Shown piece by piece: positions 1 through 64,000 of a stretch of DNA of 64,000 nt. The stretch is from NCBI RefSeq assembly GCF_003352065.1, contig NZ_CP025803.1, positions 558,001 through 622,000 of the forward strand. Reading direction: 5' to 3'. The DNA is from Sulfitobacter sp. SK011 (GTDB taxonomy: Bacteria > Pseudomonadota > Alphaproteobacteria > Rhodobacterales > Rhodobacteraceae). A model generated the notes under the pieces. The model did not search any database, was not told where the DNA came from, and worked only from the letters and a program-made list of their open reading frames with translations. Position 1 is the stretch's first letter. Each line of letters opens with the position of its first letter. The position numbers and the translations under genes were made by a program.

Positions 1-1
1 T

Positions 2-739
2 GCCTCAACGCTCGCTTTTGAACTGACCTCGGGGCGCAGGCCCCTGGTGGTCAACTGTGGCTCTGGCGCGTCCTTTGGTGCCGATTGGCGCAGGGCAGGT
101 CGGGCCACACCGTCACATTCAACGCTGTCTTTGGGGGGCTATTCAAGTGCCCGGCTTGCCGAACCGGATCGCCACACCGGTCATGAGGCGCTGATTGATG
201 CGGCGACCCATGTGCCCGTCGAGATCAGCCAGATGTCCGACGGCATTCGCTTTCAAGGCGGTCACAACGGATATGTCGCGACCCATGGTTTGACCCATGC
301 GCGGACGCTTGAGTTAACGCTGGATGGGCGTGGGCTGGCGGGTGAGGATATGCTGCTGGCGTTGGAGGACGTTGAGAAGAGGCGTTTTGACCGCGCTCTG
401 GATGCCGGCAAGTTGAAAGGCATTCAGTTTGATATACGGTTTCATCTGCACCCTGACGTCGATGCGACCCTCGATCTGGGCGGTGCTGCGATCTCTATGG
501 CGCTCAAGAGCGGTGAAATATGGGTGTTCCGCCATGACGGCACACATAATCTCAAACTCGAAGCAGGCGTCTATCTGGAAACCACGCGGCTGAAACCACG
601 TGCTGCACAACAGATTATTTTGACCGGAATGGCATTTACCTATGCCACACGGGTCAGGTGGTCCTTGTCCAAAGCGCAGGAAACTGCGATTGGCGTGCGG
701 GATCTGTCACGAGACGATCCTTATGCCGAAGAAGACTGA
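2..739 (+). CDS. Heparinase II/III-like protein, C-terminal part (5' end outside window)
   Basis: The reading frame is open from base 2 and ends at 739, so only about the last 245 residues are present. The sequence is a beta-rich C-terminal region with repeated histidine and glycine motifs ([31 protein letters not shown]). This resembles the C-terminal domain of heparinase II/III-family proteins, which in Roseobacters often lie just upstream of purH. By family this would be a polysaccharide lyase-like protein, but the catalytic alpha/alpha toroid lies outside the window, so activity cannot be judged. The gene ends 17 bases before purH and is probably co-transcribed with it. Family assignment is from sequence character and position. 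Confidence 0.7.
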
Positions 740-756
740 CCAGAGGACCTCTGCCC

Positions 757-2343
757 ATGCCCGACCTGCACCCCGTCAAACGCGCCCTGCTTTCTGTATC
801 TGACAAGACCGGATTGATTGATCTAGGCAAGGCTCTGACGGCGCATGGGGTTGAATTGCTGAGCACGGGTGGCTCGGCCAAGGCATTGCGCGATGCGGGG
901 CTTGATGTCCGCGATGTGGCAGATGCGACCGGATATCCGGAAATGATGGACGGCCGCGTCAAGACATTGCACCCCGCAGTGCATGGCGGGTTGCTGGCCC
1001 TGCGCGACAACAAGGATCATCTGGCCGCGATGGACACCCATGGCATTGGCGCAATTGATCTGGTGGTGGTGAACCTCTATCCGTTTGAGGCGACGGTGGC
1101 CAAGGGGGCGGACTATCCTGAGGTTATTGAGAACATCGACATCGGTGGCCCGGCGATGATCAGATCAGCGGCCAAGAACCATGGCTTTGTGACTGTTGTG
1201 GTCGATACGGAAGATTATTCTCAGGTGATTGCCGAACTGGATGCCCATGCCGGTCAGACGACCTATGCCCTGCGCCAACGTCTGGCCCAGACCGCCTATG
1301 CCCGCACGGCGGCCTACGACACAGCGGTCAGCACATGGATGGCAGAGCAGGTCAGTGAAACACCGCGCCGCCGCACCTTTGGCGGAACCTTGGCGCAAAC
1401 CTTGCGGTATGGCGAAAACCCCCATCAGCACGCGGCGTTCTATACCGATGGCAGTGACCGCCCCGGCGTGGCAACGGCCACCCAGCATCAGGGAAAAGAG
1501 CTGTCATATAACAACATCAACGACACCGATGCGGCGTTTGAACTGGTCAGCGAATTTGCACCCGCGAACGGCCCCGCCTGCGCGATTATCAAGCACGCCA
1601 ACCCATGTGGCGTTGCAACGGGCAGCACCATGATCGAGGCCTACACGCGCGCCTTTGATTGTGACCGCACCTCGGCGTTTGGCGGCATCATCGCTTTGAA
1701 CCAAATCCTTGACGGTGAAACTGCGGAAGCCATCAGCGGGATATTCACCGAAGTTGTGATTGCGCCCGGTGCTGATGCAGACGCCATGAGTATTTTTGGC
1801 AAAAAGAAGAATCTTCGGTTACTGACCACAGATGGGTTGGCTGACCCCACACTGGCAAAGCTGGCGGTGCGGCAGGTGTCGGGCGGATATCTGGTGCAGG
1901 ACAAGGATGTGGGTCGGATCACCCGTGATGATCTGAAAGTTGTGACCAAGCGCGCGCCCTCTGACCAAGAGCTCAGCGATTTGCTTTTTGCCTGGACGGT
2001 TGCGAAACACGTTAAATCCAATGCGATTATTTATGTCAAAGATGGCGCCACAGTCGGCGTGGGCGCGGGCCAGATGAGCCGCGTCGACAGCACCCGAATT
2101 GCGGCCCGCAAGGCACAGGACATGGCCGAGGCGATGGGCCTGCCGGCCCCCTTGACACAAGGGTCTGTTGTGGCATCTGACGCGTTCTTTCCCTTTGCTG
2201 ACGGGTTGATCACCGCAGCAGAGGCGGGGGCAACGGCACTTGTTCAACCGGGCGGGTCGATGCGCGATGACGAGGTGATCGCGGCTGCGGACGCGGCTGG
2301 TCTGGCGATGGTCTTTACCAACATGCGCCACTTTCGGCACTAA
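757..2343 (+). CDS. purH: Bifunctional AICAR formyltransferase / IMP cyclohydrolase
   Basis: PurH catalyses the last two steps of IMP synthesis: formylation of AICAR with 10-formyl-THF, then ring closure. The 528 residues match the usual family length. The N-terminal MGS-like cyclohydrolase domain (about residues 1-200) opens with [12 protein letters not shown] and carries the [12 protein letters not shown] motif. The transformylase domain contains RYGENPHQ and the hallmark KHANPCGVA, and the protein ends with FTNMRHFRH. The open frame extends upstream, but the ATG at 757 gives the conserved start [13 protein letters not shown] and follows a purine-rich AGAGGA, so the upstream extension is rejected. 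lspA follows after 12 bases. Confidence 0.97.
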
Positions 2344-2355
2344 GAGGGGCAACAG

Positions 2356-2844
2356 ATGCGCAATTTTATCTGGGCCGGATTTGCCGCCTTTCTGATCGAT
2401 CAGGCCAGCAAATATGTGGTGATCCACATGATGGAACTGGCCCGCATTCGGTCGATTGACGTGTTGCCGCCTGTTCTGAATTTTCGGTATGGCGAAAATC
2501 GGGGCATCAACTTTGGCCTTGGCGATGGCGTCAGCATCTGGTTCTTGATCGTCCTCGCGTTGGTTATTTGTCTTGCTGTTACCCTGTGGCTGCGACGATC
2601 AGAACAAGGGTTCTGGGCGCAAATAAGTGGTGGCCTTCTGGTGGGCGGGGCACTTGGTAACGTGGCGGATCGGCTGATCTATGGCTATGTGCTTGATTTT
2701 CTTAATATGTCTTGTTGCGGCATCAATAATCCGTTTGTTTTCAACATTGCCGACATCTTTATCTTTGCGGGTGCGTTGGGCTTGGTGTTGTTCACAACCG
2801 ACAAAAAGGCACCTCCGAAAAGCGCTGTGCAAAAACGACAGTGA
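2356..2844 (+). CDS. lspA: Lipoprotein signal peptidase (signal peptidase II)
   Basis: LspA is an inner-membrane aspartyl protease that removes the signal peptide of prolipoproteins after diacylglyceryl modification. The 162-residue length is typical. About four membrane helices are visible. The family motifs are present: DQASKYVV near the N-terminus, ENRGINFGL, and the two catalytic-aspartate boxes GNVADRLIYGYVLDF and FNIADIFIFAGA. The start has a good AGAGGGG ribosome site. The next gene encodes a lipoprotein, a natural LspA substrate, 51 bases downstream. Confidence 0.96.
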   Translation: MRNFIWAGFAAFLIDQASKYVVIHMMELARIRSIDVLPPVLNFRYGENRGINFGLGDGVSIWFLIVLALVICLAVTLWLRRSEQGFWAQISGGLLVGGALGNVADRLIYGYVLDFLNMSCCGINNPFVFNIADIFIFAGALGLVLFTTDKKAPPKSAVQKRQ

Positions 2845-2895
2845 CATTGACCACCTGCCTGCGATATTGAGGGGCAGACCCAAAGGAGACGACCC

Positions 2896-3402
2896 ATGCG
2901 CCGTACGCTCATATTAGTCCTGATCCCCCTGACCCTTGCGGCATGTGCCAGCACCGGGTTGAGAGACCTGCGTACGAATTCAAGCGGTCCCGATGAGTTC
3001 CGGGTGGCCCCTGTCAAAGCCCTTGAGGCACCAAACAGCTACGCCAGCCTGCCTCCGCCAACACCGGGTCAGGCGAACCTCACAGATCGTTCAGCGCTGA
3101 ATGAAGGGATTGCGGCATTTGGGGGCCGGCCCGAAGCCGCAGGCGGTGGTATTCCCGCAAGCGACGGTGCATTGGTGCAACATGCCAGCCGATTGGGTGT
3201 GACGCCGGGTGTGCGACAGCAATTGGCCGAAACGGATGCTGATTTCCGCAGGCGCAAGGCGCGCCTTACCCAGTACCGCATTTTCCCCACCGACAATTAT
3301 GCCAAAGTCTATCGCCGTCAAACGCTGAATGCTGAGGTTGAGGCCGCACGTTGGCGCCGCGCGGGTGCACGCACGCCTTCCTCGCCACCTGCTATCCGTT
3401 AA
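2896..3402 (+). CDS. DUF3035 outer-membrane lipoprotein (BamF-like)
   Basis: A 168-residue protein with a lipoprotein signal peptide: MRRTLILVLIPLTLAACAS has the lipobox LAAC, with Cys17 as the lipidation site. The rest is hydrophilic and proline/alanine rich, with conserved-looking segments (GPDEFRV, RRRKARLTQYRIFPTDNYAKVYRRQTLNAEVE). This pattern fits the alphaproteobacterial DUF3035 family, annotated as a beta-barrel assembly (BAM) subunit in some species. The position directly after lspA is typical for Rhodobacterales. The BAM role is inferred from family naming, not from a motif. A strong terminator follows at 3413-3438. Confidence 0.8.
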   Translation: MRRTLILVLIPLTLAACASTGLRDLRTNSSGPDEFRVAPVKALEAPNSYASLPPPTPGQANLTDRSALNEGIAAFGGRPEAAGGGIPASDGALVQHASRLGVTPGVRQQLAETDADFRRRKARLTQYRIFPTDNYAKVYRRQTLNAEVEAARWRRAGARTPSSPPAIR

Positions 3403-3412
3403 ACAGCAATTG

Positions 3413-3438
3413 GTGAGCGCCTGCCTGCTCACTTTTTT
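3413..3438 (+). terminator. Rho-independent terminator after the purH-lspA-lipoprotein run
   Basis: GTGAGC (3413-3418) pairs with GCTCAC (3427-3432) across an 8-base loop and is followed at once by six T (3433-3438). It lies 10 bases after the lipoprotein stop, in the plus orientation. Confidence 0.8.
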
Positions 3439-3504
3439 GCGCAGTGGGTTGAATGTGGGGTGCAACGGCGTACCTACCTTTCAATGTTATACACCAAAGG
3501 ATTG

Positions 3505-4851
3505 ATGATGTTCCGATCGCCGATTTTTGCGGCCCTGATGGCCTTTGTCCTTGTGCCTGTCAGCGCTTTCGCGAGCGACAACGAAGCCGTGACATATTTT
3601 ACCCTGGAAAACGGCATGGACGTGGTGGTGGTCGAAGATCATCGCGCACCGGTGGTACAACAGATGGTCTGGTACCGTGCCGGGTCTGCTGATGAACCAA
3701 AAGGATCGTCGGGCGTTGCGCATTTTCTGGAACATTTGCTGTTCAAGGCGACGGACAAGATGGAATCGGGCGAATTTTCGGCAACGGTTTCGGCCAATGG
3801 CGGACGTGACAATGCCTTTACCAGCTATGATTTTACTGCCTATCACCAACGGGTCGCGGCGGACCGTTTGGAACTGATGATGCAGATGGAAAGCGACCGG
3901 ATGAAAAACATCCGTCTGACGCCAGAGAACATCGAAACGGAACGCGATGTCATCCTGGAAGAACGCAACCAACGCACTGAAAACAGTCCCGGCGCGCTGT
4001 TTAATGAACAACTGAAAGCAGCCCAATACCTCAACCATCGCTATGGCACACCTATTATCGGCTGGAAGCATGAGATGGAGCAGCTTGATCTGCAAGATGC
4101 GCTGTCTTTTTATGGGCTCTACTATTCCCCCAATAATGCGATTTTGGTGGTTTCCGGTGATGTGAGGCCGGACGAGGTGAAAGCACTCGCCGAAAAATAC
4201 TATGGTGTGATCCCTGCCAATCCTGAATTGCCGGCACGGCTGCGGACCGAGGAGCCTCCGCAAACCGCAGAACGCCGTTTGCTGTTTCGGGACGCACGGG
4301 TGGCGCAGCCCTATGTCAGCCGGTCCTACCTTGCGCCAGAGCGTGACACGGGCGCGCAGGAACAGGCGGCCGCCCTGACCATACTCAGCGAGATTTTAGG
4401 GGGTGGCACGACATCCTACCTGACCGAAAAGCTGCAGTTTGACAGGCAAATTGCGACCTATACCGGTGCTTTCTACAATGGGACAGCGCTGGATGACACG
4501 ACCTTTGATCTGGTCGTGGTCCCGACCGCTGGCACCAGCCTGCAGGATGCCGAAGATGCCCTGGATGAGGCGCTGACCGCTTTCATGCAGGAAGGCGTCG
4601 ATGCAGAGCAGTTGGACCGGATCAAGTTGCAGATCCGCGCAGAACAGATCTATGCGCGCGACAATGCAGATCAGGTTGCCAGCCGATATGGTCGGGCGCT
4701 GGCCATCGGATTGACAGTAAGCGACGTGCAGGATTGGCCCAAGATCCTCGAAGCTGTGAGTGCTGACGATATCATGCAGGCCGCTGCCGCAGTTTTTGAC
4801 CGCCGTGCGTCCGTCACCGGATGGTTAATGAAAGAGGGAGCAGCGCAATGA
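3505..4851 (+). CDS. M16 family zinc metallopeptidase, active-type subunit
   Basis: A 448-residue pitrilysin/M16B peptidase with a signal peptide (MMFRSPIFAALMAFVLVPVSAFA), so it probably acts in the periplasm. The inverted zinc motif HxxEH is present as HFLEH in SSGVAHFLEHLLFKATDK, and the distal glutamate region is ETERDVILEERNQR. The C-terminal half is the second M16 repeat (GGGTTSYLTEKLQ). The start is ATG 3505 or 3508, both served by AAAGG at 3496-3500; upstream in-frame ATGs lack a ribosome site. It overlaps the next M16 gene by ATGA, and the two probably form a heterodimer. Substrate unknown. Confidence 0.92.
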   Translation: MMFRSPIFAALMAFVLVPVSAFASDNEAVTYFTLENGMDVVVVEDHRAPVVQQMVWYRAGSADEPKGSSGVAHFLEHLLFKATDKMESGEFSATVSANGGRDNAFTSYDFTAYHQRVAADRLELMMQMESDRMKNIRLTPENIETERDVILEERNQRTENSPGALFNEQLKAAQYLNHRYGTPIIGWKHEMEQLDLQDALSFYGLYYSPNNAILVVSGDVRPDEVKALAEKYYGVIPANPELPARLRTEEPPQTAERRLLFRDARVAQPYVSRSYLAPERDTGAQEQAAALTILSEILGGGTTSYLTEKLQFDRQIATYTGAFYNGTALDDTTFDLVVVPTAGTSLQDAEDALDEALTAFMQEGVDAEQLDRIKLQIRAEQIYARDNADQVASRYGRALAIGLTVSDVQDWPKILEAVSADDIMQAAAAVFDRRASVTGWLMKEGAAQ

Positions 4852-6164
4852 GAGTGTTAACGGCACTTTTCCTGATGATGATCGCGGCATTGCCGGCCCG
4901 TGCAGAGGTGAACATTCAATCGGTCACCAGCCCCGGTGGCCTGACCGCTTGGCTGGTTGAGGAACATACGATCCCATTTGTCGCGTTGGAACTGCGGTTT
5001 CGCGGTGGTGCTTCGTTGGATGCGCCCGGCAAACGCGGTGCCATCAATCTGATGACCGGATTGCTTGAGGAAGGGGCCGCCGACATGGACGCGCGCGCGT
5101 TCAGCCGCGCATCCGAGGCGCTGGCCACAAGCTTTGGATTTGAAGTCTCAAGTGACTCCCTGTCGATTTCAGCGAGGTTTTTGACGGAGAACAGAGAGGC
5201 GTCTGTCGCGCTGTTGCGGGCCGCTTTGCAAGAGCCGCGCTTTGATCAGGAAGCCATTGATCGGGTGCGGGGGCAGGTTTTGTCAATCATCCAATCGGAT
5301 CAAAAGGACCCTGATGACATCGCCAGCGAAACCTTCAATCGTATCGTATTTGGCGATCACCCCTATGCCTCATCGCTCAACGGAACACTGGACAGCGTTG
5401 CGGCGCTGACCCGTGATGATCTGATTGCAGCGCATGATGCGGTATTGGCACGTGACCGCATTTACATTGGTGCCGTCGGGGACATTACGCCCGAAGAACT
5501 TGGGGTACTGATGGATGATCTGTTGGGCGATCTGCCTCAAACAGGTGCGCCAATGCCGCCGCGTGCCGAGGTCACCATCCCACCCGGTGTCACCGTGGTG
5601 GATTTTGCCACACCGCAATCTGTGGCGCTGTTTGGTCAAAAAGGGATCAAACAAAGCGACCCGGACTTTTTCGCGGCCACCATCCTTAATCATGTCCTAG
5701 GGGGTGGTTCCTTTGAAAGCCGCCTGATGAATGAGGTGCGCGAAAAGCGCGGGCTGACCTATGGGGTCTATTCATACCTGGTGCCCCGCGATTTGGCAGA
5801 GACTTATATGGGGTCGGTCAGTTCGGCCAATGACCGGATCGCTGACGCCATTGACGTGATCCGCGATGAATGGGCCAAGCTGGCCCGTGACGGCGTGACA
5901 GAAACGGAACTGCGCGATGCCAAGACCTTTATTACCGGGTCTTATCCGTTGCGTTTTGATGGCAATGGTCCGATTGCCAGCATCCTCGTTGGAATGCAGA
6001 TGCTGGGGCTGCCGATTGATTACATCGCGACCCGCAACGAAAAGGTTGAGGCGGTCACGCTGGATGATGTGAAACGCCTGGCGGACGAGTTGCTTGACCC
6101 TGAGGGGTTACATTTTGTGGTGGTGGGTCAGCCGGTCGGTCTTGAAACCACTGCCGGGAATTGA
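4848..6164 (+). CDS. M16 family peptidase-like protein, inactive-type subunit
   Basis: A 438-residue secreted M16 protein (signal peptide MRVLTALFLMMIAALPARA). At the place where the partner gene has HxxEH this protein reads KRGAINLMTGLLEEGA, so the zinc ligands are missing. It does keep the C-terminal M16 features, including GGGSFESRLMNEVREKRGLTYGVYS, the Arg/Tyr pair typical of the non-catalytic subunit. In two-subunit M16B enzymes one chain supplies zinc and the other the substrate-binding residues, which matches this pair. The start ATG 4848 overlaps the upstream TGA by 4 bases, with GAGGGAG ahead of it; the ATG at 4821 lies inside the previous gene and is rejected. Confidence 0.92.
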   Translation: MRVLTALFLMMIAALPARAEVNIQSVTSPGGLTAWLVEEHTIPFVALELRFRGGASLDAPGKRGAINLMTGLLEEGAADMDARAFSRASEALATSFGFEVSSDSLSISARFLTENREASVALLRAALQEPRFDQEAIDRVRGQVLSIIQSDQKDPDDIASETFNRIVFGDHPYASSLNGTLDSVAALTRDDLIAAHDAVLARDRIYIGAVGDITPEELGVLMDDLLGDLPQTGAPMPPRAEVTIPPGVTVVDFATPQSVALFGQKGIKQSDPDFFAATILNHVLGGGSFESRLMNEVREKRGLTYGVYSYLVPRDLAETYMGSVSSANDRIADAIDVIRDEWAKLARDGVTETELRDAKTFITGSYPLRFDGNGPIASILVGMQMLGLPIDYIATRNEKVEAVTLDDVKRLADELLDPEGLHFVVVGQPVGLETTAGN

Positions 6165-6208
6165 TGCCGTACGACCATTGGTTAATGGGGAATCTACTGT
6201 GCGAAATA

Positions 6209-6241
6209 CGGCCTTGGCTTTGAGAAGGCCAAGGCCGTTTT
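6209..6241. terminator. Bidirectional terminator between convergent genes
   Basis: A perfect 10-bp stem, CGGCCTTGGC (6209-6218) with GCCAAGGCCG (6228-6237), has a 9-base loop and is followed by TTTT on the plus strand. It lies between the stop of the second M16 gene (6164) and the stop of the minus-strand aldehyde dehydrogenase (6270), so it can serve both. Confidence 0.85.
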
Positions 6242-6269
6242 GCATTTATTTGCCAGCCTGGACCTGGAT

Positions 6270-8612
6270 TTATTCCCCGTAGGGTACCCAGATATTCTTG
6301 ACCTCTGTCGCGGCTTCAAGAAATGCCCGCCCTTCGCCCGCTTGCCCCATCCAGTCACGCGCAAGGCCATGGTTGACCCATGTGCGTTTCAGATTGCCCG
6401 CTGCGCCGTGTTCAATTGTTTTGCTTAAGTCGGCGGCCCCAAAACACCAGACTGCATCGATATCCATGTGACGGCCCATCGCCTCTGCAAGGTCGCTTTG
6501 CGGGCCGGTCAGGATGTTGACCACGCCTGCGGGCACATCAGAAGTCTCAATCACCTGCGCAAAATCAGTAGCGGACAGGGGGAACGGTTCAGAGGCGGCA
6601 AGCACCACCCGGTTGCCCATCGCGATGGCCGGTGCCATGCACGAAATCAGACCCAGTAGGGGGGCCTCGGCGGGGCAAACTGCGCCAATTACACCAACGG
6701 GTTCTTTCATCGCCATCGCGACACCCCGGATCGGAACGCCGTGGACCTGCCCATCGAATTTGTCGGCCCATGCGGCATAGGTGAAAAGGCGTTTGATGCT
6801 GGCTTCGACTTCGTTTTTGCCGTGCCTTCCGCCTTGCATCGCATCCAGTCGGTGACTGAATTCGTCGGCCCGGGCGGCAAGGTTTTCGGCGATGTAATAC
6901 AGGATTTGGGCGCGCAGATGCCCGGTCGTTTTGGACCAACCCTTTGCCGCATGCGCCGCCTCAACCGCGTTGCGCACGTCTTTGCGATTGGCAAGCGATG
7001 CATGCCCCAGCAAAGCACCGGTTTTGCCCCAGACCGGCGCGGAATAGCCGCCATCGGGACGCGCTTGCTTGCCGCCAATGTAGAGTTTCGCGGTGCGGTC
7101 GATCGGATCGACAGGGGTGCCGTCACCTGCCATCGGCTCGATCAGCTTCAGCGGCTTTTGCTGGCCCTTGGGACGGGTGTATCCCGCCAGACCTTCCCAA
7201 CCACCTTCACGTCCAAACCCGCTTTCGCGCACGCCACCAAACCCGGCTGCGGCGTCCATCAGGTTGGTGCCATTGACCCAGACAATGCCCGCGGCCAGTT
7301 TCGGGGCGATATCCAGGGCCAGATTGATGTTCTCGGACCAGACCGTTGCCGCCAGCCCGTAGCGGGTGTTGTTGGCCAGTTCCACGGCCTCAGACGGGGT
7401 GCGGAAGGTGGTCGAAACCAGCACAGGGCCAAATATCTCTTCCTGCATCAGCGTATCAGCGGGGTTCAGTCCGGTAATCAGCGTCGGAGGATAAAAACAT
7501 CCCTGTCCGGGCATCGCCGTGTCAGCCACGAATTTTTCGCCAGCCGTATTGGCGCTGACCATATCGCTGATCGATTTCAACTGCACCGGATCCACCAGAG
7601 CGCCCACATCGATGGATTTATCCAAAGGATCACCAACGCGCAGTTTGCCCATTCGGGCCCGCAATTTGGCATAGAAAGTATCGGCAACGGGTTCCTGCAC
7701 CAGCAGGCGAGATCCGGCACAGCAGACCTGCCCCTGATTGAACCAGATGGCATCAACCAATCCTTCGACAGCGGAATCCAGATCGGCATCGTCAAACACG
7801 ATATAAGGGGATTTCCCGCCCAGCTCCAACGTGAGCGCCTTGCCGGTGCCAGCCGTTGCCTCGCGGATGCGGCGGCCCACGGCGGTGGAGCCGGTGAAGG
7901 CAATCTTGTCGACATCTGAATTCACGATCATCTCGCCCACCGTGCCATCACCGGTGACAATGTTCACCACCCCCTTGGGCAGGCCCGCCTGACGGCAGAT
8001 GTCTGCAAACAGCAGGGCGGTCAAAGATGTGTATTCAGCAGGTTTCAGCACCACTGTATTGCCCATCGCCAAGGCAGGTGCGACTTTCCATGCGAGCATC
8101 AGCAGCGGGAAATTCCACGGGATGATTTGACCGCAGACACCCAGAGCTTCTGCATCCGGCAGTTCGCTTTCCATCAACTGTGCCATACCCGCGTGGTAGT
8201 AAAAATGCCGTTGCGCCAATGGCACGTCGATATCACGCGCCTCGCGGATCGGCTTGCCATTGTCGAGGACTTCGAGAACCGCAAAGAGGCGGCTGTGCTT
8301 CTGCAAGAGCCTTGCGAGCGCATAGAGATACCGCGCGCGGCCGTGACCGCCAAGTTTCCCCCACTTGGGTTGCGCTTTCCTTGCGGCTTTTACGGCGGCG
8401 TCCACATCCGCCTGTGTGGCTTGGGTTAATGTTGCCAGCACCTCGCCGGTCGCCGGGTTCTTACTGTCAAAACCATTGCCTGGATCGGTGAAGGCCCCAT
8501 CAATGAAATGACCAAAGCGGTCGCCCATATCAACCAGCCAAGCCAGCGCATCAGCGGCTGATTCCGGGGCCTTGCCATAGTCCATGGTCTCGAAGATGTC
8601 GGAAATGGTCAT
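6270..8612 (-). CDS. Aldehyde dehydrogenase with a second, degenerate ALDH domain
   Basis: A 780-residue protein, much longer than a normal ALDH (about 480-500). Residues ~1-490 form a complete NAD(P)-dependent aldehyde dehydrogenase, with PWNFPLLMLAWK, the glutamate motif LELGGKSPYIVF and the catalytic-cysteine motif NQGQVCCAGSR. From about residue 510 a second ALDH-like segment begins (KLYIGGKQARPDGGYSAP, later EPVGVIGAVCPAEAPLLGL), but it has no recognisable cysteine or glutamate motif and stops early. ATG 8612 follows a GAGGG site. It lies 10 bases after deoC, so the likely substrate is the acetaldehyde released by deoxyribose-phosphate aldolase; this role is inferred from context. Confidence 0.9.
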   Translation of the reverse strand: MTISDIFETMDYGKAPESAADALAWLVDMGDRFGHFIDGAFTDPGNGFDSKNPATGEVLATLTQATQADVDAAVKAARKAQPKWGKLGGHGRARYLYALARLLQKHSRLFAVLEVLDNGKPIREARDIDVPLAQRHFYYHAGMAQLMESELPDAEALGVCGQIIPWNFPLLMLAWKVAPALAMGNTVVLKPAEYTSLTALLFADICRQAGLPKGVVNIVTGDGTVGEMIVNSDVDKIAFTGSTAVGRRIREATAGTGKALTLELGGKSPYIVFDDADLDSAVEGLVDAIWFNQGQVCCAGSRLLVQEPVADTFYAKLRARMGKLRVGDPLDKSIDVGALVDPVQLKSISDMVSANTAGEKFVADTAMPGQGCFYPPTLITGLNPADTLMQEEIFGPVLVSTTFRTPSEAVELANNTRYGLAATVWSENINLALDIAPKLAAGIVWVNGTNLMDAAAGFGGVRESGFGREGGWEGLAGYTRPKGQQKPLKLIEPMAGDGTPVDPIDRTAKLYIGGKQARPDGGYSAPVWGKTGALLGHASLANRKDVRNAVEAAHAAKGWSKTTGHLRAQILYYIAENLAARADEFSHRLDAMQGGRHGKNEVEASIKRLFTYAAWADKFDGQVHGVPIRGVAMAMKEPVGVIGAVCPAEAPLLGLISCMAPAIAMGNRVVLAASEPFPLSATDFAQVIETSDVPAGVVNILTGPQSDLAEAMGRHMDIDAVWCFGAADLSKTIEHGAAGNLKRTWVNHGLARDWMGQAGEGRAFLEAATEVKNIWVPYGE

Positions 8613-8622
8613 GTTACAGCCC

Positions 8623-9636
8623 TCAGCTTGTCGCGTGGCGATACCCGGCGGAATAGTTGCCGGTGATGTGGTGTTCAAGTTGCCGTTCAATGTCATTGAG
8701 CAGGGACGAGGCACCAAACCGGAAGAGATCCGGCTGCAACCACCGGTCCCCCAGTTCTTCTTTCATCAGTGCAAGATAGGTGATCGCATCCTTGGCCTTG
8801 GAAATGCCGCCCGCAGGTTTGTACCCAACGCGCAGTCCGGTGCGGTCATAATAGTCGCGGATGGCGCGGATCATCACGAGGCTGACAGGTAGCGTCGCGT
8901 TCACCGTTTCCTTGCCGGTTGAGGTCTTGATGAAATCGGCACCGGCCATCATGCAAACAAGCGATGCCCGTGCGACATTGCGCAGGCTGCCCAATTCGCC
9001 CGTGGCAAGGATCGCTTTGACATGCGCATCACCGCACGCGACACGGAAAGCCTGCATTTCGTCATAGAGCGCCTGCCAATCACCCGACAAAACATGCCGC
9101 CGCGAAATGACGATGTCGATCTCAGACGCCCCTGCGGCCACGCTCATTTCAATCTCTTTGATCCGCAGTTCCAGCGGCGACAACCCCGCCGGAAAGCCCG
9201 TTGAGACAGCTGCGATGGGAATATTGGTACCGCTCAGGGCGGCTTTCGCGGCCGGGATCATCTCATGATAGACACAGACCGCACCCGTGGTGATCGGCCC
9301 CATCCCAAGGGCATCAAGCAAGGCTGGTGCCACCGGTTGACGGGCCTTGGCGCACAGGCGCGCAACCCGGCGGGCGGTGTCATCGCCAGACAGCGTCGTC
9401 AGATCAATGCAGGTGATTGCACGCAACAGCCACGCCGCCTGATGCTGTTTTTTTACGGACCTGCGCGCAGGCAGCGATGCCGCGCGCCGTTCGATGGCAG
9501 ATGTATTCGCCTGCACCGTGCGGACCCAATCCATATCAAGAGGCATGCCCGGATTACGGGGTTCTGTCACTTGCGGCAGATGCGACTGCGTTGTGGTCGC
9601 AGCAGCGGATTGGGCGGTGGTGATCTGGGTGGCCAT
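8623..9636 (-). CDS. deoC: Deoxyribose-phosphate aldolase
   Basis: DeoC cleaves 2-deoxyribose 5-phosphate to glyceraldehyde 3-phosphate and acetaldehyde in deoxynucleoside catabolism. The 337-residue protein belongs to the longer DeoC type, with an N-terminal extension of about 70 residues before the TIM barrel (CIDLTTLSGDD). The Schiff-base lysine lies in ADFIKTSTGK and the second active-site lysine in RVGYKPAGGI. The start ATG 9636 has GGAG six bases upstream. It is the first gene of a two-gene minus-strand operon with the aldehyde dehydrogenase. No deoA, deoD or deo-type repressor is in the window. Confidence 0.95.
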   Translation of the reverse strand: MATQITTAQSAAATTTQSHLPQVTEPRNPGMPLDMDWVRTVQANTSAIERRAASLPARRSVKKQHQAAWLLRAITCIDLTTLSGDDTARRVARLCAKARQPVAPALLDALGMGPITTGAVCVYHEMIPAAKAALSGTNIPIAAVSTGFPAGLSPLELRIKEIEMSVAAGASEIDIVISRRHVLSGDWQALYDEMQAFRVACGDAHVKAILATGELGSLRNVARASLVCMMAGADFIKTSTGKETVNATLPVSLVMIRAIRDYYDRTGLRVGYKPAGGISKAKDAITYLALMKEELGDRWLQPDLFRFGASSLLNDIERQLEHHITGNYSAGYRHATS

Positions 9637-9814
9637 GGGGCATCTCCGGGTCGGTCAGGTATCCAAAGTGCCACGCAAACGCCCCCTTTGGCAATGCCTC
9701 TGCCGCGCACTGCCGCGATGTCATTTGCGCGAAAAATGCACACGCGCGCCCCGGATCCTGCACATCAGATTGTCAGAACCAAGGTCAGAAATATGACAAT
9801 GAGGGCAGTGAAAT

Positions 9815-11302
9815 ATGAAAACTTTTTTGATCCGGGGCGTGCCATTGGCAATGCAGCAGGATGGTTGGTGGATGGATGGCAACACTCGGGCCGACACGCG
9901 GGATCCAGAGGCCGCGTCAAAAACACCGCAAACGGGGCGGCTTGCCCTGCTGATACCCTTGATTGCGCTCGGCGATGTGTTGGTCTGGCAGGTTTTGCCA
10001 GGCTTGTCGCTGGCGGTTTTTGGTGCGGCTATTGTGGTGGCGGCGTTATGGGTTGCCGGGAAACAGATCAGCGGCCAAAGGTTTGGTCTGGTGGCGGGCG
10101 GCAGCGTGTTAGCGTTGTTGCCGTTGGTCGAGCTTGTGCAGCCCCTGTCACTGTTGATCGCGATCTGTGGCGTTTCAGCGATGTTGGCGCTGCTGGCGGG
10201 GTTGAACCCGGCGGAACTTGGCGGCGGTGCGTTGCGGTTATGGCCAATGGGTTTGCGGCAAACATTTGATGATGGCGCGCATATGCTGCGACACAAAGAT
10301 GGTGCCGGCCTGGCCGCGCTGGTTCAGCGGATGCTGATGGGGTGGCTGGTGCCCATCACGCTTGGGCTGGTCTTTTTGCTGTTGTTGCTTGAGGCAAACC
10401 CGATTGCCCAAGGCTGGGCGGATGCGGTTTGGCGCATAGACATCGCGTTGCCAAATGAAGACAGGCTGCTCTTTTGGCTTTGCCTGCTGCCGGTGATCTG
10501 GACGGCCCTATCGCTGACAAAAATGCGTGAGCGTCTGCGGGCCGTGCCACGTGCCCACAAGATGGGCCCAGCGCGGCAGGGCATCATCAATCCGGCATCG
10601 GTGACGCGGGCCTTGGTTTTGTTCAACGCTGTCTTTGCGCTACAGACCGCGATGGATGTGATCTATCTTTATGGCGGCGTGGGCCTGCCAGAGGGCATTA
10701 CCTATGCCGAATATGCGCATCGGGGCGCTTATCCTTTGGTGATCACCGCCTTGCTGGCGGGTGGATTTGCCCTGCTGACGCGACGCTGGACCGACGGCAA
10801 TCGGATGCTTCGCGCCTTGTTGATGTTTTGGGTTGCCCAAAACGTGATGCTGGTGGTCAGTTCACTGGTGCGCCTTGAGCTTTACGTTGAGGTGTATGGT
10901 CTGACGCATCTGCGGGTTGCCGCCGCGATCTGGATGGGTCTGGTCGCAGGGGGGCTGGCGTTGATCCTTTGGCAGGTCTGGCGGCGGCATCGCAACGGCT
11001 GGCTGATGCTGCGCGGCGGGGCAATGGCGGGTGTTGTGCTGTATGTCTGTGCGCTGGTCAGTTTCGATGCGGTGATCGCGCGCTACAATCTGAGCCATCC
11101 GGTGCAACGCGACACCTATCACCTGTGCTGGCTGGGCGATGCGGCCCAGCCAATCATTGCAGCACATGAATTGAAGCTTGGCCGACCCCTTTGCCACGCA
11201 CGATACCGGGTCAGAGCCCCACAAGACTGGCGCGAATGGGGCTTTCGCAATTGGCGCGCCCTGAGTAGCCTGCGGGACATGCAAGCCGAGGTCGCCCCGT
11301 GA
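9815..11302 (+). CDS. DUF4173-type polytopic membrane protein
   Basis: A 495-residue protein with many hydrophobic segments (for example residues ~40-90, 105-130, 170-190, 210-228 and several in 260-400), giving about 10-12 predicted membrane helices. The segment ITYAEYAHRGAYPLVITALL resembles the conserved core of DUF4173 proteins. The C-terminal ~80 residues are soluble and end with a WREWGFRNWRALSSLRDM segment. Function unknown. The stop overlaps the GTG start of a response regulator by 4 bases (GTGA), and a sensor kinase follows, so the three are translationally coupled. Start ATG 9815 has GAGG ten bases upstream; a later start near 9851 or 9872 is possible. Confidence 0.75.
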   Translation: MKTFLIRGVPLAMQQDGWWMDGNTRADTRDPEAASKTPQTGRLALLIPLIALGDVLVWQVLPGLSLAVFGAAIVVAALWVAGKQISGQRFGLVAGGSVLALLPLVELVQPLSLLIAICGVSAMLALLAGLNPAELGGGALRLWPMGLRQTFDDGAHMLRHKDGAGLAALVQRMLMGWLVPITLGLVFLLLLLEANPIAQGWADAVWRIDIALPNEDRLLFWLCLLPVIWTALSLTKMRERLRAVPRAHKMGPARQGIINPASVTRALVLFNAVFALQTAMDVIYLYGGVGLPEGITYAEYAHRGAYPLVITALLAGGFALLTRRWTDGNRMLRALLMFWVAQNVMLVVSSLVRLELYVEVYGLTHLRVAAAIWMGLVAGGLALILWQVWRRHRNGWLMLRGGAMAGVVLYVCALVSFDAVIARYNLSHPVQRDTYHLCWLGDAAQPIIAAHELKLGRPLCHARYRVRAPQDWREWGFRNWRALSSLRDMQAEVAP

Positions 11303-11997
11303 AGTCGCACATTCTGATTGTTGATGATGATCCACACATCCGGAACGTGATTTCGATCGCCCTGCGACAGGCGGGAATGCAAACCAGTGAGGCTGGAGAT
11401 GGCACCGAAGGATTGGCCAAGGCTCGGTCCGGGCGATTTGACTTGATCGTGCTGGACATCGGATTGCCGGAAATGGACGGGCTGCAGGTTTGCCGCACAT
11501 TGCGGGTCAGCGACCAGACGCCTGTTCTGTTCCTGACGGCGCGCGATGACGAGATCGACCGCGTTTTGGGGTTTGAACTGGGCGGCGATGACTACGTGAC
11601 CAAGCCGTTTTCACCCCGCGAACTGGTCGCCCGGATCAAAGCGATCCTCAAGCGCAGCGGCGCGGGACCGGTCAATACGAACGGGCAGGCTGTGCTGCAG
11701 ACCGGTAGCCTGGCAATTGACCCGGCGCGCCATCGGTGTCTCGTGAATGGGGTTCCGGTTGCCTTGACTGCGCGCGAGATGGGCATTTTGAACCATTTGA
11801 TGACGCGGCCCGATCAGGTTGTTCCTCGGCCTTCGCTGACCGACGCCGTTTATGGCGCGCATATTCATGTCTCGGACCGAACGGTGGACAGCCATCTGCG
11901 CAATTTACGTGCCAAACTGGCGGATGCGGGCTGCGCTGATGCGATCGAGACAATACATGGCGTTGGCATCAGGATGGGACCATGCCGCAGCGCGTGA
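11299..11997 (+). CDS. OmpR-family response regulator
   Basis: A 232-residue two-component regulator. The receiver domain (residues 1-~115) has the acidic pocket VDDD, the phospho-acceptor Asp in VLDIGLPEMDG and the lysine in YVTKPFSPREL. The C-terminal winged-helix domain has the typical ALTAREMGILNHL and HIHVSDRTVDSHLRNLRAKL. It starts with GTG, overlapping the stop of the DUF4173 gene (GTGA), and its own end overlaps the kinase gene by 16 bases. Its regulon is unknown; the coupled DUF4173 gene is the obvious candidate for a related function. Confidence 0.95.
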   Translation: MKSHILIVDDDPHIRNVISIALRQAGMQTSEAGDGTEGLAKARSGRFDLIVLDIGLPEMDGLQVCRTLRVSDQTPVLFLTARDDEIDRVLGFELGGDDYVTKPFSPRELVARIKAILKRSGAGPVNTNGQAVLQTGSLAIDPARHRCLVNGVPVALTAREMGILNHLMTRPDQVVPRPSLTDAVYGAHIHVSDRTVDSHLRNLRAKLADAGCADAIETIHGVGIRMGPCRSA

Positions 11998-12926
11998 GAC
12001 GCAAATGGCGCCCGCCCCTGGCCTTGGTGGTGGGGGGCACTCTGGCGGCCGTGCTGGGCGTGCCGCTTATTGGTATCGGGTATTTCAGGGTTGCTGGAAA
12101 TGTGCTGGGTTGGGCAGAAACCGCCTGGCTGATTGCGTGGATGGCAATTCTGTCGACGACAATCCTTGGCTTTCTGCTGTGGCGTCTGGTGTTGCGACCG
12201 GTTTATGCGCTGACGGCCCATGCCCGCGCCATGAAGGCCGGACGGGTGGATGCGCCGTTGCCGGTGCATTTTGGCACGCCGGAGTTCAGCGAGTTGGGAC
12301 AAAGTGTCATTGATATGGGCGATACCTTGCACAACCGCGCCTCTGGCTTGCGGGCCTATGCAAACCACGTGACCCACGAGCTTAAATCACCGCTCACCGC
12401 CATTTCCGGGGCGGCAGAATTGCTGCAGGGCGACGTGAACAAACAGGACCGTATTGTGCTGGCCGCAACGATTGAAGAAGCAGCGACGCGGATGGAACAT
12501 TTGCTGAGCGATATGCGCGCCCATGCCGCCGCAGGGCTGGAACGTGCGGGAGGGCAGGCGGATCTTGCCGAGGTGGCGGCAACGCTCACTGGTATCAACA
12601 CAAATGTCATGCAAGGTGGCACATTGCCCATTTCGGCGGATGATCTGCGGGCGGTACTGACCCAGCTTGCACAGAACGCAGCAGGTCACGGGGCGTCAAG
12701 CCTTGATCTAAGTTGGGCTGACGGGGTTCTGCGGGTCACAGATGATGGCCAAGGCGTGGCCCCCGGCAACCAGTCGCGGTTGTTTGATCCGTTTTTCACC
12801 ACAACGAGGACCGAAGGGGGTACGGGCATGGGCTTGCCAATTGCGCAAGCATTGCTGGGCGCGCACGGTGGCAAGATTGTATTTGTACCGTCGGAACAGG
12901 GCGCACGGTTTGATATCTCGTTCTGA
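11982..12926 (+). CDS. Sensor histidine kinase
   Basis: A compact 314-residue kinase with two N-terminal membrane helices (about residues 12-35 and 46-68) and almost no periplasmic loop between them, then a HAMP-like stretch. The HisKA motif is ANHVTHELKSPLTAISG. The ATPase domain has the N-box LTQLAQNAAGHGA, the G1 box VTDDGQGVAPGN, FDPFFTT and the G2 box GGTGMGLPIAQALL. With no sensor loop it may read a signal from another membrane protein; the DUF4173 protein encoded two genes upstream is the natural candidate. That link is inference. Confidence 0.94.
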   Translation: MPQRVRRKWRPPLALVVGGTLAAVLGVPLIGIGYFRVAGNVLGWAETAWLIAWMAILSTTILGFLLWRLVLRPVYALTAHARAMKAGRVDAPLPVHFGTPEFSELGQSVIDMGDTLHNRASGLRAYANHVTHELKSPLTAISGAAELLQGDVNKQDRIVLAATIEEAATRMEHLLSDMRAHAAAGLERAGGQADLAEVAATLTGINTNVMQGGTLPISADDLRAVLTQLAQNAAGHGASSLDLSWADGVLRVTDDGQGVAPGNQSRLFDPFFTTTRTEGGTGMGLPIAQALLGAHGGKIVFVPSEQGARFDISF

Positions 12927-12940
12927 CTGCCAATCGAGAT

Positions 12941-12986
12941 TGAGAATAATTCGCAACTAGATTGACTTAGTTGCGAATTATTCTCA
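12941..12986. promoter_or_regulatory. 46-bp perfect dyad, candidate Mur/Fur operator of sitABCD
   Basis: The left arm TGAGAATAATTCGCAACTA (12941-12959) and the right arm (12968-12986) are exact reverse complements, 19 bp each, with an 8-base spacer. Each arm on its own looks like a Fur-family box (GAATAATTC core), and the CGCAACTA end resembles, from memory, rhizobial Mur-responsive sequences for manganese. The dyad sits between the kinase stop and the sitA start and covers the putative promoter. It could also act as a transcript-end hairpin for the kinase gene, but no T-run follows. Confidence 0.75.
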
Positions 12987-12990
12987 TATA
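12962..12990 (+). promoter_or_regulatory. Putative sigma-70 promoter of sitABCD inside the dyad
   Basis: TTGACT (12962-12967), in the dyad spacer, is a near-consensus -35 box. A 17-base spacing leads to CATATA (12985-12990) as -10; TATAGA at 12987-12992 with 19 bases is the alternative. The predicted start of transcription is at or next to the A of the sitA ATG (12997), which implies little or no 5' leader. Prediction by eye. Confidence 0.5.
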
Positions 12991-12996
12991 GAGACC

Positions 12997-13977
12997 ATGA
13001 AAATAAATTTTGCATCAGCCCCGTTGACCCGACGCGCTACCCTATTGGGGGGCATGGCATTGATCAGCACCGCCTCGCTGGTCAGGGCCGCTGATACCAT
13101 TGCGATTGTGGCGACCACGGGCATGATTGCCGATGCCGCCCGCCGGATCGGCGGCGATTTTGTGACTGTCCGCGCGCTGATGGGACCGGGTGTTGATCCG
13201 CACGGATACCGCCAGACCCGCAGCGATATCGTTGCCATGACCCGCGCCGATCTGGTGCTCTGGCACGGACTTTATCTTGAGGCGCAGATGGAGCGGTTCT
13301 TTGAAGAGCTCGCTGGCAAACGCACCGTCGTGGCGGTCGCAGAAGCTTTGCCAAAAGACAGTTTGCTGAGCCATCCGTCTTATGACGGGCGATTTGATCC
13401 GCATGTGTGGATGGACCCCACCACCTGGCAGGGCGTCGTCAGCGAAATCACCGCGGCCTTGTCAGCGGCGCGCCCAGAGCATGCGGATGCCTTTGCGCAA
13501 AATGCCAGCACCTATCAGTCAGAACTGACGGCGCTGGCGGCCTATGCTAATGATGCGCTGACCAAAGTACCCCAAGATCAGCGTGTTCTGGTCACTGCCC
13601 ATGATGCCTTTGGTTATTTCGGACGGGCGTTTGGGTTTGAGGTTATTGGCATTCAGGGCATTTCCACAGCAAGCGAAGCTGGCCTGAACCGGATCAGCGA
13701 ATTGGTTGATGACCTTGTGGCCCGCAAAATCGGGGCCGTTTTTGTGGAAACCTCAGTCTCGGACCGCAATATGCGCGCCTTGATCGAAGGGGCTGGCGCA
13801 CAGGGGCACGAGGTACGCATTGGCGGATCGCTTTTCAGTGATGCAATGGGGTCCGATGGCACCTATGAGGGCACTTATATTGGCATGATTGACCACAATG
13901 TCACCACCATCGCGACTGCGTTGGGTGCTGATATCCCGGCATCGGGGATGCAGGGAAAACTGGCGCAGGGAAGCTGA
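12997..13977 (+). CDS. sitA: Metal ABC transporter substrate-binding protein (Mn2+/Zn2+ type)
   Basis: A 326-residue cluster A-I binding protein that captures a divalent metal in the periplasm. The export signal has a twin-arginine look: TRRATLLGG followed by a hydrophobic stretch ending LVRAADT. The four expected ligands are visible: His in VDPHGYRQ, His in FDPHVWMDP, Glu in VFVETSVSD and Asp in LFSDAMGSDG. There is no His-rich loop of the ZnuA kind, which favours manganese or iron over zinc, as does the Mur-like operator. No good ribosome site precedes ATG 12997. The internal ATG at 13054 has one (GGGGGG) but would delete the Tat motif. Confidence 0.9.
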   Translation: MKINFASAPLTRRATLLGGMALISTASLVRAADTIAIVATTGMIADAARRIGGDFVTVRALMGPGVDPHGYRQTRSDIVAMTRADLVLWHGLYLEAQMERFFEELAGKRTVVAVAEALPKDSLLSHPSYDGRFDPHVWMDPTTWQGVVSEITAALSAARPEHADAFAQNASTYQSELTALAAYANDALTKVPQDQRVLVTAHDAFGYFGRAFGFEVIGIQGISTASEAGLNRISELVDDLVARKIGAVFVETSVSDRNMRALIEGAGAQGHEVRIGGSLFSDAMGSDGTYEGTYIGMIDHNVTTIATALGADIPASGMQGKLAQGS

Positions 13978-13980
13978 TCA

Positions 13981-14781
13981 ATGAGTGTTGAACTGGCCAC
14001 AACCCAAGACGCGGACCCCGTTAAAGTGAACCGCGAGAACAGTCCGCTGGCAATACGTGGCATGACGGTTTCATATGGCCAGAAGCCCGCTATTTTCTCT
14101 GTCGATATGACGGTCGAGACTGGCAAAATGACAGCGATCATCGGGCCGAATGGGGCGGGGAAATCCACTTTGCTGAAGGCGGCATTGGGCATCCTCAAAC
14201 CCCTGGCCGGGACGACCACGATCTACGGCAAACCCGTTGACGACCAGCGCCACCGCATCGCCTATGTGCCGCAACGGGCCTCTGTAGACTGGGATTTCCC
14301 CACGCGGGTGATCGACGTGGTGCTGATGGGGCTTTATCCTCAGCTTGGTCTTTTGGGTCGGGTCAGGCCCGCCCATCGCGAAAAGGCAAAGGGGTGTCTG
14401 GCCCGTGTCGGAATGGAGGATTTTGCCACGCGCCAAATTGGTCAGCTTTCAGGGGGTCAGCAACAGCGTGTCTTCTTGGCGCGCGCGCTGGCGCAGGATG
14501 CGGATCTGTATCTGTTGGACGAGCCTTTTGCAGGCGTCGATGCCGCCACCGAAAAAGCGATTATTGCCGTTCTGAAATCCTTGCGTGATGCCGGTAAAAC
14601 GGTTGTTGCAGTACATCATGACCTCAGCACTGTTGCGGAGTATTTTGACAATGTGTTTCTGATCAACACCCGCCGTGTGGCCGAAGGGCCGGTTGCAACG
14701 ACATTCACGACCCAGATGTTGCAAGACGCCTATGGCGGGCGTCTGGCCGCCCCACAGATGGAGGCGCTGCAGCTCATATGA
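13981..14781 (+). CDS. sitB: Metal ABC transporter ATP-binding protein
   Basis: A 266-residue ABC ATPase that powers the SitCD permease. Walker A is IIGPNGAGKSTLL, the signature is LSGGQQQRVFLARAL, Walker B is LYLLDEPFAGVD, and the switch histidine lies in VVAVHHDLST. The N-terminal ~20 residues before the domain are an unusual polar extension (MSVELATTQDADPVKVNREN). The gene begins 3 bases after sitA and ends in an ATGA overlap with sitC. The MntB/SitB/ZnuC group fits the operon; the exact metal is inferred from the neighbours. Confidence 0.93.
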   Translation: MSVELATTQDADPVKVNRENSPLAIRGMTVSYGQKPAIFSVDMTVETGKMTAIIGPNGAGKSTLLKAALGILKPLAGTTTIYGKPVDDQRHRIAYVPQRASVDWDFPTRVIDVVLMGLYPQLGLLGRVRPAHREKAKGCLARVGMEDFATRQIGQLSGGQQQRVFLARALAQDADLYLLDEPFAGVDAATEKAIIAVLKSLRDAGKTVVAVHHDLSTVAEYFDNVFLINTRRVAEGPVATTFTTQMLQDAYGGRLAAPQMEALQLI

Positions 14782-15983
14782 TCTGGGACGCGCTGACGCT
14801 TCAATTGGGGTATAACGCCACGCTGGTGACACTGGGTGCAGCCCTTTTGGGTATGGCCGCCGGTGTAGGGGGAACATTCCTTTTCTTGCGCAAACGCGCA
14901 CTGGTCAGTGATGCAATCAGCCACGCAACGCTGCCGGGTGTTGCGCTGGCTTTCATGCTGATGGTGGCGCTGGGCGGCGAGGGGCGCAATCTGGTGGGCC
15001 TGCTGGGCGGTGCGGCTCTGTCCGCGGCGACTGGATTGCTGTTGGTATCCTGGCTTACGACGCGCACGCGATTGGCCGAAGACGCAGCGATTGGATCTGT
15101 CCTGTCGGTGTTCTTCGGCTTTGGGATCGTGCTGTTGACAGTGATCCAAACGATGAGCGCGGGACGACAAGCCGGGCTTGAAGGGTTTCTGCTTGGCTCA
15201 ACTGCGGGGATGTTGCGCGCCGACGCATTGGTGATTGCGGGGTCTGCTGCGTTCACACTGGCGCTGGTGCTTTTGATGCGCCGCCCGCTCACACTTGCGT
15301 CTTTCGATCCCGATTTTGCAATTTCATTGGGGCAGAATGTAAGGCGCACTGATCTTGCAATGATGGGGCTGGTGCTGGCGGTGACAGTTGTGGGGCTGAA
15401 AATTGTTGGCCTGATCTTGATTGTGGCCTTGCTGATCATCCCGCCTGTGACAGCGCGCTTCTGGACCGAACGGACCGACCATGTTGTGCTGATCGCCGGG
15501 GTGCTGGGTGGCCTGTCCGCCTACATCGGTGCCGCACTCTCTGCATCTTTGCCAGACATGCCGACCGGACCCATTATCGTTTTGGTTAGTTTCGGCTTTT
15601 TCGCAGTGTCATTGTTGCTGGCCCCCGGTCGCGGCGTTGCATCGGCAGTGCTGCGCCACACCGCCTATCAACGCAGGGTTCATTTGCGGCAGGGGTTGCT
15701 GGCGCTGGCGCATGGACAGCCGATATACGAGCGCCTCACGCTCCGGCTGCTTCGGGCCCAAGGGTGGGCATTGCCCGATGGCGTTGCGACAAAAGAAGGC
15801 CGCGCGCGTGCGACAAAAGCACTGCGTGACGAAACCCGGTGGCAGATCATCCGCAGGGACCCGGCCTATGAAGCTGCTGCATCGTTCTATGACGGGCTGA
15901 CCGAGATCGAAACAGTGCTCACGCCCGACCAAATCACCGAAGTGGACAGCCGCATTGACCTGCGCGCCGTGGTACCGGCATGA
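14778..15983 (+). CDS. sitC: Metal ABC transporter permease with a C-terminal cytoplasmic extension
   Basis: A 401-residue ABC-3 family permease. The first ~285 residues have about eight membrane helices and the typical SDAISHATLPGVALAF motif near the N-terminus. The last ~110 residues are soluble and charged (from about HTAYQRRVHLRQGLL to the end) and look like a winged-helix module (IYERLTLRLLRAQGW, TKEGRARATKALRDE). Such an extension is known in some manganese/iron permeases and absent from ordinary ZnuB-type proteins; its role is not established. The gene overlaps sitB and sitD by 4 bases each. Confidence 0.9.
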   Translation: MIWDALTLQLGYNATLVTLGAALLGMAAGVGGTFLFLRKRALVSDAISHATLPGVALAFMLMVALGGEGRNLVGLLGGAALSAATGLLLVSWLTTRTRLAEDAAIGSVLSVFFGFGIVLLTVIQTMSAGRQAGLEGFLLGSTAGMLRADALVIAGSAAFTLALVLLMRRPLTLASFDPDFAISLGQNVRRTDLAMMGLVLAVTVVGLKIVGLILIVALLIIPPVTARFWTERTDHVVLIAGVLGGLSAYIGAALSASLPDMPTGPIIVLVSFGFFAVSLLLAPGRGVASAVLRHTAYQRRVHLRQGLLALAHGQPIYERLTLRLLRAQGWALPDGVATKEGRARATKALRDETRWQIIRRDPAYEAAASFYDGLTEIETVLTPDQITEVDSRIDLRAVVPA

Positions 15984-16909
15984 GCGGCGCGGAATTTGTT
16001 CCCCTGTCGCTGGTGCCGATGCTGACGGGCATTTTCGTTGCCGTGGCCTGTGGGTTACCGGGCAATTTTCTGGTGTTGCGACGTCAGGCGTTGATCGGGG
16101 ATGCGATCAGCCACGTTGTCCTGCCGGGTATCGTTGTTGCGTTTCTTGTGACCGGTGTTGTGACCACATGGCCCATGTTGCTGGGGGCCGCCGGTGCCGC
16201 CGTGGTGGCGGTTATCGGGATTGAGGCGGTCCGGCGTTTGGGCAAGATCGAAGCCGGTGCCGCAATGGGCGTTATTTTTACATCCATGTTTGCAGGCGGT
16301 GTGCTGCTGTTGGAGCAGTCTGATACCAGCAGCGTCCATCTGGATGTTGAACATGCGCTTTACGGTAATCTGGAAAGCCTGATCTGGCTGGACGCGACCG
16401 GATGGCACTCCCTGCTGGATCCTGTTGCGCTGGCTGGCTTGCCGGTTGAATTGCCACGTATGGCCATCACACTTGTGGCCGTTGCACTGTTTATTTTCGT
16501 ATTTTGGCGGCCGCTCAAGATCAGCACATTTGACGAAGGCTTCGCGCGGACCATCGGCCTGCGCACCAGTCCACTGGGGCTGGCGCTGGTGATCATGGCG
16601 GCAATCGCGGCGGTTGCGGCCTTTGATGCGGTTGGCAGCATCATTGTGATCGCGATGTTTATCTGTCCGCCTGCAGCAGCACGGCTGATGACCAATCGAC
16701 TGGAACATCAGGTGGCATGGTCTGTGGTCTTTGCCACAGTTTCAGCTGTCATTGGGTATGTTCTGGCGGGATACGGCCCTTTGTGGATCGGTCTTGCCGA
16801 TAGTGTTTCCGCGGCGGGTATGATTGCCACGGTCTCCGGTGTTCTTTTGGGGATCGCAGCGCTTTTTGGCCCGCATCGCCTGCGCGGTTCAACTGCCCCG
16901 GTAGGTTGA
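15980..16909 (+). CDS. sitD: Metal ABC transporter permease
   Basis: A second ABC-3 family permease of 309 residues with about eight membrane helices and the family motif GDAISHVVLPGIVVAF. Unlike SitC it ends soon after the last helix. Two different permeases plus one ATPase and one binding protein is the SitABCD arrangement, which supports manganese (or Mn/Fe) import rather than the single-permease ZnuABC. Its 3' end overlaps the convergent uraH gene by 21 bases. Confidence 0.92.
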   Translation: MSGAEFVPLSLVPMLTGIFVAVACGLPGNFLVLRRQALIGDAISHVVLPGIVVAFLVTGVVTTWPMLLGAAGAAVVAVIGIEAVRRLGKIEAGAAMGVIFTSMFAGGVLLLEQSDTSSVHLDVEHALYGNLESLIWLDATGWHSLLDPVALAGLPVELPRMAITLVAVALFIFVFWRPLKISTFDEGFARTIGLRTSPLGLALVIMAAIAAVAAFDAVGSIIVIAMFICPPAAARLMTNRLEHQVAWSVVFATVSAVIGYVLAGYGPLWIGLADSVSAAGMIATVSGVLLGIAALFGPHRLRGSTAPVG

Positions 16910-17248
16910 AAAACCGAACGGCGACAACAAGAGAGGTACGTGATAATGCGCATCCGCATCAGAGATCCCAAATCGGATCGGTATTTCGTCTAGGAACCGT
17001 GGGCTTTCCGGCGCGGCCCCGGATCGATCGAGATAGGTGCCGGCATCAAAGACCAACTCATATGTGCCGGTGACGCATTGCCCCTTTGGCAGAATTGGCG
17101 TTTCTGTGCGCCCATCAGAATTCGTCTGCATTGTCGCAAGCTTGAGGCGGTTTGCCCCGTCAATCCGATAAAGAGTGATTGTCATCCCGCCTGCAGGCAG
17201 CCCGCGGGCCGTATCAAGGACATGCGTCGTCAAATATCCAGCAGACAT
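16889..17248 (-). CDS. uraH: 5-hydroxyisourate hydrolase (transthyretin-like)
   Basis: UraH hydrolyses 5-hydroxyisourate, the product of urate oxidation, to OHCU in purine degradation. The 119-residue protein has the N-terminal family signature LTTHVLDTARGLPA, internal TELVFDAGTYLDRSG-like strands, and the diagnostic C-terminus FSTYRGS. ATG 17248 is preferred: the purine-rich GAGGGGGAA lies seven bases upstream, while the GTG three bases earlier is too close to it. It stands alone here, with no urate oxidase or OHCU decarboxylase gene beside it, and it converges with sitD. Confidence 0.95.
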   Translation of the reverse strand: MSAGYLTTHVLDTARGLPAGGMTITLYRIDGANRLKLATMQTNSDGRTETPILPKGQCVTGTYELVFDAGTYLDRSGAAPESPRFLDEIPIRFGISDADAHYHVPLLLSPFGFSTYRGS

Positions 17249-17507
17249 CACGGTTCCCCCTCTTGGCTATCTCAGGTTGAAAGGGGCAGGATAGAGGCCA
17301 TCCAGCCAAGGTCAATGTCGTCAATCTGACCAGGATAGATGCCAATTCGACTCACTGTTCCACTCATTCGACATTTTTGCCAAAGTGATTCGTTTTTGCT
17401 TTGACCTCCGAATCATCATTTGACTATATGTAGCCCACAATCCAAGGGGTGCGCGGCTTGCCGGCCAGCGCAACTATATCTGGTAGTGCGTCTGGGGGGA
17501 CGATATC

Positions 17508-18128
17508 ATGTTAAGGTTGGCGGCAACGCTATTTGCAATTTTTTGCCTCGCCAGCGGCGTAGTTACAGCACAAGACATATTCAAAGAAGCCAAAGCGTCG
17601 TTCATTTTCAACGGCGAACGTGTGAACATCAGTCGAGAAAACCAAGAACCTGCTCGCATTGCCACACGTTTTTCGACCAATGGTGCAGAATGTGACGAGC
17701 CCTGTATCGCGCCGATGGTTATCGCAGATGGGATAGAAACGTTTGGCGAGCTCGATGTGCTTGCATTTCTGGTAAATGAAGTCGCAGGCAACACCGGTTT
17801 GATGGTGGATGCACGCATGCCGGCTGATCGGGCCAAGGGTTACATTCCCGGCACCGTGAGCCTTCCTTACGCGACGCTTTCGCCAGAAAATGAATTCAAG
17901 GACGAGATCCTGAGAGCCCTTGGTGTGCGCGAAATTGATGGCATGTTCACCTTTACAGACGCCCGCGAACTGCTGGTGTATGACAACGGGCCAAGCGCGG
18001 ATGACGCGGGAAAACTGGTTAGAAATCTTTTGGACGAAGGGTATCCTGCCAGCAAAATCCGATATTATCGCGGTGGCATGCAGGTTTGGGCGATCTTGGG
18101 CTTCAGTATAAAAGAAGTCACCTCATGA
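17508..18128 (+). CDS. Secreted rhodanese-like protein lacking the catalytic cysteine
   Basis: A 206-residue protein with a signal peptide (MLRLAATLFAIFCLASGVVTA), so periplasmic. The C-terminal half is a rhodanese fold: GLMVDARMPADRAKGYIPGTVSLPYATL, then LLVYDNGPSADDAGK and YYRGGMQVWAILGF. In active sulfurtransferases the loop after VY begins with Cys; here it reads DNGPSAD, so thiosulfate:cyanide activity is unlikely and a binding role is more plausible. Two other cysteines lie close together in ECDEPC. The last bases overlap the start of the LysM gene (ATGA), so the two are translationally coupled. The 256 bases between uraH and this gene show no feature I can name. Confidence 0.8.
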   Translation: MLRLAATLFAIFCLASGVVTAQDIFKEAKASFIFNGERVNISRENQEPARIATRFSTNGAECDEPCIAPMVIADGIETFGELDVLAFLVNEVAGNTGLMVDARMPADRAKGYIPGTVSLPYATLSPENEFKDEILRALGVREIDGMFTFTDARELLVYDNGPSADDAGKLVRNLLDEGYPASKIRYYRGGMQVWAILGFSIKEVTS

Positions 18129-19099
18129 GCATGCATCGCCTTCCTGATCCGACCTCGCCGCCCATCATCTTTAAGAGCTACGATGTTCCCGAAACGTTGC
18201 ACGAAAATGCGGCATCCCGTCGGGCAATGGGCTTTAATGGAACAATCGCGGCGGTCAGTCTCGTAGCGGTTTTGACATTCGTGCTTGTCATCATGTCCAC
18301 AGTGCAATTTGGCGGACCAACCGAACCTGTCGCATCTATTGCCTTTGTCGCGCCGACCGAGCCGACACCTTCTGACCTTGAAATATTTGTTGCGGCCAGC
18401 CTTGAGCAAGAAGTGACACGTCAGCAGTCCCCAGACCTGCTGTCGCCAACGGGCGATGCACTGCGCAACGACCCTCGGTTCCCGAACCTTGAGGCGTCAA
18501 TTCTGCAAGGTCTGATGCCAATCCGCACTGTGGGTAAGTTGACCGAGGATGAACGCAAAGCCAAATCCCGCGAAGCATTGGCCATTGTCAGCCGCAACAA
18601 GTTGCGCATGCTGCGTGAGGGTGTTCTGGCAGGTGTATACACCGTCAGCGTCAACACTGAGAACGCTCAGGAACGGATCGTCCTGAAAACCATCAATGCT
18701 GACCTGACCAGCAAAATAATGGCAAATCTGTTGCAAAAAGCAGCGGACGAGGGCCGCATCGAACTCCCGGCGTCATTGAACACGACGGACGGCAACGTCG
18801 ATATGGACACGCTGCTGTTCAATCTGGTTCAGACCTCATTGGCCGAGGATGGGACTGAGGAGGGCGCAGAGGCCGCCCGGGAAATGAGCCGCCGTGCCTT
18901 TGCCGCGTCACGCGCCAAAATCCGCGAGATTGAGGGTAAGCGCATTTACGTGGTCGAGCCGGGTGACAGTCTTGCCTATCTCTCGCTTCAGTTTTACGGG
19001 CGCCCCAGTGACTACCACCGCATTTTTCAGGCAAACCGTCCCCTTCTCAAATCACCCGATCTCATTCAGATTGGCCAGCGCCTGATAATTCCAGGATAA
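18125..19099 (+). CDS. Membrane-anchored LysM-domain protein
   Basis: A 324-residue protein with a short cytoplasmic N-terminus, one membrane helix at about residues 38-58 (AAVSLVAVLTFVLVIMSTV) and a long periplasmic region. The last ~50 residues are a LysM peptidoglycan-binding module (YVVEPGDSLAYLSLQFYG ... ANRPLLKSPDLIQIGQRLIIPG). The middle is helical and charged, without a known enzyme motif. ATG 18125 overlaps the rhodanese stop and follows AAGAAG; the upstream extension is rejected. Together the pair looks like an envelope module of unknown function. Confidence 0.82.
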   Translation: MSMHRLPDPTSPPIIFKSYDVPETLHENAASRRAMGFNGTIAAVSLVAVLTFVLVIMSTVQFGGPTEPVASIAFVAPTEPTPSDLEIFVAASLEQEVTRQQSPDLLSPTGDALRNDPRFPNLEASILQGLMPIRTVGKLTEDERKAKSREALAIVSRNKLRMLREGVLAGVYTVSVNTENAQERIVLKTINADLTSKIMANLLQKAADEGRIELPASLNTTDGNVDMDTLLFNLVQTSLAEDGTEEGAEAAREMSRRAFAASRAKIREIEGKRIYVVEPGDSLAYLSLQFYGRPSDYHRIFQANRPLLKSPDLIQIGQRLIIPG

Positions 19100-19136
19100 T
19101 AAAAAACACAGCGCGCAAAAGCAGCCTTTCTGGCAT

Positions 19137-19164
19137 CGGGCCGATTCTTAACAGGGTCGGCCCG
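19137..19164 (+). terminator. Hairpin after the LysM gene
   Basis: An 8-bp perfect stem, CGGGCCGA (19137-19144) with TCGGCCCG (19157-19164), lies 38 bases after the LysM gene stop, with a short TTTT downstream after CTGGC. It is a probable terminator or transcript-end structure before mutL. Confidence 0.55.
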
Positions 19165-19283
19165 CTGGCTTTTACGCAGTCTGGCCAAGGGCCGGACTGT
19201 TGCGGGTCTGCCGCCAAATTAGCCGTGGATAACTATGTTCCACCGCTGGAAGAATCGCCCTTAGATATGCTAGGTCTAGCGGT

Positions 19284-21125
19284 ATGGCCCGTCCTAACCC
19301 CAATATAAGCGAAACGCAGCCCATCATCCGTCAACTGGATGAAGCTGCCGTGAACCGCATTGCAGCGGGCGAGGTGGTTGAACGCCCGGCATCTGCCGTC
19401 AAAGAGCTGGTGGAAAATGCCATTGATGCGGGCGCGCAGCGGATCACCGTGGAATATAGCGATGGCGGCAAGACCCTGATCCGGGTGACAGACGACGGAT
19501 GCGGAATGGCACCGGGTGATCTGACGCTGGCGATGTCACGGCATGCGACTTCCAAAATCGACGGGTCTGACCTGCTGAACATTCATTCGTTCGGGTTCAG
19601 GGGCGAAGCGTTGCCTTCCCTTGGGGCTGTTGGTCGTCTGACGATTGCCAGCCGGGCCGCCGGTCATGACGGTGCCGAAATTGCGGTGAATGGGGGTCAC
19701 GCCACACCCGTTCGCCCCGCTGCATTGAATGGCGGCACCGTTGTGACGCTGCGCGATCTATTTTTTGCCACACCAGCGCGGTTGAAATTCTTGCGCACGG
19801 ACCGCGCAGAGGCGCAGGCAATTGGCGATGTGATCAAACGTCTGGCGATGGCAGAGCCGTTCGTTCAATTTGTGCTGCGCGATGTATCGGGCGACGGTTC
19901 GGGACGCGAGGTGTTCCGCGCCGCGGCAGAACAAGGTGAAATGTTCGATGCGTTGCAGGGACGGCTGGCACAGGTTCTGGGGCGCGAATTTGCAGATAAC
20001 GCACTGCCCATTGATGCGACGCGCGAGGGGCTTCACCTGACCGGTTTTGCCGCCCTTCCAACATATTCACGCGGGTCTGCTGTGATGCAGTATCTCTTCG
20101 TCAATGGCCGTCCGGTCAGGGATAAACTGCTGGTTGGCGCGTTGCGCGGTGCCTATTTCGATTTTCTGAGCCGTGACCGCCATCCTGCCGCCGCGCTGTT
20201 TCTGGATTGCGATCCGACACTGGTCGATGTGAATGTCCATCCGGCAAAATCCGAGGTCCGCTTTCGCGATCCCGGGTTGGCGCGGGGGCTGATTGTGTCG
20301 GCACTGCGCCATGCGTTGGCCGAGGCCGGACATCGTGCCTCAACGACGGTTGCCGGGGCCACATTGGGCGCAATGCGTCCAGAGCCGACCGGCGCGCGTG
20401 TCTATCAGATGGACCGCCCCAGCGCTGGCGCACGGATGACAGCCTATACCACCCAAGCGCCCGGTTTTGCGGAAACGGCCGGGATGTGGGGACGGGTCGA
20501 AAGCGCGGCACAAGAGCCAGAACAGACAGAAAATGACGCGACGCATCACCCGCTGGGGGCCGCGCGCGGGCAGGTACATGAAAACTATATCATCGCGCAG
20601 ACCGCCACTGGCATGGTGATCGTTGACCAACACGCCGCGCATGAACGGCTGGTCTATGAAAAGCTCAAAAACCAGATGGCGGAAAATGGCGTTGCAGCGC
20701 AGGCGTTGCTGATCCCCGAGATTGTTGAACTGTCCGCTGGGGATTCCGCACGGCTGCTGGAATGTGCTGACGATTTGGCGCGCTTGGGTCTTGGCATCGA
20801 AGCATTTGGGGGGGGTGCCATTGCCGTGCGCGAAACGCCTGCCATTCTTGGCCCGGTGAATGCGCGGGCCTTGATCATGGATATCCTTGATGAACTTGCA
20901 GACCAAAACGAAAGCAATATCGTGCAAGCCAAGATCGAAGCGATCCTCAGTCGTATTGCTTGCCATGGCTCAATCCGGTCCGGCCGTTGGATGCGCGCCG
21001 AGGAAATGAATGCGCTCTTGCGCGAGATGGAAGCGACACCGCATTCGGGTCAGTGCAACCACGGTCGCCCGACATATGTTGAACTCAAACTGGCCGATAT
21101 TGAACGGCTATTCGGACGCACATGA
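19284..21125 (+). CDS. mutL: DNA mismatch repair protein MutL (endonuclease type)
   Basis: MutL couples MutS mismatch recognition to strand incision. The 613-residue protein has the GHKL ATPase motifs [17 protein letters not shown] and [11 protein letters not shown] in the first ~100 residues. The C-terminal domain carries the nicking-endonuclease motif [12 protein letters not shown] and the metal-site motifs ACHGSIRSG and [11 protein letters not shown], as expected for a bacterium without MutH. The N-terminus is about 15 residues longer than usual. No clear ribosome site lies before ATG 19284. It overlaps rmuC by 4 bases (ATGA). Confidence 0.97.
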
Positions 21126-22360
21126 TTGAAATTGCAGGGCAAAGATATGAATGGGGTGATCCCCTTGTAATCGCCGCATTAAGCGGCGCGGCGATTTTGG
21201 TGGTCATCTTCATCCTGTTGATCATGGCGGTGCGTGCCGCCGGTCGCTCTGCCAGAATGGCGGCCCCGCTGAGCCAACAAATGCAAATCATGGGCGGCCA
21301 CGTGCAGCAATTGGGCGCGGGGCAGGAACAATTGCGGGGGGGTCTGCAAACCGTATCTGACACCCAGGCCAATGCCCAGGCGCAGATGATCCAAAGCATG
21401 GAGGCACGGCTGGCCAGTGTTCAGCAGAACATGCAGGACCGGCTGGCCGACAATGCCGCTAAATCCGCACGCTCCTTGGCCGAGATGCAGGAACGGATGA
21501 GTGAGACGCTGCACGGGTCATCCAAACAGACAACGACCAGCCTGACCCAGTTGCAGGAACGTCTGGCGTCTATCGACAAGGCGCAGGATAACATCACCAA
21601 ATTAAGCGGTGATGTGCTGAGCCTTCAGGACATTCTGAGCAACAAGCAGACGCGCGGGGCTTTTGGCGAAATCCAGTTGACCGATATCGTGTCCAAAGCG
21701 CTTCCAACAGACAGCTATGCCCTGCAGGCGACGCTGTCGAACGGCAAACGTGCCGATTGTCTGATCCATTTGCCGAACCCGCCCGGTCCGATCGTGATCG
21801 ACAGCAAATTCCCGCTGGAGGCCTACGAGGCACTGCGTCGGGCCAAGACCGAAATCGAGCTAAAAGCCGCTGCTGCGCAGATGAAAGTTGCGGTCCGCGC
21901 TCACATCAATGCCATTTCGGACAAATACATTCTTGAGGGGGAGACCGCCGACGGCGCATTGATGTTCTTGCCGTCAGAGGCGGTCTATGCCGAACTGCAC
22001 GCGAATTTTCCTGAACTGGTGCGGTATGGTTTTGACTGCCGGGTGTGGATTGTATCGCCGACCACGTGTATGGCCACCCTGAACACCATGCGCGCGATCC
22101 TCAAAGATGCCCGCATGCGCGAACAGGCGGGGGCCATCCGCAAGACGCTCAAGCAATTGCACCGCGACGTAGAACTTGTGGTCTCGCGTGTGGACAAGCT
22201 GAACACCCATTTTGGTCAGGCACGTGCCGATCTTGACGGCATCGGCACTGCTGCGGAACGGGCGGGCAAACGCGCCGCCCGTCTGGACAATTTCGATTTT
22301 GAGGAATTGACCCCCGAAGAGTCCGTCAACGTTGTGCCACTGACCAAACCCGAAGGTTAG
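21122..22360 (+). CDS. rmuC: DNA recombination protein RmuC
   Basis: RmuC limits rearrangement at inverted repeats; the family has a restriction-endonuclease-like core. The 412-residue protein has an N-terminal membrane helix (about residues 16-38), a long glutamine-rich coiled coil (about 45-175, with repeated LQERL/MQERM) and the RmuC domain, which contains [27 protein letters not shown] and [11 protein letters not shown]. It is coupled to mutL by an ATGA overlap, so both genes of the operon concern genome stability. The end overlaps the convergent chrR stop by 4 bases. Confidence 0.95.
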
Positions 22361-23001
22361 ATGCCGACGAAACGCTGAACGATCCGCGGCAGCAATTTTT
22401 TGAATTCCAATGGTGCATCCGTTACCGCAAGACAGATGCAATCGTCACCAATGTCAGCGATGGGTGTGTGGGTTACGCTGCCATCGGCGACCTCGATATC
22501 ACCACGGGCAAATCTATCGTCTTCATCAAAGAATGCGCCTTGCAATACCAAGGTCAATTCATTGCCGCCGTGACTGTGATCGGGCATTGCAACACCCGCC
22601 GGAATGTAAAGCAGCCGTGCAACCGCCTCTGACGAGGTGGTCAATATCGCTTGCTTTACGCCCATGCCAATCGGCCGCCATTTGATGCTTTCCAGATCAC
22701 CGCCAACATAGTCTTGCAATGGACCGGGCAGTGTACCCTTTTTCATCACCCTGTGCGGTGGCGTTTGCGCCTCGGGCAGATCCAGCCGTGCCATCACATG
22801 TGCAAGGCTTTCATCCGCCAGATCAGAAACCTCAACGGTGTCCATCAAAACACCCCCAACCGCATCGCAGCTTGCGACAGCCGCCCGGCACTCATCACAG
22901 AGCGATACATGTGACGCAACAGCGAGATTGAACGCCTCTGGTAAAGTACCTGCGGCATAAGCCATCAAGGTGGCGTCATCCAAATGATGTCTGATAGTCA
23001 T
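22357..23001 (-). CDS. chrR: Anti-sigma factor ChrR (zinc cupin)
   Basis: ChrR holds the sigma factor RpoE inactive until singlet oxygen or a related stress triggers release. With the start at ATG 23001 (GAAGG five bases upstream) the protein has 214 residues, and the zinc ligands fall at His6, His31, Cys35 and Cys38, the same numbers I recall for R. sphaeroides ChrR. An upstream TTG at 23013 is therefore rejected. The C-terminal cupin domain has the metal site His142, His144, Glu148 and His178 (DHSHGGNE and VTHTP). It lies just downstream of rpoE, 8 bases apart. Confidence 0.95.
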   Translation of the reverse strand: MTIRHHLDDATLMAYAAGTLPEAFNLAVASHVSLCDECRAAVASCDAVGGVLMDTVEVSDLADESLAHVMARLDLPEAQTPPHRVMKKGTLPGPLQDYVGGDLESIKWRPIGMGVKQAILTTSSEAVARLLYIPAGVAMPDHSHGGNELTLVLQGAFFDEDDRFARGDIEVADGSVTHTPIADIGDDCICLAVTDAPLEFKKLLPRIVQRFVGI

Positions 23002-23009
23002 ATTTACCT

Positions 23010-23555
23010 TCAATTCATAGCGTGGCGTAAACGGTCAAGCGCCAGTCGAATACGGGATTTGATCGTGCCCAATGGCAGACCGGTGATTTTTGCAATTTCG
23101 GCTTGGCTGAGATCGCCAAAATAGGCCTTTTCGATCAGCTCGCGCTGCGCATCAGGCAAGGCGATCATCGCCGCCTTGAGCTGTTCGGTTTCTTGCATCA
23201 GCGCGATTGTGTCAGCCTGATCCGGTTCCGGCTCAGGTCCCCATGTCAGCTCTTCCGGCTCAGGACGGCGCTGCCGGCGCAACATGTCGATGCGGCGATT
23301 GCGGGCGATGGTAAATATCCATGTGGCAACCGAGGCGCGCGTCGGGTCGAATTGTTCCGACTTGTGCCAAAGGGTTGTCATCACATCCTGCGCACATTCC
23401 TCGGCCATTGCGGCATCGGCACCGGACTTGATCAAAAACCCTTTTATGCGCGGCGCGAAATGGGTGAAGAGCGCGGCAAACGCCTTGCGGTCTTTCTGAT
23501 CCCGAACGCGCAACATCTCGGCGATCCAATCTGAGTTCTGTGACTTCTGCTCCAT
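23010..23555 (-). CDS. rpoE: ECF sigma factor RpoE (ChrR-controlled)
   Basis: A 181-residue group IV sigma factor directing the photo-oxidative stress response. Region 2 is seen as FAALFTHFAPRIKGFLIKSGAD and WIFTIARNRRIDMLRRQRR, and region 4 as LSQAEIAKITGLPLGTIKSRIRLALDRLR. The start ATG 23555 follows GGGAAG with 6-base spacing and gives the family-like N-terminus MEQKSQNSDWIAEML. ATG 23579 is an alternative, and the frame stays open further upstream. It forms an operon with chrR and is divergent from a five-gene operon that matches the R. sphaeroides RpoE regulon. Confidence 0.95.
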   Translation of the reverse strand: MEQKSQNSDWIAEMLRVRDQKDRKAFAALFTHFAPRIKGFLIKSGADAAMAEECAQDVMTTLWHKSEQFDPTRASVATWIFTIARNRRIDMLRRQRRPEPEELTWGPEPEPDQADTIALMQETEQLKAAMIALPDAQRELIEKAYFGDLSQAEIAKITGLPLGTIKSRIRLALDRLRHAMN

Positions 23556-23670
23556 CGACAACTTCCCAAACCCCGACATCTTGCCGCCCCACAACGCACA
23601 GGGACCCCCATCAGTCAGAGTGGCGGGCCGGGGCAGAGATTGCAATGTATGTGTCGAGGCGTTCATATCC

Positions 23671-23700
23671 AGAATACGTGACACATCGCGGAACGGATCA
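23671..23700 (-). promoter_or_regulatory. Candidate RpoE-dependent promoter of rpoE-chrR
   Basis: Read on the minus strand, TGATCC (23700-23695), an 18-base spacer and TATTCT (23676-23671). TGATCC with an 18-base spacer is the -35 pattern of R. sphaeroides RpoE promoters as I recall them; the -10 is a weaker match. The leader to ATG 23555 would be about 110 bases. Autoregulation is expected for this family. Confidence 0.5.
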
Positions 23701-23719
23701 ATTTCTTTCGAACTCTTTT

Positions 23720-23749
23720 GCATCCATCCGCGTGGTTGGTGCGTATAGT
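23720..23749 (+). promoter_or_regulatory. Candidate RpoE promoter of the divergent five-gene operon
   Basis: GCATCC (23720-23725), exactly 18 bases, then TATAGT (23744-23749). Spacing and the ATCC end of the -35 match the RpoE pattern, though the first two -35 bases differ. Transcription would start near 23757, about 30 bases before the ATG at 23788. Confidence 0.45.
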
Positions 23750-23787
23750 AAGCAAAAGACTAAGAAAGTACGGGAATAAAATAGCTT

Positions 23788-25107
23788 ATGCCAATCGAAG
23801 CAGCGACCAATGGTCCCTTTGCCTCCTCCAAAAAACAACGCAACATCGCCGTGATCGGTGCAGGCATCTCAGGGATGGGGGCGGCGCATCTGTTGGGCGG
23901 CAATCACCGCGTGACCTTGTTTGAGGCAGGCAAAAAAATAGGCGGTCACGCAAGGACTGTCATGGCGGGAAAAAACGGTGATCAACCCGTAGATACCGGG
24001 TTTATCGTTTTTAATTACGCCAATTATCCATATCTGGCCGGACTTTTCGCCGAACTTGACGTCCCTGTGGTTAAATCCAACATGAGCTTTGGGGCCTCTA
24101 TTGACGGCGGGCGGTTTGAATATGCGCTGACCAGCCTCGACGCTGTTTTTGCGCAGCGCCGAAATCTATTGAACCCGGCTTTCATAGGCATGTTGCGGGA
24201 TATCTTTCGGTTCAACAAACACGCGTTGAAAATTGCCAAGGATCAGAACCTCACGATCGCCGAGTTCTTGTCGCTATTGGGCACTGGTCGCTATTTCCGA
24301 GATTACTATCTTGCACCGTTGTCAGGTGCGATCTGGTCCACACCCACCGACAAGATCATGGATTTTCCCGCCCATGCGATGATCAATTTTTTCGAAAACC
24401 ACGCCTTGCTTAATTACTCCGGTCAGCATCAGTGGTACACCGTCAAAGGCGGCTCACAGGAATATGTGACGCGGCTGGATCGTGCGATGCGCAACAAGGG
24501 TATCGACATTCGCCTGAACGCTGCCGTGCAGGGGGTGCGCCGCACGCCAATGGGCGCAGAGGTCAAGACATGGGGCGGGGATTGGGAACAATTTGACGAG
24601 GTCATATTCGCCACCCATTCTGACGACACTCTTGGGATGCTGACAGACGCAAAACCACACGAAAAACGCAGCTTGGGCGCGATTAAATATCAACCGAACG
24701 ACATTACCCTGCATGCCGATACTTCCATCATGCCCAAGCGCCGATCCACCTGGGCCTCTTGGGTTTACACCGAAGATGGCAATGCGAAATCTGACAAGAT
24801 TGACCTGACCTATTGGATGAATTCCCTGCAGCCGATTCCGATGGACGATTTGCATTTTGTGACCCTCAACACAAAACGCACCATCCGTGAAGAGTTGATC
24901 TATGACCAGACCACGTTGCGCCACCCGGTCTATGACCTTGCTGCACTATCGGCACAAAGGGAAATCGCGACATTCAATGGCACAGATAACACCTGGTTCT
25001 GCGGCGCTTGGATGCGCAATGGGTTTCACGAAGACGGGCTGGCCAGTGCCGTCGAAGTTGTGCATCGCATCGAAGGTGCAGCAGGCCTGACGATGGCAGC
25101 AGAGTGA
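23788..25107 (+). CDS. FAD-dependent amine-oxidase-like oxidoreductase of the RpoE regulon
   Basis: A 439-residue flavoprotein. The dinucleotide-binding motif is NIAVIGAGISGMGAAHLLGG followed by LFEAGKKIGGHARTV. The C-terminal flavin motif region is NTWFCGAWMRNGFHEDGLASAVE. It is the first gene of the operon divergent from rpoE and corresponds in position and type to RSP1091 of R. sphaeroides, a member of the singlet-oxygen regulon. From memory, genes of that operon are linked to furan fatty acid formation on membrane lipids; I cannot say which step this protein would do. No clear ribosome site is visible before ATG 23788. Confidence 0.9.
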   Translation: MPIEAATNGPFASSKKQRNIAVIGAGISGMGAAHLLGGNHRVTLFEAGKKIGGHARTVMAGKNGDQPVDTGFIVFNYANYPYLAGLFAELDVPVVKSNMSFGASIDGGRFEYALTSLDAVFAQRRNLLNPAFIGMLRDIFRFNKHALKIAKDQNLTIAEFLSLLGTGRYFRDYYLAPLSGAIWSTPTDKIMDFPAHAMINFFENHALLNYSGQHQWYTVKGGSQEYVTRLDRAMRNKGIDIRLNAAVQGVRRTPMGAEVKTWGGDWEQFDEVIFATHSDDTLGMLTDAKPHEKRSLGAIKYQPNDITLHADTSIMPKRRSTWASWVYTEDGNAKSDKIDLTYWMNSLQPIPMDDLHFVTLNTKRTIREELIYDQTTLRHPVYDLAALSAQREIATFNGTDNTWFCGAWMRNGFHEDGLASAVEVVHRIEGAAGLTMAAE

Positions 25108-25117
25108 TGATGAAACC

Positions 25118-25876
25118 ATGACAGCAACAGTCGATCATATCGCAGGTCATACGTTTCACGGCCGCAAGGGTGCGGTTGAAAACGCGTTCCGATATTCCAT
25201 TGACTATGTGCTTTGCGATGCAGAAGTACCCGTCACCACGCCCCTGCTGTTCGGACGCAACAAAGCGGGTGTTTCATCGCTTCAGGACGTGGACCATGGG
25301 GGAGCGCCCAAACAGGGTCGGGGCGCGCCGTGGGTGCGTGACGTATTGCTGGAACATAATGTGAAGGGCGTAGATCAGATTGAGCTTTTGGCCCAACCGC
25401 GTGTTCTGGGCCATGTCTTTAACCCGGTCAGCTTTTGGCTCTGTCGCCGAGGCGGGGCGCTGATTGCGGTGATCGCCGAAGTTTCCAACACCTATGGGGA
25501 CCGTCACTGCTATCTCTGTCATCACGACGATCTGCGCCCCATCGCGGCTAATGATCATCTGCATGCAACAAAGATATTTCATGTCTCGCCGTTCCAGCCG
25601 GTGACGGGGTCTTATACATTTCGATTTGATATTCGAGACGACCGCATCGGGATATGGATCGATTATACCGCAGGCAATGGCGGCCTGATCGCAACACTCA
25701 CTGGCAAGCGTAAGCCGCTGACAAATTTGGGAATACTGCATGCACTTTGGCGACGTCCGTTTGGGGCGCGGCGGGTGCTGGCGTTGATCCACTGGCAGGC
25801 TCTTAAGCTTTGGTGGAAAGGTGCCACCTTTCGACCGCGCCCCACGCCCCCGGAAAAAGAAATCACCCGCGGATGA
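25118..25876 (+). CDS. DUF1365 family protein
   Basis: A 252-residue protein of the DUF1365 family, almost always found next to the FAD oxidoreductase encoded upstream. Visible conserved segments are FRYSIDYVLCD, LLAQPRVLGHVFNPVSFWLC, EVSNTYGDRHCYL and KIFHVSPFQPVTGSYTFRF. No signal peptide is seen. Function is not established; the pairing suggests a role in lipid or fatty-acyl modification under oxidative stress (RSP1090-like position). It overlaps the MFS gene by ATGA. Confidence 0.88.
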   Translation: MTATVDHIAGHTFHGRKGAVENAFRYSIDYVLCDAEVPVTTPLLFGRNKAGVSSLQDVDHGGAPKQGRGAPWVRDVLLEHNVKGVDQIELLAQPRVLGHVFNPVSFWLCRRGGALIAVIAEVSNTYGDRHCYLCHHDDLRPIAANDHLHATKIFHVSPFQPVTGSYTFRFDIRDDRIGIWIDYTAGNGGLIATLTGKRKPLTNLGILHALWRRPFGARRVLALIHWQALKLWWKGATFRPRPTPPEKEITRG

Positions 25877-27108
25877 CGGCACGTTCACAACGATTGCCGT
25901 CTTATGCGTTGTTCGCCGCTTTGCTGTCTGCTGCGGGTTTGCCGATCTATATTCACGCGCCGAAGTTCTTTGTCGATGAATACGGCGTGTCGTTGGCAGC
26001 ACTCGGGGCCGTCCTTTTTGGCTTGCGACTGCTGGATGTGGTGCAAGATCCGTTGCTTGGGCGGTTGTCAGAAGCTTTGCGCCACCAGCGCGGATTGGCG
26101 GTCGGAATTGCCGCCGCCATCATGGCCATCGCGATGTTCGGTTTGTTCGCCGTAAACCCCCTGGGATCACCATTGATCTGGTTTGGCGCTATGCTGACAT
26201 TGGTCTTTTCTGCGTTCAGTTTTTTGACGATCTGTTTTTATGCCCAAGGCGTGGCAAAGGCCGATCTGATGCCCGGCAAAGGCCACCTTGAATTGGCGCG
26301 GTGGCGTGAAACGGGCGCGCTTTTGGGCATTTGCGTGGCGTCTGTGACACCAGTGGGACTGGGGATTTGGCTTGACGCACCCTTTGCCGGGTTTGCGGCA
26401 GGGTTCATCGTGCTGGCCTTGGCAGCCGTCTGGTCCATGCGGGGTGAATGGCGGGACGCCGATCTGCCAACCTCAACAGGTTTCGCAACCGTCCTGCGCG
26501 ATCCGATTGCACGGACACTGTTGCTGATTGCCCTGTTTAACGCGGCACCGGTCGCCGTTAGCTCAACACTTTTTCTGTTCTACGTAGAGATCGCGCTGGA
26601 GGCACCGGGTTTTGAGGGGCCATTGCTGCTTTTGTTCTTTCTGAGCGCTGCTGTCGCGGCCCCGTTCTGGGGATTGGTGGCCGAGCGGTTTGGCGGCAAG
26701 CGGGTTCTGCTGCTCGCGATGGTGCTTGGCATTGCGGCATTTGGCGGGGCGCTGTTTCTGGGTCCGGGGGATGTTTGGCTGTTCGTCATCGTCTGCGCGG
26801 CCTCGGGGGCGGTGCTGGGGGCTGACATGACGTTGTTGCCCGCGCTGTTTGCGACGCGTATGGCCAAAATCTCACCCTCAGCGGCCATCGGCTTTGGCTT
26901 GTGGTCGTTTGTTTCAAAGTTCACATTGGCATTGGCGGCTGTTGCCCTACTTCCTTTGCTGGAGGGGGCGGGATTACAGTCGGGTTCTGGTAAAAGCCCG
27001 CAAGAAGCAGTGCAACTGCTGATCTGGCTTTATGCCGGTGTTCCTTGCATGCTGAAACTCATTGCCATTGCGCTGTTGGGCAGCGTCAAAGAGATTGGGG
27101 ATAGCTAA
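25873..27108 (+). CDS. MFS transporter (GPH/melibiose-permease-like)
   Basis: A 411-residue integral membrane protein with about 12 helices. The motif GLRLLDVVQDPLLGRLSEALRH after the second helix is typical of glycoside-pentoside-hexuronide type MFS carriers, which are Na+/H+ symporters. The start is ATG 25873, overlapping the DUF1365 stop; upstream codons are rejected. It matches the position of RSP1089 in the R. sphaeroides RpoE-dependent operon. Substrate unknown; a sugar is not implied by the operon context. Confidence 0.9.
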   Translation: MTARSQRLPSYALFAALLSAAGLPIYIHAPKFFVDEYGVSLAALGAVLFGLRLLDVVQDPLLGRLSEALRHQRGLAVGIAAAIMAIAMFGLFAVNPLGSPLIWFGAMLTLVFSAFSFLTICFYAQGVAKADLMPGKGHLELARWRETGALLGICVASVTPVGLGIWLDAPFAGFAAGFIVLALAAVWSMRGEWRDADLPTSTGFATVLRDPIARTLLLIALFNAAPVAVSSTLFLFYVEIALEAPGFEGPLLLLFFLSAAVAAPFWGLVAERFGGKRVLLLAMVLGIAAFGGALFLGPGDVWLFVIVCAASGAVLGADMTLLPALFATRMAKISPSAAIGFGLWSFVSKFTLALAAVALLPLLEGAGLQSGSGKSPQEAVQLLIWLYAGVPCMLKLIAIALLGSVKEIGDS

Positions 27109-27668
27109 TGGAAGCTTTTTTGTGGTTCATGATCGGTCTGTGCATTGCAGTCTCGCTTGTTTTCATGCGCCGGAGATATGCAGAATTTCCCGGCCAGACC
27201 CCGCAAGACTATGACGATGGTTTCCCCGCGTTTTCCCTGAAGGAACACCTCAACGGTGAGATGATCTGTGAAGGTATTATTTTTGGTCCGATGGGCAGGA
27301 TGACAAGTTCGTTTGTCGCGGATTTCAACATCACCTGGGATGGCGATACCGGCGTGATGGCTGAAGAGTTTCGATACAATGACGGCTCGACCCAACTTCG
27401 CCAATGGACAATCACCATGGGTGAGGATGGGCACTTTACTGCCGCCGCACCTGACGTTCCGGGCAAGGGGCGCGGTGTTCAGGCCGGGTCAGCCGTGCAA
27501 ATGCGATATAAGATCAAGCTGCCAGAGGATGTGGGCGGACATGTCCTGAACACGGTCGACTGGATGTATCTGACCCCAGACGGAACAATTGTGAATCGCA
27601 GCCAGTTTCGGAAATTCGGTTTTAAGGTGGCTGAACTGGTGGCCACGATCCGCCCCAAGGAGATGTAA
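27108..27668 (+). CDS. DUF3833 family protein
   Basis: A 186-residue protein with an N-terminal membrane anchor (residues 4-21, FLWFMIGLCIAVSLVFM) and a beta-rich lipocalin-like remainder with conserved segments (LKEHLNGEMICEGIIFGPMGRM, DFNITWDGDTG, WMYLTPDGTIVNRSQFRKFGFKV). This is the DUF3833 pattern, function unknown. It starts on the last base of the MFS stop codon (TAATG) and ends the same way into the SDR gene, so it is tightly coupled. Position matches RSP1088. Confidence 0.85.
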   Translation: MEAFLWFMIGLCIAVSLVFMRRRYAEFPGQTPQDYDDGFPAFSLKEHLNGEMICEGIIFGPMGRMTSSFVADFNITWDGDTGVMAEEFRYNDGSTQLRQWTITMGEDGHFTAAAPDVPGKGRGVQAGSAVQMRYKIKLPEDVGGHVLNTVDWMYLTPDGTIVNRSQFRKFGFKVAELVATIRPKEM

Positions 27669-28399
27669 TGAAGAATTGGCAATCAAAGCGGTATTGGGTT
27701 GTAGGGGCGAGCGATGGGTTGGGGGCGGCCCTTGCCCATAAACTCAGCCGTGCAGGTGCCGAGGTGATCGTCTCTGCGCGGTCAGAGGATAAGCTGAATG
27801 ATCTGGTCTCTGCATTGCCCGGTCGCGCCTCTGCGCAAACCATTGATGTGGCGGACGATGCGAGCGTGGCAGCGGCGGCCAAGGCTGTGGGGCAGATCGA
27901 CGGAATTGTCTTTTTGGCAGGTGTCTATTGGCCATTTGCGGCCACGGAATGGGACGCTGAAAAAGCCACGGCCATGGCGGACGTTAACTTTACCGGGTTG
28001 GTGCGGGTGATGGGGCAGGTTGTACCCGACATGGTCGCCCGTGATCAGGGTCACATCGTCATCACCTCAAGCCTGACCGGATTTCGGGGGCTGCCGGGTT
28101 CGATCGGGTACACGGCATCCAAGGCCGCGACGATGTCGCTGGCGGAATGTATGTATGCCGATCTGCGCAAGACCGGCGTGCAGGTTCAGGTCATCAATCC
28201 CGGCTTTATAAAGACGCAACTTACGGACAAGAATGACTTCAAAATGCCGTTTCTGATGGAAGCCGACGCCGCCGCCCAAGAAGTGCTTGAGCACATGAGT
28301 GGTGACAGCTTCAAAAAGAGCTTTCCATGGCTCTTTTCACTGGTGTTCCGCGGCGCACAGTTCTTGCCAGATTGGCTTTATTATCGAATTTTCGCCTGA
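27668..28399 (+). CDS. Short-chain dehydrogenase/reductase
   Basis: A 243-residue classical SDR. The cofactor motif is VVGASDGLGAALA (a TGxxxGxG variant), with the Ser of the triad in VITSSLTGF and Tyr/Lys in GYTASKAATMS. The Arg in VSARSEDK suggests NADP preference. It is the last gene of the divergent RpoE operon (RSP1087 position), coupled by TAATG to DUF3833. A lipid or fatty-acyl substrate is likely from context but not shown. It ends 4 bases from the convergent saccharopine dehydrogenase-like gene. Confidence 0.92.
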   Translation: MKNWQSKRYWVVGASDGLGAALAHKLSRAGAEVIVSARSEDKLNDLVSALPGRASAQTIDVADDASVAAAAKAVGQIDGIVFLAGVYWPFAATEWDAEKATAMADVNFTGLVRVMGQVVPDMVARDQGHIVITSSLTGFRGLPGSIGYTASKAATMSLAECMYADLRKTGVQVQVINPGFIKTQLTDKNDFKMPFLMEADAAAQEVLEHMSGDSFKKSFPWLFSLVFRGAQFLPDWLYYRIFA

Positions 28400-28403
28400 T
28401 CGT

Positions 28404-29459
28404 TCAGACGCGTTTGACATGATCGTCAAAGAGGCTTTTGGCGCGTGACCACGTGCCACTGCGATCCTGCCCAAGGTCCAGCAACGTCGGCAGCAATTGT
28501 CCCGCAAAGTCCTCTGAGCTTTCACGTGGCAACATCGAAGGCAGATTGTCGATGGCCATGACATCCAGCGGCGGATCGTCGTGCACGCGCAGCGCGGGTG
28601 CCGCCCAGGTGGTTGCACGGTCATAGACCTGCACCGGGTTGAAGTCGCTGTCAGGATCGCAGGCAATGTCGCCAATCACCCGCAATCTGCGTGCTGCCGT
28701 GGGCGCATCCGGGCGCACGAAGGCAGGCGTGGTTGGACCGGCCAGAATGCAATTGAAGAACAAATCATGGTCGAGGATCTCAGGAAATGGACCGCCGCTT
28801 TTTGTTTCGGCCATGTCCCATCCGGTGACCGTCACCCCCATCGCGCGACACAGGTCGGCAGCCCCGGTGCCAACCCTGCCCAAAGCGCCGATGATCAGCG
28901 CCGTCTTTGGCGGTGCCCCAGCTTCCCTGAGTTCTTCTGCCAACGCGAGTTTGAGCGCTTGAGCGCTTGCATAAGGAGCGACGGGCCCCGCGACCGCGCC
29001 GCGCTGTTGAGCGGCCCAGCATTTGAGCGTGACGGCGGCACCGGCAAACCCGGCCCAATACCCGAACGCGGCGACGCGGCGGCCGGTGTCATTGGTAAGG
29101 TATTCCAGATCAAGCAAGGTGCCGCCCCCCGCCTTGAACCGCTGCAAAAGGGTGCGTCCGGCTGATTGTCCTTTGTAGGCATGGCCAAACATGATGTGGC
29201 AATGCGGCAGGGCAGTGCCATCCTCGGGCAATTCCTTGAGGCCAAAAATCACGGCGTCGTGCGGTGCGTCAGGCCAACTGTGCTCGCTTGCAATAGTGCA
29301 GCCTGCATCGACGTAGCCTTGGGTTGCGATGGCGCGTGTGTCTGATGCTTCGACAGTGACCTTGAAACCGGCTTTCAGCAGCGTCGCTGCCCCGTCAGGT
29401 GTCAGGCCAACCCGTGTCTCGTTTGCGCGTTGTTCAGCGCGTACCCAGATATGTGTCAT
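28404..29459 (-). CDS. Saccharopine dehydrogenase-like protein (NAD+, L-lysine-forming type)
   Basis: A 351-residue protein of the alanine dehydrogenase/PNT superfamily, lysine-forming saccharopine dehydrogenase branch. N-terminal WVRAEQRANETRVGLTPDGA has the substrate-binding Arg and Lys-like positions, LPHCHIMFGHAYKGQ is characteristic, and the nucleotide fold is ALIIGALGRVGTGAADL. Conserved late segments are GDIACDPDSDFNPVQVYDRATTW and AIDNLPSMLPRESSEDF. Bacteria usually make lysine by the DAP route, so the physiological reaction is unclear. ATG 29459 is chosen; the GTG at 29465 overlaps the GST stop and is a real alternative. Confidence 0.85.
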   Translation of the reverse strand: MTHIWVRAEQRANETRVGLTPDGAATLLKAGFKVTVEASDTRAIATQGYVDAGCTIASEHSWPDAPHDAVIFGLKELPEDGTALPHCHIMFGHAYKGQSAGRTLLQRFKAGGGTLLDLEYLTNDTGRRVAAFGYWAGFAGAAVTLKCWAAQQRGAVAGPVAPYASAQALKLALAEELREAGAPPKTALIIGALGRVGTGAADLCRAMGVTVTGWDMAETKSGGPFPEILDHDLFFNCILAGPTTPAFVRPDAPTAARRLRVIGDIACDPDSDFNPVQVYDRATTWAAPALRVHDDPPLDVMAIDNLPSMLPRESSEDFAGQLLPTLLDLGQDRSGTWSRAKSLFDDHVKRV

Positions 29460-29461
29460 GC

Positions 29462-30082
29462 TCACAACATTCCCAATTTGCGGACCGCCTTAACGCTGTC
29501 GCGGGTTTCCATACGGTTCAAAAAGGCGTCGATCTTGGGAAAACCAGCACGTGGTACGCCGTCACCTTCCATCCAATTGCACACCACAAAGAGATAGGGG
29601 TCAGGGAGGCTGATCTGGTCACCTGTCACAAAATCACCGCGCAGGCATTCGGCCTCAACATAAGCGGCACAGGCAGCAACGGTTTGTGGGACCTTGGCTT
29701 TCATGTCCTCAAAACTGGATTGCTGATCTGCCCAACGGCTGCCGCGCATTTTGTGGGCATGAGCGACATGCATGGTTGAGGCCAGATAATACATCACGCT
29801 GCGCATATGTGCGGCGACCTCTGTATCCTGAGGAACCAAATTCGCAGCGGGGGCGAGGGTGGCAATATAGTCCAGCACCGCCCCGGTTTCGGTCAGTATC
29901 GTGCCTTTGGATGTCACCAGTGCAGGAACACGGCCCTTTGGATTTATCGCCAGATAGTCCGGCTTGGTCTGCGCCGCCGATGCGAAGTCAACTTTGATCG
30001 GTTCATAATCCAGCCCGGCCTCCTGTAAGGCGATGGCAACAGCGATGGAGATCGTTCCGGGGGCGTAAAATAGTTTGAGCAT
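29462..30082 (-). CDS. Glutathione S-transferase family protein
   Basis: A 206-residue cytosolic GST. The N-terminal thioredoxin-like domain has MLKLFYAPGTISIAVAIALQEAG (the Tyr/Ser start region of the beta-class type), NPKGRVPALV with the cis-proline, and LTETGAVLDYIA for glutathione binding. The helical C-terminal domain follows from about residue 88 with the late motif FVTGDQISLPDPYLFV. AAAGG lies upstream of ATG 30082. It lies between the phosphatase and the saccharopine dehydrogenase-like gene on the minus strand and is probably co-transcribed with both. Substrate unknown. Confidence 0.92.
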   Translation of the reverse strand: MLKLFYAPGTISIAVAIALQEAGLDYEPIKVDFASAAQTKPDYLAINPKGRVPALVTSKGTILTETGAVLDYIATLAPAANLVPQDTEVAAHMRSVMYYLASTMHVAHAHKMRGSRWADQQSSFEDMKAKVPQTVAACAAYVEAECLRGDFVTGDQISLPDPYLFVVCNWMEGDGVPRAGFPKIDAFLNRMETRDSVKAVRKLGML

Positions 30083-30093
30083 CGGGACGCCTT

Positions 30094-30747
30094 TCAGATA
30101 TGCGTTTGCGCGACGCGCCGTTCGGGCGTGTCGAGATGCGGTACGGCATTGAACAACACCGGCGACCAGTGACCGCCGATTGGGAAAAGACGGTGCATCG
30201 ACGTATGCATTATTGCCAGTGCAATACGTGACATGGCCGGAATACCAAGCCCCATCGCCTGTGCCATCACCATCGAGATCAACCCGCCCGAGGTAACGAC
30301 CAGCGCGGGCCCGTGGCCTGCGGATATTTCGTGCAGCACGGTTTGAATCCGCTCTTCGAAATTGCTGTAACTCTCTGGAGGATCTTCTATTTTGCCGGAT
30401 TTCCAGAAATCGAAAACCTGCGGCAAATGGCTGGAAAACGCGCCCTGTTCAGTCGGAAACGGGATTGCATGCTGTTCTTCCATCAATGTGGCGAGGGTGA
30501 AATACTCCAACTCGTTGAGCCGCGCATCGCGGATTGGCTCCATCCCTGTTTCCATCCCGTTTGCCGTTTCAATATGGCGGGTCAATGTGCCGGTATAAAG
30601 CCGCGTATGATGGGTGCCGGTGTCGCGCAGATAACTGCCCAGCCAGACCGCCTGTTCATGGCCAAGATCGCTCAATTTATCATAGCTCACTTCGTCTTTG
30701 GCACCTGAATTGGCCTGACCGTGGCGGATAAGAGTGATGTGAGACAT
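30094..30747 (-). CDS. Histidine phosphatase family protein
   Basis: A 217-residue phosphoglycerate-mutase-like phosphatase. The catalytic RHG motif is at the N-terminus (ITLIRHGQANSG), the second arginine is in YTGTLTRHIETAN, the catalytic glutamate region is LNELEYF, and the second histidine position is in VVTSGGLISMVMA, where Ser replaces the usual His of the SHG motif. That change may reduce or alter activity. ATG 30747 follows GGGAG. The frame is open 470 bases further upstream but no family sequence is there. It heads a minus-strand cluster and is divergent from the formate dehydrogenase gene. Confidence 0.85.
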   Translation of the reverse strand: MSHITLIRHGQANSGAKDEVSYDKLSDLGHEQAVWLGSYLRDTGTHHTRLYTGTLTRHIETANGMETGMEPIRDARLNELEYFTLATLMEEQHAIPFPTEQGAFSSHLPQVFDFWKSGKIEDPPESYSNFEERIQTVLHEISAGHGPALVVTSGGLISMVMAQAMGLGIPAMSRIALAIMHTSMHRLFPIGGHWSPVLFNAVPHLDTPERRVAQTHI

Positions 30748-30955
30748 GAAGTGCAGCTCCCTTTGGTGCTTTGATAGGTGAGGTGGCACCGCAATGAAAG
30801 TGCGGGATCGGTATTTGTAAAAGGGTGAAATGAAAAAGGCGTCTTCTTGATTGTGAACTGTTTGGCGCAAAACTTTGGCAGGGTGTCGGGATTGGGACTC
30901 CTGATCTTGTCTGGAATTGGGTATAGGGTGAAGCAAGACATCTCGGGAGAATACC

Positions 30956-33724
30956 ATGTCAGACAAGATCACCTTTACGCTGGACGGCGAAAAAGTCGAA
31001 GCCGAGGCGGGCCTGACGATCTGGGAGGTGGCGAATGGCAGGGGGCTGATCATTCCGCATCTGTGCCATAAACCTGCGCCGGGATACCGCCCGGATGGCA
31101 ACTGCCGCGCCTGCATGGTCGAGATCGAGGGCGAACGCACATTGGCCGCGTCCTGTATCCGCGAGCCCAGCGATGGCATGGTTGTGACCACAAACAATGC
31201 GCGTGCTGTGAATGCGCGCAAGATGGTGGTTGAGCTGTTGATGGCGGATCATCCGGACCAAGACGTTGCCCATGACAAGTCGAGCCACATGTGGGATATG
31301 GCGGCGATGAACGGCGTTGAGGCCAGCCGTTTTCCCAAGTTGGAAGAGGGCCGTATTCCGCTGCTTGATGACAGCCACGTCGCGATGTCGGTGAACCTTG
31401 ATGCCTGTATCCAATGTGGGCTGTGTGTGCGGGCCTGTCGCGAAGTTCAGGTCAACGATGTGATCGGTATGTCGGGTCGCGGGCATGATACATACCCTAC
31501 CTTTGACATGGCGGACCCGATGGGGGCGTCCACCTGTGTGGCCTGCGGTGAATGTGTGCAGGCCTGCCCGACCGGGGCATTGATGCCCGCTGCTGTGATG
31601 GATGAAAATCAGGTGGGCGACAGCGCCGATTTTGACAGTGAAGTCGAAAGTATTTGCCCATTCTGTGGTGTCGGTTGCCAGATTTCGCTCAAGGTGAAAG
31701 ACGGAAAAGTCAAGTATGTGGATGGCATCAATGGTCCCGCGAACGAGGGGCGTTTGTGCGTTAAAGGGCGGTTCGGGTTTGATTACATTCACCATGATCA
31801 CCGTCTGACCAAACCGCTGATCCGGCGTAAGGATGCACCTGCCAAGGGGCTGAATGTGGATCCCGGCAACTGGGCTGAATTTTTTCGGGAAGCATCTTGG
31901 GATGAAGCTCTGGATTTCGCCGCCAAGGGTCTGAAAGACATTGGCGGGCGCGGTGTTGCGGGTTTTGGTTCAGCCAAATGCACCAACGAAGAGGCCTATC
32001 TTTTCCAGAAAATGATCCGCCAGGGATTTGGTCATAACAACGTCGATCACTGCACGCGTCTGTGCCATGCCTCATCTGTTGCGGCGCTGATGGAAAATGT
32101 GGGCTCGGGTGCTGTGACAGCGACCTTTAACCAGATCGAAAATTCCGATGTGGCGATTGTGATCGGGGCGAACCCGGTTGAAAACCATCCCGTTGCTGCG
32201 ACCTATTTCAAGCAGTTCACCAAACGGGGTGGCAAGCTGATTGTGATGGACCCGCGCGGCGTCGGCCTGCGCCGTTTCGCGTCGCATATGTTGCAATTCC
32301 GACCCGGCACGGATGTGTCGATGCTGAACGCGATCATGCATGTGATTGTCGAAGAAAAGCTTTATGACGAGCAATATATCGCGGCCTACACCGAGAACTG
32401 GGAAGCGGAAAAAGAACATCTGAAAGACTTCTCACCAGAGAAAATGGCCGAAGTATGCGGGATCAAAGCGGACGTGCTGCGTGACGTGGCACGGACCTTT
32501 GCCGGGGCCAATGCGGCGATGATTTTCTGGGGTATGGGTATTTCCCAGCACATCCACGGGACAGATAATTCACGCTGCTTGATTTCGCTGGCACTGATGA
32601 CCGGTCAGGTAGGGCGTCCGGGTGCGGGCCTGCACCCGCTGCGCGGTCAGAACAATGTGCAGGGCGCGTCCGATGCCGGCCTGATCCCGATGTTCTTGCC
32701 TGATTATCAATCGGTGACTGATGACGGTGTGCGCTCGGCCTTTACGGATGTTTGGAAGTCTGAGGATTTCAGCAATGAAAAAGGGCTGACCGTCACCGAG
32801 ATCATGGATGCGGTGCATGACGGTGATATTCGCGGCATGTATATACTGGGCGAAAACCCGGCGATGTCGGACCCGGATGTGGAACATGCGCGTGATGCAC
32901 TTGCCAAGTTGGAACATCTGGTTGTGCAGGATATTTTCATCACCGAAACGGCAAACTATGCCGATGTGATCTTGCCTGCATCTGCTTTTGCCGAAAAATC
33001 CGGGACTGTGACCAACACCAATCGACAAGTCCAGATGGGCCGGGCTGCAGTGGCACCTCCCGGTGAGGCACGCGAGGATTGGTGGATCGAAGTTGAGCTG
33101 GCCAAACGGCTGGGGCTTGGGTGGACATACGAAAATCCGGCAGATGTCTTTGCCGAGATGACGCTCAACATGAAGTCATTGAAGAACATCACGTGGGATC
33201 GGTTGGAACGCGAGAACGCGGTCACCTATCCGTCGCTTTCCGCCACGGACCCCGGACAGCCGATTGTGTTCAGCGATGGATTTCCCCGCAAAGATGGCCG
33301 GGCAAAGTTTACGCCTGCATCCGTGATTGCACCTGACGATGTCCCAGACGCGCAATATCCAATGATTTTGACCACCGGGCGGCAGTTGGAACATTGGCAT
33401 ACAGGATCCATGACACGGCGTGCGTCGGTTTTGGATGGGTTGGAGCCTGAGGCGAATTGTTCGCTGCATCCAAGCACCCTGCGCAAGTTGGGCGTGTCAC
33501 CCGGCGACCATGTGCGCCTGACCACCAAACGCGGCTCCATTGAGATCATGGCACGTGAGGACCGCGCTGTGTCGCCCGACATGGTATTTTTGCCGTTCGC
33601 CTATGTCGAGGCCGCGGCAAATATCCTGACCAACCCGGCTGTCGATCCTTACGGGAAAATCCCGGAGTTCAAGTTTTCAGCCGTGAAGGTTGAGGCGGTC
33701 GCACAGCAGGTTGCAGCGGAGTAA
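30956..33724 (+). CDS. fdhF: Formate dehydrogenase alpha subunit (Mo/W-bis-PGD, iron-sulfur)
   Basis: A 922-residue FdsA-like catalytic subunit. The N-terminal [2Fe-2S] domain has Cys37, Cys50, Cys53 and Cys67. Two ferredoxin-type 4Fe-4S sites follow (CIQCGLCVRAC and CVACGECVQACPTGAL), then the molybdopterin oxidoreductase domain with its own cluster (CPFCGVGC). The active-site Cys-His pair is in DHCTRLCHASS, Cys rather than selenocysteine. This layout belongs to soluble NAD-linked formate dehydrogenases. Yet no FdsB/FdsG diaphorase genes, FdhD or cofactor genes are next to it. ATG 30956 has GGGAG upstream. The electron acceptor is therefore open. Confidence 0.92.
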   Translation: MSDKITFTLDGEKVEAEAGLTIWEVANGRGLIIPHLCHKPAPGYRPDGNCRACMVEIEGERTLAASCIREPSDGMVVTTNNARAVNARKMVVELLMADHPDQDVAHDKSSHMWDMAAMNGVEASRFPKLEEGRIPLLDDSHVAMSVNLDACIQCGLCVRACREVQVNDVIGMSGRGHDTYPTFDMADPMGASTCVACGECVQACPTGALMPAAVMDENQVGDSADFDSEVESICPFCGVGCQISLKVKDGKVKYVDGINGPANEGRLCVKGRFGFDYIHHDHRLTKPLIRRKDAPAKGLNVDPGNWAEFFREASWDEALDFAAKGLKDIGGRGVAGFGSAKCTNEEAYLFQKMIRQGFGHNNVDHCTRLCHASSVAALMENVGSGAVTATFNQIENSDVAIVIGANPVENHPVAATYFKQFTKRGGKLIVMDPRGVGLRRFASHMLQFRPGTDVSMLNAIMHVIVEEKLYDEQYIAAYTENWEAEKEHLKDFSPEKMAEVCGIKADVLRDVARTFAGANAAMIFWGMGISQHIHGTDNSRCLISLALMTGQVGRPGAGLHPLRGQNNVQGASDAGLIPMFLPDYQSVTDDGVRSAFTDVWKSEDFSNEKGLTVTEIMDAVHDGDIRGMYILGENPAMSDPDVEHARDALAKLEHLVVQDIFITETANYADVILPASAFAEKSGTVTNTNRQVQMGRAAVAPPGEAREDWWIEVELAKRLGLGWTYENPADVFAEMTLNMKSLKNITWDRLERENAVTYPSLSATDPGQPIVFSDGFPRKDGRAKFTPASVIAPDDVPDAQYPMILTTGRQLEHWHTGSMTRRASVLDGLEPEANCSLHPSTLRKLGVSPGDHVRLTTKRGSIEIMAREDRAVSPDMVFLPFAYVEAAANILTNPAVDPYGKIPEFKFSAVKVEAVAQQVAAE

Positions 33725-33788
33725 TCGAAAGGCGCGCCTCTTGCGCTCCTGCGGGACTGCGATGTTGATGAGGGAGTGACGTTGCTGT

Positions 33789-33813
33789 CATTCGGATCAG
33801 TTGTGTCCGAATG
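33789..33813. repeat. Inverted repeat between formate dehydrogenase and M20 genes
   Basis: CATTCGGA (33789-33796) and TCCGAATG (33806-33813) form a perfect 8-bp stem with a 9-base loop, 65 bases after the formate dehydrogenase stop. There is no T-run, so it may be an operator or a transcript-end hairpin. Confidence 0.4.
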
Positions 33814-33874
33814 GCGATCCTTTCAGTCACGTCTGGCGATTTATGGCCAGAGCAACCGGCAATAGGGAAAGATC

Positions 33875-35065
33875 ATGAACGCAGAACGGTTTTTGAACGA
33901 TCTTAATCATTTGCGTTCTTTTGGCGCATCGGGTGTGGGCAAGGGTGTTGTCAGACCCGCCTATTCCGAGCCTGACATTGCCGCACGCAAATGGCTTGCA
34001 GAGCGATTTGCCGAAGCCGGGTTGCGTGTGGAGACTGATGAGATGGGCAATCTCTTTGGCCTTGCTGATGCACCGTCTCTTTTGATGGGCTCGCATTCGG
34101 ACAGCCAGCCTGAGGGCGGCTGGTTGGATGGTGCGCTGGGCGTGATCGCGGCATTGGAAGTTGCGCGCAGCAGTCGTGAAACGGGTGGGCCTGCAATTTC
34201 GGTGGTTTCCTTTCAGGATGAAGAAGGTCGATTTGGTGTGACGACCGGTTCCGCCGTCTGGGCAGGGCATTTGTCGTTGGCAGAGGCTGATCTGCTGACG
34301 GACCATGCAGGCATTCCACTTGTCCAGGCGCGGCATGCCATTGCCGGGATGGTGACTGGCCCGGTGGATGCAACTCAATTTCAGGGGTTTATCGAACTGC
34401 ATATTGAGCAAGGCCCGACGCTGGATCAAAGTGGGGAACAGATTGGCGTAGTGACGGATATTGTCGGTATCCGCGATATGAAGATGACATTTGAGGGCCA
34501 GCAGAATCACGCGGGCACCACGCCAATGCACCTGCGTAAAGACGCCTTTCAGGCGGTTTCAGCGTTTAACACGGCACTGAACGAGCGGTTTCGCAATGTT
34601 GTGACGCCCAGCACGGTGTGGACGGTGGGCCATCTCAGCCTGCACCCGAATGCGTCGTCAATCGTGCCGGGCAAAGCCGTGTTTTCCATGCAGTGGCGCG
34701 ATGGTGATGTGGACCGTCTGTCCCGGATGGAGCAGATCGTTCGCAACACAGCAGAAGAGATCGCGCAAGAGCGTGACATGGCGCTGACCTTTGGGCCGTT
34801 GTTGGGGCTGGAGCCTGTGGTGATGGACGCCCGATTGCGTCAGGCGCTGATGCGGGGTGCGCAGGACATTGCCCCCGGCGAATGGCGTGAAATGCCATCT
34901 GGCGCGCTGCATGATGCAACAAATGTGTCGCGTCTTATGCCGGTGGCGATGCTGTTTGTGCCCTCAATTGGCGGCATAAGTCACGCGTTTGAAGAAGACA
35001 CTGATGAGGCGGATTTGGTCGCTGGGGTTTCGGTTTTGGTGCGGGCCATCAGGCATCTGGCTTAG
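33875..35065 (+). CDS. M20 family amidohydrolase (N-carbamoyl-amino-acid / allantoate amidohydrolase type)
   Basis: A 396-residue dimetal hydrolase that splits N-carbamoyl or ureido compounds. The metal ligands are visible: His and Asp in [21 protein letters not shown], Glu in [10 protein letters not shown], and His in [12 protein letters not shown]; the dimerisation domain contains the substrate His in [11 protein letters not shown]. This matches HyuC/AllC-type enzymes. The exact substrate cannot be told from sequence; the window also holds uraH, but far away, so an allantoate role is not supported by linkage. The stop overlaps the convergent response regulator stop by 4 bases. Confidence 0.9.
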
Positions 35066-35763
35066 CTCCACATAACATCGCCCAAGAAAATATAACCCGC
35101 CCCATATATTGTCTTGATAAGCTGCGGATTCTTAGGGTCCTCGCGTAGTTTTGTGCGCAGGCGCGAGATCCGGACGTCCATCGCGCGGTCAAAGCTTTCG
35201 GACGCAGCACCACCCAGACTGGTTTGCATTTGATCGCGGCTGATCAGACGTTTCGGGCTTTCAAGGAACAGGCGCAACACCTCGCCTTCCGCATGTGAAA
35301 ACCCGGTTTCGATCCCGGCTGAATCCTCCAATACATATCTGTCAAAATGCGCTTTCCACCCATTGAATGATGCCGTGTTCCCCGCGTGCGTGGCTGATTT
35401 CGGGCTGCGCAACCGGGCGCGGATACGGGCGACAACTTCGGCGGGGTCAAAGGGTTTGATGATGTAATCATCGGCACCAAGTTCCAGACCAGTCACGCGG
35501 TCCTGAACCTGTGCGCGGCCAGAAATAATGATCACGATTGCACCCTGTTCCAGCGCCAACCGATGGACCAGGGTCAACCCGTCCGTGTCAGGTAGCGACA
35601 GGTCGACAAGGCAAACGTCAGGCTGGTGCGTGGCCAATGCCGCCTCAAAGGCGCGGGCGCGGCCAAAGCAAAGCGTGTCAAACCCCGCTTCCTCCAGCAC
35701 ATCCGCCAGCATGGTGCGAATTTCGGGTTCATCATCAAGGATCGTGACAAGCGGGCGGGTCAT
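35062..35763 (-). CDS. OmpR-family response regulator partner of the hybrid kinase
   Basis: A 233-residue regulator. The receiver domain shows ILDDEPEIR, the phospho-acceptor Asp in [11 protein letters not shown] and Lys in [11 protein letters not shown]. The winged-helix output domain has [32 protein letters not shown] and [11 protein letters not shown]. The start overlaps the stop of the hybrid kinase by 4 bases. The pair is divergent from the ligase/ABC operon at 37.8-46.7 kb and is the natural candidate to regulate it; the direct evidence is only proximity. Confidence 0.94.
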
Positions 35764-37670
35764 TCCGGGACATCCTTAGCCGCAGAAATCAGCGCGGCCA
35801 GATCGACAGCATCAAAGGGTTTGCGCAGCACCGGGGCCAATGTCTGGGCGGTGTGAAACAATGCATGATCCGCGGGCAGCGACGTCATCAACACCAACGG
35901 CATGTTGGTGCCGATGCGCGCCGCAAGGTCCAGACCGGTTGCCTCGCCAGTCAACTGGATATCGGATACGACACTGGCAATATCGGGCAGATCGGCAAGC
36001 AGCGCGGTCGCTTCATCCGCGCTTGACGCCTCAATCACGGAATGACCCAGCGACATCAGCATATCGCGGACGGTGGCGCGGATGTCATCCTCGTCTTCCA
36101 CGAGCAGCACCAGACCGGTCGTGGCGGCCATGGCAATGCGGTACGGCAATCGCAGGATCACCTTGGCACCACCTTCGGATGCGTTGGCCAGTCGCAGGTC
36201 GCCGCCTGCAGTTTTGGTCATGTCATAGACCATGGAAAGGCCAAGCCCGGATCCTTCGCTGCCTTTGGTGGTGAAAAATGGATCAAATCCGTGTTCGAGG
36301 GCCGAGGCCGAAAACCCGGGACCTGAATCCTGTATCCGCCATTCGATCCAGGTGTCATGCACCAGATGTTGCGAAAGCGTGATTGTCCCTGACGCACCGC
36401 ACGCATCGCGGGCATTGAGGATGAGATTGAGCAAGCTGTCCTGCACCTTGCCTTTGTCGATCAGGACAGGTGTGTCAGGTACGAGGTTTTGCACAGATAA
36501 AAGGACGTCGGGCGGCAGCGTTGGCGTGGCGAGCGTCACCAGATCGTCAAGAAGGATCCCAAGATCAGTTGCAGTGGGCCGCATTGCACGCGGCCCGGTG
36601 ACGTCTGCGATAGAGCTAAGCAGTGTACCGCCGCGGCGCGCTGCGGTTAACGTGCCCTCAATCAGCGGTGCCGCCTCGGACGGCAGATCAGGCAGGCGGC
36701 CAAGGCGGGACTGCATCCCCAGAATAATGGTCAGTAGATTTGAAAAATCGTGGGCAAGCCCCGAGATCATTTGGGCGGCCAATTCGCGTTTGCGGGTTTG
36801 TTGCAGGGCCACGCGATTTTGCGTTTCTTCGGTGACGTCCATCGACAAGATGTAAACGCCACCCCGGGTGTCAGGGGTAAAGGCGGCCCGGATGCGGCGC
36901 GCGCTGTCATTGTCAGTGAATTCCTTGACCGCCGCCGTCCCGCCATAGGCTTGCGCCAATGCTGGGGCGATGCGGCTGTGCGCGGATTGTCCCAAAGCCG
37001 TGCTGATATGCAGCCCAACGATATTGCTGGGCCGTCCGGGAATAACCGACGACAGGCGGCGGTTGGAATAGGTGTAATGGCCAGCGCTGTTCACATGCGC
37101 GATATGGGCGGGCATCATCTCGGTGGTGAGCCGGGTGCGCGCCTCTGATTCAGTCAGTTGGCGCTTGGTTTCTTCAAGCGTGGTGATCATCGCGGCCAGT
37201 TCGCGGTTGGTTGCGGACAATTGTTCGGCGTGGGTCAACACCTGCGTAGACAGCGCATCAGAGCGGGCGCGCAAAAGCAGTTCTTGCTGTTTGGTGGCCG
37301 TGATATCGGTATAAACCGTCACCCAGCCCCCCTGCGGCAGCGGCGACCCTTCGACGCTGATGGTGCGGCCATTTGCACGGGTGCGTTCCATGTAATGCGG
37401 TTCAAACGCGCGGGCAATTTCAACGCGTTCAGTGACAAAGGTGTCGATGTCATCAACCTGTCCATATTCGCCGCGACTGGCGAGGTGACGGATGGTATCC
37501 TGAAACGTGGCACCGGGGGTGACAAGGGGGGCTGGCAGGTCGAACATGGTCTGAAAGGGCGCATTGCACACGGCGAGCCGCAGGTCCTGATCATAGATGG
37601 TCAAGGCCTGCGCAATCAGGTTCAACCCTGCGCTGGTCATTGCCTTGGTCTGATTGTCGGTGATCTGCAT
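35760..37670 (-). CDS. Cytoplasmic hybrid sensor histidine kinase (PAS-PAS-HisKA-HATPase-REC)
   Basis: A 636-residue kinase without membrane helices. Residues ~10-125 are a PAS_7-type domain (LTIYDQDLRLAVCNAPFQTMFDLP ... VTVYTDITATKQQE). A coiled coil and a second PAS follow (about 185-295), then HisKA with His in MISGLAHDFSNLLTIILG. The ATPase domain has LILNARDACG, IQDSGPGFS and GSGLGLSMVYDM. The C-terminal receiver (about 515-630) has VEDEDDIR and Asp in VVSDIQLTGE. The layout suggests sensing of an internal signal such as a CoA-linked or aromatic metabolite. It is divergent from the acyl-CoA ligase gene. Confidence 0.93.
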   Translation of the reverse strand: MQITDNQTKAMTSAGLNLIAQALTIYDQDLRLAVCNAPFQTMFDLPAPLVTPGATFQDTIRHLASRGEYGQVDDIDTFVTERVEIARAFEPHYMERTRANGRTISVEGSPLPQGGWVTVYTDITATKQQELLLRARSDALSTQVLTHAEQLSATNRELAAMITTLEETKRQLTESEARTRLTTEMMPAHIAHVNSAGHYTYSNRRLSSVIPGRPSNIVGLHISTALGQSAHSRIAPALAQAYGGTAAVKEFTDNDSARRIRAAFTPDTRGGVYILSMDVTEETQNRVALQQTRKRELAAQMISGLAHDFSNLLTIILGMQSRLGRLPDLPSEAAPLIEGTLTAARRGGTLLSSIADVTGPRAMRPTATDLGILLDDLVTLATPTLPPDVLLSVQNLVPDTPVLIDKGKVQDSLLNLILNARDACGASGTITLSQHLVHDTWIEWRIQDSGPGFSASALEHGFDPFFTTKGSEGSGLGLSMVYDMTKTAGGDLRLANASEGGAKVILRLPYRIAMAATTGLVLLVEDEDDIRATVRDMLMSLGHSVIEASSADEATALLADLPDIASVVSDIQLTGEATGLDLAARIGTNMPLVLMTSLPADHALFHTAQTLAPVLRKPFDAVDLAALISAAKDVPE

Positions 37671-37722
37671 CTTCTATCGCTAGCACCCGGCGCGTTGTCA
37701 GAAAAGAGCGCAGTTCACACTG

Positions 37723-37735
37723 TTACAATTCGTAA
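37723..37735. promoter_or_regulatory. Small palindrome in the kinase/ligase divergent region
   Basis: TTAC-AATTC-GTAA (37723-37735) lies in the 183-base divergent region between the hybrid kinase and the acyl-CoA ligase. It could be half of a response-regulator site. No promoter elements near it are convincing. Confidence 0.25.
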
Positions 37736-37853
37736 GGATTGAGAAAACATCAGGAAAAAGTTGACCTTCACACCAAAGAGAACATCCTTGTGCAACAACA
37801 GAATCGCACGAGCGGTCGGATCTGCCGAAAAGGCAGACATGGGAGGACTACAA

Positions 37854-39824
37854 TTGGCCACGCCTGAAACGCGCGCTGATGGACCACAATCGGTTCCAGC
37901 GCTTTTGCACCGCAACGCAGAAAAATTCGCGGATGCGCCAGCGTACCGCGAAAAAGAATATGGCATTTGGCAAAGCTGGACATGGGCACGGACCCGTGAC
38001 GAGGTTGAAGCCCTGGCGCTTGGGCTGCTGGACCTCGGCGTGAATGAGGGTGATTTTGTTGCGATCATTGGGCGCAACCGTCCCTATCTCTATTGGGCGA
38101 TGATGGCTGCGGAAATGTGTGGCGCGGTGCCTGTGCCGCTATATCAGGATGCCAACGCAGAAGAGATGGCATATGTCATGAACCATTGCGGTGCCCGGTT
38201 TGCCATCGTCGGCGATCAGGAGCAGGTGGACAAAATTCTTGAGGTGCAAGAAGGGTTGCCCGATTTCGAGCATATGATCTATCTCGACCCGCGGGGCTTG
38301 CGGAAATATGACCACAGCCATCTGCACCAGTATTCCCATATTCAGGACGCAGGCAGGGCCAAGCGCGACGAGCTTACCGAGGAGTTGACCGCGCGGCAGG
38401 ACAAACTGGATTACGATAGCATCGGCGTCATGCTCTATACATCCGGCACAACGGGTAAGCCCAAGGGCGTCGTGCTGAGCAATCGCAATGTTATTGAGAC
38501 AGCGAAATCGAGCTCTGAGTTTGATGACCTGCGGCAAACCGACGATATTCTGGCCTATCTGCCAATGGCATGGGTGGGGGATTTCATCTTTTCTGTTGGG
38601 CAGGCGCTCTGGACTGGTTTCTGTACCAACTGTCCGGAAAGTGCCGATACCTTGCATGTGGACCTGCGTGAGATTGGTCCGACCTATTATTTCGCGCCGC
38701 CACGTGTTTTCGAAACGCAACTGACCAATGTGATGATCCGCATGGAGGATGCGAGCCGTTTCAAGAAATGGCTTTTTGACGTGTTCATGGCGCATGCCCG
38801 TAAGGTTGGCCCCGACATTCTTGATGGCAAATCGGTGTCCCAATGGGATCGGTTCAAATACAAACTGGGCGAAGTCTTTATCTATGGGCCGCTAAAAAAC
38901 ACATTGGGTTTCAGCAGGGTGCGTGTCGGCTATACGGCGGGCGAGGCAATCGGGCCTGAAATTTTCGATTTTTATCGATCCCTGGGGATCAACCTGAAAC
39001 AGCTTTACGGTCAGACCGAAGCGACGGTGTTTATCACAGCGCAGCCTGATGGCGAGGTGCGCTCGGATACGGTCGGCGTGACCTGCCCCGGTGTGGAGTT
39101 GAAAATCGCAGACAATGGCGAGGTCTTTTACCGGTCGCCCGGCGTCTTTGTTGAGTATTACAAGAACCCCGAAAGCACCGCAGACACCAAAGATGCCGAA
39201 GGCTGGGTCGCCACCGGGGATGCTGGTTTCATCGAAGAGGGCAGTGGCCATTTGCGGATCATTGACCGGGCCAAGGATGTAGGCCAGATGGCCGATGGAC
39301 GGCTCTTTGCGCCCAAATATGTTGAGAATAAGCTTAAATTCTTTCCCAATATTCTTGAGACTGTTGTGTTCGGCAATGGCCGTACAGAGTGCACGGCGTT
39401 TATCAACATCGACCTGACAGCCGTGGGCAATTGGGCAGAGCGCAATAACATCGGCTATGCGTCCTATCAGGAACTCGCGCGTCACCCCCAGGTGATGGAT
39501 ACTATCCAGTCCCATGTCGAAGACGTGAACCGCTCTGTCGCCGAGGATGAAATGTTGTCGGGCTGTCAGATTCACCGCTTTGTGGTCCTGCACAAGGAAT
39601 TGGATGCGGACGACGGCGAGTTGACCCGAACCCGCAAGGTGCGCCGCAAGATCATTGGCGAAAAATACGATGACATCATCGCCGCACTTTATGACGGGTC
39701 CAAATCCGTGAGCACGGAGACCGAAGTGACATATGAGGATGGCCGCAAGGGCAGCATCAAAGCAACGCTGGAAATTCGGGAAGCCAAGGTCGTACCGGTT
39801 GCCGCAAAGATGGCAGCAGAGTGA
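37854..39824 (+). CDS. AMP-dependent long-chain acyl-CoA synthetase-type ligase
   Basis: A 656-residue adenylate-forming enzyme that activates a carboxylic acid to its CoA thioester. The P-loop-like motif is MLYTSGTTGKPKGVVLSN, with YGQTEATVF and GWVATGDAGFIEEGSGHLRIIDRAKD further on. The TTG at 37854 is preferred as start: a strong GGGAGGA (37841-37847) lies six bases upstream, and translation from there gives a family-like N-terminus (ATPETRADGPQSVPALLHRN). The track from 37761 would put that ribosome site inside the gene. It is the first gene of an ABC transporter operon and overlaps the next gene by 4 bases (GTGA). Confidence 0.88.
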   Translation: MATPETRADGPQSVPALLHRNAEKFADAPAYREKEYGIWQSWTWARTRDEVEALALGLLDLGVNEGDFVAIIGRNRPYLYWAMMAAEMCGAVPVPLYQDANAEEMAYVMNHCGARFAIVGDQEQVDKILEVQEGLPDFEHMIYLDPRGLRKYDHSHLHQYSHIQDAGRAKRDELTEELTARQDKLDYDSIGVMLYTSGTTGKPKGVVLSNRNVIETAKSSSEFDDLRQTDDILAYLPMAWVGDFIFSVGQALWTGFCTNCPESADTLHVDLREIGPTYYFAPPRVFETQLTNVMIRMEDASRFKKWLFDVFMAHARKVGPDILDGKSVSQWDRFKYKLGEVFIYGPLKNTLGFSRVRVGYTAGEAIGPEIFDFYRSLGINLKQLYGQTEATVFITAQPDGEVRSDTVGVTCPGVELKIADNGEVFYRSPGVFVEYYKNPESTADTKDAEGWVATGDAGFIEEGSGHLRIIDRAKDVGQMADGRLFAPKYVENKLKFFPNILETVVFGNGRTECTAFINIDLTAVGNWAERNNIGYASYQELARHPQVMDTIQSHVEDVNRSVAEDEMLSGCQIHRFVVLHKELDADDGELTRTRKVRRKIIGEKYDDIIAALYDGSKSVSTETEVTYEDGRKGSIKATLEIREAKVVPVAAKMAAE

Positions 39825-40648
39825 GTGATATGAACATGGCAAATGAAAGCTTTACCACAGCAGATGGTCGCACCATCGGACCTGTTCTGATGGAGATGAA
39901 AAACATCACCCTGCGCTTTGGTGGGGTGGAGGCGATCAAGGATATTTCCTTTGATATTCGCGAAGGTGAAATTCGCGCAATTATCGGCCCAAACGGTGCC
40001 GGAAAGTCGTCAATGCTGAATGTTATCAGTGGCTTCTATGTCCCTCAGGAGGGCGAAGTCTGGTATCAGGGTAGCCGCCGACCGCCGATGAAACCGTTTG
40101 AGGTGGCCCAGCAGGGTATCGCGCGGACCTTTCAAAACATCGCGCTGTTCGAAGGGATGACGGTGCTGGACAACGTGATGACCGGGCGGTTGACCCACAT
40201 GAAAACCGGTATGCTGGCCCAGTCGATCTGGAAGGGGCAAGCCGAGCGTGAAGAAATAGAGAACCGTGAAGTTGCTGAAAAGATTATTGATTTCCTGGAA
40301 ATTCAGGCGATCCGCAAAACGCCGGTCGCCCGTCTGCCTTATGGTCTGAAAAAGCGGGTTGAACTGGCGCGGGCGTTGGCCGCGGAGCCGTCGTTGCTTT
40401 TGCTGGACGAGCCGATGGCGGGCATGAACGTCGAGGAAAAAGAGGATATGAGCCGCTTTATTCTGGATGTGAACGACGAATTTGGCACGACGATTGCACT
40501 GATCGAGCATGACATGGGCGTGGTGATGGACCTTAGCGACCGGGTGGTTGTGATGGATTACGGCAAGAAAATCGGCGATGGCACACCATCAGACGTGCGC
40601 AACAATCAGGAGGTCATTGATGCCTATCTGGGGGTGGCCCATGACTGA
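39821..40648 (+). CDS. ABC transporter ATP-binding protein, LivG type
   Basis: A 275-residue branched-chain-amino-acid-transporter-type ATPase. Walker A is IIGPNGAGKSSML, Walker B is LLLLDEPMAGMN, and the switch region is ALIEHDMGVVMDLSD. The signature reads LPYGLKKRVELARAL, lacking the canonical SGG, which is common in LivG relatives. The GTG start at 39821 overlaps the ligase stop (GTGA); ATG 39830 is an alternative. In this operon the substrate is likely a carboxylic acid that the flanking ligases then activate, rather than an amino acid. That is inference. Confidence 0.92.
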   Translation: MSDMNMANESFTTADGRTIGPVLMEMKNITLRFGGVEAIKDISFDIREGEIRAIIGPNGAGKSSMLNVISGFYVPQEGEVWYQGSRRPPMKPFEVAQQGIARTFQNIALFEGMTVLDNVMTGRLTHMKTGMLAQSIWKGQAEREEIENREVAEKIIDFLEIQAIRKTPVARLPYGLKKRVELARALAAEPSLLLLDEPMAGMNVEEKEDMSRFILDVNDEFGTTIALIEHDMGVVMDLSDRVVVMDYGKKIGDGTPSDVRNNQEVIDAYLGVAHD

Positions 40649-40696
40649 TTTTGTACGTCGGTATTTTGTCGGTATTGCGTCGGTGGAGAATGACCA

Positions 40697-41704
40697 ATGA
40701 ATGAACAGCTGGCCTATACCATTGAAGTGTTCGCAAACGGCCTGATGGCGGGGGTGCTTTACGCGCTGGTCGCCCTCGGGTTTGTCCTGATCTACAAAGC
40801 ATCCGGGATCTTTAATTATGCCCAAGGGGTGATGGCGCTGTTCGCGGCGATGACTCTGGTGGGCATTCAGAACGGACAGGTCCCGTTTGCGCATCTGATC
40901 AATGCGATCTTTGGCACGGAGGTGCATCACTTTGGCTGGCACGTGCATTCGTTCCTTGCCATTGCGCTGACGGTTGTTGTGATGATTGCGCTGGCCTGGA
41001 TGGTGCAGAAGTTCGTGTTCAGACATCTGGTGGGCCAGGAGCCGATCATCCTGTTCATGGCGACCATCGGTCTGGCCTATTTCCTCGAAGGGGTGGCGGA
41101 CCTGATGTGGGGGTCCGAGATCAAGTCGCTGAATGTATGTGCAGCCGAAGGCACCTGTTTGCCGCAGGGCATGAATGTCTGGCTTGAGGGTACGACATAC
41201 GAGGCGCTGGGCTATGGGTTCTTTATTGATAATCTTGATATCGTGGCCAGCATCGTTGCGGCAATCCTGGTGATCGGGCTGGTGATGTTTGCGCAATACA
41301 CCAAGCAGGGCCGCGCGATGCGGGCTGTGGCCGATGACCATCAGGCGGCACTTTCCGTTGGTGTGTCGCTGAATTTCATCTGGGTGCTTGTGTGGTCGCT
41401 GGCCGGGTTTGTCGCCTTGGTTGCGGGCATCATGTGGGGCGCGAAATCAGGCGTGCAGTTTTCGCTGTCGCTGATCGCTTTGAAAGCATTACCCGTGTTG
41501 ATGTTGGGCGGTTTCACCTCAATCCCCGGTGCGATTGTTGGTGGGCTGATCATTGGCGTGGGTGAAAAGCTGTTCGAATTCCTAATCGGTGCGCCCTACC
41601 TCGGTGGGGCCACGGAGAACTGGTTTGCTTACATGTTGGCGCTCTTGTTTTTGGTGTTCCGTCCGCAAGGCTTGTTCGGGGAGAAGATCATTGAGCGGGT
41701 TTAA
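40697..41704 (+). CDS. ABC transporter permease, LivH type
   Basis: A 335-residue permease with about eight to nine membrane helices. The family pattern is LYALVALGFVLIYKASGIFNYAQGVMALF near the N-terminus and the cytoplasmic loop AVADDHQAALSVGVSLNFIW, followed by GGFTSIPGAIVGGLIIGVGE. It has a longer periplasmic insert than typical LivH (about residues 155-180, with two Cys in NVCAAEGTCLPQG). Start ATG 40697 has GGTGGAG upstream. Its last 14 bases overlap the start of a small membrane protein gene. Confidence 0.92.
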   Translation: MNEQLAYTIEVFANGLMAGVLYALVALGFVLIYKASGIFNYAQGVMALFAAMTLVGIQNGQVPFAHLINAIFGTEVHHFGWHVHSFLAIALTVVVMIALAWMVQKFVFRHLVGQEPIILFMATIGLAYFLEGVADLMWGSEIKSLNVCAAEGTCLPQGMNVWLEGTTYEALGYGFFIDNLDIVASIVAAILVIGLVMFAQYTKQGRAMRAVADDHQAALSVGVSLNFIWVLVWSLAGFVALVAGIMWGAKSGVQFSLSLIALKALPVLMLGGFTSIPGAIVGGLIIGVGEKLFEFLIGAPYLGGATENWFAYMLALLFLVFRPQGLFGEKIIERV

Positions 41705-42050
41705 GCGCTTTTTTCTTCGATCTGCCCGCAAGCCCTTTTGGGAGCGCGGTGGGCAGACGTCGGAATGGCCTGGTCTGATGCAATTTCTGTCTGGCCTGCT
41801 GTGTTTGGGAATTGCCTATGTGTGGGCCAATGCCATCCTGACCCATGCCGCACCGCTGATTGGAAATCTGGCCGGCAAAAGTGATTGGTTTTGGGCATAC
41901 GCGGAAGTTGCAATCAAGACCGGTATATTCTGGATCGCAGGCCTTTTTCTGGTATTGATCGGAGGGGTACAATTGTTGTTTGTGCTGGCAGCAAAGTCAG
42001 GCGAGCGTATTGCAAAACGGGTTCTGCCCAACAAGAAAAAGGACGTCTGA
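41691..42050 (+). CDS. Small two-helix membrane protein inside the ABC operon
   Basis: A 119-residue protein that I do not recognise from any named family. TTG 41691 is the likely start: GGGGAG lies seven bases upstream and the gene overlaps the LivH-type stop by 14 bases. The product starts basic (SGFKRFFLRSARKPFWERGG) and has two clear hydrophobic segments (about residues 31-51 and 75-98), then a basic tail ending KKKKDV-like. The gene stops directly before the LivM-type start (TGAATG). Its place between the two permease genes and the coupling on both sides argue for a transporter accessory subunit. Confidence 0.75.
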   Translation: MSGFKRFFLRSARKPFWERGGQTSEWPGLMQFLSGLLCLGIAYVWANAILTHAAPLIGNLAGKSDWFWAYAEVAIKTGIFWIAGLFLVLIGGVQLLFVLAAKSGERIAKRVLPNKKKDV

Positions 42051-43163
42051 ATGTTCTATCGTGAAGCAGGCGATTTCAGCACGACCTACGCCGAGGATCA
42101 ACAGACATTCCCGATCAAGTTTGATCGGTATCGTTATTACGTCGTGCTGTTCATCGCCATCTTTGTTGTGCCGTTTGTGGTAAATGACTACTGGGTCAAC
42201 TCGCTGCTGATGCCGTTCCTGATCTATGCGATTGCGGCGATCGGGCTGAACATTCTGGTCGGATATTGCGGACAGGTCAGCCTTGGCACCGGCGGGTTCA
42301 TGGCGGTGGGCGCGTATTCCTGTTATAAATTCATGACCGGCGTGGACATCTGGTGGGGCGGTGAATTGCTGTTCCGGCTGCCGGAATTCAACATTATTTT
42401 GAGCGTGATTATGGGCGGGGTCATGACGGCCATCGTAGGTGTGCTTTTTGGTCTGCCAAGCTTGCGGATCAAAGGATTTTACCTCGCGGTGGCGACACTG
42501 GCCGCACAGTTCTTTCTGGTTTGGCTCTTTAACAGGGTGTCCTGGTTCTACAACTACTCCGCCTCCGGTCAGATCAACGCGCCGGAACGCGATATTCTGG
42601 GGGTGCTGATCACCGGACCAAGCACGGCGCCTTGGGCGACCTATCTGTTTTGTCTGTTCTTTACGATCATCTGTGCGGTCATTGCGCGCAACCTGACGCG
42701 CGGCGCATCGGGGCGTAAATGGATGGCGATCCGCGATATGGATATTGCGGCCGAGATTATTGGGGTGAACCCACTGCGCGCCAAGCTGACGGCCTTTGCG
42801 GTGTCATCATTCTTTATCGGCATATCCGGTGCGTTATTCTTTTCTGTCTATTTGGGGGCTGTGGAAGTGGGCGAGGCGTTTGGCATCACCAAGTCGTTCC
42901 TTGTGTTGTTCATGATCATCATCGGTGGCCTTGGCAGCATCTTTGGCAGCTTTGCCGGGGCGGCGTTTCTGGTGCTGTTGCCTGTGGTGCTAAAGGTGGT
43001 CGGCGTCGATTGGCTGGGCTGGCCCACGGACATTGTGGCGCATCTGCAATTGGTGATCGTGGGCGCATTGATCATCATCTTCTTGATCGCTGAACCACAC
43101 GGGATTGCGCAACTGTGGCGCGTTGCGAAAGAGAAACTGAGATTGTGGCCGTTCCCGCATTAG
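42051..43163 (+). CDS. ABC transporter permease, LivM type
   Basis: A 370-residue permease with about nine to ten helices. Family motifs are IAAIGLNILVGYCGQVSLGTGGFMAVGAYSCY, GLPSLRIKGFYLAVATLAAQF and the loop AIRDMDIAAEIIGVNPLRAKLTAFAVSSF. The N-terminal 35 residues before the first helix are longer than usual. It begins right after the small membrane protein stop. It forms the second half of the membrane pore with the LivH-type protein. Confidence 0.93.
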   Translation: MFYREAGDFSTTYAEDQQTFPIKFDRYRYYVVLFIAIFVVPFVVNDYWVNSLLMPFLIYAIAAIGLNILVGYCGQVSLGTGGFMAVGAYSCYKFMTGVDIWWGGELLFRLPEFNIILSVIMGGVMTAIVGVLFGLPSLRIKGFYLAVATLAAQFFLVWLFNRVSWFYNYSASGQINAPERDILGVLITGPSTAPWATYLFCLFFTIICAVIARNLTRGASGRKWMAIRDMDIAAEIIGVNPLRAKLTAFAVSSFFIGISGALFFSVYLGAVEVGEAFGITKSFLVLFMIIIGGLGSIFGSFAGAAFLVLLPVVLKVVGVDWLGWPTDIVAHLQLVIVGALIIIFLIAEPHGIAQLWRVAKEKLRLWPFPH

Positions 43164-43180
43164 GGGGGCCGCGTAACGAA

Positions 43181-43198
43181 GCCGGGTTGAAACCCGGC
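43181..43198. repeat. Intergenic hairpin (REP-like) before the binding-protein gene
   Basis: GCCGGGT (43181-43187) and ACCCGGC (43192-43198) flank a TGAA loop and are followed by CTACAAACC. The compact GC stem in a 76-base gap resembles a repetitive extragenic palindrome. I saw no second copy in this window. Confidence 0.5.
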
Positions 43199-43239
43199 CT
43201 ACAAACCAAATCGGATAAAATCCAAGGGAGGAAACACCG

Positions 43240-44523
43240 ATGAAATATAAACTAGGAACAATGGCCGTTGCGGCCATGATGGCGGCAAGCCCGGTCATGG
43301 CGGATCTTGTATTCCCGTCTCTGAGCTACCGCACCGGCCCATATGCGGCGGGCGGTATTCCGTTTGCGGATGGCTATGCAGATTACTTTACCCTGCTCAA
43401 TGAGCGTGACGGTGGTATCGGCGGCGTGCCTGCCAAAGTGATCGAATGTGAGACCGCCTATAACACCGAAAAAGGTGTGGAATGCTATGAAAGCACCAAG
43501 GGCGAAGGCGCGTTGATCTATCAACCGCTGTCCACCGGCATCACCTATCAGCTGATCCCCAAAGCCACAGTTGACGATATTCCTATCCACTCAATGGGGT
43601 ATGGCCGGACGTCTGCCGCGAATGGCAATGTGTTCAGTCACGTGTTCAACTATCCAGGCAACTACTGGAACGCAGCCTCGGGTGTCATCAATCATCTGCT
43701 TGACATCAATGGTGGCGACATCAATGGCAAGAAGGTCGCGTTGATCTATCACAACTCTGCTTATGGCAAGGAGCCGATCCGCACGTTGGAAGAGCTGGCC
43801 AAGAAGCATGGTTTCGAGCTGAGCTTGTTGCCCGTTGACCATCCCGGTCAGGAGCAGAAATCGCAATGGCTGCAAATCCGTCGTGAAAAGCCGGACAATG
43901 TGGTCATGTGGGGCTGGGGCGTGATGAACCAGGTCGCCATTCAGGAAGCCGCGAACATCCGCTATCCGATGGATCAATTCATTGGTGTTTGGTGGTCTGG
44001 CGCGCAACATGACGTTCTGCCTGCAGGTGATGCGGCGAATGGGTACAAGGCTGTGACATTCCACGCGGTTGGCGATGACTATCCGGTGTTTGACGACATT
44101 CGCAAATATGTCGTTGATGCGGGCAAGGCTGCTGGGGCCGGTGATCAGGTTGGCACGGTGCTGTATAACCGTGGTCTCTATGCTGCGATGCTTGCAGCAG
44201 AAGCAGCCAAAGACGCGCAAGCAGCCAATGGTGTCACAGACATCACCGGCGGCATGATGCGCGATGCGATGGAAAACCTGAGCATCACCGAAGAGCGGAT
44301 GGCCTCGTTGGGGATGCCGAACTTTGGGCCATCGTTCCAGGTGTCTTGTGAAAACCATGGTGGACCGGGTCTGGTTGCTGTGGGTCAGTGGGATGCGACA
44401 GCAAAGGAATGGAGCCTGATCTCTGAATTCAAGGAATCGGATATGGAGATCATTCAGCCGCTGATCGATGAGGATTCCGCTGCGTTTGCGGCGGAAAACA
44501 ACATCGAACCCAACTGTAAGTAA
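43240..44523 (+). CDS. ABC transporter substrate-binding protein (Leu/Ile/Val-binding-protein family)
   Basis: A 427-residue periplasmic binding protein with signal peptide MKYKLGTMAVAAMMAASPVMA. The fold is of the Peripla_BP_6 type (GPYAAGGIPFADGYADYFTLLNERDGG at the N-terminus; KVALIYHNSAYGKEPIRTLEELAKKHG in the second lobe). It lies between permease and second ATPase genes, the most expressed position, with a strong GGGAGG ribosome site and hairpins on both sides. Acid binding is inferred from the two ligase genes in the operon; the ligand cannot be read from sequence. Confidence 0.93.
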   Translation: MKYKLGTMAVAAMMAASPVMADLVFPSLSYRTGPYAAGGIPFADGYADYFTLLNERDGGIGGVPAKVIECETAYNTEKGVECYESTKGEGALIYQPLSTGITYQLIPKATVDDIPIHSMGYGRTSAANGNVFSHVFNYPGNYWNAASGVINHLLDINGGDINGKKVALIYHNSAYGKEPIRTLEELAKKHGFELSLLPVDHPGQEQKSQWLQIRREKPDNVVMWGWGVMNQVAIQEAANIRYPMDQFIGVWWSGAQHDVLPAGDAANGYKAVTFHAVGDDYPVFDDIRKYVVDAGKAAGAGDQVGTVLYNRGLYAAMLAAEAAKDAQAANGVTDITGGMMRDAMENLSITEERMASLGMPNFGPSFQVSCENHGGPGLVAVGQWDATAKEWSLISEFKESDMEIIQPLIDEDSAAFAAENNIEPNCK

Positions 44524-44536
44524 ATGAAACCTCTCT

Positions 44537-44558
44537 GGCGGCAGCATCTGTTGCCGCC
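44537..44558 (+). other. Intercistronic hairpin after the binding-protein gene
   Basis: GGCGGCA (44537-44543) and TGCCGCC (44552-44558) with an 8-base loop, 13 bases after the stop. There is no T-run. Such structures commonly stabilise the binding-protein part of an ABC transcript or partly attenuate downstream expression. Confidence 0.55.
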
Positions 44559-44592
44559 GGAGTTCTAAGGTATTTTCAAAAGGGTGAAGCCC

Positions 44593-45429
44593 ATGCTGGA
44601 CACCGCCAAATCTGTTGAGGCCACAAATGAGAACCTGCTTGAGGTGAACAACATCGAGGTGATCTATAACCACGTGATCCTTGTGCTTAAGGGCGTGAGT
44701 TTGAATGTGCCCAAGGGTGGGATCACGGCGTTGCTTGGTGGCAATGGGGCCGGCAAGACCACGACGCTCAAGGCGATATCGGGATTGTTGGCGTCCGAGC
44801 GTGGTGAGGTGACCAAAGGATCAATCAAGTATCGCGGCAATGACATTCAGCACACCGATCCGGCCGAAACTGTGAAACGCGGTGTCGTGCAGGTGATGGA
44901 AGGCCGCCATTGTTTTGAGCATCTGACGGTTGAAGAGAACCTGCTGACCGGGGCGTACACGCGCACCGAAGGCAAGGCGGCCATCGCCGCTGATCTTGAG
45001 ATGGTTTATGAGTATTTCCCGCGCCTGCGCGAACGGCGCAAATCACAGGCCGGATACACATCAGGTGGTGAACAGCAGATGTGCGCGATTGGGCGCGCGT
45101 TGATGTCACGGCCCGAAACGATTTTGCTGGATGAGCCGTCAATGGGATTGGCCCCGCAACTGGTGGAACAGATATTCGAGATTGTGAAATCGGTGAATGA
45201 AAAGGAAGGCGTGACCTTTCTTTTGGCTGAACAGAACACCAACGTGGCCCTGCGGTTTGCGCATTATGGGTACATCCTTGAATCTGGCCGTGTGGTCATG
45301 GATGGCCCCGCCAAGGATCTGCGCGAAAATCAGGACGTGAAAGAATTCTATCTCGGGATGTCCGATGAGGGCCGCAAATCATTTCGCGATGTACGCAGTT
45401 ACCGCCGCCGCAAACGCTGGTTGAGCTAA
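44593..45429 (+). CDS. ABC transporter ATP-binding protein, LivF type
   Basis: A 278-residue ATPase. Walker A is LLGGNGAGKTTTL, the signature TSGGEQQMCAIGRAL, Walker B TILLDEPSMGLAPQ, and the LivF-typical LLAEQNTNVALRFAH. A basic C-terminal tail of about 25 residues (EGRKSFRDVRSYRRRKRWLS) goes beyond the usual family end. ATG 44593 is chosen because AAAAGGG lies eight bases upstream; a GTG at 44584 would sit on that ribosome site. It completes a five-component LIV-type transporter. Confidence 0.92.
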   Translation: MLDTAKSVEATNENLLEVNNIEVIYNHVILVLKGVSLNVPKGGITALLGGNGAGKTTTLKAISGLLASERGEVTKGSIKYRGNDIQHTDPAETVKRGVVQVMEGRHCFEHLTVEENLLTGAYTRTEGKAAIAADLEMVYEYFPRLRERRKSQAGYTSGGEQQMCAIGRALMSRPETILLDEPSMGLAPQLVEQIFEIVKSVNEKEGVTFLLAEQNTNVALRFAHYGYILESGRVVMDGPAKDLRENQDVKEFYLGMSDEGRKSFRDVRSYRRRKRWLS

Positions 45430-45475
45430 GCCGCATCACCCATCCTGCGATACGCTAACATAGAAAGTCTGCTGT

Positions 45476-46681
45476 ATGCCGACCTCCTCCTTTTTCGATG
45501 ATTTCGAGACCCGCAGCGCCGATCAGCGTGAGGCCGAGCAATCGGCGCTGTTGCGCACCCGGCTGGCGGCCATCACGACGGCACCGCAAGACTGGCGGGA
45601 TGCGGCGGCTGAGGTGAAAACTGCTGCCGATCTGGTGCACCTGCCGGTGCTGCGCAAATCCGATCTGGTTGAGTGGCAAAAGGCCAGACCGCCCTTTGGC
45701 GGGATCGAAATTGGCAACGTCACCCATGTGTTCCAATCGCCCGGACCCATCTATGAACCCGGCGCGCTGGAAAATGATTGGTTTCGGATGGGGCGATTCC
45801 TGCATGCGGCTGGGATTGGCGCGTCGGATACTGTGCAGAATTGCTTTGGTTATCACCTGACGCCTGCCGGGCACATGTTTGAAAGCGGTGCGCGGGCGGT
45901 GGGGGCACGGGTTTTGCCCGCTGGCACGGGCCAGACCGAATTGCAGGTCGCGGCGGCACGGGATGTGGGGACAACGGCCTATGCCGGGACGCCCGATTAC
46001 CTCAAGATCATTCTTGAGAAAGCCGATGAAATGGGCGTGTCCCTTGGCATCACCAAAGCAGCCGTAGGGGGCGGGGCGTTGTTCCCGTCTCTGCGTCAGT
46101 ATTACCAGGATCGCGGCATTGCCTGCCTGCAGTGTTACGCCACCGCTGACCTTGGCAACGTCGCCTATGAGACGCCTGCGATGGAAGGGATGATCATAGA
46201 TGAAGGCGTCATCGTTGAGATCGTGACCCCCGGAACTGGTATCCCGGTGACGCAAGGCGAGGTGGGTGAAGTTGTGGTCACATCGTTGAACCCGGATTAT
46301 CCATTGATCCGGTTCGCCACTGGCGATCTGAGCGCGGTGATGCGGGGACAAAGCCCGTGTGGGCGCACCAATACGCGGATCAAGGGCTGGATGGGCCGCG
46401 CCGATCAGACCACCAAGATCAAGGGCATGTTCGTGCGGCCCGAACAGGTCGCCGCACTGGTCGCGCATCATGAAGAGGTCAACAAGGCACGGGTGATTGC
46501 CAGCCGCGCAGGTGAGCAGGATGTGATGACTGTGCAGATCGAAAGTGCAGGCGGTGATGCAGATGCCTATGCGCAGTCGGTCGTTCAATTGCTGAAGCTG
46601 AAAGGCAAGGTTGTGGTGGTAGAACCCGGCAGCCTGCCCCGCGATGGGTTGGTGATCGAGGATCAGCGGACATACGAATAA
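45476..46681 (+). CDS. Phenylacetate-CoA ligase-like AMP-binding enzyme
   Basis: A 401-residue adenylate-forming enzyme of the PaaK type. Visible features are HLPVLRKSDLVEWQKARPPFGG, the PaaK-like segment DTVQNCFGYHLTPAGHMFESGARAVGARVLPAGTGQTE, CYATADLGNVAYE, TSLNPDYPLIRFATGDLSAV and DQTTKIKGMFVRPEQV. It probably activates an aromatic or related carboxylic acid to its CoA ester. It is the last gene of the operon that starts with the long-chain-type ligase at 37854. No strong ribosome site is visible before ATG 45476. Confidence 0.88.
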   Translation: MPTSSFFDDFETRSADQREAEQSALLRTRLAAITTAPQDWRDAAAEVKTAADLVHLPVLRKSDLVEWQKARPPFGGIEIGNVTHVFQSPGPIYEPGALENDWFRMGRFLHAAGIGASDTVQNCFGYHLTPAGHMFESGARAVGARVLPAGTGQTELQVAAARDVGTTAYAGTPDYLKIILEKADEMGVSLGITKAAVGGGALFPSLRQYYQDRGIACLQCYATADLGNVAYETPAMEGMIIDEGVIVEIVTPGTGIPVTQGEVGEVVVTSLNPDYPLIRFATGDLSAVMRGQSPCGRTNTRIKGWMGRADQTTKIKGMFVRPEQVAALVAHHEEVNKARVIASRAGEQDVMTVQIESAGGDADAYAQSVVQLLKLKGKVVVVEPGSLPRDGLVIEDQRTYE

Positions 46682-46720
46682 TCCGTGGGTAACCTTTGGG
46701 CAACGCCGCACTGGAAATCC

Positions 46721-46735
46721 CGACTGAAATAGTCG
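46721..46735. promoter_or_regulatory. Candidate iron-responsive operator before the iron permease
   Basis: CGACT-GAAAT-AGTCG is a perfect 5-bp palindrome with a 5-base spacer, 10 bases upstream of ATG 46746. It shares the pattern GACT-N-AAA-N-AGT with a site in front of the iron-binding-protein gene at 50479-50495. It may be the site of an iron regulator of Rhodobacterales (Iron-Rhodo-box type), but I did not verify that consensus. Confidence 0.5.
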
Positions 46736-46745
46736 AAATAGGGGC

Positions 46746-48410
46746 ATGACCCGAAACGCCGTGCCAGCCTTGTCAAAATCAAAACCCCGCGATGGGGTGA
46801 ATGGCCTTGCCGTTGCGGCGGTATGTGTGGCGATCATCTGTGCATTGCCGATGCTGGCCGTCCTGGTTGCAGCACTCAGCGGTGGCACCGAGACAGTTCA
46901 ACACCTCATCGATACGGTATTGGGACGGTATGCGGCGACCACGCTGATGCTGGTGGTCATGGTATCGATCGGGACATTTGCAATTGGCGTCGGGGCCGCG
47001 TGGCTGGTCACGATGACGCGCTTTCCCGGTGCCAAGGTGCTGGAAATTGCACTGGTTCTGCCGCTGGCCTTTCCGGCCTATGTGTTGGCTTATGCCTATA
47101 CCCACGTGCTTGATCATCCGGGCATTGTGCAATCTGTGCTGCGCGATGTGACAGGGTGGGGCCCGCGCGAATACTGGTTCCCTGAGATCAGATCGCTGGG
47201 CGGTGCGGCGGTGATGCTGATCCTCGTTCTATATCCCTATGTTTACCTGCTGGCCCGTGCGGCGTTTCTTCAACAAAGCGGCACGACCTTTTTGGCGGCC
47301 CGTGCCTTGGGATCAAGTGCTTGGGCCGCGTTTTTCAGCGTGAGCCTGCCGCTTGCGCGCCCGGCAATTGCCGGTGGCGTATTGTTGGCTGTGATGGAAA
47401 CCATCGCGGATTTTGGCACCGTTGCGTATTTTGGGGTTCAGACATTTGCCACGGGCATCTACACCTCGTGGTTCTCGTTGTTTGACCGGGCCGGTGCCGC
47501 GCAGCTGGCGTTGTGTTTGCTGAGCTTTGCGCTTTTGCTGGCCATGTTGGAACGGTTGCAGCGCGGCCGTGCCAAGTACCATGATCCAGCCCGCAGAAGC
47601 CAAGCGATGCCGCCTGTGCAATTGAAAGGTTGGCATGCGGTCGCCGCAACGGTGCTTTGCGGTATTCCGGTGCTTTTCGGGGCAATGCTGCCGATCGTGA
47701 TCTTGCTGACGATGGGTCTGGGGTCAGAGCAGGATCTGCTGAGCCCGCGCTATCTTGGGTTTATCCGTAATTCTGTCACGCTGGCCGGAGTTGCCGCAAT
47801 ACTGACGGTCCTCGCGGCGATCTGCGTCGGGTTTTTTCAACGGTCGCGACCGGGGCGCTTGGCGAGCAGTGCCGCCTATGTGTCGCGGTTGGGATATGCC
47901 GTGCCGGGGGGCGTTATTGCCGTGGGATTGCTGGTGCCGTTTGCCGCGTTTGACAACGCGTTTGATGCATGGATGCGCAGCACTTTTGATATCTCGACGG
48001 GGCTGCTCGTTACCGGATCGATCTGGTTGCTGGTGACCGCCTATCTGGTGCGGTTTCTCGCGGCGGCACTGGGTGCCTATGAGGGTGGGCAGGCGATGGT
48101 CCATGCCAATATGGATGCGGCCGCAAGGTCGCTGGGTCAAACGCCGATGGGCACCTTGCGCCGGGTGCATCTGCCCATTCTTGCACCGAGCTTGTTGACG
48201 GCGTTGCTGATCGTGTTTGTCGATGTGATGAAAGAATTGCCCGCAACGCTGATCATGCGGCCGTTCAACTATGACACGCTGGCGGTTCAGGCCTATCGGT
48301 TGGCGAGCGACGAGCGGCTGGACGGTGCAGCGGTGCCGTCACTGGTGATAGTCGCCATGGGGCTGCTGCCTGTGATCCTGATTTGCCGTCAGGTTGGGCG
48401 GCAGAAATGA
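46746..48410 (+). CDS. fbpB: Iron(III) ABC transporter permease (two fused permease domains)
   Basis: A 554-residue permease with about 12 helices formed by two copies of the binding-protein-dependent transport domain. The coupling loops are ARALGSSAWAAFFSVSLPLARPAIAGG in the first half and AARSLGQTPMGTLRRVHLPILAPSLLTALL in the second. This is the FbpB/AfuB organisation, which moves Fe3+ released by FbpA. The binding protein is encoded convergently at 49437-50453, but the ATPase gene is not in the window. The ribosome site AGGGG is unusually close to ATG 46746. A GACT-N5-AGT palindrome lies just upstream. Confidence 0.92.
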   Translation: MTRNAVPALSKSKPRDGVNGLAVAAVCVAIICALPMLAVLVAALSGGTETVQHLIDTVLGRYAATTLMLVVMVSIGTFAIGVGAAWLVTMTRFPGAKVLEIALVLPLAFPAYVLAYAYTHVLDHPGIVQSVLRDVTGWGPREYWFPEIRSLGGAAVMLILVLYPYVYLLARAAFLQQSGTTFLAARALGSSAWAAFFSVSLPLARPAIAGGVLLAVMETIADFGTVAYFGVQTFATGIYTSWFSLFDRAGAAQLALCLLSFALLLAMLERLQRGRAKYHDPARRSQAMPPVQLKGWHAVAATVLCGIPVLFGAMLPIVILLTMGLGSEQDLLSPRYLGFIRNSVTLAGVAAILTVLAAICVGFFQRSRPGRLASSAAYVSRLGYAVPGGVIAVGLLVPFAAFDNAFDAWMRSTFDISTGLLVTGSIWLLVTAYLVRFLAAALGAYEGGQAMVHANMDAAARSLGQTPMGTLRRVHLPILAPSLLTALLIVFVDVMKELPATLIMRPFNYDTLAVQAYRLASDERLDGAAVPSLVIVAMGLLPVILICRQVGRQK

Positions 48411-48431
48411 GACGCAGGCACCCTGCGTCTC
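48409..48431. terminator. Strong hairpin at the iron permease stop
   Basis: GAGACGCAGG (48409-48418), loop CAC, CCTGCGTCTC (48422-48431): a perfect 10-bp stem that begins inside the TGA stop codon of the permease gene. It also lies 17 bases past the stop of the convergent dienelactone hydrolase gene, so it can end both transcripts. No T-run. Confidence 0.65.
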
Positions 48432-48447
48432 ACCTGTCGAGCGATTG

Positions 48448-49344
48448 TTAGCCGCTTAGATTTTCTGCAAAATGGGCCAGCGTTCGATCCCACGCAAGCG
48501 TTGCTGCGGCTTCGTCATACCGTGGCGTCGTGTCGTTATGGAAACCGTGATTCACATCCGGGTAAAAGTGGACCGTGAACTCCTTTTGATTGGCCTTGAG
48601 CGCATCAGAATAGGCATCCCAGCCAGCATTGATACGTTCATCGAGACCCGCGTAATGGATCATCAACGGGGCCTCGATTCTGGGGACATCTGCGGCGTCG
48701 GGCTGTCGGCCATAGAAGGGCACAGAGGCCGCAAGATCGGGATAGGCCACTGCAAGCGCGTTGCACACACCGCCACCATAGCAGAAACCAACGGCACCAA
48801 CCTTGCCTGTCGACCCTTCATGGTCGCGCAGGAATTCAAAGGCGGCAAAGAAATCTGCCATCAACTTGCCACCGTCCAGCGTGCGCTGCATCTCGCGGCC
48901 TTCTTCATCCGTGCCGGGATAGCCGCCCAAGGGTGTCAGGCCATCAGGGCCAAGCGCCATATAGCCAGCTTTGGCGCAGCGGCGCACAACATCTTCGATA
49001 TAGGGGTTAAGGCCCCGGTTTTCGTGCACAACCAACACCGCTGGCAGGGGGTCGGTGGCTCCGGCGGGCTTGGCCATCAGACCTTTGATGTCCCCATGGC
49101 CATCAGGGCTTTGGTAGGTAATGACCTGGGTTTCGATATCGGGGTCATCGGGTGCCACTTGTTGGGCCAGCGCATAGTTGGGTTGCAGTTGTTCCAGCAG
49201 CATCGCACCGGTCACGCCGACAGCAGCATATTTTCCGGCCTGCGTGATGAATTCACGCTTTGAGACCTTTCCGTGGACATAGCCATCGTAAATTTCAAGC
49301 AGATGGGGATCAAAGTCTCGTGCAGTCTTGCGGGGGGCAGTCAT
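48448..49344 (-). CDS. Dienelactone hydrolase family protein with Tat-like leader
   Basis: A 298-residue alpha/beta hydrolase. The catalytic triad is visible: Cys in [15 protein letters not shown], Asp in [11 protein letters not shown] and His in [10 protein letters not shown]. Residues ~28-62 hold [22 protein letters not shown], a twin-arginine-like segment located unusually far from the N-terminus, as in the YghX group of this family. It lies between the two iron transport genes but shares no obvious function with them. AGGAGA precedes ATG 49344. Confidence 0.9.
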
Positions 49345-49381
49345 GGCGAATCTCCTGATACTGTTTCATATCAGACAGAAT

Positions 49382-49412
49382 AGGGCATACCGACGTTTCG
49401 TCGATATGCCCT
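49382..49412. terminator. Hairpin downstream of the iron-binding-protein gene
   Basis: AGGGCATA (49382-49389) pairs with TATGCCCT (49405-49412), with an inner GACG/CGTC pairing. It lies 25 bases after the fbpA stop on the minus strand and before the dienelactone hydrolase start, a likely terminator for fbpA. Confidence 0.65.
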
Positions 49413-49436
49413 GTTCATCACGATATCCGGCGCGGA

Positions 49437-50453
49437 TTATTCCCAGCCAACCGCATCAAAGATTTTTTGTGCTGTGGGCAGGTTTTCCGCCACATCAGAC
49501 AGGTTGACCTCGTCGGCCTTGAATGCGCCCAGCTGTTCAACCGATGCGGCCAAGGTGACGCCTTGGACAGCCGGGTATTCATCATTTCCTGCTGAAAAGT
49601 ATTGCTGTGCCTGATCTGAGGCGAGGTATTCGAGGAATTTCACTGCGTTTTCCTTGTTTGGCGCATGGGCCGCAACCCCCGCACCCGACAGGTTCATATG
49701 CGCGCCGTTTCCGGCCTGATCAGGAAAGACATGACCGATTTTGCCGATGCTGGCGCTGACGCCGTCCACTTCGGTACGGATCGCACGGGCGAAATAATAG
49801 GTGTTGGACACAGCGATATCACATTCGCCCGAGACAATACCGCGCAACTGATCGGTGTCGCCGCCCTGAGGGGCGCGCGCCATGTTGTCGACCACGCCTT
49901 GCGCCCATTTCGTGGCGGCCTCTTTGCCCTCATGGGTCACCATGGCGGCAAGCAAGGTCTGGTTGTAGGTGTTGGATGACGACCGGATGCACACTTGGTT
50001 TTTGTAGGCTGGATCAGCCAGATCAAGATAGGTCTTTGGAGGATTGCCCACTGTTTCGACATTGTAGAAAATGATCCGCGCCCGTTGTGAAAAGCCGAAC
50101 CACATGTTGTCGGCGTCCTGAAGGTTTGCCGGGATGCGCGCCTCAAGGGTTTCGCTGTCAATCGGCTGCAACAGGCCCATGTCCTTGGCCCGTTTCAGGC
50201 GGCTGGTATCGACGGTGATCAACACGTCAGCAGGTGAATTTGCGCCTTCGGCCTGCATGCGCGCGGCCAGTTCATCAGCATCGCCTTCAATGCGATTGAT
50301 GGTGATGCCGGTCTGTTCGGTGAAATCGGAATATAGGCGTTCATCAGTGTCGTAGTGACGCGATGAATAAAGGTTTACCTCGCCCTCGGCGAAAGCGGGC
50401 AGCGCGACTGTCATAAGAGCAATTGCTGTGGTCGTTGATCTGAAAAGAGCCAT
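49437..50453 (-). CDS. fbpA: Iron(III) ABC transporter substrate-binding protein
   Basis: A 338-residue periplasmic ferric-binding protein. Signal peptide MALFRSTTTAIALMTVALPAFA, then EVNLYSSRHYDTDERLYSDFTEQTG, the FbpA/FutA-type N-terminal pattern. The adjacent tyrosines that hold Fe3+ are in CDIAVSNTYYFARAI; SRHYD probably supplies another Tyr ligand. It works with the permease at 46746-48410, which is on the opposite strand with a hydrolase between them. A GACT-N5-AGT palindrome lies 26 bases upstream. Confidence 0.93.
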   Translation of the reverse strand: MALFRSTTTAIALMTVALPAFAEGEVNLYSSRHYDTDERLYSDFTEQTGITINRIEGDADELAARMQAEGANSPADVLITVDTSRLKRAKDMGLLQPIDSETLEARIPANLQDADNMWFGFSQRARIIFYNVETVGNPPKTYLDLADPAYKNQVCIRSSSNTYNQTLLAAMVTHEGKEAATKWAQGVVDNMARAPQGGDTDQLRGIVSGECDIAVSNTYYFARAIRTEVDGVSASIGKIGHVFPDQAGNGAHMNLSGAGVAAHAPNKENAVKFLEYLASDQAQQYFSAGNDEYPAVQGVTLAASVEQLGAFKADEVNLSDVAENLPTAQKIFDAVGWE

Positions 50454-50478
50454 GGGGGAACCTGAATGTTAAGTTAAT

Positions 50479-50495
50479 CTGACTAAAACAGTAAG
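50479..50495. promoter_or_regulatory. Candidate iron-responsive operator before fbpA
   Basis: CTGACT-AAAAC-AGTAAG is an imperfect 17-bp palindrome (CT-x-ACT / AGT-x-AG) 26 bases upstream of the fbpA start. It shares GACT-N-AAA-N-AGT with the site before the iron permease at 46721-46735. Confidence 0.5.
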
Positions 50496-50547
50496 AAACA
50501 GATTCCCATCTGGGATGCAAGATATTCCTGATTATTTTACTTGGTTT

Positions 50548-50577
50548 TTCGCCCCACCGCTGTTCGGATGGGGCGAA
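50548..50577. terminator. Hairpin downstream of yghU
   Basis: TTCGCCCCA (50548-50556) pairs with TGGGGCGAA (50569-50577). It begins 5 bases after the yghU stop on the minus strand. A run of A rather than T follows in that direction, so termination strength is uncertain. Confidence 0.5.
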
Positions 50578-50581
50578 ACCC

Positions 50582-51451
50582 TTATTCTTGTGGCGCAATT
50601 TTGTCTTGGGTATTGATCTCAAAGTCCTTGGCATCATGACGCTCGTGCAACTGCATCGAGAGGTCATCGCCAAAGGTCCGGTTAACCATGCGGCCCCGTT
50701 TCACGGCGGGACGTGCATCAATCGCCTCGGCCCACCGCAACACGTTCTTGTAAGAAGTCACGTCGAGAAACTCAGCCGCTGAATAAAGCCGGCCCAGCAC
50801 AAGTTGCCCGTACCACGACCAGATGGCGATATCGGCAATGGAATATGGGCCTGCAAGATATTCATTATCGGCCAAATGGCGGTCCAGCACGTCCAGCTGC
50901 CGCTTGGTTTCCATGGAAAACCGGTTGATCGGATATTCATATTTTTCAGGAGCATAGGCGTAGAAATGGCCAAATCCACCGCCCAGATATGGGGCGCTGC
51001 CCATCTGCCAGAACAGCCATGACAGCGCCTCGGTCCGTTGGGCCGGGTCCGAAGGCAGGAACGCCCCAAATTTTTCAGCCAGATAGAGCAGGATCGCCCC
51101 GGATTCGAAAACCCGTTGAGGTGTGTCACCGGAATGGTCCATCAACGCGGGTATCTTTGAATTGGGGTTCACATCGACAAATCCCGATCCAAATTGATCA
51201 CCGTCCCCAATCTTGATCAGCCACGCATCGTATTCGGCACCGGGGTGACCAGCGGCCAGCAATTCCTCAAGCATGACAGTGACCTTGACGCCATTCGGGG
51301 TGGCCAGTGAGTAAAGCTGTAGTGGATGTTTGCCGACGGGCAGGTCTTTGTCATGCGTGGCCCCGGCGATGGGGCGGTTGATGCTGGCGAATTGACCGCC
51401 ACTTTCGGCCTCCCATGTCCAGACTTTGGGCGGTGTGTAGATATCGGTCAT
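50582..51451 (-). CDS. yghU: Glutathione-dependent disulfide-bond oxidoreductase (YghU-type GST)
   Basis: A 289-residue nu-class GST. Characteristic segments are ANHP-like GATHDKDLPVGKHPLQLYSLATPNGVKVTVMLEEL, DQFGSGFVDVNPNSKIPALMD with the cis-proline, RVFESGAILLYLAEKFG for glutathione, and WLFWQMGSAPYLGGGFGHFYAYAPEKYEYPINRF in the helical domain. This matches E. coli YghU, which binds two glutathiones and reduces disulfides. Length is the family norm. GAGG lies upstream of ATG 51451. It stands alone between fbpA and a pseudogene. Confidence 0.95.
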   Translation of the reverse strand: MTDIYTPPKVWTWEAESGGQFASINRPIAGATHDKDLPVGKHPLQLYSLATPNGVKVTVMLEELLAAGHPGAEYDAWLIKIGDGDQFGSGFVDVNPNSKIPALMDHSGDTPQRVFESGAILLYLAEKFGAFLPSDPAQRTEALSWLFWQMGSAPYLGGGFGHFYAYAPEKYEYPINRFSMETKRQLDVLDRHLADNEYLAGPYSIADIAIWSWYGQLVLGRLYSAAEFLDVTSYKNVLRWAEAIDARPAVKRGRMVNRTFGDDLSMQLHERHDAKDFEINTQDKIAPQE

Positions 51452-51616
51452 ATGGGCCTCGCTTCATTTGGGGTGATCGGTTGGACATATGTTGGCCTGA
51501 AGCGGGTGCAAGGGCCAGAGGGATCAGGGGTTTGTGATGGGAGGATGCAGGCAGACGGGCCAGTGAGATGTACCTAGTGCCCAATATTGTGGGAAGATGG
51601 CTGCTGTGAGGCCAAA

Positions 51617-52063
51617 TCACTCTCCTGCAGCCTCTTCTCCCCGTAGGATTTCGAGTCGGTTTTCAGGAGCATCCGGCGCTAAGAAATTTGGGATGGTGTC
51701 ATCGGTTCTCTTAGGTCGACCCAGAAATTCAGCCGGCCACTCTGTGACCCTTTCGGCCTTTACGTGAATGTATTCACCCGGCGAAGATTCATCCAGATAT
51801 TCACGTTTTAGGATCAATGCCAATGGAGCCTTTGCACCCTCCAGATTACGTGAATACTCAAGAGCCTCTTCATAATTTTCAAAGCTGTAGTAGTAGTCCG
51901 AGCCGCATTCCAAATCATTCGCCTCAAGACGTGGGCTGCACCATACTTGCTATTCTAGGACCTCATCCCAAACATAGCCACCGCCTGCTTTCGCGGAAGC
52001 GGGATAAGTCCCGACCTTCTCAGGCGAAACCGCTCTTGGATAGAGGCTTTCTTTCTGTGCCAT
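51617..52063 (-). pseudogene. Conserved hypothetical protein gene with an in-frame nonsense codon
   Basis: Read from ATG 52063 the frame gives MAQKESLYPRAVSPEKVG, then TYPASAKAGGGYVWDEVLE, then a TAG at 51952-51950. It continues in the same frame as QVWCSPRLEANDLECGSDYYYSFENYEEAL and on to RPKRTDDTIPNFLAPDAPENRLEILRG. I recognise this as one conserved ~148-residue family, where the segment around the stop is normally WDEVLEYRVWC, so a Tyr codon appears to have become TAG at codon 38. An automatic caller would report only the shorter 51617-51913 piece from an internal TTG. Function of the family is not known to me (it is sometimes labelled acetyltransferase). Confidence 0.75.
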
Positions 52064-52329
52064 CTAATGGTCTATTTGATTGATTTCGACTGACGTGTAT
52101 CAGTCGCAAGGAACGTCGCGCAATGGCAGCTTCGTCCGCAATCCGGTCATCCGGCAGTTTTTGTTGAGCGTCCGGTGCTGGTAGAAGCCGTCGTCCAAGT
52201 GAGAGTTTTCGAACGATGGCTTGCAATGCCTGCTTGACTTGATGAAGTGGTCATCTGAGTAAAACAGTCGGATGACCGCAAAGAACCCAATCTGACAGAT
52301 TCTGCGCCGTGAACCAATGTCTGCTCTTG
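52064..52329. other. Intergenic stretch with no gene I can support
   Basis: 266 bases between the pseudogene and the mdeB stop. A minus-strand frame crossing 52020-52226 (KLPDDRIADEAAIARRSL) has a faint resemblance to the end of a sigma-54 protein but too little to call. It could be decayed DNA. Confidence 0.4.
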
Positions 52330-54705
52330 CTATCCTACAGCCGCGATCCGGGGAATTTTTCGACCATGTGACAGCTCACTGGCGGATTGTACCAATGCAG
52401 ATGCGTTAATTCGGAAATGACGATACAGCTCGGCGATGGTTCCGGTCTGGCCAAAATGTTCGACGCCGTGCGGGATAGTCTGATGTCCGTGAACAGCCCC
52501 CAGCCAAGACAGCGTCGCCGGGTGACCATCAATCACCGTGATCAGGGCGCAATTGCGCGCCACATCTGCCAGCAGCGTTTCGATATGTGACTTAGCATCT
52601 TGAATGCCGTTTGCACGTGCCCGTTGCGCCGCCGTCCAGCCAGCATTTAATCGGTCTGCAGATGTCACGGCCAGAACGCCAACGTCGCGGCGGCCTTGGG
52701 CGATCTGCCCTGCCGCCTTGATAGCTTCCTGAGCCACAGCACCCTGATAAGCAATCACGATCTCGCAGTTCGGCCCCGGCTTGCGCAACCAATACGCGCC
52801 ATCAATGGCCCCTTGGCGAAAGGCATCGTCATGGCGCTTGCCGGGCTGCTCAATCGGGTTGGTGGTCAGTCGCAGATAGACCGAGCCGCCGGTTTCATCG
52901 CGCAGCCAGGTGCGTTCATCCGGGTCGCCCTCGCCATCACGTTGCAGATAGTCGAAGGCCCATTCCATGATCAATGCGAGTTCATCAGCAAAGGCAGGCT
53001 CAAACGCCGCCAGCCCGTCCTGGCTCATCCCGATCAGCGGCGAGGCGATGGATTGATGCGCGCCACCTTCAGGGGCCAGCGTCACACCCGATGGCGTGCC
53101 CACGATCATGAAGCGCGCATCCTGATAGCAGGCATAGTTCAGCGCATCGAGGCCACGCGACACAAACGGATCATAGACCGTACCGATGGGGATCAGTCTT
53201 TTGCCAAATACCGAATGCGACAACCCTGCCGCGCCAAGCAGCAGAAAGAGGTTCATCTCGGCGATGCCCAATTCGATATGCTGACCCTCGGGCGTAAACT
53301 CCCATTTCGCCGTGGAGGGAATGTTTTCCGCCTTGAACGTATCTTCCTGATGGGCACGCGCAAACAGCTTGCGCCGGTTGACCCACGGGCCAAGGTTGGT
53401 TGTTCCGGTCACATCGGGCGAGGTGGTGACGATGCGCTGCGCCAGCACAGAGTCGCCCTTGGAAAGATCATCCAGGATCTTGCCAAACGCCATCTGGGTA
53501 GAGATTTCTCGATCCGAGGACAAGGCAATCGCCGGAACATCAATAATATCATCCGTGTAACGACGGCGGCCTTTGGAGAAGAACGGCGTGTTGTTCAGCA
53601 TGTCCTCAAAGGCTGCGGGATCTGCGATAGTGGCAAATTTCTCCCACTCATCGCCCTCGGCCACACCCATGTATTTCTGCCATTCGGCCATCTGGGTCTT
53701 GTTCATCAGGCCTCCGTGATTGTCCTTGTGGCCTGCAATCGGCGTGCCCCAGCCCTTGATCGTATAGGCCAGAAAACAAACCGGGCGGTCATGATCAATC
53801 GACGCAAACGTTTCGGCCATGGTCTCGACGCAGTTGCCACCAAGGTTTTCCATCAAAGCGGCCAGCTCTTTATCGCTGCGCGCCTCGATCAGGGCGGTCA
53901 CATCACCCTGATCGCCCAAAGCATCCATCAGACGTTGCCGCCACACGGCCCCGCCCATGAAGGTCAGCGCGGAATAGAGCTGATTGGGACAAGCATCAAT
54001 CCACTTACGCAGCTTGTCACCACCGGGCTCAGCAAAGGCCGCCCGCTGCAGTACACCGTATTTGACCCGCACAACGTCCCAGCCGAAGGCGTCAAAGATC
54101 TGCTCAACACGCTGGAACAGCCCCTCGCGCACGATCCCGTCCAGCGATTGGCGGTTGTAGTCGATCACCCACCAACAATTGCGCAGATCGTTCTTCCAGC
54201 CTTCCTGCAGGGCCTCATAGATGTTGCCTTCGTCCAGTTCGGCGTCGCCTACCAGCGCAATCATCCGCCCCATCGGCGCGCCTTTGCCCCAGTCTTTCGC
54301 GCCAATGTAGTCCTGCACGATGGACGCAAAGGACGTGATCGCCACGCCCAGCCCCACCGAGCCGGTCGAAAAATCCACGTCATCCACGTCCTTGGTGCGG
54401 CTGGGATAGCTTTGCACCCCGCCAAAACCGCGGAAATTCTCCATCTTCTCGCGCGTTTGGTTGCCCATCAGGTATTGGATGGCGTGAAATATGGGCGAGG
54501 CATGCGGTTTGACCGCCACCCGGTCCTCGGGCTTGAGCGCCGAGAAATAAAGCGCCGTCATGATCGACACCATCGACGCCGAAGACGCCTGATGCCCACC
54601 CACCTTGATGCCATCGGCCTTAGGCCGAATGTGGTTGGCGTGGTGGATCATCCAATGCGACAGCCACAGCAAACGCTGTTCGATGGCTTTGAGGTCTTCG
54701 GACAT
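52330..54705 (-). CDS. mdeB: Homodimeric 2-oxoacid dehydrogenase E1-like protein (2-oxobutyrate type)
   Basis: A 791-residue thiamine-diphosphate enzyme of the AceE/transketolase family. The ThDP motif is LVGDAELDEGNIYEALQEGW ending in VIDYNRQSLDG. Other segments are FRGFGGVQSYPSRTKDVDDVDFSTGSVGLGVAI, HIELGIAEMNLFLLLGAAGL and TLAPEGGAHQSI. It lies 11 bases downstream of a methionine gamma-lyase gene. This is the mdeA-mdeB arrangement described in Pseudomonas putida, where MdeB is thought to oxidise 2-oxobutyrate from methionine to propionyl-CoA. Automatic naming may call it transketolase or pyruvate dehydrogenase E1. E2/E3 subunits are not in the window. Confidence 0.85.
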   Translation of the reverse strand: MSEDLKAIEQRLLWLSHWMIHHANHIRPKADGIKVGGHQASSASMVSIMTALYFSALKPEDRVAVKPHASPIFHAIQYLMGNQTREKMENFRGFGGVQSYPSRTKDVDDVDFSTGSVGLGVAITSFASIVQDYIGAKDWGKGAPMGRMIALVGDAELDEGNIYEALQEGWKNDLRNCWWVIDYNRQSLDGIVREGLFQRVEQIFDAFGWDVVRVKYGVLQRAAFAEPGGDKLRKWIDACPNQLYSALTFMGGAVWRQRLMDALGDQGDVTALIEARSDKELAALMENLGGNCVETMAETFASIDHDRPVCFLAYTIKGWGTPIAGHKDNHGGLMNKTQMAEWQKYMGVAEGDEWEKFATIADPAAFEDMLNNTPFFSKGRRRYTDDIIDVPAIALSSDREISTQMAFGKILDDLSKGDSVLAQRIVTTSPDVTGTTNLGPWVNRRKLFARAHQEDTFKAENIPSTAKWEFTPEGQHIELGIAEMNLFLLLGAAGLSHSVFGKRLIPIGTVYDPFVSRGLDALNYACYQDARFMIVGTPSGVTLAPEGGAHQSIASPLIGMSQDGLAAFEPAFADELALIMEWAFDYLQRDGEGDPDERTWLRDETGGSVYLRLTTNPIEQPGKRHDDAFRQGAIDGAYWLRKPGPNCEIVIAYQGAVAQEAIKAAGQIAQGRRDVGVLAVTSADRLNAGWTAAQRARANGIQDAKSHIETLLADVARNCALITVIDGHPATLSWLGAVHGHQTIPHGVEHFGQTGTIAELYRHFRINASALVQSASELSHGRKIPRIAAVG

Positions 54706-54716
54706 GTCGAATTTCC

Positions 54717-55922
54717 TTATGCAGCGTTACGGGTTTGCGGTTTGGGCAAAGCTTGTTCCAAATCGTAAATCACGTCATCAATCCCCTCGAGCCCGATGGA
54801 CAGGCGTACCAGCCCTTCGCTGATGCCGTGCAGGGCGCGTTCTTCGGGAGTGTAGGTGGAATGGGTCATGCTGGCCGGGTGCTGCACCAGCGTTTCCGCA
54901 TCGCCCAGTGACACAGCGCGGGTGATCAGTTGCAACCTATTCATCATCGCGCGCCCCGCCTCCAGACCGCCCTCCAGCTCAAACGCAATCATGCCACCAA
55001 ACTGCGCCATCTGTCTTTGGGCCACGTCATGCTGCTCAAAACTGGTTAACCCCGGATACCAGACTTTTTGCACGCCATGTGACTGCTCCAGCATCTCAGC
55101 AATAGTCGCGGCACTGGAGCAGTGCCGATCCATACGCAGTTCCAACGTTTTCAGGCCCCGCAGGATCAACATCGCATTAAACGGTGCCATCACGGCACCC
55201 GTCATATCCTTCATGCCATAGAGGCGAATTTCCGATACCAGTTCGGCAGAACCAACCAGCAGCCCCGCAACAACATCGCCATGGCCCCCCAGATATTTGG
55301 TGGCCGAGTGCAGCACAATATCTGCGCCATGTGTGATTGGCTGGGTCAGATAGGGTGTCGCATAGGTGTTATCGACAACAACAAGGGCCCCCTGCGCATG
55401 TGCGATATCGGACACGGCCCGAATATCCACCAGCCGCATATTGGGGTTCGCGGGTGTTTCAAAATACACCACCTTGGTCTTGTCGCTGATCGCGGCTGTC
55501 AGGTTTTCCGGCGTCGTCAAGTCGACATGGGTCACAGTGACTCCGAATTTCGCCAACCCGTGCTGCATGAACGAAAACGTGCAGCCATAGAGGGTTTTAT
55601 CCAGGATCACCTCGTCTCCGGGGGCTAGCAATGTCCACATGGTCGCGGTGATCGCCCCCATCCCCGACGCCAGCGCCAATCCGGCCTCGGCCCCCTCCAG
55701 CACTGCGATGCGGCGTTCCAGTAAATCACATGTTGGGTTGGAAATCCGCGAATAGATATGCCCTGCGCGATCCCCGGCAAACATCTCTCCGCCCGCTTCT
55801 GCCGTCTCAAAGGCAAAGGTTGATGTCAGATGCAACGGCGGCGTCAAAGCGCCTTCGTTCTCCATCGGGTCATAACCATGGTGGATGGCACGTGTGGAAA
55901 AGCTGTCTGGACGATTGCGCAT
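54717..55922 (-). CDS. mdeA: Methionine gamma-lyase
   Basis: A 401-residue PLP enzyme of the Cys/Met metabolism family that splits methionine into methanethiol, 2-oxobutyrate and ammonia. The PLP lysine is in [18 protein letters not shown], the phosphate-binding Tyr/Arg in [17 protein letters not shown], and [14 protein letters not shown] is present. The residue that sets gamma-lyases apart from cystathionine enzymes, the active-site Cys in [10 protein letters not shown] (Cys116 of the P. putida enzyme), is present. GGGAG lies seven bases before ATG 55922. It forms an operon with mdeB and is divergent from the Lrp-type regulator. Confidence 0.93.
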
Positions 55923-55931
55923 TGGATGGCT

Positions 55932-55945
55932 CCCTGGTTTCAGGG
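55932..55945 (-). promoter_or_regulatory. Small hairpin covering the mdeA ribosome-binding site
   Basis: On the minus strand CCCTG-AAAC-CAGGG folds into a 5-bp stem whose second arm contains most of the GGGAG ribosome site of mdeA. Nearby the 10-base palindrome TATTGCAATA (55953-55962) may be a regulator site. Both are short and unproven. Confidence 0.3.
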
Positions 55946-55989
55946 ATCATAATATTGCAATAGGACAGCAGAAGATTTTAAATTATGCT

Positions 55990-56018
55990 TTGAATGGTAT
56001 ATATATTGGCACTATATG
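55990..56018 (+). promoter_or_regulatory. Promoter of mdeR giving an almost leaderless transcript
   Basis: TTGAAT (55990-55995), 17 bases, TATATG (56013-56018). Transcription would start near 56025, one base before the ATG at 56026, and no ribosome site is present ahead of that ATG. The region is markedly A+T rich compared with the surroundings. Confidence 0.5.
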
Positions 56019-56025
56019 CTAATAA

Positions 56026-56493
56026 ATGAAAAAAATAGACAATAAAGATCAACAGATCATCCGAGCGCTGCAGCGAAATGGTCGCATGACGAATCAAGAC
56101 TTGGCGGCAGAGGTAAACCTGTCTCCTTCTCCCTGTCTTAGGCGGCTCAAGCTGCTGGAACAAAGCGGAGTGATCACGGGTTACAGTGCCAACATTGATG
56201 CGGATGCCTATGGGCTACCGGTCACTGTATTTGTTCATATCAAACTGGAAAGCCACACAGAGGCTAAGGTCAAGCAATTTGAAGCAGACATCGCGCGCGT
56301 AGATCAGGTTCTGGAATGCTTTGTCATGACTGGCGTATCGGACTACTTGCTTCGCGTGGTTGTGGTCGATCTTGCAGATTACGAAAATTTCGTACGTCGA
56401 AAGCTGCATTCTATTGGCAGTATCGCATCCATCGACAGCAGTTTTGTCTATGGTGTCGTTAAGAAAACAAACGTGTTTCCAACTATCAGGTAA
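56026..56493 (+). CDS. mdeR: Lrp/AsnC family regulator of methionine catabolism
   Basis: A 155-residue Lrp-type regulator. The N-terminal helix-turn-helix is DQQIIRALQRNGRMTNQDLAAEVNLSPSPCLRRLKLLEQSGVI, and the C-terminal RAM ligand domain is seen in VFVHIKLESHTEAKVKQFEADIARVDQVLECFVMTGVSDYLLRVVV. It is divergent from mdeA-mdeB, the same arrangement as mdeR in P. putida, where the regulator activates the lyase genes in response to methionine. Its promoter predicts a leaderless mRNA, in line with the missing ribosome site. Function by context; the family itself is certain. Confidence 0.9.
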   Translation: MKKIDNKDQQIIRALQRNGRMTNQDLAAEVNLSPSPCLRRLKLLEQSGVITGYSANIDADAYGLPVTVFVHIKLESHTEAKVKQFEADIARVDQVLECFVMTGVSDYLLRVVVVDLADYENFVRRKLHSIGSIASIDSSFVYGVVKKTNVFPTIR

Positions 56494-56621
56494 TGTTGGT
56501 TGGCAGTTAACAAGAGTTGATTAGCAGACATTGGCGCAGTCGAAGTGAAAGACCGGCCTTATGTATCAAACGCACCAACAATCTAGCTGAACAATCTGCC
56601 CACGCGAACCCATAATGCGGT

Positions 56622-56813
56622 ATGCGGAAAACCTTTCACGGACTTATCAGAAAGCGCGGTGAAATCGCAGGCCAGCACAAGGCCGCTGTGAAGGTCGCAA
56701 ACGCCCTCAAAGGCGATCTGGACGCCATAGACCGCGCACTGGTACTGTGTGGCTATGAGGACGACCCCGCCGGCATAGCGCCGCGTAGTAAGTACAAGCA
56801 GCTATTCGGGCGG
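56622..56813 (+). pseudogene. 5' remnant of a conserved hypothetical gene
   Basis: The first ~64 codons read MRKTFHGLIRKRGEIAGQHK, AVKVANALKGDLDAIDRALV, LCGYEDDPAGIAPRSKYK and QLFGR. I recognise this as the N-terminal half of a small coiled-coil protein common in Rhodobacteraceae, sometimes found beside mobile genes. After LFGR the resemblance stops, at a hairpin belonging to the convergent sulfatase gene, and the frame continues only as antisense of that gene. So the 3' part has been lost, apparently where the sulfatase locus joins. Family recall is from memory; no database check. Confidence 0.6.
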
Positions 56814-56829
56814 GTTCAAGTGGCCCGCC
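56809..56829 (-). terminator. Hairpin after the sulfatase operon
   Basis: GGCGGG (56809-56814) pairs with CCCGCC (56824-56829) over a 9-base loop, 12 bases past the stop of the minus-strand sulfatase. GC-rich, no T-run; a probable transcript end for the sulfatase/TRAP operon. Confidence 0.5.
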
Positions 56830-56840
56830 GGCATAGAGCT

Positions 56841-58403
56841 TCACTTCTTCGCGTCGCGGGGAAACTGCGGCGGTGTGACTGGCACATAAGGGAAACGTCC
56901 GCGTTGCTTGGTTGCGGTTGTGCTGGGGTCGGTGCCGCCACGGACATAAACTTTGCCGGGATCATAATCGGGTCCGAAGTCCCAGGTCGGGAAGCGGCCG
57001 TGCTTCATGGCGTCATGAACGAACATGCGTTTTTTCTGCGAGTTGCGTATCCGCACTTCCAGGTCCGCCTCGTCCCACCGCTCCATCATGGCAGCGAACA
57101 TGCGTTCGATCTGAGCTTGATGCTCAGGCGCGTCCGCAAGGTTGGTCAGCTCCAGTGGGTCAGCTTCCGTGTCAAAGAACATCTTGGGATCGGTACGCGT
57201 GTAGACCAGTTTTTTCGCCCCTTCGATCATGATGAACGCAGGGCCATAAAGGCTTTCGCCGGTGGATTCGATGAAAACGCGGTCATCAGGGCCGTTGCGT
57301 TCCGGTCGGTCCAGCAGGCTGCGTCCATCGTGAGGCGCGACATAACTATCGAAGCTGCCGCCGCTGGCGATATCGGTGAATGTCGGCATCAGATCAACGA
57401 GCGAGGCCAGCGCCTCCTCGCGATGACCGGCCTTGACGCCGGGGCCTTGCATGATCATCGGCACACGTAGCGAGGCCTCATAGGGATTGAATTTGAACCA
57501 CATGCCACGTTCACCCAGCATTTCGCCGTGATCCGAGATCAGGAAAACATACGTATTGTCCAATTGCCCAATGCTTTCCAGCGTTTCGATCAGCCCGCCG
57601 ACGAGTTCGTCAATATGGGTAACCATGGCGAAATAGGCGCGGCGTGAATTGTGCAGCTGTTCCGGTGTGATGTCGAATTCGTCCTGCCGGATGGTCATGA
57701 AATAGCGCTGCGACCAGGGGTCCCGCTCCTCGTAGGGGATAAAGGGCACTTCGGGTTCGGGGATGTCACGGCCTTCGTACATGTCCCAGTATTTGCGGCC
57801 TGCGACGAACGGATTGTGCGGTTGTGTGAATGAGACGTGCAGCATGAACGGGCGGTCGTCGGTGGATCGCGCGTGATCATAAAGCTCTTTACGGGCTGCG
57901 ATGAACACCTCTTCGTCGTAGTCCAGTTGCAGGTTCCGTTCGCAAGAACCGGATTCAACCACGCTGAGCAGGCTCATGACCGAGGGGGCATAGGCCTCAT
58001 CCGTTTTGTCCCAGTCCATCGTCCAGGCAAAATCGGACGGATAGATATCGGTGGTCAGGCGTTCCTCGAACCCGTGCAGTTGGTCCGGCCCGACAAAATG
58101 CATCTTGCCCGAAAGCGTTGTCTTGTAGCCAAGTTTCCGCAGGTAATGGGCATAGGTCGGTTCAGACGGCAGAAACTCGGCCCCGTTGTCGAAAACGCCG
58201 ACATCCGAGGGCAGCCGCCCGGTCATCATCGAGGCGCGCGAGGGGCCGCAGACCGGGTTGTTGCAATAGCTGTTGGCAAAGGTCGTCCCATTCGCAGCCA
58301 ATTTGTCGATGTTCGGTGTGATCGCATAGGGCTTGCCGTAAGCGGAAAGGCAAAGTGCGGTCATCTGGTCGGCTTGAATTACGAGGATGTTGGGGCGTGT
58401 CAT
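56841..58403 (-). CDS. Cytoplasmic type I sulfatase (choline-sulfatase-like)
   Basis: A 520-residue arylsulfatase-family enzyme. The formylglycine motif is Cys52-Gly-Pro-Ser-Arg56 in CGPSRASMMTGRLP. Metal-binding residues are in VIQADQM (start), LSGKMHFVGPDQLHGFEER and LISDHGEMLGERGMWFK. The overall pattern, including late RIRNSQKKRMFV, is like choline sulfatases, but the substrate is not certain. There is no signal peptide, so it acts in the cytoplasm on an imported sulfate ester. It is the last gene of a minus-strand operon after TRAP transporter genes. A second sulfatase of the same group lies at the other end of the locus. AAGGA precedes ATG 58403. Confidence 0.9.
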   Translation of the reverse strand: MTRPNILVIQADQMTALCLSAYGKPYAITPNIDKLAANGTTFANSYCNNPVCGPSRASMMTGRLPSDVGVFDNGAEFLPSEPTYAHYLRKLGYKTTLSGKMHFVGPDQLHGFEERLTTDIYPSDFAWTMDWDKTDEAYAPSVMSLLSVVESGSCERNLQLDYDEEVFIAARKELYDHARSTDDRPFMLHVSFTQPHNPFVAGRKYWDMYEGRDIPEPEVPFIPYEERDPWSQRYFMTIRQDEFDITPEQLHNSRRAYFAMVTHIDELVGGLIETLESIGQLDNTYVFLISDHGEMLGERGMWFKFNPYEASLRVPMIMQGPGVKAGHREEALASLVDLMPTFTDIASGGSFDSYVAPHDGRSLLDRPERNGPDDRVFIESTGESLYGPAFIMIEGAKKLVYTRTDPKMFFDTEADPLELTNLADAPEHQAQIERMFAAMMERWDEADLEVRIRNSQKKRMFVHDAMKHGRFPTWDFGPDYDPGKVYVRGGTDPSTTATKQRGRFPYVPVTPPQFPRDAKK

Positions 58404-58466
58404 GGGATTTCCTTGCGCAAGTGTCTCCGCCCGAACGCAGGCCCGGGCGGAGTTGGGAGGGGTGAA

Positions 58467-59438
58467 TTATCCGCTGGTGCGGGTCACGAATTCCTCGATG
58501 CCGGGCACACCGATCTCACGGTAGTATTTCAGCGCGCCGGGGTGCAGTGGGGCACCAAACCCGTTCAAGACAGTTTCCTTTGACACCCGGCCAAAGGCAG
58601 GATGCACGCCGGCCAACATGTCGAGGTTTTCAAAAATCGCCTTGGTCATCTCGTAAACGCGATCCTCGGACACATCCGCCGAGATCACCAACCCGTTGGC
58701 AAGTCCGTAGCTGGGCGTTTCACCCGGCACGTCTTCATAGGTGCCACCGGGGATTGTGAGCCGGAAATAGGGTGGATACTTGGCGTTGAGATCGGCGAAA
58801 AACGCGTCGGAGATCGGGATCAGCTTCATGTCGCGCTGCGCGGACAGTTTGATTACCGGCGGCAGCGGGAAAGAGCCGTTCCAAAGCGCCGCGTCGATGT
58901 TGCCGTCGCTCAGCATGTCCACCATGTCGCCAAGACGCACGCGGAAGGCTTCGAAGTCCTCGCCCGCGACCATACCCATCAGCGCATTTGCGTCCAGCAT
59001 CGACACACCACCTGGCTGACCCATGCCGACCCGCTTGCCTTTCAGATCCTCGACCGAATTGATCGGGCCGCCTTCTAGGGCGATGATATGCATTCCAACC
59101 GGTGCGATGGACATCCAGGACAGGATCTTGCCGGGCTCGGTGCCTTCATATGGCCCCGTCGCCGCCCAAGCTTCGTAAGAGGACAGCGAGGTTGCCATCG
59201 ACGCCTCGATCTCACCATCCTGCAGTAGTTTGATGTTGGCGACGTAGCCTTTGGTCTCCTCCGCCGTGGCTTCAATGCCGTCGACGTTCTTGTTGATGAC
59301 ATCGGCGATGCCAGCCGACCACGTGTAGGCCGTACAGCCGACCGGGCAGGACCCGATGGACAGGAATTCGGCGTGGGCCGCGACCGGTGCAAGAACTGTG
59401 GCCGCCGCAAGCAGGGTGTTTCTAAGCGTATATTTCAT
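58467..59438 (-). CDS. TAXI-type TRAP transporter solute-binding protein
   Basis: A 323-residue periplasmic binding protein with signal peptide MKYTLRNTLLAAATVLAPVAAHA. The TAXI pattern is FLSIGSCPVGCTAYTWSAGIADVINKN, with later KGKRVGMGQPGGVSMLDANALM and DGNIDAALWNGSFPLPPVI. Two cysteines lie close together in GSCPVGC, possibly a disulfide. It overlaps the TRAP permease stop by ATGA and has GGGAG upstream. TAXI proteins bind small organic anions; the flanking sulfatases suggest an organosulfate ligand here. Confidence 0.9.
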   Translation of the reverse strand: MKYTLRNTLLAAATVLAPVAAHAEFLSIGSCPVGCTAYTWSAGIADVINKNVDGIEATAEETKGYVANIKLLQDGEIEASMATSLSSYEAWAATGPYEGTEPGKILSWMSIAPVGMHIIALEGGPINSVEDLKGKRVGMGQPGGVSMLDANALMGMVAGEDFEAFRVRLGDMVDMLSDGNIDAALWNGSFPLPPVIKLSAQRDMKLIPISDAFFADLNAKYPPYFRLTIPGGTYEDVPGETPSYGLANGLVISADVSEDRVYEMTKAIFENLDMLAGVHPAFGRVSKETVLNGFGAPLHPGALKYYREIGVPGIEEFVTRTSG

Positions 59439-61378
59439 TGGATATCTCCCTTTGAAGTTAAATTGACCGGTTCTGATCCGATTTCTGTTGTTTTTGTTGT
59501 GTGAGCTGTGCCCTTGCGCATGTGCCAGACGATCAGTCCTACTGCGACCAGCACCGCCAAAGCGTCTAATCGCCAGTCCGAGCTTACGAACAACAAGGCT
59601 GCCAAGGCAAAGCCAAGCCGTTCAATGATACTGAGGCGGTAGGCGAATACGCCCATCATCGCGATGCTGGCGCATACGCCGCCGGCAATTGCGGTGAGGA
59701 ATGACAATACGACTTGGACCCAAGTGACGTCTATCCCCAGAAGGGCGGGATCATAGACGAAGAAATAGGGCACCGCGAAGGCACCCATGCCGAACTGGCA
59801 AGCCAGCACAGCGATCTTTAGCGGATTACCCTGCGAGATCGAAGCCGCCGCGTAGGCCGCGAGCGCGACAGGAGGCGTGATTGAGGACAACATCGCGGAA
59901 TAGAGCACGAAAAGATGTGCCGCCAGAAGCCCGACGCCCAGATCAACAAGCGCAGGTGCGACCAACGTCGCCACAAGGATGTAGGCCGCTGCCGTGGGCA
60001 GACCCATCCCAAGGATCAGGCAGGTAAGCATGGTCAGCACCAATGCCAGCGGAAGATGCCCGCCAGACAGCAGTACGACGAGGGTCGAAAATTTCAGGCC
60101 GACGCCGGTGAGTGTGATAATCCCGATAATGCACCCTGCCGCAGCACAAGCCAGCGCCACAGGGATAACAGCATTGGCCGCCGCAACTGCAGTCTCGACC
60201 ATTCGGCGCGGTGTTTGTGCCGATGCCCGGCTGAAGAAACTGACGATCACCGATGCCGCCACGGCCCAGAAGGATGACAGCATGATCGAATAGCCGTTCA
60301 GCAGCATGCCGACAAAGACCGGCAGCGGTGCCAACAGGTAGGACCGTCTTAAAATGGATTGCCAATCGGTGATCGAATCTGCGTCGCGCAGTAGGGGAAT
60401 GTTCCGTTTGACTGCTTCGAAATGCACCATCGCCAGCAGGACCGCATAGAAGATCACCGCGGGCAGAAAGGCCGCTTTGGCGATGGTCAGGTAGGATGTC
60501 GAGGTAAACTCGGCCATGATGAATGCAGCGGCACCCATGACGGGCGGCATCAACTGCCCACCGGTGGAGGCGACAGCTTCGATGGCTCCGGCGGCTTCCT
60601 TGCGATATCCGCTTTTACGCATCAGTGGGATCGAGATCGGACCGGTGGTCAACACATTGGCCACGGCAGTGCCCGAGATCATCCCCATCAGGCTGGATCC
60701 GACGACGGCGGCTTTTGCCGGCCCGGCGCGCATCCTGCCCGTCAGCCCAGTGGCAAAGTCCATCAGCACCTGTCCCGCGCCGGTCTTTTCCAAAAGCGCA
60801 CCCAACACAACGACCCCGGTGACAAAAGTGGCGCTGACACCCAAAGGTGTACCGAAGATACCACCGCCGCCCAGATAAAGTTGCGCGGTCACCCGTTTTA
60901 GGGAATAGCCCCGATGCGCCAGGCCGTCAGGCAGATAAGACCCAAGCAGCCCATAGGCGATGAAGATCGCCGCCAGGATCACGATGGGCCAGCCAATGGT
61001 CCGGCGGCATGCATCAAACAGCGCGATCACCAGAATAACGGCAAAGATGATCTCAAGCCCGGTGATTTCGCCCCAACGGTCGTTGATGGCGTCAAAATTG
61101 AAGATGTGATGTCCGGTCGCGATAATGCCCGCAGTCAGAACAACCACTATCCAAAGCGTTTGCAGGGTCCGCGACGGGCTGCTTGCCCCTTTGTCATTCA
61201 ATGACGTACGCAGGGCCGCCACATACACCAGCGCCATCACCAGAAGCAGATGAGCACTGCGCTGAAGCCCGTCCGGAAAAACACCGAAATACGCGGTGTA
61301 AAGCGTCAGGCTGACCAGCAGCAAAGACACGATGCCGATGGTCCAGTCGAAAAACCTGTCTGGCAATGCGCTAAGCAT
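59435..61378 (-). CDS. TRAP transporter permease, fused 4TM-12TM (TAXI type)
   Basis: A 647-residue polytopic protein combining the small (DctQ-like) and large (DctM-like) TRAP subunits, as usual for TAXI systems. Features are LIILAAIFIAYGLLGSYLPDGLAHRG, GALLEKTGAGQVLMDFATGLTGRMRAGPAKAAVVGSSLMGMISGTAVANVLTTG and LILGMGLPTAAAYILVATLVAPAL. ATG 61378 is chosen: AAAGG lies eight bases upstream and the gene then overlaps the ROK stop by 8 bases. ATG 61396 and GTG 61408 lack a ribosome site. Driven by an ion gradient with the binding protein encoded next. Confidence 0.92.
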   Translation of the reverse strand: MLSALPDRFFDWTIGIVSLLLVSLTLYTAYFGVFPDGLQRSAHLLLVMALVYVAALRTSLNDKGASSPSRTLQTLWIVVVLTAGIIATGHHIFNFDAINDRWGEITGLEIIFAVILVIALFDACRRTIGWPIVILAAIFIAYGLLGSYLPDGLAHRGYSLKRVTAQLYLGGGGIFGTPLGVSATFVTGVVVLGALLEKTGAGQVLMDFATGLTGRMRAGPAKAAVVGSSLMGMISGTAVANVLTTGPISIPLMRKSGYRKEAAGAIEAVASTGGQLMPPVMGAAAFIMAEFTSTSYLTIAKAAFLPAVIFYAVLLAMVHFEAVKRNIPLLRDADSITDWQSILRRSYLLAPLPVFVGMLLNGYSIMLSSFWAVAASVIVSFFSRASAQTPRRMVETAVAAANAVIPVALACAAAGCIIGIITLTGVGLKFSTLVVLLSGGHLPLALVLTMLTCLILGMGLPTAAAYILVATLVAPALVDLGVGLLAAHLFVLYSAMLSSITPPVALAAYAAASISQGNPLKIAVLACQFGMGAFAVPYFFVYDPALLGIDVTWVQVVLSFLTAIAGGVCASIAMMGVFAYRLSIIERLGFALAALLFVSSDWRLDALAVLVAVGLIVWHMRKGTAHTTKTTEIGSEPVNLTSKGDIQ

Positions 61379-62633
61379 AGGCTGCACCTTTGTCATGATT
61401 TGATGCACTGTCGTTCAGGCGTTCGAAATCGAGCCTGTCCGAATAACAGAACGTATGCAGCGCCAGAAGTGCTGCGGCCTCCGCAGGAGAAACCTCGCCT
61501 TTCACCAGTTGGAAGCTGTTGTTTGGGCCATAGCCGTAAGCGGCCGTCAGTCTTTGCTTGGCACCTTCAAAGTATGCGGTGCTTGATCCAAGAATTCCGC
61601 TCAGGATGATCAGCTCAGGTGCCAGGATCTTGGCCACCGGATCCAAGGCCTCGGCCAGTCCCGCCCCTGCTACTTGCAGGTACGGGGTGTTCGCGTCGTC
61701 ATCGATCACTGCCAGAAGCGATGTCGCATAAACCGGAAGCTTCGAGCGATCAAATGTGTCATGGTCCAGTTTGCCCAACTTCGCCAGCACACCGAACCCC
61801 GTTGCGGAAAGGTTCAGACAGTCGTCTCGTCCACACGTGCAGCGCAACGGCTTTTGGTGCGAGCGGAAGTGACCAATGCGCCCGGCGTCACCAGAAGCGC
61901 CACGCACAACGCGCCCTTCCGAAACGGCTCCTACGCCTGCAAAGGTCGCAACATGGGCCAATGCGAATTCCGAAATGCCGCGGGCCGCGCCGAACCGCAT
62001 TTCCGAAAGCGCAAGCGCGTTGGCGATGTTCTCGATCACGACGGGAAGGCCGGTGTTGCGGCGCACTTCTTCCCAGAACTGTCCGCCATCGTTTTCCCAG
62101 CCAAAATATTCCGATCGGACAATTTCGCTCCGATCTGGCGAGGTTTTGGCGGACAGGGCGACGCCGACACCAACGATCCGGCTGATGTCGATGTCCGTAT
62201 CTTTGATCAGGGCGTTCAGTGCATTTGAGTAGAGGCGGGCAGTTTCGGCGGCGTCTTCAAAAGAGCTGTTGTTGACCTCCCTTCGGGCAATCGTCTGCCC
62301 GTTCGCATCGCAGATCGACACTTCCGAAAAATAGGCCGAGACAGTTATTCCAGCCGCAAAGACCCCTTGCGGATTAATCCGCAGGCCCTTGCGCGGACGT
62401 CCAAGACGGCGTTGCTTGCCGGTGTCTTCGTCGGGCAGATCGAATTCCTCGATGATCTCAGCACCAAGCAAATCCCGCGCGATCCGCGTTGCGGCCATCT
62501 CGGAAAAGCCAAAGCGTCGTGCCAATTCGGCGCGGGACACACCCGGTTCTGCCTGTATGCGGCTTAACATAAGGCCCCGGTGTGTGCGGCGGAGACTGGC
62601 GGGGGTGGCGCTGGAGGATTCTTTATTAACCAT
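61371..62633 (-). CDS. ROK family transcriptional regulator
   Basis: A 420-residue NagC/XylR-type regulator. The N-terminal winged helix is LRRTHRGLMLSRIQAEPGVSRAELARRFGFSEMAATRIARDLL. The ROK domain follows, with VGVGVALSAKTSP, GAARGISEFALAHVATFAGVGAVSEGRVVRGASGDAGRIGH and the zinc motif CTCGRDDCLNL. It lies between the first sulfatase and the transporter genes in one direction and is the likely local repressor, probably responding to a sugar-like or sugar-derived compound. No ribosome site is visible before ATG 62633; a shorter start near LMLSRIQ is possible. Confidence 0.9.
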   Translation of the reverse strand: MVNKESSSATPASLRRTHRGLMLSRIQAEPGVSRAELARRFGFSEMAATRIARDLLGAEIIEEFDLPDEDTGKQRRLGRPRKGLRINPQGVFAAGITVSAYFSEVSICDANGQTIARREVNNSSFEDAAETARLYSNALNALIKDTDIDISRIVGVGVALSAKTSPDRSEIVRSEYFGWENDGGQFWEEVRRNTGLPVVIENIANALALSEMRFGAARGISEFALAHVATFAGVGAVSEGRVVRGASGDAGRIGHFRSHQKPLRCTCGRDDCLNLSATGFGVLAKLGKLDHDTFDRSKLPVYATSLLAVIDDDANTPYLQVAGAGLAEALDPVAKILAPELIILSGILGSSTAYFEGAKQRLTAAYGYGPNNSFQLVKGEVSPAEAAALLALHTFCYSDRLDFERLNDSASNHDKGAAYA

Positions 62634-62678
62634 CTGTTAGTTTGTAATTGTGATAAATTGATTCTGTCAATCATTTCT

Positions 62679-62692
62679 CGCCCACAGGGGCG
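62679..62692 (-). other. Short hairpin between the first sulfatase and the ROK gene
   Basis: CGCCC (62679-62683), loop ACAG, GGGCG (62688-62692), just after the sulfatase stop on the minus strand. The same 63-base gap holds ATTGA-TTCTG-TCAAT, a short palindrome that could be a ROK operator. Both are weak. Confidence 0.35.
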
Positions 62693-62696
62693 TATT

Positions 62697-64000
62697 TCAG
62701 GAGTTGCCAACATCGTGCCCGTCTTCTGAAAGGTAGCTTGGCAGTGGCACGCGGCCGGCAATAATCGCGGCCACATCTTCTTGAGAAAGCTCAGGAAAAT
62801 GCGCTTCGATCGGTTCCACTTTGGGCAAACGGCGATTGGCCTTGGTCCCGTCCACGCCGCCCGATCCACGTCGCACATAACGCGCCTCGTCGCCAATGCG
62901 CGCGACGAAATCCCAGACCTCGGGCGTGCCGGGCGTTGTTTTCAGAAACAGCCTTTCGGCTTGGCTGGTGCGAATCTGTTGGTCGATGTCCTCGGGGTCC
63001 CATCCGTCCAGCAGGATGGATTTCAGCCGCTGCAACGTCTCATCATGGGTCGGATCGTCCGCAAGGGTTTGCAATTCGTCCGGATCCGCCTTGAGATCGA
63101 ACAACAGGTCCGGGTGGTTGTGGGTATAAATCAGCTTGAACCGTCCCTGACGGACCATGCGGTAGGGCACACAAGGCCCGATGCCGTAGTAGTCAGCGAT
63201 CACCAGATCGCGGGTCGCGCCCCCGGTCAAAGCAGGTTCAAGGCTTTCACCATCGCATGGCAAGCTCACCTCGCCGCCCCCGATGCCCACAAGCGTTGGC
63301 AACAGATCAACCAGCGACACACAATCATTGACCCGTCTGGGCGCGTATTTACGGGGTGCGGACACCATCAAAGGCACCCGCGCGGACCATTCATAAAAGC
63401 TTTGTTTGAACCACATGCCGCGCTCGCCCAGCATCTCGCCATGATCCGCGCAGAAGAGGACGACTGTGTTGTCGGCTTGTCCGCTGGCCTTCAAAGCCGC
63501 GAGGATCTCACCGACCTTTTCGTCAATGAACGATATCATGGCGTAATATCCGTGGCGTGCACGACGCAGGTCATCTTCTGTCACCCGGTGCCGGTGTCGC
63601 CCGTGGGCGAAGAACAGCGCGCGGGACGCGTAATCCAGATTGTCGAAGGGCAGGGTGCCGACCTTTGGCAGATCAATGTCATCCGGATCGTAGCGGTCCC
63701 AGTATTTCTGGTCTGCAACGAACGGTGTGTGCGGGCTGGTGAAGGATGCAATCTGAAACCACGGGCCCGCATCTTTACCGCGCCTTGCCAGATCATAGAT
63801 GGTCTGCACCGCAGCGTGCGCGACTTCTTCATCAAAATCTTCCTGCAGGGTGCGTGCGGCGGGTCCGGCATCGACGACACCGTTCAATCCTGTGGCCGAT
63901 GGCACAAAGACCGGTCCGGCCTCCCAATCGGCAACCCAGTCAAAGCCTGAGGGGTACACATCCGTCACCGTGCGCTCTTCAAACCCGTGCAGTTGATCGG
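62697..64000 (-). CDS. Type I sulfatase (choline-sulfatase-like), N-terminus outside window
   Basis: The last ~434 residues of a sulfatase; the frame is open to the window edge, so the formylglycine motif is not visible. The C-terminal two thirds align by eye with the sulfatase at 56841-58403: DQLHGFEER then TDVYPSGFDWV (partner TDIYPSDFAWT), FVADQKYWDRY (partner FVAGRKYWDMY), and FCADHGEMLGERGMWFK for metal binding. Near the end DIDQQIRTSQAERLFL matches the choline-sulfatase type. It is the most upstream gene seen of the minus-strand sulfatase/ROK/TRAP locus. The two copies are clearly diverged, so different substrates are possible. Confidence 0.9.
   Translation of the reverse strand, partial: DQLHGFEERTVTDVYPSGFDWVADWEAGPVFVPSATGLNGVVDAGPAARTLQEDFDEEVAHAAVQTIYDLARRGKDAGPWFQIASFTSPHTPFVADQKYWDRYDPDDIDLPKVGTLPFDNLDYASRALFFAHGRHRHRVTEDDLRRARHGYYAMISFIDEKVGEILAALKASGQADNTVVLFCADHGEMLGERGMWFKQSFYEWSARVPLMVSAPRKYAPRRVNDCVSLVDLLPTLVGIGGGEVSLPCDGESLEPALTGGATRDLVIADYYGIGPCVPYRMVRQGRFKLIYTHNHPDLLFDLKADPDELQTLADDPTHDETLQRLKSILLDGWDPEDIDQQIRTSQAERLFLKTTPGTPEVWDFVARIGDEARYVRRGSGGVDGTKANRRLPKVEPIEAHFPELSQEDVAAIIAGRVPLPSYLSEDGHDVGNS

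Follow-up and report, generated by a model that had tools for sequence, protein, structure and literature searches.

A small reading frame between livH and livM of Sulfitobacter sp. SK011 as a probable local form of a genus-wide bridge frame, fused to a membrane-protein gene

Why should a reading frame of 119 codons lie between the two permease genes of an ABC transporter operon, overlapping the one and abutting the other, and what would its product do there? The question is raised by a stretch of 64,000 nucleotides from Sulfitobacter sp. SK011 (NZ_CP025803.1, positions 558,001 to 622,000; hereafter the window), in which the operon runs in the order AMP-dependent ligase, LivG-type ATPase, LivH, small ORF, LivM, substrate-binding protein (SBP), LivF-type ATPase, and PaaK-like ligase. 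The features of the junction are collected in Table 1.

Table 1. Features of the livH-livM junction, in positions of the window.
Feature	Position	Strand	Remark
Small ORF	41691-42050	+	TTG start, 119 codons
LivH-type permease gene	40697..41704	+	terminal codons hold the small-ORF start signals
GGGGAG Shine-Dalgarno-like site, within livH	41678..41683	+	7 bases 5' of TTG
TTG start codon	41691..41693	+	formed by livH Ile codon ATT (ATT GAG)
First 29 codons, the bridge part	41691..41777	+	weak coding signal; outside the Marivivens match
Core, residues 30-119	41778..42047	+	two hydrophobic helices, gene-like codon usage
Segment common to the Marivivens protein, residues 58-84, GxLAGxSDWFWxYAEVxIKTxxxWxAG	41862..41942	+	
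AAGGA, probable livM ribosome-binding site, within the small-ORF end	42039..42043	+	read from sequence
Small-ORF stop TGA, abutting the livM ATG at 42051	42048..42050	+	
LivM-type permease gene	42051..43163	+	

A preliminary description of this DNA had reported a TTG start preceded by GGGGAG, an overlap of 14 bases with livH, a stop abutting livM, two hydrophobic stretches, and basic N- and C-terminal ends, and each of these particulars was confirmed. Hydropathy of the predicted protein peaks at residues 28-46 (modest, with a Kyte-Doolittle value of 1.62) and at residues 82-100 (2.57), and a structure model of low confidence (pLDDT 63, from a two-row alignment) places two helices at residues 26-60 and 65-111. 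No match to the small protein was found in the PDB and, where membership of a described family is taken to mean E <0.001 or a score above the curated cut-off, nothing significant was found in Pfam, NCBIfam, PHROGs or PADLOC, the best match being one to Pfam at E 0.43.

While the transporter is widespread, the small protein is not. At E <=1e-100, livH was found in 60 of the 62 genomes of the genus, including 59 of the 61 other than SK011, and a LivH match at E <=1e-60 was found in 287 of 394 family genomes. The small protein was not found in any of the 97 other relatives searched by protein, 57 of them members of the genus, and a search for the DNA of the small ORF in the other 61 genus genomes gave nothing but matches of 31 and 21 nt. 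A source elsewhere in the genus was also considered and set aside, the DNA search having returned only the ORF's own place and these two short matches, which were taken as chance. In total, 138 livH-livM junctions were read, 61 from 60 genus genomes (G007 has two) and 77 from other genera. The small protein is missing from the other 60 genus junctions, including those of L032 and L033, where LivH is 97.3% identical and the spacers measure 75 and 79 nt; a search for the same small gene at the same position, as had been proposed, thus came back empty. Given that 59 of the 61 other genus genomes retain this livH and that the protein turned up in none of the 61, it is no conserved subunit of the transporter, and the earlier suggestion of an extra subunit that the transporter needs is not sustained. 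The small gene seems to be an occupant, particular to this lineage, of a translational bridge that is itself conserved, and not a standard part of the transporter. One livH ortholog (G025:C1:481099-482085) is listed with an in-frame TAG and may be a disrupted copy or reflect an error in sequencing.

Conservation of the reading frame had been named as the decisive check, and here the outcome is divided: relatives with the operon do not share the protein, yet they do keep its frame open. Among 60 genus junctions with a gap of at least 20 nt (shorter gaps and L008, with no livM in reach, were left out of this count), the frame that begins at TTG stops within -3 to +14 of the livM ATG in 58, and exactly at the livM start (0 or +1) in 45; in the two exceptions, L062 and L065, it ends short of livM. 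Genus spacers of less than 200 nt are open in this frame in 52 of 52 cases as compared with 22.8 expected from shuffles, with a product of 5e-9 over 16 spacer clusters; spacers of related genomes are not independent. Frame +2 offers no control because a stop inside the livH tail closes it in all 60 junctions. The spacer between livM and the SBP gene served instead, and in 24 loci (6 of 30 without an SBP start in reach having been dropped) 36 of 72 frames are open, as counted by hand from the listing, with the best single frame open in 15 of 24. Outside the genus, 15 of 25 TTG frames extend to livM, where 4.5 would be expected, and 10 of 25 stop short; some of these frames run antisense to a reverse-strand SHOCT-like gene, and since antisense codon structure may favour openness near such genes, weight is put on the short spacers. 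At L038 and L039 the TTG frame is open though a hydrophobic ORF sits in another frame.

The sequence so spanned varies widely within the genus, and palindromic repeats are present in many spacers. The bridge frame reads through such repeats in the short spacers of L033, L041, L048, L053, L059, L067, L074, and L086, and the short-spacer repeats are of at least three kinds (GGGGCGCTGCCCC..., GGTGCGCA...TGCGCACC, and GTGGGTTTCACCCAC...). At L045, a bridge frame of 183 codons crosses a repeat of the short-spacer type and goes on into an ORF that is hydrophobic and shows four helix-like stretches. Accessibility is lower at the livM start region (0.41 over 61 loci) than at that of the SBP gene (0.59 over 54), a weak comparison because the open starts of SBP genes may reflect high expression; the lower value agrees with a dependence of livM on coupling and is suggestive, not proof, of it.

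Additional evidence comes from the codons in which the bridge begins. The tail of the LivH protein stays GEKIIERV, or near it, while its codons change synonymously. In all 60 genus rows with a GEKIIERV-type tail, the glycine is encoded by GGG and the second isoleucine by ATT, which makes the TTG. Among the 77 rows from other genera, 31 have a gene of the KLIAI type (described below) directly after livH, and all of these carry ATC and GGC, as do all four of the rows in which livM follows directly, with ATT in 0 of these 35 rows; arginine is encoded by AGG in 30 of the 31 and 3 of the 4, respectively, giving GAGAGG or GAAAGG before the next start. The 42 other-genus rows with no adjacent gene comprise 25 with ATT (22 of them with GGG for glycine) and 17 with ATC, hence no TTG, and the codon rule is therefore strict in one direction only. 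L088, with a different livH tail, was left out of the codon tables. In a LivM tree built quickly from 135 rows (3 of 138 were left out for having no livM, or a LivM piece <200 aa), the association of TTG with the lack of an adjacent gene is represented by nine supported independent pairs, of which a mean of 7.9 point the same way and 0 the opposite way (median p 0.008). Joint recombination of livH tail and slot may lie behind the codon association and could mimic selection. In two plasmids of Rhizobiaceae, livM starts 4 nt beyond livH and the tail is GGC...ATC...AGG, while a Roseovarius plasmid is exceptional in carrying ATT with GGC; there the TTG frame ends after 63 codons and the 321-nt spacer holds another ORF. 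Tail codons and tree pairs thus lend comparative support to the TTG start, and the view that a small membrane protein, not described before, is positioned for coupling has held up.

We consider it probable that the small ORF is the local form of a genus bridge frame that couples livM to livH, fused to a gene for a small membrane protein. Comparison itself bears out the signals for starting, a frame that stays open in relatives, the place of the stop, and a core that is coding. From these we infer that coupling operates in vivo: ribosomes would initiate at the TTG inside livH, at a place set by GGGGAG and the ATT isoleucine codon, and would traverse the spacer and terminate at the livM start, such that translation of livM is coupled to that of livH. 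LivH and LivM would benefit from coupled synthesis, and growth of the spacer would be tolerated given a bridge frame. The history would be one of insertion and fusion, in which a small two-helix gene related to one in Marivivens came into the slot and was joined in frame to the bridge start, and the 119-aa product would be made, and presumably accumulate, together with the transporter. For the protein itself, the role of an optional passenger or modulator in the membrane seems to us the likeliest, rather than that of a required subunit.

The slot between livH and livM is occupied differently elsewhere. In other genera it holds a two-helix protein of ~60-94 aa with the pattern M.KLIAI.NVIAWSGFWAFGYLAL..., here named KLIAI-type, which was recognized by sequence motif in 46 of the 76 junctions from other genera that have livM within reach (e.g., L029, L005, and L105). 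No Pfam family is matched by those members that were scanned, and no NCBIfam family by the single member compared with that database. A KLIAI profile matched in 0 of the 62 genus genomes and, in a class-wide sample, found one match among 190 genomes, in the same family (matches in G306). That the small ORF is a diverged KLIAI protein was considered and found unsupported (hhalign probability 0.3%, E 0.18). The KLIAI-type protein fits the idea of an extra subunit better than the small ORF does, and is a candidate accessory subunit. At L135, a truncated KLIAI-type start runs in frame into unrelated sequence, forming an open frame of 302 codons to livM.

Within the genus, where slot ORFs of at least 60 aa start at or after the TTG, 8 of 10 junctions encode hydrophobic proteins, a small bias judged from hydropathy alone. 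These ORFs are mostly unrelated to one another; similarity links L045 to L056 (E 2e-11) and L062 to L123, a locus from another genus (E 7e-5). The slot of L062, and with it the related L123, concerns a peptidase C39-like, soluble-looking protein (Pfam E 0.0002, just short of the cut-off). Soluble-looking ORFs are also found at L010 and L030, presumably glyoxalase/VOC-like, and at L160, which we take to be zinc-ribbon-like. At L004, L015, L020, L028, L102, L109, L126, and L129, the livH-livM slot holds a small gene on the reverse strand in which a SHOCT-like start is accompanied by two hydrophobic stretches, and L129 has two such genes; two of the SHOCT-like slot genes gave E 0.002 and 0.004 against Pfam SHOCT, below the cut-off. 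A broader and more tentative idea, possible though we would not lean on it, is that the junction is a cradle, in which the synonymous codons closing livH serve as an evolvable switch between a bridge start and hand-over to the following gene, and in which varied small membrane proteins, this one included, have repeatedly been captured or born. The bridge would have to stay open and translated, and therefore DNA landing there would be expressed at once between two nascent membrane proteins.

The evidence that part of the small ORF is a gene lies in its core. By codon usage, residues 30-119 carry 0.378 bits/codon and residues 1-29 only 0.108, as compared with 0.34-0.48 for seven neighbouring genes, these neighbours sitting inside the training set of a model built on the long ORFs of the window. 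The frame of the small ORF runs open through the spacer in 3.7% of 300 dinucleotide shuffles. Moreover, a search of 394 family genomes found that an 85-aa ORF in a MAG of Marivivens sp. Ww150 (L152:3950-4207) matches the small protein at E=4e-9. Over 53 aligned codons, identity at the three codon positions is 0.60/0.62/0.34, different codons encode 14 of the 24 identical residues, and dN is 0.55, with dS not estimable. The best Pfam match of the Marivivens ORF is PsbJ (E 0.0028), at 18 bits below the cut-off of 30. Gene-like codon usage in the core and one clear relative make it probable, as far as comparison of sequences can tell, that the small ORF encodes a real and constrained protein.

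Marivivens gave the one clear relative. Two peptide patterns scanned against 84,980 species' genomes gave the Marivivens relative as sole match, and an earlier scan with six patterns gave none; because both scans require a near-exact short peptide, remoter relatives may exist. The small protein matched in 51 of the 394 family genomes at E <=0.1, the best besides G000 and G380 reaching 0.0016, and these weak matches, many of them within long ORFs, were taken as chance (loci L141-L146 were left out). A third match, L155 (E 0.004), was dropped as lying inside a 701-aa ORF on the opposite strand. A class-wide search with the Marivivens ORF gave four genomes besides G000, at E 0.0025-0.008. A mobile or viral origin was also set aside, as no plasmid match was found for the small protein or its Marivivens relative and the A2 profile found none in viral contigs.

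An alternative that we judge unlikely is that the small protein is an accessory subunit, binding LivH and LivM and tuning or stabilising the transporter much as AcrZ acts on AcrB; KdpF of the Kdp pump is a parallel accessory small protein. The site between two permease genes with start and stop matched to them, the two hydrophobic helices, and the hydrophobic bias of the long genus slot ORFs would all suit such a role, but the protein was not found in the other genus genomes searched, and its Marivivens relative lies at a locus unrelated to livH-livM, with different adjoining genes (presumably an ATPase-like gene and an HrpB-like helicase gene), in a genome that is not among the family genomes listed with a LivH match at E <=1e-60. 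Less probable still is an independent small gene of ~90 aa with its own ATG at 41778, to which the TTG bridge would be incidental: the coding signal does start near residue 30 and the Marivivens match at residue 37, but no good ribosome-binding site is seen before 41778, whereas the TTG has a well-spaced site and the genus retains the codons from which it is made. A chance open frame in a non-coding spacer, with no functional protein, would suit the great rarity of the protein and a core GC of 0.504, lower than the neighbours' 0.54-0.61, but was rejected as very improbable on the gene-like codon usage of the core and on the Marivivens match, with its 53% identity over 45 aa and third codon positions least identical.

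Under the preferred reading of a bridge frame fused to a membrane-protein gene, the junctions form a natural series in which an intercistronic frame varies freely in sequence while start, frame, and stop are kept, and therefore one can test what coupling between the subunits of a single complex is for. They show the synonymous sites of one gene matched to what comes after it, and the slot is a defined place in which to watch small membrane proteins enter an operon. A narrow literature search found no description of the livH-livM slot. Small membrane subunits of the AcrZ type, as treated in the accessible part of one source (PMC7267776), resemble the small ORF in being small hydrophobic proteins possibly near a transporter; the small ORF differs in not being conserved with its transporter. 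The KLIAI-type protein likewise is small, has two hydrophobic helices, and lies between livH and livM, but has no detectable sequence relation to the small protein and has its own start after livH. The Marivivens ORF shares the SDWFW/YAEV/IKT core and two hydrophobic stretches, but is without the 29-residue lead and at its own, unrelated locus. With regard to coupling, the portion of one study available to us (PMC10666635) reports that coupling between gene pairs drops sharply with distance and that short gene overlaps are enriched among subunits of complexes. The junction is like the termination-reinitiation coupling treated there in that stop and start either overlap or adjoin and both genes specify subunits of a single complex, and unlike it in that a third frame, of changing sequence, lies in between, overlapping or abutting each of the coupled genes. 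Finally, a review, in the part accessible to us (PMC12548453), holds that short ORFs may deliver ribosomes and that mycobacterial MIRUs insert yet leave genes coupled. As in those cases, a frame in inserted DNA joins a downstream start; here, the start signals lie in synonymous codons of the upstream gene, the inserts belong to no single repeat family, and some of the contents are membrane proteins.
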